NCBI GenBank assembly: GCA_024278345.1
Contig: JAJRTK010000359.1
Span: 1-26,958, forward strand
Source of the DNA: a bacterium
Lineage (GTDB): Bacteria; CSSED10-310; JAJRTK01
Length of the DNA: 26,958 nt
Direction of reading: 5' to 3'
Made by a program: the position numbers and the translations under genes. Of this stretch, positions 1 through 26,958 are shown piece after piece. Numbering within the stretch: the first letter of the stretch is position 1; every line of letters begins with the position of its first letter. The notes beneath the pieces were generated by a model that ran no database searches, was not told the origin of the DNA, and worked only from the letters and a program-made list of their open reading frames with translations.

Positions 1-17
1 CTCTGCCTCCGGACCTC

Positions 18-71
18 CGCTGGGAGCGCCGCTCCCAGACCCACGCCAGGGAGCCAGCTCCCTGGACCCAC
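18..71. repeat. Two tandem 27-nt units, each a palindrome plus GACCCAC
   Basis: Two units of 27 nt (18-44 and 45-71) each carry a near-perfect palindrome followed by GACCCAC. The first palindrome has 9-nt arms CTGGGAGCG/CGCTCCCAG around one base. The second has 9-nt arms CCAGGGAGC/GCTCCCTGG around CA. The GGGAGC/GCTCCC core is shared, while a T-A pair in the first stem is A-T in the second, so the pairing is kept although the sequence changed. This suggests a structured or REP-like element; its function is unknown. Confidence 0.65.
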
Positions 72-77
72 ATCTTT

Positions 78-96
78 GTGCGCTGCGCGCTTTTTT
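78..96 (+). terminator. Possible rho-independent terminator
   Basis: A short GC stem (GTGCG, loop CTG, CGCGC, with one G-T pair) is directly followed by six T. It could end a + strand transcript entering from left of the window. The stem is only five pairs, so this is tentative. Confidence 0.35.
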
Positions 97-181
97 CGGG
101 TGGCCGGTACCATGACCGAGGCCCTCTCCGAGCACGCCGGCACTCCACGAAACGACCCCAAGAAGCGAGCAAGAAGCGTGC

Positions 182-199
182 GCAGGCCGGAAGGCCTGC
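182..199. repeat. Short inverted repeat with GGAA loop
   Basis: Arms GCAGGCC and GGCCTGC are perfectly complementary around a GGAA tetraloop (GNRA type). It is one of five hairpins in the gene-poor leader region and has no T tract behind it, so it is not a simple terminator. Confidence 0.6.
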
Positions 200-253
200 A
201 CCCAAAATCCGTTTCCCGGAACGTTTTCGCATGGAGACCGCCTCCGCCGGGTT

Positions 254-272
254 CCAGGGCTGGAAGCCCTGG
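254..272. repeat. Short inverted repeat with 8-nt arms
   Basis: Arms CCAGGGCT and AGCCCTGG pair perfectly around GGA. The outer CCAGGG/CCCTGG part is shared with the palindrome at 46-65, suggesting related elements. Confidence 0.6.
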
Positions 273-368
273 GGCTAGGTCCGAAATTCACTGGGTGGCC
301 GGGGCCGAGCGACAGCGAGAGCTGCCGAAGGCACCACCGATGACCGAGGCCGCCAAGCAACCTGCGGT

Positions 369-385
369 GCAGGCTGGCTGCCTGC
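369..385. repeat. Short inverted repeat with 6-nt arms
   Basis: Arms GCAGGC and GCCTGC enclose TGGCT. The arms repeat the GCAGGC/GCCTGC ends of the hairpin at 182-199, which again suggests a related set of elements. Confidence 0.5.
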
Positions 386-559
386 GCCAGATGAAGAAGC
401 GCGACCCTGGGCCGGAAGCTTCTGCTGGACCGAGGCCGATTGTTCGCTTCCGGATTGGCGACAAGCGGATTCTGTTGGATCCGGGCGGAAGTGGAACCTG
501 GTCCTTGTCTCCCCCCGGATTCCGAGGGCGTTGAATCGTCTGGAAGGGACTGCTTTTCG

Positions 560-2968
560 ATGCGGCGGTTGTTGCTTTTGACATGCTTGGCCGGCTTCGT
601 TGTGCTGGTGGGATTGTTGCTCTCCGGGGATTCTTCCCGGTTGGATCAAAGGCCTCTTTCCGATCTGCTTAATCTGGCGGAGGTCATGGGAGATCCCGGA
701 GTCCTGGATATACCCGGCGCCGCTGGCCGCGCCGCGCTGCGGCGCGGCTGGTTACCGGCCCCGGCTGGTGTAAGACACATCTGGACAAGGCCCGGTCGAG
801 CACTTTTCCTGCTTCCGCTGGGGGCGCGAGATTTTCGCGTGCTTGGCTTGGAGGTCCTGGCGCCTGCGCTCACCGTGGTCCGGGTTCAGGTAGGAGGCTG
901 CCCCGAGTCCGAGATCATGGTGGGGACCACACTGGAGCTTCGTCTTGTGAGTCTTCCGGAAGAGTGTATGGGCCCGGGGCCAGTGGCCGTGAGCCTTTAC
1001 TCTCCGCGGGATGGGGGAGGCATCCGCGGGATTGCCGTCCGGCGGGTTATTTGGGGAGACCTGCCGGGAGCGGTCTCGGAGCGGATCCGAAAAAATCGTG
1101 GCCCACGAAAAGTGGGCGTTCAAGTGGATGGCGGCGAGCTGCTCCTCACCGGTCCGGTCACCGTCCGATTCTTCTTCGACGCCCCCTTCGAGATCGAGCT
1201 TGAAGCCGACAAATCGGGGCTGATGGAAGTCTTTAGGGTCCCGGAAGCTGGCCCCAAGACGTTGGTCATGCCTCGGGAGGGCCGGTACCGGATCGCCGGT
1301 TCCGCCGGCTATTGGAACCTCGTCTCCGTCCAACTCCAGCTACCCCGGCCAACGACAATCCGGTTGCGAGGCTGGTGGAAAATGCTCCACTCACTGCCAG
1401 GATCCACCGGGTCGGCCGGAACTCACAAGAGATCCTTGGAAGTGGCGGGTTCTGGAAAAGGAGCTGCGGCTGGAAAGGGAAACGGGTCTGATAAAACGGA
1501 AGTGGTCATGGGTGATCGGCAGAGCCGGCTCCAGCTGCCCTCGCCATTCCCGACGCCCGATGCGGGGTTCCACCTAAAGGCAACTTTCCGTTCCGGCAAT
1601 CCACTGTCCCAATCTACGTGGATACCCACCAATGGTGGTGGTGGAAGTGGGGCTGGCGGGGAAGAGGCGGTGGGTTCGAGGCGGAGACTGGCCCGCAGAT
1701 TGCCAGAGACGCCCGACATTGTGATCCTGGTTCTCGATGCGGCGGCCGTGGCTGCTTTTGGAGCTTGGGGCGCACCGGACCAGGCGACTCCAAACCTGGA
1801 TCGGTTGGCCCTGGAATGGGCGCAGTTCGAGACTGTGCAATCCACGGCGTCTTTCACGTCCGCATCGACGGCAAGCCTTTTTAGCGGGACGCTGCCTCCG
1901 GCTCACGCCGTGGAGGGATTCACTCGGCTGATGCCGGAAACGATGCCGGTCATGGCCCAGATCCTCCAGGATGCCGGTTACCGGACGGTGGGGGTGGTTT
2001 GCAACGAGCGGGTGACCGCGAAATTTGGATTCCGCCGTGGGTTTTCAGAGTTCCACGAGATTGTGGAGCCTGTCCCCGAGCGCCGGGCCAGGCCGGCCAC
2101 TGACCAGGTCTTGGCGCTCCTTGGCGAACCGGCCAAGAAACCGCTCTTCCTTTATGTCCACTACCTCCCGCCCCATTTCCCCTATCGGCCACCCTTCCCC
2201 TATTCCACGCTGCGCACAACCGGAGTGAGGCAGGAGACCACAATCGACGAGGCCTTCTTGAGAAAGGCCGAGCTGGGCCAGCTTTCCGACTCTTTGGAAG
2301 ATTTTATTTTTCAGGCGTATCTGGAGAATCTTTCCTACATCGACTCCCTGGTTGGGGAGCTGCTCTGGGCATTGGAAAAAAGGGATCGCCCCACTTTATT
2401 GGTCCTTCTGGCGGACCACGGCGAAGGTTTTGGGCGCCATGGCCGGTACAGCCACGCTTCCACGGTGTACGAAGAGATGTGCAGGATTCCCTTGCTGATC
2501 CGAGGCCCCGGAGCTCCGGCGGGCCTTCGAAGGGACCTTGTCTCCACCGTTGATCTTCTTCCAACGTTTCTGGATCTGTTGGGGATCGAGTTACAGACCC
2601 CGATCCAGGGAGAGAGCCTTCTTCCATCTCTATTGGGGCGGGACCGCGGGGGAGTTCCATCGCAGAGGACAGCCTACGCCCGCGCCGCCACCAGGCCCCA
2701 CTACTTGGAATCGCTCCGGGATGGGCGATACAAGCTGATTATCCCGCGCTCGACATGGCGGCCGGAACTCTACGATCTCCTGGCGGATCCCGGTGAGTCC
2801 CGGAATCTGGCTTTGGACAACCCTGTTCGCAGCGGCTGGATGCAGCTTCGGTTACGGGGCCTTCTCCGGAGATCCCATCAGATTGCCCGGCGGTATAGGG
2901 CTGGTGTGGATACCGAGCTTAGCGGGGAAGATTTACAGCGGCTGGAGGCTTTGGGTTACCTGCAATAG
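560..2968 (+). CDS. Secreted or anchored sulfatase-fold (alkaline phosphatase superfamily) hydrolase
   Basis: The 802-aa protein starts at ATG 560, behind GGAAGGGA and directly before a hydrophobic signal or anchor segment (residues about 3-22); an in-frame TTG at 440 would bury that segment. Residues about 30-330 form an unrecognised extracytoplasmic domain, followed by a Gly/Ser-rich linker to about 384. The sulfatase-type catalytic domain runs from P385 to the C-terminus: VLD at 391-393, 'TPNLDRLA' at 410-417, and the metal motif D619-H-G-E with a following HG. The C-terminus reads 'ELYDLLADPGESRNLA' and later 'LEALGYL', typical of sulfatase-like proteins. The usual Cys/Ser-x-Pro-x-Arg nucleophile motif is absent; the aligned stretch is T433-S-A-S-T-A-S-L. 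A classical formylglycine sulfatase is therefore unlikely, and a phosphotransferase or phosphodiesterase is possible. Substrate unknown. Confidence 0.85.
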   Translation: MRRLLLLTCLAGFVVLVGLLLSGDSSRLDQRPLSDLLNLAEVMGDPGVLDIPGAAGRAALRRGWLPAPAGVRHIWTRPGRALFLLPLGARDFRVLGLEVLAPALTVVRVQVGGCPESEIMVGTTLELRLVSLPEECMGPGPVAVSLYSPRDGGGIRGIAVRRVIWGDLPGAVSERIRKNRGPRKVGVQVDGGELLLTGPVTVRFFFDAPFEIELEADKSGLMEVFRVPEAGPKTLVMPREGRYRIAGSAGYWNLVSVQLQLPRPTTIRLRGWWKMLHSLPGSTGSAGTHKRSLEVAGSGKGAAAGKGNGSDKTEVVMGDRQSRLQLPSPFPTPDAGFHLKATFRSGNPLSQSTWIPTNGGGGSGAGGEEAVGSRRRLARRLPETPDIVILVLDAAAVAAFGAWGAPDQATPNLDRLALEWAQFETVQSTASFTSASTASLFSGTLPPAHAVEGFTRLMPETMPVMAQILQDAGYRTVGVVCNERVTAKFGFRRGFSEFHEIVEPVPERRARPATDQVLALLGEPAKKPLFLYVHYLPPHFPYRPPFPYSTLRTTGVRQETTIDEAFLRKAELGQLSDSLEDFIFQAYLENLSYIDSLVGELLWALEKRDRPTLLVLLADHGEGFGRHGRYSHASTVYEEMCRIPLLIRGPGAPAGLRRDLVSTVDLLPTFLDLLGIELQTPIQGESLLPSLLGRDRGGVPSQRTAYARAATRPHYLESLRDGRYKLIIPRSTWRPELYDLLADPGESRNLALDNPVRSGWMQLRLRGLLRRSHQIARRYRAGVDTELSGEDLQRLEALGYLQ
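726..748. repeat. Strong hairpin inside the sulfatase-fold gene
   Basis: Arms CCGCGCCGC (727-735) and GCGGCGCGG (739-747) pair perfectly around GCT, and G726-C748 extends the stem. It lies in the coding region for the N-terminal domain about 170 nt after the start. It may simply reflect Arg/Ala codon content in GC-rich DNA. Confidence 0.5.
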
Positions 2969-3048
2969 GGGATGTCCAGGTTTGGGGGGGCCTCGGCCTG
3001 TTCGGGCGGCGGTGTCGGGCGGTCGCCGGTGGCCGGATGGGGGGAGTT

Positions 3049-5025
3049 TTAGTGGCCGGGCCAGTTGCAAGTGGGCGGCACCTGGTTCTCGGGGAAGAGC
3101 TCCTTTTGTTTCCTTGGGCAACCTTTTTTGGCTAGGAGGCCCGTGGTGGCATCGATGGTTTTCTCTAGAAGGCCCTGTGGGCGCACGGGTTTCCGCAAGG
3201 TGATACGTTTTTCCGCTTCCTGGAGGATTTTTCGAAAGATCGGCGCGGCAGCCCGGCCGCCGGTGGCTTTGCCCGGAATGGGCTTAGGCTCGTCGTAGCC
3301 GACCCAGACGACAATCACAAGAGGCGGTGCCAGCCCGGCGAACCAGGCGTCGGTAAACCCGTTGGTGGTCCCGGTTTTTCCCGCGATCCAGGTCGATTTT
3401 AGGGCAGCGCGGCGGCCTGTTCCCCGGATCACGACATCCCGCAGAATGTCCAGGAGCATGTAGGCGCTCCGTTCCGAGATGGCTCGCCGGTGTTCCGGGG
3501 CAGTCTGGAAAACGGGCATTCCCCTGGAGTCCATGACCGCGCGGATGAGCCTTGGTTTGACAGTGACTCCTCCCGCAGCCAGGCAGCCGTAGACACGGGC
3601 GATCTCCACGGGCCTGACCTCACCGCTGCCCAGGGCCAATGACGGCACGGCGGGAAGCGAAGATCGGATGCCCATCCGCCGGGCGTAATCGATGACGAGG
3701 TCGGCGCCCATCCGCTGGAAAAGGTGGACCGACACGATGTTCCGGCTGTGGACCAGTGCTTCCCGGAGGGTCGTGGGACCGTAGTTCTTCTTGCTGAAGT
3801 TTTTGGGAGACCAGACGACTTTTCCCGTGCGATCCAAGAGCTCTGTTGGCAGGTCGTCCACGATAGATGCTCCGGAGAGTCCGTTTTCCAGGGCCGCGGC
3901 CCAGACGATTGGCTTGAAGAGAGAGCCAGGCTGGCGACGCGCCTGGAAGGCGCGGTTGAAATGGCTCGATCCCGCGTTTGAGTTCCGTCCGCCCACGAGG
4001 GCCAGGATCTCTCCTGTTTCGGCGTTCATGACGATGACAGCGGCCTGAAGTTTTTGATTTTCTTCTGGATTCTTTCGCCGCTCCAAGGCTCGGAGTTGTT
4101 CTTCCAAAGCTTGTTGCGCGATCTGTTGCAGCTCGAGATCCAGGGTTGTTCTGATGGTGAGTCCGCCTTCGTAGAGAAGCTTGAGTCCCAGTTCTTCTAG
4201 GAGAATTCTCCGGACTGCTTCTGTGAAGTCTCGGGCCTTTGCCGGAGGAGAGGCGTGGAGGCGGAGCATCAGGTTTTGCGCGATGGCCTGGCGGTGGGTC
4301 GTTGCGTCAATGACTCCTTTGCGAAGCATGCGGCCAAGAATGATGTTTCTTCTTTTAACAGCTCGCTTTGGGTGACGGGCTGGGTTGTAGAGGGATGGTC
4401 CCTGGATCAGGCCGGCGAGGGTTGCGCACTGGGCGACGTCGAGCTCGGCGGGGGACTTGGAAAAGAAGAGGCGCGCAGCGGTCTTGATTCCGTACGCGCC
4501 CTGGCCGAAGTAGATTGTGTTGAGGTAAAGTTCCAGAATCTGGTTCTTCGAGTAGGTTCGTTCGATCTCCAATGCCAGGACGATTTCCCGGACCTTCCGG
4601 CGGGCTGTCCGCTCCGGCGTCAGGAAGAGCACTTTCGTAAGCTGCTGGGTGATTGTGCTGCCGCCTTGCCGGAGGCGCCTGGAGCGGAGGTTGGTGAGGA
4701 AGGCTCGGGCGATTCCCAGCGGATCGATGCCAGTATGGCTGTAAAAACTCCAGTCCTCGGCGGCCAGAACAGCCTTGACAAGAAGCTCGGGAAGCTCGCG
4801 GAGTTTGGCGGGGTCCCGGTTTTCTCTCCCAAGCTCCAGCAACGGGACGCCGTTTTTGCTAAGGATGGCCGACGGTCTCGCCGGTTGTAGTTCTTCCAGC
4901 GCCCGGATCGCCGGGAGGTCCCTCAGCCACCATCCGAGCAGGCCCCCCGCGCTTCCGAGTCCGATGAGGATGAGGACAACGAGAAACTGGAACGCCGGTT
5001 CGATCCATCGAGTGATTTTCACCAT
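3049..5025 (-). CDS. Class A penicillin-binding protein (PBP1A-type, bifunctional)
   Basis: Makes and cross-links peptidoglycan: an N-terminal GT51 glycosyltransferase polymerises lipid II and a C-terminal transpeptidase cross-links stem peptides, in the periplasm, anchored by one membrane segment (residues about 12-34). The start is ATG at 5025 on the minus strand with AGAGG nine bases upstream; a TTG 45 nt further out is less likely. Seen: the glycosyltransferase motif with E90 in 'EDWSFYSHTGID', 'GGSTITQQLTK', the transpeptidase S368-L-F-K motif in 'RQPGSLFKP', an 'HSRN' motif, and K550-T-G-T. At 658 aa it is slightly shorter than E. coli PBP1A, lacking a large inserted domain. It converges with the sulfatase-fold gene and diverges from smc. 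Confidence 0.93.
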   Translation of the reverse strand: MVKITRWIEPAFQFLVVLILIGLGSAGGLLGWWLRDLPAIRALEELQPARPSAILSKNGVPLLELGRENRDPAKLRELPELLVKAVLAAEDWSFYSHTGIDPLGIARAFLTNLRSRRLRQGGSTITQQLTKVLFLTPERTARRKVREIVLALEIERTYSKNQILELYLNTIYFGQGAYGIKTAARLFFSKSPAELDVAQCATLAGLIQGPSLYNPARHPKRAVKRRNIILGRMLRKGVIDATTHRQAIAQNLMLRLHASPPAKARDFTEAVRRILLEELGLKLLYEGGLTIRTTLDLELQQIAQQALEEQLRALERRKNPEENQKLQAAVIVMNAETGEILALVGGRNSNAGSSHFNRAFQARRQPGSLFKPIVWAAALENGLSGASIVDDLPTELLDRTGKVVWSPKNFSKKNYGPTTLREALVHSRNIVSVHLFQRMGADLVIDYARRMGIRSSLPAVPSLALGSGEVRPVEIARVYGCLAAGGVTVKPRLIRAVMDSRGMPVFQTAPEHRRAISERSAYMLLDILRDVVIRGTGRRAALKSTWIAGKTGTTNGFTDAWFAGLAPPLVIVVWVGYDEPKPIPGKATGGRAAAPIFRKILQEAEKRITLRKPVRPQGLLEKTIDATTGLLAKKGCPRKQKELFPENQVPPTCNWPGH

Positions 5026-5176
5026 GGTCGGAGACCTCTGTTTTCCGGTGGCCAGCGGTGGCCGTTCCAAGTTTGGTCCTGTTGCGCCTCGAGGAAGCCA
5101 ATGAATCCATTTTCTTTGGTTTCTTCTCTTCTTTCAATTCCCCGACATCTCTGGGGACTGCGCAAAAGCGAAGATC
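5026..5176. promoter_or_regulatory. Divergent intergenic region between the PBP1A gene and smc
   Basis: This 151-bp gap should hold promoters for both divergently transcribed genes. A TTGAAA hexamer is present reading toward the PBP gene, but no good -10 hexamer sits at the right distance, and no clear sigma70 pair is visible toward smc. No operator-like palindrome stands out beyond a weak TCCCC/GGGGA pair near 5138-5157. Confidence 0.3.
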
Positions 5177-8100
5177 ATGCGCCTGGTGAAACTGACTCTT
5201 CAGGGTTTCAAGTCGTTTGCCGACAAGGCTGTGCTGGAGTTCCCGCCGGGGATCACCGGGATTGTCGGGCCGAACGGCTGCGGAAAATCGAACGTCGTCG
5301 ATGCCATCCGCTGGGTTATGGGCGAGCAGAGCCCAAAATCCCTGCGGGGAACCGAGATGAAAGAGCTCTTGTTTGGCGGTTCGGAGCGACGGAGCCCCAC
5401 GGGTCGGGCGAAGGTCGATATGCTGTTCGAGCGGGATGACCTGGAGGCGGGTCCCACCGAGGTAGAGATCAGTCGTAGGCTTTACCGGAGTGGAGAGAGC
5501 CACTACTCCCTCAACCGGACGCGATGCCGCCTCAAGGACATCACCGACCTTCTGATGGATGCCGGCCTGTACGGGGCGGAATCGGCGATTGTGGAACAGG
5601 GCAAGATCGACCGAATCCTCTCGCTCAAGCCCCACGAGAGAATTCGGGTCTTCGAAGAGGCGGCGGGCGTCCGTATTTTCCATGTCCAGCGGAAACGATC
5701 CGAGGCAAAGCTCGAACGAACGCTCCAGAACCTGGACCGACTCGGGGACATCATTGAAGAGGTGGAATCTCAGGAGCGCCGCTTGGCGCGGCAGGCACGC
5801 CTTGCTCGGCGGTATCGGGGGCTCTCTGGAGAACTGTCCTCCCTAAAACACCGTCTCTATTCCATTCGCCGGCAGGGCCACGAAGAGCGAAGGCAGCTCC
5901 TGGATCGAAAGATATCCGTGACCGCCGAGGCTCGTGAGCGTGCCAGGGAACGTCTTCGAGAGACCCGGGACGAGCTTGCGCGTCTGGAACCGCAAATAGG
6001 AGAGGCGAAAAGAGAGTACCGACAGCAATTCGACCGGAGCCACAAGCTCGAACTGAAGCTCAATGAAACGGTGACCGAGCTGCAGATCCTCACCGCGTCG
6101 AAGCCTGACGCCGAGGGGCAGAGAAAAAATGCGGAAGCCGAGGTTCGGCGCCTGTGTGATTCGCTGGCGCTCCTTGGGCGCCAGACAGAAGAGGTTCAGC
6201 GGGAAAAGGCGGAGACCTTTGCCAGGTTGGAGGCTGCCGAAGAAGAGCTCACTGTCGCCCAAACCGAGCAGGAACAACTCCAGCGAGAGCTCGCCGACCT
6301 CGCAGGCACCGCCGAAGAGGCCAGGCAATCTCTCATCGTTCACCACGGAGACCACGCTTCGGCCACGGGCGAGAAACGCCGGCTGGCAGAGAGTCTTCTC
6401 CGGGATAGGAACCGAGGTGAAGCACTGCGCGGGGAAGCAGCCGGCTTGGAGGATCAGCTCAAGGAGTTGGAGGCGAAGCTAGAGAGGCAGCAAAGAGAGG
6501 CGGATGACCGAAACGAAGCCCTCGAACATCTGAGATTCGAGATCGAGGACCTGGAGGGCCAGCGATTGGGGATCAGGGAGAACCGGGCCGGGGAGCGGCA
6601 AAAACTTGAGCTGTTGCGGAGGCGCCAAGAGGCGCTCCAGGCGACCTTGGCAACCCTTCACAGGCTGCAAAAGAACCTGGAGGGAGTGAGTCACGGGCCG
6701 CGCAAGATCTTGGAATGGGCTGGGCAAGAGCAAACTGCAGGAGGGCGGTTTTTCTTGCTGGCGGACTTCTTGAGTCTGCCAAGGGAACTGGAGGCTGCCG
6801 TCATCGCCGCTCTTGGTCCCATGACGGAAGCGCTGGTGGCACCTTGCCTGGAGAGCGCCTTCAAAGTGGTCGATCTCTTTGGCGATACCCTGGGCCCCAC
6901 GACCTTTTGCGTCGTGGATCCCTTGCCTCATCTGGAATCCCCTCAGCCCCGTAAAACCCGTTTCTTGAGGGGGAACGGCTCCAAGTTCGAGCTGCTGGCT
7001 GATCTCCTTCCGGGGAAGGAGAAGATAAGCCAACTCGTCCGGGCGGTGCTGGGCCGTTGCTTCGTTGCCCAAAATCGTGAGCAGGCGCTCCGGTTCTTGG
7101 AGGCGGCCTGTGAAGGCGACCGGGTTGTTACTCTCCAGGGAGAACTTTTTTGGCGGGGCAGGGCTTTTACCACCGGGAGCCAACGGAGTGAAGCAGGGCA
7201 GCGTGTGACACGAAACGTGGAAATCCAGAAGCTGGAGGGCGATCTACTGGAGATCGATGAGCGGGAGGAATCCCTGATCCTGCGTGCCCAAGAGTTAGAC
7301 GATTCGCTGCGCCGCCTAGAGAGCGCTCTCCAGGATCTCGAGGTTCTAGGGAAGCGGCACGAGCGCGAGGGGCAAGAGGCGGCCCTCGAACTGGCCAGGG
7401 GCCGCGCTGAGGCGGACCAGCTTCGCCTCGAAGCCGATACTCGACTGCAGGAATCTCTGAACCTTCGCAGGCAACTCGAGGCCCAATCCACGGAGTTGGA
7501 GCTTCTGGCGGGTCGTTGCCGGCAAGCCGAAGCGGAGATCGCCCGATGGGAGCGCCGGTGCCAGCAGATCGACAAAGAACTCCAGAAGCAGCGAACCGCA
7601 CTTCGGGAATTTGAAGAGGCCGAGCTTCACGCCAAAAATCTGGAGGCAAGGGCCCTCCGCGAACGCATCCGTGCCCACGCAGCCCGGGAGACCGAGCTCG
7701 CCTATCGGGCAGAGCAGGCCCGGAAAGATCTGGAGCGAAGACGGCGCGGCTCGGTGGAAGCCCGGGAGAGGCTCCGCCGCGTGGAGAAGAGGATTGTCGA
7801 TCTTCGGGATCTCGAAAGAGAACTTAAAGGAGACCATCGTTCGATGGAGGTTCGCCTGGGGGACGGAGCAGCGCAATTAGAAGAGCTCCAGGGGCGGGCC
7901 ACTAGCCTCCGGCATGAGCTTGCGGAGCTTGCGGACGCCGAGCAGGAAACCAGCCGCGAGCTCGCCGGGTTTCAAATCGAGCTCGCTGACTGCAAGGGCG
8001 CTCTAGCCCGCCTGGAAGAGCTCGTCGCGGGACTGTCGCCCGGGCCGGTCGAATCCATCGACATCACCGGTGCTCCCACGGAAGAGGAGAGCCCTGAGGC

Positions 8101-8755
8101 TCTGGAATCGACTATCGTTGAAGTGGAGAGGAAAATGCGTGGCTTGGGCCAGCTCAATTTCGCGGCCATCGAGGAGCACGATGTCTGCGGGAAGCGGCTG
8201 GAGTTTCTACGGAGCCAGCAGGCGGACCTTGAAAGCTCTGTAGCCGATCTGCGGGAAGCGATTGCGAGTTTGGCCAAGCGTGCTGACGAGACCTTCCGAG
8301 CGGCATTCGACGAAATCGCGGACACTTTTTCCAGGCTGTTTGAGGAGTTGCTTCCCGGAGGTCAAGCCAGGATTTTCCTTCGGGATCGGGAGCCCGGTGT
8401 TCGGGGCATCGAGATCGAGGCCCGGCCCCCGGGAAAAAAGCTCCGTTCCCTGGCCCTCCTCAGCGGCGGAGAGAAAGCTCTGGTGACCCTTGTCCTTTTG
8501 GTGGCCATGATTTTTCGGCGGCCCGGATCTATTTGTGTGCTCGACGAGGTGGATGCGCCTCTTGACGAGATCAACAATGCGCGGTTCCTGGAGCTTCTCC
8601 GGACTCTTGCCAGACGAACCCAAGTCCTTGTAGTCACTCACTCGAAGAAGACCATCGAGGGTTGTGATACACTCTTTGGGATCACCATGGATGAGCCGGG
8701 AGTCTCTGGTATTGTGTCGGTTCGTTTGTGGCATGGCGCTTCTCGTCAGGTATAG
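5177..8755 (+). CDS. smc: Chromosome segregation ATPase SMC
   Basis: SMC dimers organise and segregate the chromosome, normally with ScpA and ScpB (not in this window). The 1192-aa length fits bacterial SMC. The N-terminal ATPase half has a Walker A at residues 31-38 (GPNGCGKS), followed by 'DAIRWVMGEQS'. A long coiled coil rich in Glu, Arg, Leu and Gln runs to about 500, a hinge lies at about 515-650 (including 'ELEAAVIAALGPM'), and a second coiled coil follows. The C-terminal half has the ABC signature 'LLSGGEKAL' around S1096 and Walker B 'CVLDEVDAPLD' with D1123 and E1124. The start ATG at 5177 opens directly with the family's 'LxLxGFKSFADK' segment. The ribosome-binding site is weak. Confidence 0.97.
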   Translation: MRLVKLTLQGFKSFADKAVLEFPPGITGIVGPNGCGKSNVVDAIRWVMGEQSPKSLRGTEMKELLFGGSERRSPTGRAKVDMLFERDDLEAGPTEVEISRRLYRSGESHYSLNRTRCRLKDITDLLMDAGLYGAESAIVEQGKIDRILSLKPHERIRVFEEAAGVRIFHVQRKRSEAKLERTLQNLDRLGDIIEEVESQERRLARQARLARRYRGLSGELSSLKHRLYSIRRQGHEERRQLLDRKISVTAEARERARERLRETRDELARLEPQIGEAKREYRQQFDRSHKLELKLNETVTELQILTASKPDAEGQRKNAEAEVRRLCDSLALLGRQTEEVQREKAETFARLEAAEEELTVAQTEQEQLQRELADLAGTAEEARQSLIVHHGDHASATGEKRRLAESLLRDRNRGEALRGEAAGLEDQLKELEAKLERQQREADDRNEALEHLRFEIEDLEGQRLGIRENRAGERQKLELLRRRQEALQATLATLHRLQKNLEGVSHGPRKILEWAGQEQTAGGRFFLLADFLSLPRELEAAVIAALGPMTEALVAPCLESAFKVVDLFGDTLGPTTFCVVDPLPHLESPQPRKTRFLRGNGSKFELLADLLPGKEKISQLVRAVLGRCFVAQNREQALRFLEAACEGDRVVTLQGELFWRGRAFTTGSQRSEAGQRVTRNVEIQKLEGDLLEIDEREESLILRAQELDDSLRRLESALQDLEVLGKRHEREGQEAALELARGRAEADQLRLEADTRLQESLNLRRQLEAQSTELELLAGRCRQAEAEIARWERRCQQIDKELQKQRTALREFEEAELHAKNLEARALRERIRAHAARETELAYRAEQARKDLERRRRGSVEARERLRRVEKRIVDLRDLERELKGDHRSMEVRLGDGAAQLEELQGRATSLRHELAELADAEQETSRELAGFQIELADCKGALARLEELVAGLSPGPVESIDITGAPTEEESPEALESTIVEVERKMRGLGQLNFAAIEEHDVCGKRLEFLRSQQADLESSVADLREAIASLAKRADETFRAAFDEIADTFSRLFEELLPGGQARIFLRDREPGVRGIEIEARPPGKKLRSLALLSGGEKALVTLVLLVAMIFRRPGSICVLDEVDAPLDEINNARFLELLRTLARRTQVLVVTHSKKTIEGCDTLFGITMDEPGVSGIVSVRLWHGASRQV

Positions 8756-8827
8756 AGGTCGGGTTGATTCCCGTTTGTCCCGATCGCCGTGGGGGCATTG
8801 AAGTCCACGACAAGCCGGAGGAAATCC

Positions 8828-9667
8828 GTGGAGCAGAGAAAACCTCCACCGAGCGGAGTTCTAAGTTACCTCGGGCTCCTGCTGGCCCTGGTCTTCGGCG
8901 CTATCTCGTGGTGGGACGGCCTTGGCCAGACGGCGAGCGTTCCCGAGGTCGAGCTCGCCGAACTGGCCGCCCAGCCGGAGCTCAGGTGGCAGACGACGGT
9001 GAGGCTCGTGGGATCGGTTCGGTGGGTGGATGAACATGGATACCGCTTGGTGGATTGGGGAGGGGTGGAGGTCCAGGTTTTGTCGTCGCGACCGCCGCGG
9101 TTTTCCGAGGAGGTTTTGGTGACGGCCATGGTTGGGCAGAATCCTGGCAACACGAGGGAACCTCTTCTTCTGGAGCTCCACCGGGTGGGGCTCCGCCGTT
9201 CTCTGGTTTCGGTATTGTTGGCCCTTCTCTTCGTTTTGGGGATCGGCGGTCTTGGCGCGCTCCTCATTGTTCGGGCCGATGGGAAGAGTTCCGAGCGGGA
9301 AAACGATTTCCCTGGAGACCGGCCGGAGGGCCAGCTTCAGCCGGAGCTTCTACTGACTGCTTTGCACGGCCCTGACCTCGGTTCCCGCTATGACTGTACG
9401 ACTGCTTCAACCCAGATCGGTCGAGGTATCGAACAAGGAAGCGATATAACACTTGCCGATCCCTCTGTTTCTCGGATCCAGGCAAGGATCGAATGGCTGG
9501 AGGGAAGTTACCAGTTGGTCCATCTTTCCGAAACGAATCCCACGCGCCTCAACGGGCGCAACGTCCAACGAGCGCGATTGAAGTGCGGTGATCGCATCGT
9601 GTTCGGAAACACGCTCTTGCAAGTGACGCTCCTTCCTCGGCCCAAATCCGATCATACGGCACCTTGA
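8828..9667 (+). CDS. Membrane protein with two TM segments and a C-terminal FHA domain
   Basis: The 279-aa protein starts at GTG 8828 because GGAGGA lies about six bases upstream; an in-frame GTG at 8789 lacks such a site. Seen: TM1 at residues about 11-28, a segment at about 55-120 that could be a small beta-barrel of OB type (inference from alternating hydrophobic pattern), TM2 at about 126-148, then a cytoplasmic FHA domain at about 175-270. FHA domains bind phosphothreonine peptides. The FHA core 'TQIGRG' and 'SVSRIQARI' is clear, but the usual His of the SRxH motif is Gln218, and the N-G-T loop is changed to 'NPTRLNGR', so phosphopeptide binding may be altered. It sits between smc and the VWFA-related gene, and a second FHA protein lies just downstream. 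No function can be assigned beyond this. Confidence 0.8.
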   Translation: MEQRKPPPSGVLSYLGLLLALVFGAISWWDGLGQTASVPEVELAELAAQPELRWQTTVRLVGSVRWVDEHGYRLVDWGGVEVQVLSSRPPRFSEEVLVTAMVGQNPGNTREPLLLELHRVGLRRSLVSVLLALLFVLGIGGLGALLIVRADGKSSERENDFPGDRPEGQLQPELLLTALHGPDLGSRYDCTTASTQIGRGIEQGSDITLADPSVSRIQARIEWLEGSYQLVHLSETNPTRLNGRNVQRARLKCGDRIVFGNTLLQVTLLPRPKSDHTAP

Positions 9668-9689
9668 GCATCTTTTTCGATTCACGCCC

Positions 9690-9706
9690 TGCGGGCCCCC
9701 CCCGCA
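9690..9706. repeat. Short GC hairpin in the gap before the VWFA-related gene
   Basis: Arms TGCGGG and CCCGCA enclose five C. There is no T tract, so it is not a convincing terminator. It could affect RNA stability or expression between the two genes. Confidence 0.3.
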
Positions 9707-9725
9707 AACCCCGGGAGAGGCAATT

Positions 9726-11033
9726 TTGGATTCGGTCATCGGTGACCGTTTTGGCGGCACTTGCTGTCGTTCGGCCACGGCCACTATGAGAACTTCGAAG
9801 CTCCGCCCTGGGGCCTCCGGCTCCGGACGCCTGTTGGGGGAGACCGCGATTTTTGTGAGGCATTGCCAGCCTGGCCATATTACCTTGCTGGTACCACGGA
9901 AGCTTCTCGGCTCCCTTCTCCCATGCTTGTTTCTTCTGGTGTGGGTCGGCGCTTCCCAAGGTGGTCCCTCCGGAGAGTCCACAAGGGTAGTGAGCGGGTT
10001 GCGGGTGGATCGCGTGGATGTTCGGCGGCTGCCGGTCCTTGGGCTGGATTTTTCGGTCAAGGACCGCTCCGGTGCCCCCATCGCGGGACTGCGGAGCAGT
10101 GATTTTCGGCTCTTTCTCGACGGCGTTCCCGTGGACAGCTTCCAAGCATGGTCCGATGCTGAGGGAGAGGGAAGGACGGTCCTATTCGTTTTGGAGTCTT
10201 CTCCCTGGCTCCAGGGCCGTTCTTTTTTTCGGATGAAACGCTTCGTGGAAGAAGCGGCGGAGCGATTGAGTCAGTCGTCAAAGATCGGCCTGATGGTGTC
10301 TGGGGCAAAGACACGGACGCTGATCGATGTGACTGGGCAAAGGGACCTCGTTTTCCCGGTTCTCCAAGAACTATCTCCGGGTGGGAAAGAGCTTTTTCTC
10401 AATACGGCTCTCCTGGGCGCCTTGGGTAAGCTCCGGAGTACAGGGGCACGCCGTGCCGCCATCGTGTTGTTGGCTTCGGGGAAACAGAACCTGGATGGCG
10501 ACGTGCGACCGGAAGTCCTTTCCACGGCGGCCCGGTTGGGCATCCCCATTCATGCCGTCGTGGCGGATCTCCGGTTTGAAAGTGCGGGGTTAGCCTCCTA
10601 TGCCGCCGGAACGGGAGGTCGTTTCTATCCCGAACCGACACTGGGAAACGCCGTCGATCTTGTGCGGCAGGCTTTGGCCGACGGAGAGGGCCGTTACCAT
10701 GCCACCATTGAGTTGACAGGTCCCATGGATGGCCGCGCTCGGCGGGGCGTGCTTGAACTGTTCCTTCGCGGCAAGACCAGCAGAGGCGAATTCGCCTTTC
10801 TTCAGTCCGGCACCAACGGTATTTCCTCTACGAGGATCAGCGAATACCACCGTCGTGCTCGCGCAAGGCAGCAATGGTGGATCATGTACGGATTGGCGAT
10901 CTTGGGCGCCCTCTTGGGGGTAAGGATCGGCGTGAATCTGGAGTTGGTGAGGGTGAGTTCCAGGTGGTTGACCCTCGTCACTGGCCTGGCCGTCGGTGCG
11001 GCGGCCGGGTTCGTGTTGGCGCGGCTTGGGTGA
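9726..11033 (+). CDS. VWFA-related membrane protein
   Basis: The frame is 435 aa from TTG 9726, which has GGAGAGG five bases upstream; a later start, for example ATG 9786, would give a more ordinary distance to the hydrophobic signal-like segment 'LLGSLLPCLFLLVWVGA' (residues about 59-75). After it come a beta-rich segment 'FSVKDRSGAPIAGLRSSDF' typical of the VWFA-related proteins abundant in acidobacteria, then a von Willebrand factor A fold up to about residue 330. Two TM segments follow near the C-terminus (about 383-403 and 414-432). The metal site is degenerate: where DxSxS is expected the protein has E157-S-S-P-W. The gene lies between two FHA genes on the same strand, suggesting a membrane signalling or assembly role. 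Its partner is unknown. Confidence 0.75.
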   Translation: MDSVIGDRFGGTCCRSATATMRTSKLRPGASGSGRLLGETAIFVRHCQPGHITLLVPRKLLGSLLPCLFLLVWVGASQGGPSGESTRVVSGLRVDRVDVRRLPVLGLDFSVKDRSGAPIAGLRSSDFRLFLDGVPVDSFQAWSDAEGEGRTVLFVLESSPWLQGRSFFRMKRFVEEAAERLSQSSKIGLMVSGAKTRTLIDVTGQRDLVFPVLQELSPGGKELFLNTALLGALGKLRSTGARRAAIVLLASGKQNLDGDVRPEVLSTAARLGIPIHAVVADLRFESAGLASYAAGTGGRFYPEPTLGNAVDLVRQALADGEGRYHATIELTGPMDGRARRGVLELFLRGKTSRGEFAFLQSGTNGISSTRISEYHRRARARQQWWIMYGLAILGALLGVRIGVNLELVRVSSRWLTLVTGLAVGAAAGFVLARLG

Positions 11034-11079
11034 TGCGATGGAGGATTCAAGGGGGCCGCCAGGTTTTGCGGAGGTCATC

Positions 11080-11108
11080 TTGACACTCCGGCAGGTGGCA
11101 CGTACCAT
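11080..11108 (+). promoter_or_regulatory. Sigma70-type promoter upstream of the FHA-GAF-cyclase gene
   Basis: TTGACA at 11080-11085 matches the -35 consensus exactly. After a 17-bp spacer, TACCAT at 11103-11108 matches the -10 element at four of six positions, including the important first T, second A and last T. Transcription would start near 11115, leaving a leader of about 60 nt to ATG 11177. It may drive the cyclase and possibly the dnaE cluster behind it. Confidence 0.55.
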
Positions 11109-11176
11109 CGGGGGGCTGAGAGGAATCAGTTGCCAGGCGCCTCGAACTGCGTGAAGCCACTTTCAGTTAAAGGGCA

Positions 11177-12973
11177 ATGAATCGGCGAGTAGCGCAGTGT
11201 AGAGAGAGCGACTGGAACGGAACACAACTCAACTGTGAGGTCAGCCGCGTGTTAGCTCCCCGACTCATCCAACGCGAAGCCAATGGCCGGGAAAGGGCGT
11301 TTGACCTGAAGTCATCGACGAGCATCGGTCGAGCTCCGGACAACGACATCGTTTTTGTCAACGAGCATTCCATCTCCCGTCGCCACGCCCGGATCATCCG
11401 GGAGGGTGGTGATTACTACTTGCTCGATTGCGGATCCAAGAACGGGACGAAGCTCAATGGCCGGCTCATCGAACGGGAACGGCTCACGGACAACGATCAG
11501 GTCCTGCTGGGAAAGATCGTCCTGACTTTCCGGGAACCGAGTACCGGGAAAGTTCGGCGTGCCACCATCGTGGACGACGACAAGCGGCTCGATCACGTGG
11601 GGACGACGTTGATCCGGTCTCTCGATGAGCTCATGGCCGAGGACGAGATCTCGAGTTTTGATCAGTTTCGGGTGTTTCCACACGCTCCGGCGGAGCAGCG
11701 CCCTCATGTCGGTTCCCAACCTCTATTGATCCCGAAGGAAAGTTCGGACATTGAGAAAAATAACCTCAAGCTCAAGATCATGTATCGGGTGGCCAGCAAA
11801 CTGAATACGGCACCGACTCTGGAGAAGTTCCTCGAAGATGTCTTGGACATGGCGTTTCAGGTGGTAGGTGCTGAACGAGGTGTGCTCAAGCTCACGGATA
11901 ACAAAGACTATTATGGCGGTGTGGAAGTGGTGAGGTTCAGCGATCCGTCCATGGAGGAGAATATCACGATTTCGAAGACGATTACGGATGCCGCCATCAA
12001 CCAGAGAGTGGCTATCCTTGTCCACGATGCCCAGATCGATAAGCGGTTTTGCCTGGAAGACTCGGTGCAGCTCTACGGGATTCGTTCGGCGCTTTGCGTC
12101 CCTGTGTGGCACCAGACCAAGAGCTACGGCTTTCTTTACGTCGATTGCCTGCTCTCTTCGAAGTCGTTTGTGGAAGAGGACATGGAGCTGCTTACGGCGT
12201 TGGCGAACCAGGCAGCCATTGGGATCGAGAAGGCCAGGCTTGACGAGGCCTACAAGGAAGAGAGCCGCCGCCGGGATCACCTGGCCCGCTATTTTTCACC
12301 CAGAGTGGTTGATGTCATTATCAACAAGAAGTCGGCCCGTGAGATTGAGGAGAGGGAAGTCACCGTCATGTTTGCGGACATCCGAGGCTTCACGAGTCTC
12401 TCGGAAAACTTGCCGCAATCGGAGATCGTAGAGCTTCTCAACGAGTTTCTGGATCTTTCGACGCGGTGTATTTTCGAGTATGAGGGGACACTGGACAAGT
12501 TCATGGGTGACTGTGTCATGGCGCTTTTCGGCGTGCCGCTCGCTTTGCCCGATGCAGCGGAGAGAGCGATAGGAGCGGCTCTTGATATCCAGGCGGGCCT
12601 GTTCCGCTCGAATAAAGAGCAAAAAGAGCGATGCCGCCTGGATATGCGTATCGGGATCAACACCGGGCGGGCGATTGTGGGCGATATTGGGCCGGATAGC
12701 CGGCTAGAGTTTACGGTGCTAGGGGATTCCGTCAACATGGCTTCGAGGCTCCAGAGCGAGGTCGCCGGTACCGGTCAAATCATCATCGGAGAGCGCACGT
12801 ACCAGCAGACCTTCGACAAGTTCATCTTCCGAGAGCTCGGCGACTACCGAGTGAAGGGTAAACAAAAGCACTGCCGGGTCTACGAAGCCCTTGGAAGGCG
12901 CTCCTCTTCGTTTTCCGTTCGTTCGGCAACCGTGTCGGGCAAACAGGCCATCGACCGGATTCTGGCAAGCTGA
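11177..12973 (+). CDS. FHA-GAF-class III adenylate cyclase
   Basis: Likely converts ATP to cAMP under control of two sensory domains. The 598-aa protein (from ATG 11177) has a canonical FHA domain at about 28-115 ('SIGRAPDNDI', 'SISRRHARI', 'SKNGTKLNGR'), a GAF domain at about 205-355, a short linker helix 'RRRDHLARYFSPRVVDVI', and a class III cyclase domain at about 393-575. Catalytic residues are visible: metal-binding D401 ('FADIRGF') and D445 ('FMGD'), adenine-selecting K441 and T513, and transition-state N520 and R524. The Lys/Thr pair points to the IIIb subtype and to ATP rather than GTP. GTG 11249, with GAGG eight bases upstream, is a serious alternative start, since the site before ATG 11177 is very close. 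The next gene, dnaE, follows closely. Confidence 0.9.
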   Translation: MNRRVAQCRESDWNGTQLNCEVSRVLAPRLIQREANGRERAFDLKSSTSIGRAPDNDIVFVNEHSISRRHARIIREGGDYYLLDCGSKNGTKLNGRLIERERLTDNDQVLLGKIVLTFREPSTGKVRRATIVDDDKRLDHVGTTLIRSLDELMAEDEISSFDQFRVFPHAPAEQRPHVGSQPLLIPKESSDIEKNNLKLKIMYRVASKLNTAPTLEKFLEDVLDMAFQVVGAERGVLKLTDNKDYYGGVEVVRFSDPSMEENITISKTITDAAINQRVAILVHDAQIDKRFCLEDSVQLYGIRSALCVPVWHQTKSYGFLYVDCLLSSKSFVEEDMELLTALANQAAIGIEKARLDEAYKEESRRRDHLARYFSPRVVDVIINKKSAREIEEREVTVMFADIRGFTSLSENLPQSEIVELLNEFLDLSTRCIFEYEGTLDKFMGDCVMALFGVPLALPDAAERAIGAALDIQAGLFRSNKEQKERCRLDMRIGINTGRAIVGDIGPDSRLEFTVLGDSVNMASRLQSEVAGTGQIIIGERTYQQTFDKFIFRELGDYRVKGKQKHCRVYEALGRRSSSFSVRSATVSGKQAIDRILAS

Positions 12974-13027
12974 CCCATGGTCCGGAGGATCTTAGTTTTT
13001 TCCGCTCAGTGCCACGGAGAGGTAGCC

Positions 13028-16000
13028 ATGAGCCGATCCCCCTTCGTCCATTTGCACAACCACACCGAGTACAGCCTTCTTGACGGCATCAACCGCATCG
13101 AGCCGATGATGCGAAAAGCCGTAGAGTTGGGAATGCCCGCCGTGGCCATCACCGATCATGGCAACATGTTCGGGGCACCCGAATTCTACAAGTGCGCAAA
13201 AAAATTTGGGATCAAGCCGATCATCGGCTGCGAGATCTATCTGGAACCCGAGCCGGAGCCCGGAGGTCGTCGGCCGTCCTATTCCCATCACCTGATTCTC
13301 CTTGCCAAGAGCCAAAAGGGTTACGAAAACCTGATCCAGCTCGTGAGTGACGGTTACCTCAATGGTTTCTACTACAAGCCGAGGGTGAGCAAGGAGAAGC
13401 TGGCTGAGCACTCCGGGGATCTTGTCTGCACGACCGCGTGCCTGGCAGGGGAAGTGGCTTGGAATGTGCTTCGGGACAAGGTAGAGGAAGCCAAGGCGGC
13501 CATTGGCTTTTACCAGGATATTTTCGGGAGGCAAAACTTCTTTCTGGAGCTCATGGATCACGATATGGAGGAGCAGCGGCAAGCCAATCGTATGATCCTG
13601 GAGCTGGCGCAAAGCCTGGACGTCCCGCTAGTGGCAACGAACGACTGCCACTATTTGGAAAAGTCGGATGCCCACAGTCACGAGGTTTGGCTTTGTGTCC
13701 AGACAGGCCGCCAGCTTTCCAGCGAGAAGCGCCTTGCTTACCCCACGGATGAGTTCTACTTCAAATCAGGGAAGGAGATGTGGCGCCGGTTCGGTGATTT
13801 TCCCGAGGCTCTTCACAACACGTTGGCCGTCGCGGAAATGATCGATTTTGAGATGATCTTCGGTCAGACGATTCTCCCGGACTTTCAGACTCCGGGAGGC
13901 GAATCACCGGAAGAGTATCTACGGACTTTGGCGCTGGAAGGTTTGGAGCGACGCCTGGCGGCGGCGAGCATCGAGCGCGAAGGGAGAAAGGTATACGAAG
14001 ATCGCCTGGAATACGAGCTTCGGGTGATCACAGACATGCGCTACCCGGCCTATTTTCTCATTACGTGGGATTTCATTCGCCACGCGAAGTGCCGTGGAGT
14101 TCCCGTGGGCCCTGGCCGCGGGAGCGCCGCGGGAAGCTTGGTCGCCTATGCACTTGGCATCACCGATATTGATCCGGTGCCCTACAAGTTGGTTTTCGAA
14201 CGCTTCTTGAACCCAGAGCGCGTGTCGATGCCGGACATCGACATCGATTTCTGCAAGCGTCGGCGGGACCAGGTTATCGACTACGTTGCTAAGAAGTATT
14301 CCCGTTCGAATGTTGCTCAAATCATCACGTTTGGGACGTCAAAGGCCAGGAACGTGCTCCGGGACGTGGGGCGTGTCTTGGGAATGCCGTACTCCCAGGT
14401 AGACAAGATCACAAAGCTCATCCCCGACGTGTTGAACATCAAGCTCAAAGAGGCCATCGCCCAGGAGCCTCGACTTCAGGAGCTCATCGACAAGGAACCG
14501 GAAGTCCGCCGTTTGATGGAGATTTCCTTTGGTCTGGAGGGAATCGTCCGCCATGCTTCCGTCCACGCTGCGGGAGTCGTCATTTCCAAGAATCCTGTTG
14601 GCAGCTATGTCCCGCTTTACCGCGATCCCAAGAAAGGCGATGTCGTTACCCAGTACGACATGAGGATTCTGGAGGAGATCGGCCTTTTGAAGATGGACTT
14701 CTTGGGCCTCAAGACCCTTACAGTCATCGATGACACGTTGAAGACCCTGCGGTCTCGTGGAGAGAACCCGCCTGATTTGAAAAAGCTCCCCTTGGACGAC
14801 AGGGCGACGTACGCGCTTCTTAGCCGGGCGGATACGAACGGTGTTTTCCAGGTGGAGTCCAGTGGCATGAAAGAGCTTCTTCGAGAGCTCAAGCCATCGG
14901 TCTTCGAAGAGATCATTGCCCTGGTGGCCTTGTACCGGCCAGGCCCCCTTGGGTCGGGGATGGTGAAAGACTTTATCGACCGCAAGCACGGTCGAAAATC
15001 GATCAGCTATCCCCTGCCGACTCTTCGGGACATTCTGAAGGACACCTATGGCATCATCCTCTATCAAGAGCAGGTGATGCAGATAGCTTCGAAGCTGGCT
15101 GGCTTCAGCCTTGGCCAAGCCGACCTTTTGCGCCGGGCGATGGGCAAGAAGAAGAAGTCGGTCATGGAGGAGCAGCGTCAGCTCTTCGTGGAGGGGAGCG
15201 TTCTACACGGCACGTCGCAGCGCAAGGCGACAGAGATTTTCGATCTCATGGCGAAGTTCGCGGAGTACGGCTTCAACAAGAGTCATTCGGCAGCCTATGC
15301 TTTGCTCACGTACCAGACGGCCTACCTCAAGGCCCATCATCCGGCGGCCTTTTTTGCGGCTTGGTTGACCAACGACGTGGACAACACGGACAAGGTTGTC
15401 ATTGCCATCGACGATGCCAGTCAACATGGCATCGAGTTGCTTCCGCCTGACGTCAATGAGAGCGATGAGTCGTTCACCGTGGTGGGAGCTCAGCAGATCC
15501 GCTTTGGGTTGGCCGGCATCAAGAGTGTCGGGCACACGGCGGTAGAACAGATCCTGTCGGCTCGTTCCAAGGCTGGCCGCTTTCTTTCGCTTTATGATTT
15601 GGCGCAGCGCGTCGATCTGCGCACGGTCAACCGCCGGGTGTTCGAGCGCCTGATCAAATGTGGAGCTTGCAGCTCTTTCAGCGAGAATCGGGCGGGACTT
15701 ATGGAGATCCTTGACCGAGTCGTGGACGCCGCTCAGCGGGCCCAAGCAGATCGGGCAGCCGGTCAGATCTCGCTTTTCGGTGATCAGGACGAGATCGTGG
15801 GAGCCGATTTTCCAGTGCCGGACATGAGGGAGTACCCAAAATCCTCCATCCTGGAATGGGAAAAAGAGTATCTTGGCTTCTACCTTTCGGGCCATCCCTT
15901 GGACCGCTTCCGGCCGCTCCTGGAAAGGCTTGGAGATACCGATAGCGTAACTATCCGGAACCGGGCTCACCGGGAATCGATTCGCATCGGGGGGATTCTG

Positions 16001-16477
16001 CGGAACATCAAACAGATCGTGACCAGGAAAAATGGAAAAATGGCTCGGGCCATCCTCGAGGATCTCAAGGGCTCGGTTCCCGTGACTTTCTTTCCCAAAA
16101 GCTACGAGAAATGCCGCGATCTCATCCGGGAGGATTCACCGGTGCTTCTGCTTGGTGAGGCTGAATCCATGGGATCATCGGCAAATATTGTCGTGGATGG
16201 CATCGTACCTTTGACGCAAGTCCGCGAAGAGCATGCAAGAAGGATTCGGATCAGGATTCCGGAGAACAGCCCGAAATCGCTTTTCTTCTCCGTCCGAAGG
16301 ATCTTGCTGGATCATCCGGGATCTTGTCCTGTCTTTGTCGAGCTTGAGGTCAGTGGTTTCGGTCAATTGGAGTCCGTCCTGTTCGCCCCTGCCAAACCTT
16401 CCGCTGCCAGGCCGGTCGATTCCTTGTTCCGGCAACTGGAAGCTGTACTTGGCGAGGACAGAGTCCTGACGGAATGA
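13028..16477 (+). CDS. dnaE: DNA polymerase III alpha subunit
   Basis: Replicative polymerase catalytic subunit, 1149 aa, of normal DnaE length. ATG 13028 is chosen because GAGAGG lies five bases upstream and the protein then opens just before the PHP motif 'FVHLHNHTEYSLLDG'. The PHP domain continues with 'AITDHGNMFGAPEFY' and 'GCEIYL'. The polymerase core has 'GPGRGSAAGSLVAY' and the catalytic acids D403 and D405 in 'PDIDIDF', almost the same positions as in E. coli. Helix-hairpin-helix and OB-fold regions follow, the latter starting near 'RIGGILRNIKQIV'. The gene begins 54 nt after the cyclase stop and is followed 28 nt later by the HldE-like gene, so it may be cotranscribed with both. Confidence 0.97.
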   Translation: MSRSPFVHLHNHTEYSLLDGINRIEPMMRKAVELGMPAVAITDHGNMFGAPEFYKCAKKFGIKPIIGCEIYLEPEPEPGGRRPSYSHHLILLAKSQKGYENLIQLVSDGYLNGFYYKPRVSKEKLAEHSGDLVCTTACLAGEVAWNVLRDKVEEAKAAIGFYQDIFGRQNFFLELMDHDMEEQRQANRMILELAQSLDVPLVATNDCHYLEKSDAHSHEVWLCVQTGRQLSSEKRLAYPTDEFYFKSGKEMWRRFGDFPEALHNTLAVAEMIDFEMIFGQTILPDFQTPGGESPEEYLRTLALEGLERRLAAASIEREGRKVYEDRLEYELRVITDMRYPAYFLITWDFIRHAKCRGVPVGPGRGSAAGSLVAYALGITDIDPVPYKLVFERFLNPERVSMPDIDIDFCKRRRDQVIDYVAKKYSRSNVAQIITFGTSKARNVLRDVGRVLGMPYSQVDKITKLIPDVLNIKLKEAIAQEPRLQELIDKEPEVRRLMEISFGLEGIVRHASVHAAGVVISKNPVGSYVPLYRDPKKGDVVTQYDMRILEEIGLLKMDFLGLKTLTVIDDTLKTLRSRGENPPDLKKLPLDDRATYALLSRADTNGVFQVESSGMKELLRELKPSVFEEIIALVALYRPGPLGSGMVKDFIDRKHGRKSISYPLPTLRDILKDTYGIILYQEQVMQIASKLAGFSLGQADLLRRAMGKKKKSVMEEQRQLFVEGSVLHGTSQRKATEIFDLMAKFAEYGFNKSHSAAYALLTYQTAYLKAHHPAAFFAAWLTNDVDNTDKVVIAIDDASQHGIELLPPDVNESDESFTVVGAQQIRFGLAGIKSVGHTAVEQILSARSKAGRFLSLYDLAQRVDLRTVNRRVFERLIKCGACSSFSENRAGLMEILDRVVDAAQRAQADRAAGQISLFGDQDEIVGADFPVPDMREYPKSSILEWEKEYLGFYLSGHPLDRFRPLLERLGDTDSVTIRNRAHRESIRIGGILRNIKQIVTRKNGKMARAILEDLKGSVPVTFFPKSYEKCRDLIREDSPVLLLGEAESMGSSANIVVDGIVPLTQVREEHARRIRIRIPENSPKSLFFSVRRILLDHPGSCPVFVELEVSGFGQLESVLFAPAKPSAARPVDSLFRQLEAVLGEDRVLTE

Positions 16478-16505
16478 GGCACCCTCATCACTGGAGGAGT
16501 GTGTG

Positions 16506-17519
16506 ATGTTGGAAGATCTATTGACCACCCTCGAGATCCAGAAACCAGAGCGCCGAATCCTGGTCCTTGGGGATCTGATGGCCGATAAATATATATGGGG
16601 CGACCATCTTCGGATGTGCAAGGAGGCTCCGGTTCCCGTGATGCGCAGGGTGAACGAAGTGTACAAGCTTGGTGCGGCAGCCAATATTGCCAGTTCGATT
16701 CGCCAACTTGGTGCCGAAGTTTACCTTTGCGGTATCGTCGGTTTTGACGATGCCGCTCTTTCTTTGCGGAGAGCCATCGCCGCCGCGGGCATCGCCACCG
16801 GTGGCCTTTTCCCTTCGGAAACGCGTCCCACGACGCTCAAAGTGCGCATGATGTCGCAAGAGTATCGGCAGTTGTTGTTTCGTCTTGACAGCGAGTCAAC
16901 GACGCCACTGGACGAAAAAGAGGTCGCCTCCCTTCGCGGCTATGTCGAGACCATGCTTCCCGAGATCGACTTGCTGGTCCTTAGTGATTATCGGAAGGGG
17001 ATGTTTGGAGTTCCAAGTTTCTCGCGCTGGATCGTTGATGAGGCTGGCAGATGCAACGTCAATACCGTGGTCCTGGGGCGCCCCAGCAGTCTGGTGAGTT
17101 TTGCGGGAGCCACGACCATTGTCTGTATGGCGTCCGATGCCCGAGAATTCATGTATCTGCAGGGAAGAGGTTTTGCCACTGAACTTGATTCCATGGGAAA
17201 GGAGATGCGGAAGCTCCTCCGGTGCGGTTCTTTGACGCTCGTCCACGAAGAGCGGGGTCTTTGGCAGTGGCGTGCTGATGGAGAACGGGAAACGGTGGCG
17301 CCGGCGCGTCGCCAGAGGATCGACTGTCTTGGGCTGGAAGAAGCCGTTACAAGCGCGACGGCTATCGCTGTCGCACTGGGAATGGATCCTGGCGATGTCC
17401 TCAACCTGGCAAGCCTGGCAGCGGGGGTCATCTGTTCCAAAGCCGGGTATTCGCCTATTTCCCTCTCCGAGCTTCAACGGTTCACGGAGATACGCCAGGT
17501 GGAACCTTTTCCAGTTTGA
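16506..17519 (+). CDS. HldE N-terminal-like PfkB-family protein with a degenerate active site
   Basis: The 337-aa protein aligns by eye along its full length with the heptose-7-phosphate kinase domain of HldE/RfaE: 'GDLMADKYIWGD', 'KEAPVPV', 'LGAAANIA', 'RPTTLKVR', 'LVLSDYRKG', and a C-terminal 'AAGVICSKAGYSPISLSEL'. However, key kinase elements are gone. Where the family has D-V-T-G-A-G-D-T-V, this protein has D273-C-L-G-L-E-E279-A-V, losing the anion-hole glycine and the catalytic Asp. The IDPKG and LTPN motifs are replaced by 'VLGRPSS' and 'VCMASDAREF'. It is probably a pseudokinase or has a changed reaction. The start ATG 16506 has GGAGGAG upstream; an in-frame GTG precedes it by one codon. 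An apparently intact PfkB gene follows within about 20 nt. Confidence 0.82.
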   Translation: MLEDLLTTLEIQKPERRILVLGDLMADKYIWGDHLRMCKEAPVPVMRRVNEVYKLGAAANIASSIRQLGAEVYLCGIVGFDDAALSLRRAIAAAGIATGGLFPSETRPTTLKVRMMSQEYRQLLFRLDSESTTPLDEKEVASLRGYVETMLPEIDLLVLSDYRKGMFGVPSFSRWIVDEAGRCNVNTVVLGRPSSLVSFAGATTIVCMASDAREFMYLQGRGFATELDSMGKEMRKLLRCGSLTLVHEERGLWQWRADGERETVAPARRQRIDCLGLEEAVTSATAIAVALGMDPGDVLNLASLAAGVICSKAGYSPISLSELQRFTEIRQVEPFPV

Positions 17520-17539
17520 AAGGCTCTGTGGCAAGCGGA

Positions 17540-18475
17540 ATGACACCAAAGTTCGATGTGTTGTGCGTCGGTTTTTCATGTACCGATTTGGTGATCCCGT
17601 ACTCCGGTCTCCCCGTGTACGACAGGAAGAGACAGGTACACGGACTGCGCTTCCATGGTGGCGGCCCTGCGGCTACGGCAGCCATTGCCCTTCGTCGCTT
17701 GGGTCTCAAGACTGCCCTTGTCACGGCCTTGGGCGATGACGAATGGGGACGTGTTTCCAAAAGCAGCCTGGAACGGGAGAGGGTCGAGCTCTTCGGGCCT
17801 GTTTCTCAGAAGGGCGTCCGCTCCCCGTTGTCCGTGATTCTTGCCGATCCTGATGGAGGTGCAAGGACGATTCTCTGGAATCGAGGCACCCTGGCGCCAC
17901 CCTCGCCCAAAGATGTGCGGCGATGCTTTGACGGCGTGAAGCTGGTTCTCATCGACGAACTTTACCCGAAGGCTGCCCTCGAAGCTGTGCTGGTGGCGGA
18001 AGCCCTGGGGATTCCCGTCGTTTTTGACGCCGGAACCGCCGCTCCGGAGTTGGAGGAGTTAGTAAAAAGAGTTACTGTTTTAGCCGCTTCTCAGCATTTT
18101 CCCCAAGGAATGACGGGGATCTCCCAACCTCGACAAGCCTTGGAGGCTCTGTTTCGGATGAATGGCCGCCCGGTCATCTCGACGCGGGGAAAGGATGGCT
18201 GCTGGCTCTTGGACGAACGGGGCCTTCGCACTTTTCCGGCTCCGGTCGTGGCCGCCGTGGATACCACTGGGGCTGGAGACGCATTTCATGCCGCTCTGGC
18301 GTTTGCTTTTTACATGGCCTGGCCATTGGAGAAGTGTCTGGAATTCGCGAACTTCTATGGGGCTCAGAACTGTTGTGCCTTGGGTGCAAGGGGCCGCTTG
18401 CTTGGGCTGGAAGAGGTGGAGGAATGGCTGCACGCCCACCTTCCCGTCCCGAGCCAACCTGTAAGGAGGAGCTGA
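17540..18475 (+). CDS. PfkB-family carbohydrate kinase
   Basis: Predicted ATP-dependent kinase of a sugar or sugar-like compound, cytosolic, 311 aa from ATG 17540. Seen: the N-terminal 'DVLCVGFSCTDLV', the sugar-binding 'FHGGGPAATAAIALRRLG', 'VILADPDGGARTILWNRGT', and the catalytic D241-T-T-G-A-G-D247 motif, intact in contrast to the preceding gene. The overall pattern resembles ribokinase and ketohexokinase-type members, but the substrate cannot be read from the sequence. A GTG at 17528, with AAAGG four bases upstream, is an alternative start; the TTG at 17516 overlaps the previous stop. It follows the HldE-like pseudokinase almost without a gap, and its end contains the ribosome-binding site of the ThiF-like gene. 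Confidence 0.88.
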   Translation: MTPKFDVLCVGFSCTDLVIPYSGLPVYDRKRQVHGLRFHGGGPAATAAIALRRLGLKTALVTALGDDEWGRVSKSSLERERVELFGPVSQKGVRSPLSVILADPDGGARTILWNRGTLAPPSPKDVRRCFDGVKLVLIDELYPKAALEAVLVAEALGIPVVFDAGTAAPELEELVKRVTVLAASQHFPQGMTGISQPRQALEALFRMNGRPVISTRGKDGCWLLDERGLRTFPAPVVAAVDTTGAGDAFHAALAFAFYMAWPLEKCLEFANFYGAQNCCALGARGRLLGLEEVEEWLHAHLPVPSQPVRRS

Positions 18476-18478
18476 GCT

Positions 18479-19267
18479 TTGCTGGATGCTCTGGAGATGC
18501 TGGGCCCGGAGGAGCTGGAGCGATACAGTCGGCAAATGCTCCTCCGACCCATGGGCGGAACTGGACAGATTCGCCTCAAAAAGGGATCCATCCTGGTCTT
18601 AGGCGCTGGAGGCCTTGGCTGTCCGGCCCTTCTTTACCTGGTGACGGCAGGGGTTGGCCGTGTGGCAATTAGTGACCCGGATCGGGTCGAGCTCAGCAAT
18701 CTGGGGCGGCAGGTCCTCTTCCATCATCAGATGATAGGGGAGAGGAAAGCGGAGGCTGCGGCCAGGGTTTTGCATTGCTTGAATCCCAACGTCAAGATTG
18801 ATGTGTTGCCTGAGCGCCTGGATGGGCCACACTTGGGAAGGCTGGTTTCTGCTTGCGATGTAGTGATCGAGGCAACGGACAGTTTCGACTCGAAGTTCGC
18901 GGTGAACGATCTTGCCTTGAAGTTGGGAAAGACAGCCGTGATCGGCGCGGTCCTCGGCTTTTCTGGACAGATCACCACTGTGCGTGGGGGGGAAAGGGGA
19001 TGCTACCGCTGTCTTTTCGAAGGCCCTCCTGCCGCAGATGAAGCGAGGCGGTGCCAGGATGCCGGAATTTTAGGGGCCGTAGCAGGAATCATGGGCGCCT
19101 TGCAGGCCCTGGAAGCTATCAAGGCTTTGCTTGGTGTTGGAGATCTTCTCTTGAGGAGAATCCTCCAACTGGACGGTCTTGGAAGCGGATTTCGGCAGGT
19201 CGAATTCCGCCCGCGGCCTGGTTGTTCGGCCTGCGGTGGCGCCGGTCGGGCATCGGCGCGTTTTTAG
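18479..19267 (+). CDS. ThiF/MoeB-type E1-like adenylyltransferase
   Basis: Members of this family adenylate the C-terminus of a small ubiquitin-fold sulfur carrier (ThiS, MoaD or similar), as in thiamine or molybdopterin synthesis. The 262-aa protein shows the nucleotide-binding G42-A-G-G-L-G47 loop, D66 and D68, 'VELSNLGRQ' with R77, the stretch 'CQDAGILGAVAGIMGALQALEAIK', and two zinc-binding pairs, C175-Y-R-C178 and C249-S-A-C252. There is no C-terminal rhodanese domain. The start is TTG 18479: AAGGAGGA lies eight bases upstream, whereas the later ATG at 18497 has no such site. It lies three bases after the PfkB stop. No ThiS- or MoaD-like protein ending in Gly-Gly is in the window, so the partner is unknown. 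Confidence 0.88.
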   Translation: MLDALEMLGPEELERYSRQMLLRPMGGTGQIRLKKGSILVLGAGGLGCPALLYLVTAGVGRVAISDPDRVELSNLGRQVLFHHQMIGERKAEAAARVLHCLNPNVKIDVLPERLDGPHLGRLVSACDVVIEATDSFDSKFAVNDLALKLGKTAVIGAVLGFSGQITTVRGGERGCYRCLFEGPPAADEARRCQDAGILGAVAGIMGALQALEAIKALLGVGDLLLRRILQLDGLGSGFRQVEFRPRPGCSACGGAGRASARF

Positions 19268-19315
19268 GAGAAGCCGAGTCATTGATTTCCGCCCGCTGCT
19301 GCCACGGCATCGCGG

Positions 19316-19672
19316 ATGGCGAAATGGATGCCAATTTACTCCCACTGGGGCAGAAGCATGGAGCTGGAAAGAGGTTTTGCGGTCGTCAAAATATACACGG
19401 AACAGTTTGCCATTGTTGGTAAGATCTTGCTCGTCGAGCGAGAGTACAATCGCGGGAGACTGTCAGACTACATGAATCGGGCGGACATGAAGTTCGTCCC
19501 ACTGCACGAAGCGTACGTTTTTTCCTTACGAACCAAGAAGGCAGTGAGCAGCAAATCCTTCATGCTCTTGAACAAAAACGCAATTAGTCTGATTATCCCA
19601 GCCAGGGAGCCCGAAGATCGAAGCTCGGATGTGAGTATGGAGGCGTTTGGCCTTGAAGCCTTGGATTCCTGA
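19316..19672 (+). CDS. Small protein of unknown function
   Basis: The frame encodes 118 aa from ATG 19316, or 104 aa from ATG 19358, which may be the truer start because recognisable folding patterns begin there ('FAVVKIYTEQFAIVGKILL'). The alternating hydrophobic pattern and the segments 'RGRLSDYMNRADMKFVPL' and 'FMLLNKNAISLIIP' look like a small beta-rich domain, and I recall similar 'RLSDxLN' small proteins without a firm name. It ends in 'FGLEALDS', with no Gly-Gly tail, so it is not an obvious substrate of the neighbouring E1-like enzyme. Neither start has a strong ribosome-binding site. Its 3' end overlaps the start of lnt by about 20 nt, suggesting translational coupling. Confidence 0.6.
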   Translation: MAKWMPIYSHWGRSMELERGFAVVKIYTEQFAIVGKILLVEREYNRGRLSDYMNRADMKFVPLHEAYVFSLRTKKAVSSKSFMLLNKNAISLIIPAREPEDRSSDVSMEAFGLEALDS

Positions 19673-21248
19673 TCTCAAGCAGCGCCTCGACCCGCGCCAC
19701 TGGCGAGGATTCTTGTTGGCCTCGGTCTCGGGAACGGCATTGGCGTTGCTCTTTCCCGAAGTGGGCTGGTGGCCTCTGGCATTTGTTGCGCTTGTACCCT
19801 TGATGATGGCGGTGGAAGGCCAACCGCCGCCACGGGCGTTTCGCTTTGGTTTTTGGTCTGGATTTCTTTACTTTGCCGGTTCCCTGAGCTGGCTTGAATA
19901 CACTCTCGAGCACTTTGGTCACCTGCCGGAGCCCGTTGCTTGGTCGTTGATCTGTTTACTGGCTTTCTATCTTGCGCTGTACCCGGCTCTTTGCTGTTTT
20001 TTGATGGCAAAAAGCAGATTGAGCTCGTGGCCTTACGAATTGAAGTTCGCGGTGTTCTGGGTGGCAATGGAGGGGATTCGAGGGACCGCACTCACGGGTT
20101 TTCCTTGGAATCTCCTTGGCTATGGAGTCGGGGATAGTCTGCTCCTTGTTCAGCTTGCCGACATTGGGGGTGTCTATGGCCTGAGCTTCTACTTGGTCAT
20201 CGTCAACGGATTGCTGTTCAAGGTTTTTTTTTCCGGAAAGAGAGACTTCTTTCGGCATCGAGCTCTCCTGGCTCTGCTGCTCCTTGCCGCGGGGTTTGGG
20301 TATGGAGTGATGCGGCTTTCGGAAACTCCTCCCACGCGGAGTTTTCGATTGGCTTTGGTGCAACACAACCCGCTCCAGGAGGAGAAGTGGAACCCTCGTT
20401 ACCGCGATACTCTCATGGAGTCCCTCTACGGCTTGAGCCGCCGCGCGGCGGAGAAGGAGCCGGATTTATTGGTCTGGCCCGAGGCGGCAACTCCCTTTTG
20501 GTTTCGGCACTACCGGTCCTACCGTAGTCGGGTGGCCGAGCTCGTTCACGAGCTTGGAATCCCCCTTCTATTGGGTTCACCGGACAAGGATCGGCCCACG
20601 GCCCGGCGGACGAATTCGGCATTCCTATTGGATCGAAGCGGGGAGATCGTGGGAAGATACGACAAAATGAAGCTGGTGCCATTCGGGGAATATGTGCCTC
20701 TTCGGAGATTGCTCTTCTTCGTACAGAAGATGGTGGAGCTGGGAGGGAGTTTTTCCGCGGGTGACACCCCTACGGTCTTCCGGACGGAGAAGGCCCGTTT
20801 TTCGGTGGCGATTTGTTTCGAAAGCCTTTTCGGGGAGTTGATAGCCGATTTCGTAGACCGCGGAGCTGAATTTCTGGTGGTGCTCACCAACGACTCTTGG
20901 TTCGGAGAAACGGCCGGGGCGGCTCAGCACCTGAGTTTTGTCCGTTTCCGGGCGGTAGAAACTCGTCGCCCGATTGCACAAGCGGCGCAGAGCGGCTATA
21001 GCGCTGTGTTCGATGGGCGTGGACGGTTACTGAGAAAAACGGATCTTGGCGAGGCGGCGGTGATTGTCCAGGAGCTTCACCTCTCTTTGGAGCAAAGGAA
21101 GACCTGGTACGTCGAGTTTGGGGACTGGGTCGTCTATCTGGCCTGGTTGAGTGCGTTGGTCTTGGCGGTGGTTTCCCGTCTTGGGGCGGGCACCGGTGAA
21201 TCGGGGAAGAATAGGCGAGGGGCGGCGGCCGGATGGACGCCGACGTGA
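19653..21248 (+). CDS. lnt: Apolipoprotein N-acyltransferase
   Basis: Transfers the third acyl chain from a phospholipid to the N-terminal cysteine of lipoproteins in the inner membrane, the last maturation step before Lol export. The 531-aa protein has an N-terminal block of several TM segments, a periplasmic carbon-nitrogen hydrolase domain, and a last TM segment near the C-terminus ('WVVYLAWLSALVLAVV'). The nitrilase-type triad is visible: E277 in 'WPEAATPF', K338 in 'YDKMKLVPFGEYVPLR' and C388 in 'AICFESLFG', matching E267, K335 and C387 of E. coli. No ATG occurs before the first TM segment. TTG 19653 has GGAGG nine bases upstream; TTG 19647 is the other choice. LolC/E-type and LolD genes lie shortly downstream. 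Confidence 0.95.
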   Translation: MKPWIPDLKQRLDPRHWRGFLLASVSGTALALLFPEVGWWPLAFVALVPLMMAVEGQPPPRAFRFGFWSGFLYFAGSLSWLEYTLEHFGHLPEPVAWSLICLLAFYLALYPALCCFLMAKSRLSSWPYELKFAVFWVAMEGIRGTALTGFPWNLLGYGVGDSLLLVQLADIGGVYGLSFYLVIVNGLLFKVFFSGKRDFFRHRALLALLLLAAGFGYGVMRLSETPPTRSFRLALVQHNPLQEEKWNPRYRDTLMESLYGLSRRAAEKEPDLLVWPEAATPFWFRHYRSYRSRVAELVHELGIPLLLGSPDKDRPTARRTNSAFLLDRSGEIVGRYDKMKLVPFGEYVPLRRLLFFVQKMVELGGSFSAGDTPTVFRTEKARFSVAICFESLFGELIADFVDRGAEFLVVLTNDSWFGETAGAAQHLSFVRFRAVETRRPIAQAAQSGYSAVFDGRGRLLRKTDLGEAAVIVQELHLSLEQRKTWYVEFGDWVVYLAWLSALVLAVVSRLGAGTGESGKNRRGAAAGWTPT

Positions 21249-21317
21249 GCGGACTCAACTCAAGAGAAGAGAATTCGTGCTTGGATGGTTCAACGATTTT
21301 GGAAAGGGGCTTGACTG

Positions 21318-22413
21318 ATGGCCGTGGAAAGGGCTGCCGAGAAGATACGGGAGATTCGGGAACGCTTCACCGCCCTGCGGAGGCATCTTTGACCGGGAAA
21401 AGCTCGAGGAGGAATTGGGCAGGCTGGAGAAGGAGCTCCAAAGGCCCGACTTCTGGAATCGCCAAGAAGCCGCGCAGCGTTCGCTCAAGAGCCACAAGGA
21501 GGTTGCGAACACCTTGAACAAGTTGGCGAAGTTCGAGGAAGAGCTCGAAGATCTCGATGTCTTGGATCAACTTGCCGAGGAAGACGAAGAGCTTGAACGG
21601 GAGTTGGCTCTGGCCCTGAAGCGCGTGGCGGGGGAGCTTGAGGAGTTCGTGCTTCGACAGACACTTGTCGGGGAGCACGATCTTTGTAACGCGATTCTTT
21701 CGATCCACCCAGGTGCCGGGGGCACGGAGTCCCAAGACTGGGCTCAGATGCTTTTCCGGATGTATGGCCGTTGGGTGGAGCGCCACCCGGAATACCAATC
21801 AGAGCTCCTGGATTTGCAGCCGGGAGAGGAAGCGGGCATCAAGAGCGCGACGTTGTTGATCAAGGGCAGTTATGCTTATGGGTTTCTCCTGTCGGAGACC
21901 GGTGTGCATAGGCTGGTCCGGATCTCTCCTTTCGATGCTTCAGGCCGTCGGCATACGTCGTTTGCGTCGGTGTTCGTTTTTCCTGAATTGGACGACGACG
22001 TGGAGGTGGAAATTGATGAGGGGGATCTCCGGGTGGATACGTACCGCTCCTCGTCCGCTGGCGGGCAACATGTGAATGTTACGGACTCGGCGGTCCGCAT
22101 CACTCACCTGCCTACCGGGATCGTCGTTCAGTGCCAAAACGAACGGAGCCAGCACAAGAATCGGAGCACCGCGATGAAGATTCTTCGGGCGAGGATGTAC
22201 GACTATTTGGAGGCGGAACGGCAGAAGGAGATAGACAAGCTCAGCGGCGAAAAAACGGATATCGCGTGGGGGCACCAGATTCGGTCTTATGTGCTTCAGC
22301 CCTACCGTTTGGTCAAGGATCATCGGACAGGATTGGAGATAGGCAACGTGGATTCGGTGTTGGATGGCGGAATCGAACCGCTCATACGGGCCTATTTGAC
22401 AAGGGGCCAATGA
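21318..22413 (+). CDS. prfB: Peptide chain release factor 2, made by programmed +1 frameshift
   Basis: RF2 terminates translation at UGA and UAA. Translation begins at ATG 21318 (GGAAAGGGG eight bases upstream), reads 24 codons, meets TGA at 21390-21392 and continues in the +1 frame from GAC at 21391, giving 364 aa, practically the length of E. coli RF2. In the fused numbering, the stop-codon recognition motif is S203-P-F205 and the peptidyl hydrolysis motif is G248-G-Q250, within two residues of the E. coli positions. Reading only the downstream frame would lose the N-terminal helix. The gene starts 69 nt after lnt and stops 19 nt before the LolC/E-type gene. Confidence 0.97.
21381..21393 (+). 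promoter_or_regulatory. prfB: Programmed +1 frameshift site of prfB
   Basis: The slippery CTT TGA C at 21387-21393 is preceded by an internal Shine-Dalgarno-like GGAGG whose last base lies three nucleotides before CTT. This is the layout of the known E. coli site (AGGGGG TAT CTT TGA C). When RF2 is scarce, recognition of the in-frame TGA is slow and ribosomes slip to the +1 frame, so RF2 regulates its own synthesis. Confidence 0.95.
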
Positions 22414-22432
22414 GCATGCTGGCGAGGCATGC

Positions 22433-23683
22433 ATGACCTTCGAGCTTCGAATTGCCCTGCGGTTTCTGGCTTCTCGCCGGCGGCGGCGAGCTTTATCGTT
22501 CGTCAGTTGGATAGCGGTTGGCGGAGTGGCTTTGGGGGTTCTTGCCCTGATCGTCGTGCTTTCCGTGATGACCGGATTTCAGTTGGATTTGAGGGACCGC
22601 CTGGTGGGGGCGGATGCCCAGATTATGGTGACCCGGCCAAAGAAAGAGCCGCTTCTGAACTACCGCGAGCTGCGGGAGCGAATCTTGGCCATCCAAGATG
22701 TTGTGGAGGTTTCTCCGTTTTTTGATGTCAAGGCGATGATCCGGGCCGCGGGCTTCACTGGAGGCATCGAGCTCTTGGGAATCGATCCGGCCAACGTCGC
22801 GGGAATCGGGGAATTGCCCCATCAATTGGTACAGGGGCGCCTTGAGAACCTTCTAGAGCTCCAAAGGGGCATTGGGGGGGAACCGGCGGTTCCGGGGATT
22901 ATTCTTGGCGAGATCCTAGCGACGGACCTGCGCGTTTTTCCCGGCGAGCGGATCCAACTTCTCATTCCGGGAGCTATCAGCACGCCTCTGGGACGCAAGC
23001 CAAGGATCCGGACGTTTCAGGTGGTGGGCATTTTTAGGACCCGTCTTTACGAGTATGATTCCAGTCGAGCGTACGCACGGCTGGAGGATGCTTGGTCGCT
23101 GGCCGGCGCGAGGGGCGGCGTCACAGGCCTAGGTGCCAAAGTTTCTGAGCTTGAGCTCGTGCCCGGAGTCGCTTCTGAGATCAAGCGTGCGATTTCCCCG
23201 GATTTACGGGTCCGCGACTGGAGGCAAATGAACGCCGCTTTTTTCTCGGCGTTGGAGCTGGAAAAGTGGGCGATGTTCGTGATCCTCTGCCTGATTGTCG
23301 TTGTGGCTTCCTTCAATATTGTCTCGACCCTCACGATGAAGGTGATGGAAAAGAGTCGGGATATCGGTGTGCTCCGGGCATTGGGTGCGACAGAACACTC
23401 AATCTTGGCGGTCTTCGTCATCGAGGGACTTTGGATCGGGATTTTGGGGACGATTTTGGGAACCTATCTGGGGGTTTCGCTCTGCTATTTGGCGGATGCC
23501 CACCATCTGATCACCTCCGCCGCCCAGGTGTACGACGTCGCTTACCTTCCCTTCAAGACGCAACCGGTGGATGTTCTCATCGTCTGCTTTGCCTCCGTGA
23601 GTATCAGTTTTTTGACGGCTATCCCGCCTTCGCTGCAAGCGATGCACTTGGATCCCATCCTGGCGATTCGCGGCGACTCGTAG
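22433..23683 (+). CDS. Lipoprotein-releasing ABC transporter permease, LolC/LolE family
   Basis: Integral membrane subunit of the LolCDE complex, which extracts mature lipoproteins from the inner membrane for transfer to LolA. At 416 aa it has the expected size. Seen: an N-terminal amphipathic 'LRIALRFL' stretch, TM1 at about 22-48, a large periplasmic domain (about 50-270), and three TM segments in the C-terminal FtsX-type domain (about 278-300, 320-345 and 378-400), with the family motif 'EKSRDIGVLRALGAT'. The start ATG 22433 has GAGG about six bases upstream. Only one such permease gene is present; it could be LolC, LolE or a single LolF-type protein, so no symbol is given. LolD follows. 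Confidence 0.9.
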   Translation: MTFELRIALRFLASRRRRRALSFVSWIAVGGVALGVLALIVVLSVMTGFQLDLRDRLVGADAQIMVTRPKKEPLLNYRELRERILAIQDVVEVSPFFDVKAMIRAAGFTGGIELLGIDPANVAGIGELPHQLVQGRLENLLELQRGIGGEPAVPGIILGEILATDLRVFPGERIQLLIPGAISTPLGRKPRIRTFQVVGIFRTRLYEYDSSRAYARLEDAWSLAGARGGVTGLGAKVSELELVPGVASEIKRAISPDLRVRDWRQMNAAFFSALELEKWAMFVILCLIVVVASFNIVSTLTMKVMEKSRDIGVLRALGATEHSILAVFVIEGLWIGILGTILGTYLGVSLCYLADAHHLITSAAQVYDVAYLPFKTQPVDVLIVCFASVSISFLTAIPPSLQAMHLDPILAIRGDS

Positions 23684-23752
23684 CTTCCTTTTGCGCATTG
23701 GTGCCTGGATCCGGTAGGTGCTTTGCAGCCGCCCAGTGGTTTTTCAAGTGCG

Positions 23753-23777
23753 CCGGGCTTGGACACTCGCCGCCCGG
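23753..23777. repeat. Inverted repeat in the gap before lolD
   Basis: CCGGGC and GCCCGG are separated by 13 bases in the 125-bp gap between the permease gene and lolD. It could form a hairpin in the intercistronic RNA. There is no T tract, and its role is unknown. Confidence 0.3.
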
Positions 23778-23808
23778 GATTGAAGATTTCTCATCGCCAG
23801 AGTTTGTT

Positions 23809-24513
23809 ATGGATGTTCCTCGCGAAGCCAGGGTTCGACAATTCGTCTTGGAGCACGTGTACAAGAGCTACGCGATGGGAAGCGGCCGCGTGGAAGTCCT
23901 CAAGGATCTCAACGCGACGATTCCGGCGGGGGAGATCATTGCCTTGCTGGGTCGCTCTGGAAGCGGAAAGTCAACCCTGCTGCACCTTCTTGGAGCCCTG
24001 GATCGACCGACGTCGGGGAAAGTGTTTTTTGGCAACGAGGATCTATCGACCCTCCATCGCAAGGAGCTGGCAAGCTTCCGGAACTCGAACGTGGGATTCG
24101 TTTTTCAGTTTCACCATCTGCTTCCTGAATTCAACGCTCTGGAAAACGTGCTGATGCCTCAGTGGATCCAGGGCGGGAAGGATGGCAAGGAGAACGTCCG
24201 CCGAGCGACGAGGCTGCTGGAGAGGCTGGGCTTGGGGGCGCGGCAGACTCACCTGCCAGCGGAGTTATCGGGAGGAGAACAACAGAGGGTGGCCATTGCC
24301 CGGGCGTTGATGAACCGGCCCAAGGTTCTCTTGGCGGATGAACCCACGGGAAACCTCGATGAACAGACGAGCGAGCCGTTGATGGAGTTACTCCGGGAAT
24401 TGAATCGGGAAGAAGGTGTCACGCTCATTATCGCGACTCATGACAAGGATCTTACTTCCATGGCGAATGTGGTGCTCTATCTTCGGGACGGGAAGGCTTT
24501 CCGTGAAAAGTGA
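23809..24513 (+). CDS. lolD: Lipoprotein-releasing ABC transporter ATPase LolD
   Basis: ATPase subunit that powers lipoprotein release by LolCDE; 234 aa, the usual size. Seen: Walker A G48-R-S-G-S-G-K54-S, the Q-loop 'VFQFHHLLPEF' (the HHLLPEF stretch is characteristic of LolD), the signature 'LSGGEQQRVAIARAL', Walker B 'VLLADEPTGNLD' and the H-loop 'IATHD'. The same frame is open for more than 500 nt upstream across the permease gene, but ATG 23809 fits the family N-terminus, and the upstream peptide has no domain. The ribosome-binding site is weak. A 125-bp gap separates it from the permease gene. Confidence 0.95.
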   Translation: MDVPREARVRQFVLEHVYKSYAMGSGRVEVLKDLNATIPAGEIIALLGRSGSGKSTLLHLLGALDRPTSGKVFFGNEDLSTLHRKELASFRNSNVGFVFQFHHLLPEFNALENVLMPQWIQGGKDGKENVRRATRLLERLGLGARQTHLPAELSGGEQQRVAIARALMNRPKVLLADEPTGNLDEQTSEPLMELLRELNREEGVTLIIATHDKDLTSMANVVLYLRDGKAFREK

Positions 24514-24686
24514 TCTGGCTTACGCCGGTGCGGAGGATGTGGTTTGCGTCGGTATGGAGAGAGACAAATTGGGGGTGAAGTCTATGGAAGAAACGAGCTA
24601 GATGTTATTGTGTGTGATCGATCGCCGGGACAAAGGCAAGATCGATATTTTCTCCATGAGTTCCGGAAGGCTTAGGAGGCCGTCAG
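24514..24686 (+). other. Gap between lolD and clpC
   Basis: This 173-bp stretch has no convincing gene. A 15-codon frame (ATG 24554 to TAG) exists but lacks a clear ribosome-binding site. I see no CIRCE-type heat-shock operator and no good sigma70 pair. AGGAGG near its right end is the ribosome-binding site of clpC. Confidence 0.5.
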
Positions 24687-26958
24687 ATGTTCGAAAAGTT
24701 CTCCGAACGGGCAAAACGGGTCATACAGGTTGGAAGAGAAGAGGCGAAGCGTCTCAATCACTCTTCCTTTGGAACGGAGCACCTCCTGTACGGGGTTCTG
24801 AAGACAGAACACTGCACGGCGCTCAAGATCCTCAAAGAAAAAAATGTCAAGCTGGATGAGCTCATGTTTGGGGTCAAGCGGATTATCGGCAATCGGGAGC
24901 AGAGCGACAGGCCGCGATCGACAATTCCTTTCACGGCCCAAATGCGCAAAGTCCTCAAGGCGGCTTTTGATGAAGTCACCACCTTGAGAAGCCGGCTCGT
25001 GGGAACCGAGCACCTGCTCCTGGCGCTCATTCTTGAGGGTGGCGACGAAACTTGGCGCCTTCTCGCCGGGCAAGAGCTGTCTCCGGAAGATATTCGGGAC
25101 TGGATCAAAAAGTCTCGTCACCGCGATTCTTCGCGGGAGAGCGGCCCTGCCCGAACACCCGCGCTGGACGCGTTTGGGCGTGACATCACGAAACTGGCGC
25201 GGCGGGACAAGCTCGATCCGGTCATCGGGCGAGACACGGAAATTGAAAGGGTGGTCCAGATCCTGAGCCGTCGGACGAAGAACAACCCGGTTCTCATCGG
25301 CGAGCCCGGAGTTGGCAAGACGGCGATTGTGGAGGGCTTGGCGCACCGTATAGTCCACTCGGAGATCCCGGAGATTCTTGACAACAAGAGGCTAGTTTCT
25401 CTCGACCTCGCGGCATTGGTTGCGGGAACCAAGTATCGCGGGCAATTCGAAGAACGTCTTCAATCAGTCATCAAGGAGCTCCGAGAGTCCGGAGATGTGA
25501 TCGTCTTCATCGATGAGCTCCACACGCTGGTGGGAGCGGGAGCGGCCGAGGGCTCCATCGATGCATCAAACATGCTCAAGCCCGCGCTTTCTCGCGGCGA
25601 GATCCAGTGCATCGGGGCCACGACTCTGGACGAATACCGCAAGTACATCGAAAAGGATGGAGCTCTGGAACGGCGCTTTCAGACCATCAAAGTACAAGAG
25701 CCTTCGGTGGATGAGACAATCTTGATCATCCAGGGTCTCAAGGATCGGTACGAGGCTCACCATAAGGCGCAGTATACGCAGGGAGCCGTCGTGGCGGCCG
25801 CGAAGCTGGCGAGCCAATACATCACGGAGCGGAATCTGCCGGACAAGGCGATTGATGTTCTTGACGAAGCTGGTTCCAGGGCCAGGATCCAGGCGATGCT
25901 ACTTCCCGAAGAGCTTCGAGTGGTGGAGGAGGAGATGAAGCGCATTTCGGAGGAAAAAGAGAAGGCCATTGCCTCCGAACTCTTCGAGACCGCGGGGAAT
26001 CTTCGGGATCGAGAAAAACAGATGCATGCCGATTTTCAGGAGCGGAAAGCCGAGTGGAAGCGGCAGCAATCGGAACGAAAGGTCGTCGTCACCGAACAGG
26101 ACATGGCGTACATCGTGAGCAAGTGGACGGGAATTCCGGTCTTCAAGCTCGAAGAGCAGGAATCGGAAAAACTGCTCAGGATGGAAGAAGAGCTGCACCA
26201 TCGGGTCGTTGGCCAGGATGAGGCGATTTCAGCCATCACCAAGGCGATCCGGCGGTCGCGGGCGGGATTCAAGTCGCCCCACAAGCCCATCGGCTCGTTC
26301 ATCTTCTTGGGTCCTACTGGCGTCGGAAAGACCGAGCTTGCCAAGGCTTTGGCGGAATTCCTCTTTGGCGATGAGAAGAGCTTGATCCGCGTGGATATGT
26401 CCGAGCACATGGAACGGCATTCGGTCTCCCGCCTCGTCGGCTCCCCACCGGGATACGTCGGCTATGGGGAGGGCGGGCACTTGACGGAAAAAGTCCGCAG
26501 GAATCCTTATTCGGTCATTCTCCTTGACGAGATTGAAAAGGCTTCGCCAGATGTCTTCAATATTCTGCTTCAGGTGCTCGAAGATGGACAGTTGACGGAT
26601 TCCATGGGCCGAAAAATCGATTTCAAACACACCGTTATCATCCTGACCTCCAACGTTGGCGCCCGACTCATCACGCAGAAGACGAGCCTTGGTTTCACCG
26701 CCAATTCGGCCGATGTCACGTACCAGCGGATGAAAGAGCTTGTCATGGGCGAAGTCAAGCGGACCTTCAACCCTGAGTTCTTGAACCGTCTCGATGAGGT
26801 CATTGTCTTCCACTCGCTTGATCAAGACCATCTATGGAAGATCGTGGAGAAAGAGCTTCGCCTTTTGAACAAGCAGCTTGCGGAAAGCGAAGTCAACATG
26901 CGGATCGAGCTTGAGCCGAGTGCCATTGATTGGATCCTCAAGAAAGAGGACAGTAACC
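24687..26958 (+). CDS. clpC: ATP-dependent Clp protease ATPase subunit ClpC (3' end outside window)
   Basis: Hsp100 unfoldase that feeds proteins to ClpP. ATG 24687 has AGGAGG seven bases upstream. The window holds 757 codons and no stop, so the C-terminal part is missing. Seen: an N-terminal double Clp repeat ('[11 protein letters not shown]' and '[11 protein letters not shown]'), the first AAA module with Walker A G205-E-P-G-V-G-K-T and Walker B 'VIVFIDELH', a UVR-type segment at about 420-455 ('[19 protein letters not shown]'), and the second AAA module with Walker A G542-P-T-G-V-G-K-T and Walker B '[10 protein letters not shown]'. The UVR segment and the short middle domain identify ClpC rather than ClpA or ClpB. 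No mcsA, mcsB or ctsR is adjacent. Confidence 0.95.

Follow-up and report, generated by a model that had tools for sequence, protein, structure and literature searches.

A putative sugar pseudokinase family derived from an HldE-type heptose-phosphate kinase in uncultured bacteria

Related systems and the window gene

Pseudoenzymes are well studied among protein kinases and, to our knowledge, few have been described among small-molecule sugar kinases. In ribokinase-family enzymes, both glycines of the GXGD motif bind the donor phosphates, its Asp is catalytic and the NXXE motif serves Mg2+, while RXGRGD is the signature of the PPi-dependent members (PMC5931981). The role of GXGD as donor phosphate site and catalytic base is also described for PfkB kinases, in which a GGA motif supports the sugar, and the lids both close over the sugar and provide the interface of the dimer (PMC6240065). 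The plant proteins FLN1 and FLN2 are fructokinase-like, have the PfkB fold and belong to the RNA polymerase complex of plastids (PMC3409070, PMC4036507), and yeast Gal3p is a sugar kinase that has become a sensor and acts by ligand binding (PMC3409070).

The gene described here lies in a window of 26,958 nucleotides (the whole stretch of DNA analysed, contig JAJRTK010000359.1 of a CSSED10-310 bacterium), and its product can be set beside several of these systems. FLN1 and FLN2 are comparable as PfkB-family proteins reported to act structurally rather than shown to act as sugar kinases; however, they are fructokinase-like and not HldE-like, belong to plant plastids and have known partners, and the likeness is drawn with no claim of orthology. 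Gal3p illustrates the same route from sugar kinase to sensor by way of ligand binding, but it is a eukaryotic member of the galactokinase family and still binds ATP. The PPi-dependent ribokinase-family kinase TM0415 (PMC5931981) likewise combines a ribokinase fold of the usual kind with an altered donor half, but carries RXGRGD and an NXXE variant, neither of which is present in the HldE-derived family. Bacterial protein pseudokinases also form conserved families without catalytic motifs, but have the protein-kinase fold, and the text of the review describing them (PMC12599244) is silent on sugar kinases. As for the HldA/HldE kinase domain itself (TIGR02198; PDB 4e84), the family shares its fold, its sugar-site and lid motifs and the length of stand-alone HldA, and differs from it in the loss of the GXGD, NXXE, DPK and TRGxxG motifs, in a two-residue lid insertion and in a profile score below the cut-off (188 versus 345 bits for the window protein). 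Our searches of the open literature turned up neither an account of an HldE-derived pseudokinase nor a paper in which RfaE and pseudokinase appear together; others returned only protein pseudokinases and the plant FLNs.

The reading frame (Table 1) contains no internal stop and runs from an ATG at 16506 to a stop codon at 17517-17519. A GGAGG at 16493 lies upstream of this ATG, a pattern that alone is expected 1.6 times per window by chance, and the gene starts 28 bases downstream of the dnaE stop at 16477. An earlier note on this DNA had described an intact frame with a strong ribosome-binding site in a tight gene row, and these observations agree with it. The neighbours in the window, read by eye from translations, are dnaE, PfkB and ThiF genes. 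The adjoining PfkB kinase gene (17540-18472) has an intact VDTTGAGDAF and its best PDB match is the sulfofructose kinase YihV (E 1e-29); by eye it seems to be without NXXE (ASQHFPQ), and the ThiF-family gene comes after it.

Table 1. Positions in the window of the gene and of the features discussed in the text.
Feature	Position	Strand	Remark
Putative HldE-derived sugar pseudokinase gene, 337 aa	16506..17519	+	GTG start at 16503 possible
Shine-Dalgarno-like GGAGGAG	16493..16499	+	directly 5' of ATG 16506
Conserved sugar-site and lid half, residues 1-167	16506..17006	+	47% mean family identity
Two-residue insertion E119-Y120, tip of second lid hairpin	16860..16865	+	in 9/9 members
Eroded nucleotide-binding half, residues 168-337	17007..17516	+	22% mean family identity
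Lost DPK position	17073..17081	+	reads L-G-R; residues 190-192
Lost NXXE (Mg2+) position	17127..17138	+	reads M-A-S-D; residues 208-211
Lost TRGxxG position	17241..17258	+	reads V-H-E-E-R-G; final G retained; T246 -> V
Lost D-V-T-G-A-G-D position (donor phosphate site and catalytic base)	17322..17342	+	reads D-C-L-G-L-E-E; residues 273-279

Fold, donor site and sugar site

The TIGR02198 match spans nearly the full length of the window protein, and the scores of its eight relatives (179-266 bits) also lie below the curated cut-off, as does that of the canonical HldE copy in the window's genome (323 bits). Among PDB sequences, HldA of Burkholderia cenocepacia matches best (4e84, E 1e-28). An AlphaFold2 model of the window protein (pLDDT 93.4, pTM 0.92) was placed closest to HldA by both Foldseek and VIA-align (Z 39.4, rmsd 2.0 over 309 residues), versus a Z of about 32 for the next best other family, and PF00294 matches in all nine family members. 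The window protein is thus predicted to be a member of the PfkB/ribokinase-like superfamily with fold and lid present, and the claim that the whole HldE kinase fold is recognisable stands. In the model the C-terminal half keeps a predicted fold, and the loss concerns the chemistry of the donor site.

Alignment confirmed the earlier reading that TGAGD has become L-G-L-E-E and that DPKG and TPN are gone: where canonical proteins have D-V-[TS]-G-A-G-D, the window protein reads DCLGLEE, TPNxxE is replaced by VCMxxD and DPK by L-G-R. These changes are not chance variation, since conservation at the sites concerned is 92-100% across 79 aligned sequences used for comparison, most of them canonical HldE. 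Across the family, NXXE, DPK, T-R-G and the second Gly of GXGD are gone in most or all members. The GLEE of the window corresponds to GVED, GVQD, GAQD, GVGD, GMKD, GLSD, GLGD and GLRE in the relatives, so that GXGD is formally kept in two of them (GVGD and GLGD), its second Gly is absent in seven of nine members and its final Asp is retained in seven of nine; every member has D or E as the base residue. Eight members carry Leu, Val or Met as the second residue of GXGD. N..E occurs in none of the nine, and the Coatesbacteria retain an acid at the E position. RXGRGD is absent from all nine, and both of its Arg positions hold other residues throughout the family. An ADP-type motif, with Ile or Leu second and GXGD otherwise intact, is fitted by only one relative (L044, GLGD); the window protein has the Leu, but its second Gly is gone.

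The sugar side is different. The HldE-type sugar-site motifs (GDxMxD, SPEAPV, GGAAN, TxKxR, RxD, SDYxKG) are mostly kept across the family, as are most canonical invariant residues of the sugar/lid half; in residues 1-167 of the window protein they read GDLMADKYIWG, EAPVPV, LGAAANIA, TTLKVR, RLD and SDYRKG. The window copy carries the sugar-site changes G57A (in the GGA motif), S38C and P39K and, because one Gly of GGA is lost, it may bind ligand less well than its relatives. The most divergent relative, from Tectomicrobia (L045:7998-8972), has the sugar-side changes D27E, S38A, E40D, R126Q and G165E; searches of its genome found none of the ADP-heptose kinase, isomerase and adenylyltransferase. 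The lid insertion common to the family is missing in 97% of the sequences compared and lies in the predicted model between the strands of the second lid hairpin (E110-117/E122-129). Further residues are family-specific and rare in the comparison set (D82, A83, A84, R88, F102, P103, E139 and T187, and Y80 in 8/9).

A conserved clade across phyla

A contig scan with the window sequence alone gave no matches, and an alignment-based scan returned eight relatives with the same losses in uncultured CSSED10-310, Coatesbacteria and Tectomicrobia, bringing the family to nine. Three belong to the phylum of the window (L038/G001, L043/G004 and L044/G007, two of these records being labelled CSSED10-310), three are referred to here as Coatesbacteria (L039-L041, two so labelled and one unlabelled MAG close to both), and the remaining two are L042/G038 and L045 (labelled Tectomicrobia). 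A tree of 79 rows, built after masking of the motif columns, places all nine members in one clade (SH-aLRT 100). Long-branch attraction could inflate this grouping, but the clade is independently supported by the lid insertion and the rare invariant residues that its members have in common. A family profile scored the members at 423-504 bits and everything else in 386 genomes at 273 or less, a gap partly built in by the presence of the nine members in the profile, and it revealed no further lineage with the family among the genomes sampled. The earlier note had proposed a check of whether homologues with an L-G-x-E-E replacement form their own clade, always beside an intact PfkB gene; the clade was found, while the exact string is peculiar to the window and, in the flanking DNA available, a PfkB gene adjoins none of the eight relatives. 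Close homologues with an intact GAGD, which the note had set against its own idea, were not found among the nearest relatives.

Loss of several catalytic motifs might be expected of a decaying pseudogene. However, the open frames are intact in all nine members, and the derived features are common to members from different phyla. Identities among the three Coatesbacteria are 74-82% for the family protein, 66-69% for the canonical HldE of these genomes and 77-83% for RuvB, and the family protein has a pN of 0.10-0.17 at a saturated pS of about 0.7-0.8. Since, with synonymous divergence saturated, its identity exceeds that of HldE and is close to that of RuvB, the family cannot be decaying neutrally; it is under strong purifying selection, as the earlier doubt about a pseudogene had anticipated. 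We therefore reject decay at the family level and consider it highly improbable as an explanation. The constraint is borne mostly by the acceptor/lid half. In the Coatesbacteria the N-terminal half of the family protein is 82-90% identical and the C-terminal half 64-73%, whereas canonical HldE lacks such a bias, and canonical HldE pairs matched on the N-terminal half are 38% +/- 5 identical in the C-terminal half, as against 22% in the family. This is an unusually clean split, with a strongly constrained acceptor half and a drifting donor half.

Genomic context and possible functions

The earlier note had suggested that the protein might regulate or scaffold the PfkB kinase encoded by the next gene. 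Within the flanking DNA available, no PfkB gene was found beside any of the eight relatives, and a search for close counterparts of the window PfkB gave no match at E<=1e-15 in six other carriers and only PfkB relatives of 27-36% identity in two. Since such a neighbour is absent beside every relative examined, this suggestion is unsupported, and we rejected the adjacent PfkB as a partner; the partner protein is probably another. No gene neighbourhood common to the lineages was seen in the flanking DNA, read by eye from translations: the family gene lies near a sugar-phosphate transferase gene in G001, near PBP1A/RsmE/PrmA/DnaK genes in CSSED10-310, near a leucyl aminopeptidase gene in G038, and near peptidase or other genes close to ruvB/queH in the Coatesbacteria.

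Seven of the nine carriers have a canonical HldE (five above the TIGR02198 cut-off, two below), and in those seven the family copy is therefore not the sole HldE. No canonical HldE was found in G007 (69% complete) or in Tectomicrobia G044 (about 88% complete); searches for GmhA found none in G038 or G044, and those for RfaE domain II none in G044. A general ADP-heptose role was rejected on the grounds of G044, which carries the family protein while none of these three was detected there; either such a role cannot be general, or the G044 MAG is incomplete. In the window's genome, canonical HldE and GmhA lie on contig C90, and a second HldE-like kinase fused to RfaE domain II (L138, G000:C5:11500-16000; a frame of 550 aa with an intact IGAGD) adjoins a GmhA-like gene.

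On balance it seems probable that the window protein belongs to a rare HldE/HldA-derived family of sugar-phosphate-binding pseudokinases that form lid-to-lid dimers and act as a sensor, regulator or structural subunit of another protein. The ancestor would have been an HldE/HldA-type heptose-7-phosphate kinase. Its descendants would have lost phosphate transfer from ATP but most likely retain the binding of a sugar phosphate, heptose-7-phosphate or one like it, in the space between lid and core. Ligand-dependent closure of the lids in the presumed lid-to-lid dimer would then regulate the other protein, or the dimer would serve as its structural subunit, in a manner that may be likened to Gal3p or plant FLN1/2. 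The earlier pseudokinase idea, a function predicted from sequence, is supported by the finding that the GXGD, NXXE, DPK and T-R-G losses are common to a conserved clade.

Some observations run against a sensor or structural subunit, and other readings draw on them. The Asp of GXGD in seven of nine members, together with the Coatesbacteria acid at the E position of NXXE, makes some chemistry possible. Along with the fold, intact in the model, that Asp speaks for a working kinase with another donor (PPi or ADP) or another metal arrangement, in which the nucleotide half changed with the donor. The Leu, Val or Met at the second GXGD position recalls the Ile or Leu of ADP-dependent superfamily members, and a PPi-dependent member has large residues that occlude the ATP pocket (PMC5931981). 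However, a new donor site should be conserved and the donor half varies; the second Gly is mostly lost and N..E is never present, and we rejected PPi as the donor given the absence of its signature from all members, so that a kinase with an altered donor is unlikely. The acid at the base position in all members, the conserved sugar site and the new family-specific invariants could also suit a donor-independent reaction at the sugar site, such as that of an isomerase or hydrolase, and some bacterial protein pseudokinases proved to have new activities (PMC12599244). The donor half, however, shows no obvious new conserved catalytic cluster, and we found no PfkB-fold precedent in the literature; a new enzyme of this kind is decidedly improbable.

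The conserved lid half with its family-specific insertion, the lid-mediated dimerisation of PfkB kinases (PMC6240065) and the co-occurrence with canonical HldE in most carriers would fit a prozyme-like partner, forming a lid-to-lid heterodimer with the HldE of the same cell and tuning its activity. Such an interface would favour conservation of the lid half in HldE as well, but canonical HldE of the Coatesbacteria shows no better conservation in its lid half than elsewhere, and G044 has the family protein with no canonical HldE found. We thus regard this arrangement as improbable. The sensor or structural subunit that we prefer also has to accommodate the altered sugar-site motifs of the window copy (G57A, S38C), the ADP-heptose genes undetected in G044 and the lack of a conserved neighbourhood that names a partner.

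The nine members constitute a real new protein family whose function, judging from the sequences, is probably sensory or structural. The broader proposition, that prokaryotes have sugar pseudokinases derived from a heptose-phosphate kinase, either as a sugar-phosphate sensor controlling a partner or with a new donor-independent reaction, may equally well hold or fail. The family would offer a sharp and testable case of a metabolic enzyme turned binding protein, and its definition implies that annotation pipelines should not name such proteins HldE.

In a separate archaeal HldE-like clade (SH-aLRT 100), every copy reads G[VL]RD where canonical proteins have GAGD, with NXXE and T-R-S/G remaining and DPK reading QPK. 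Its members (L076, L082-L084, L090-L092, L094, L101, L103, L109, L112 and L115) are mostly labelled Bathyarchaeota or Nitrososphaeria/Thaumarchaeota and are candidate altered-donor kinases. This other replacement of GXGD suggests that such changes arose more than once.
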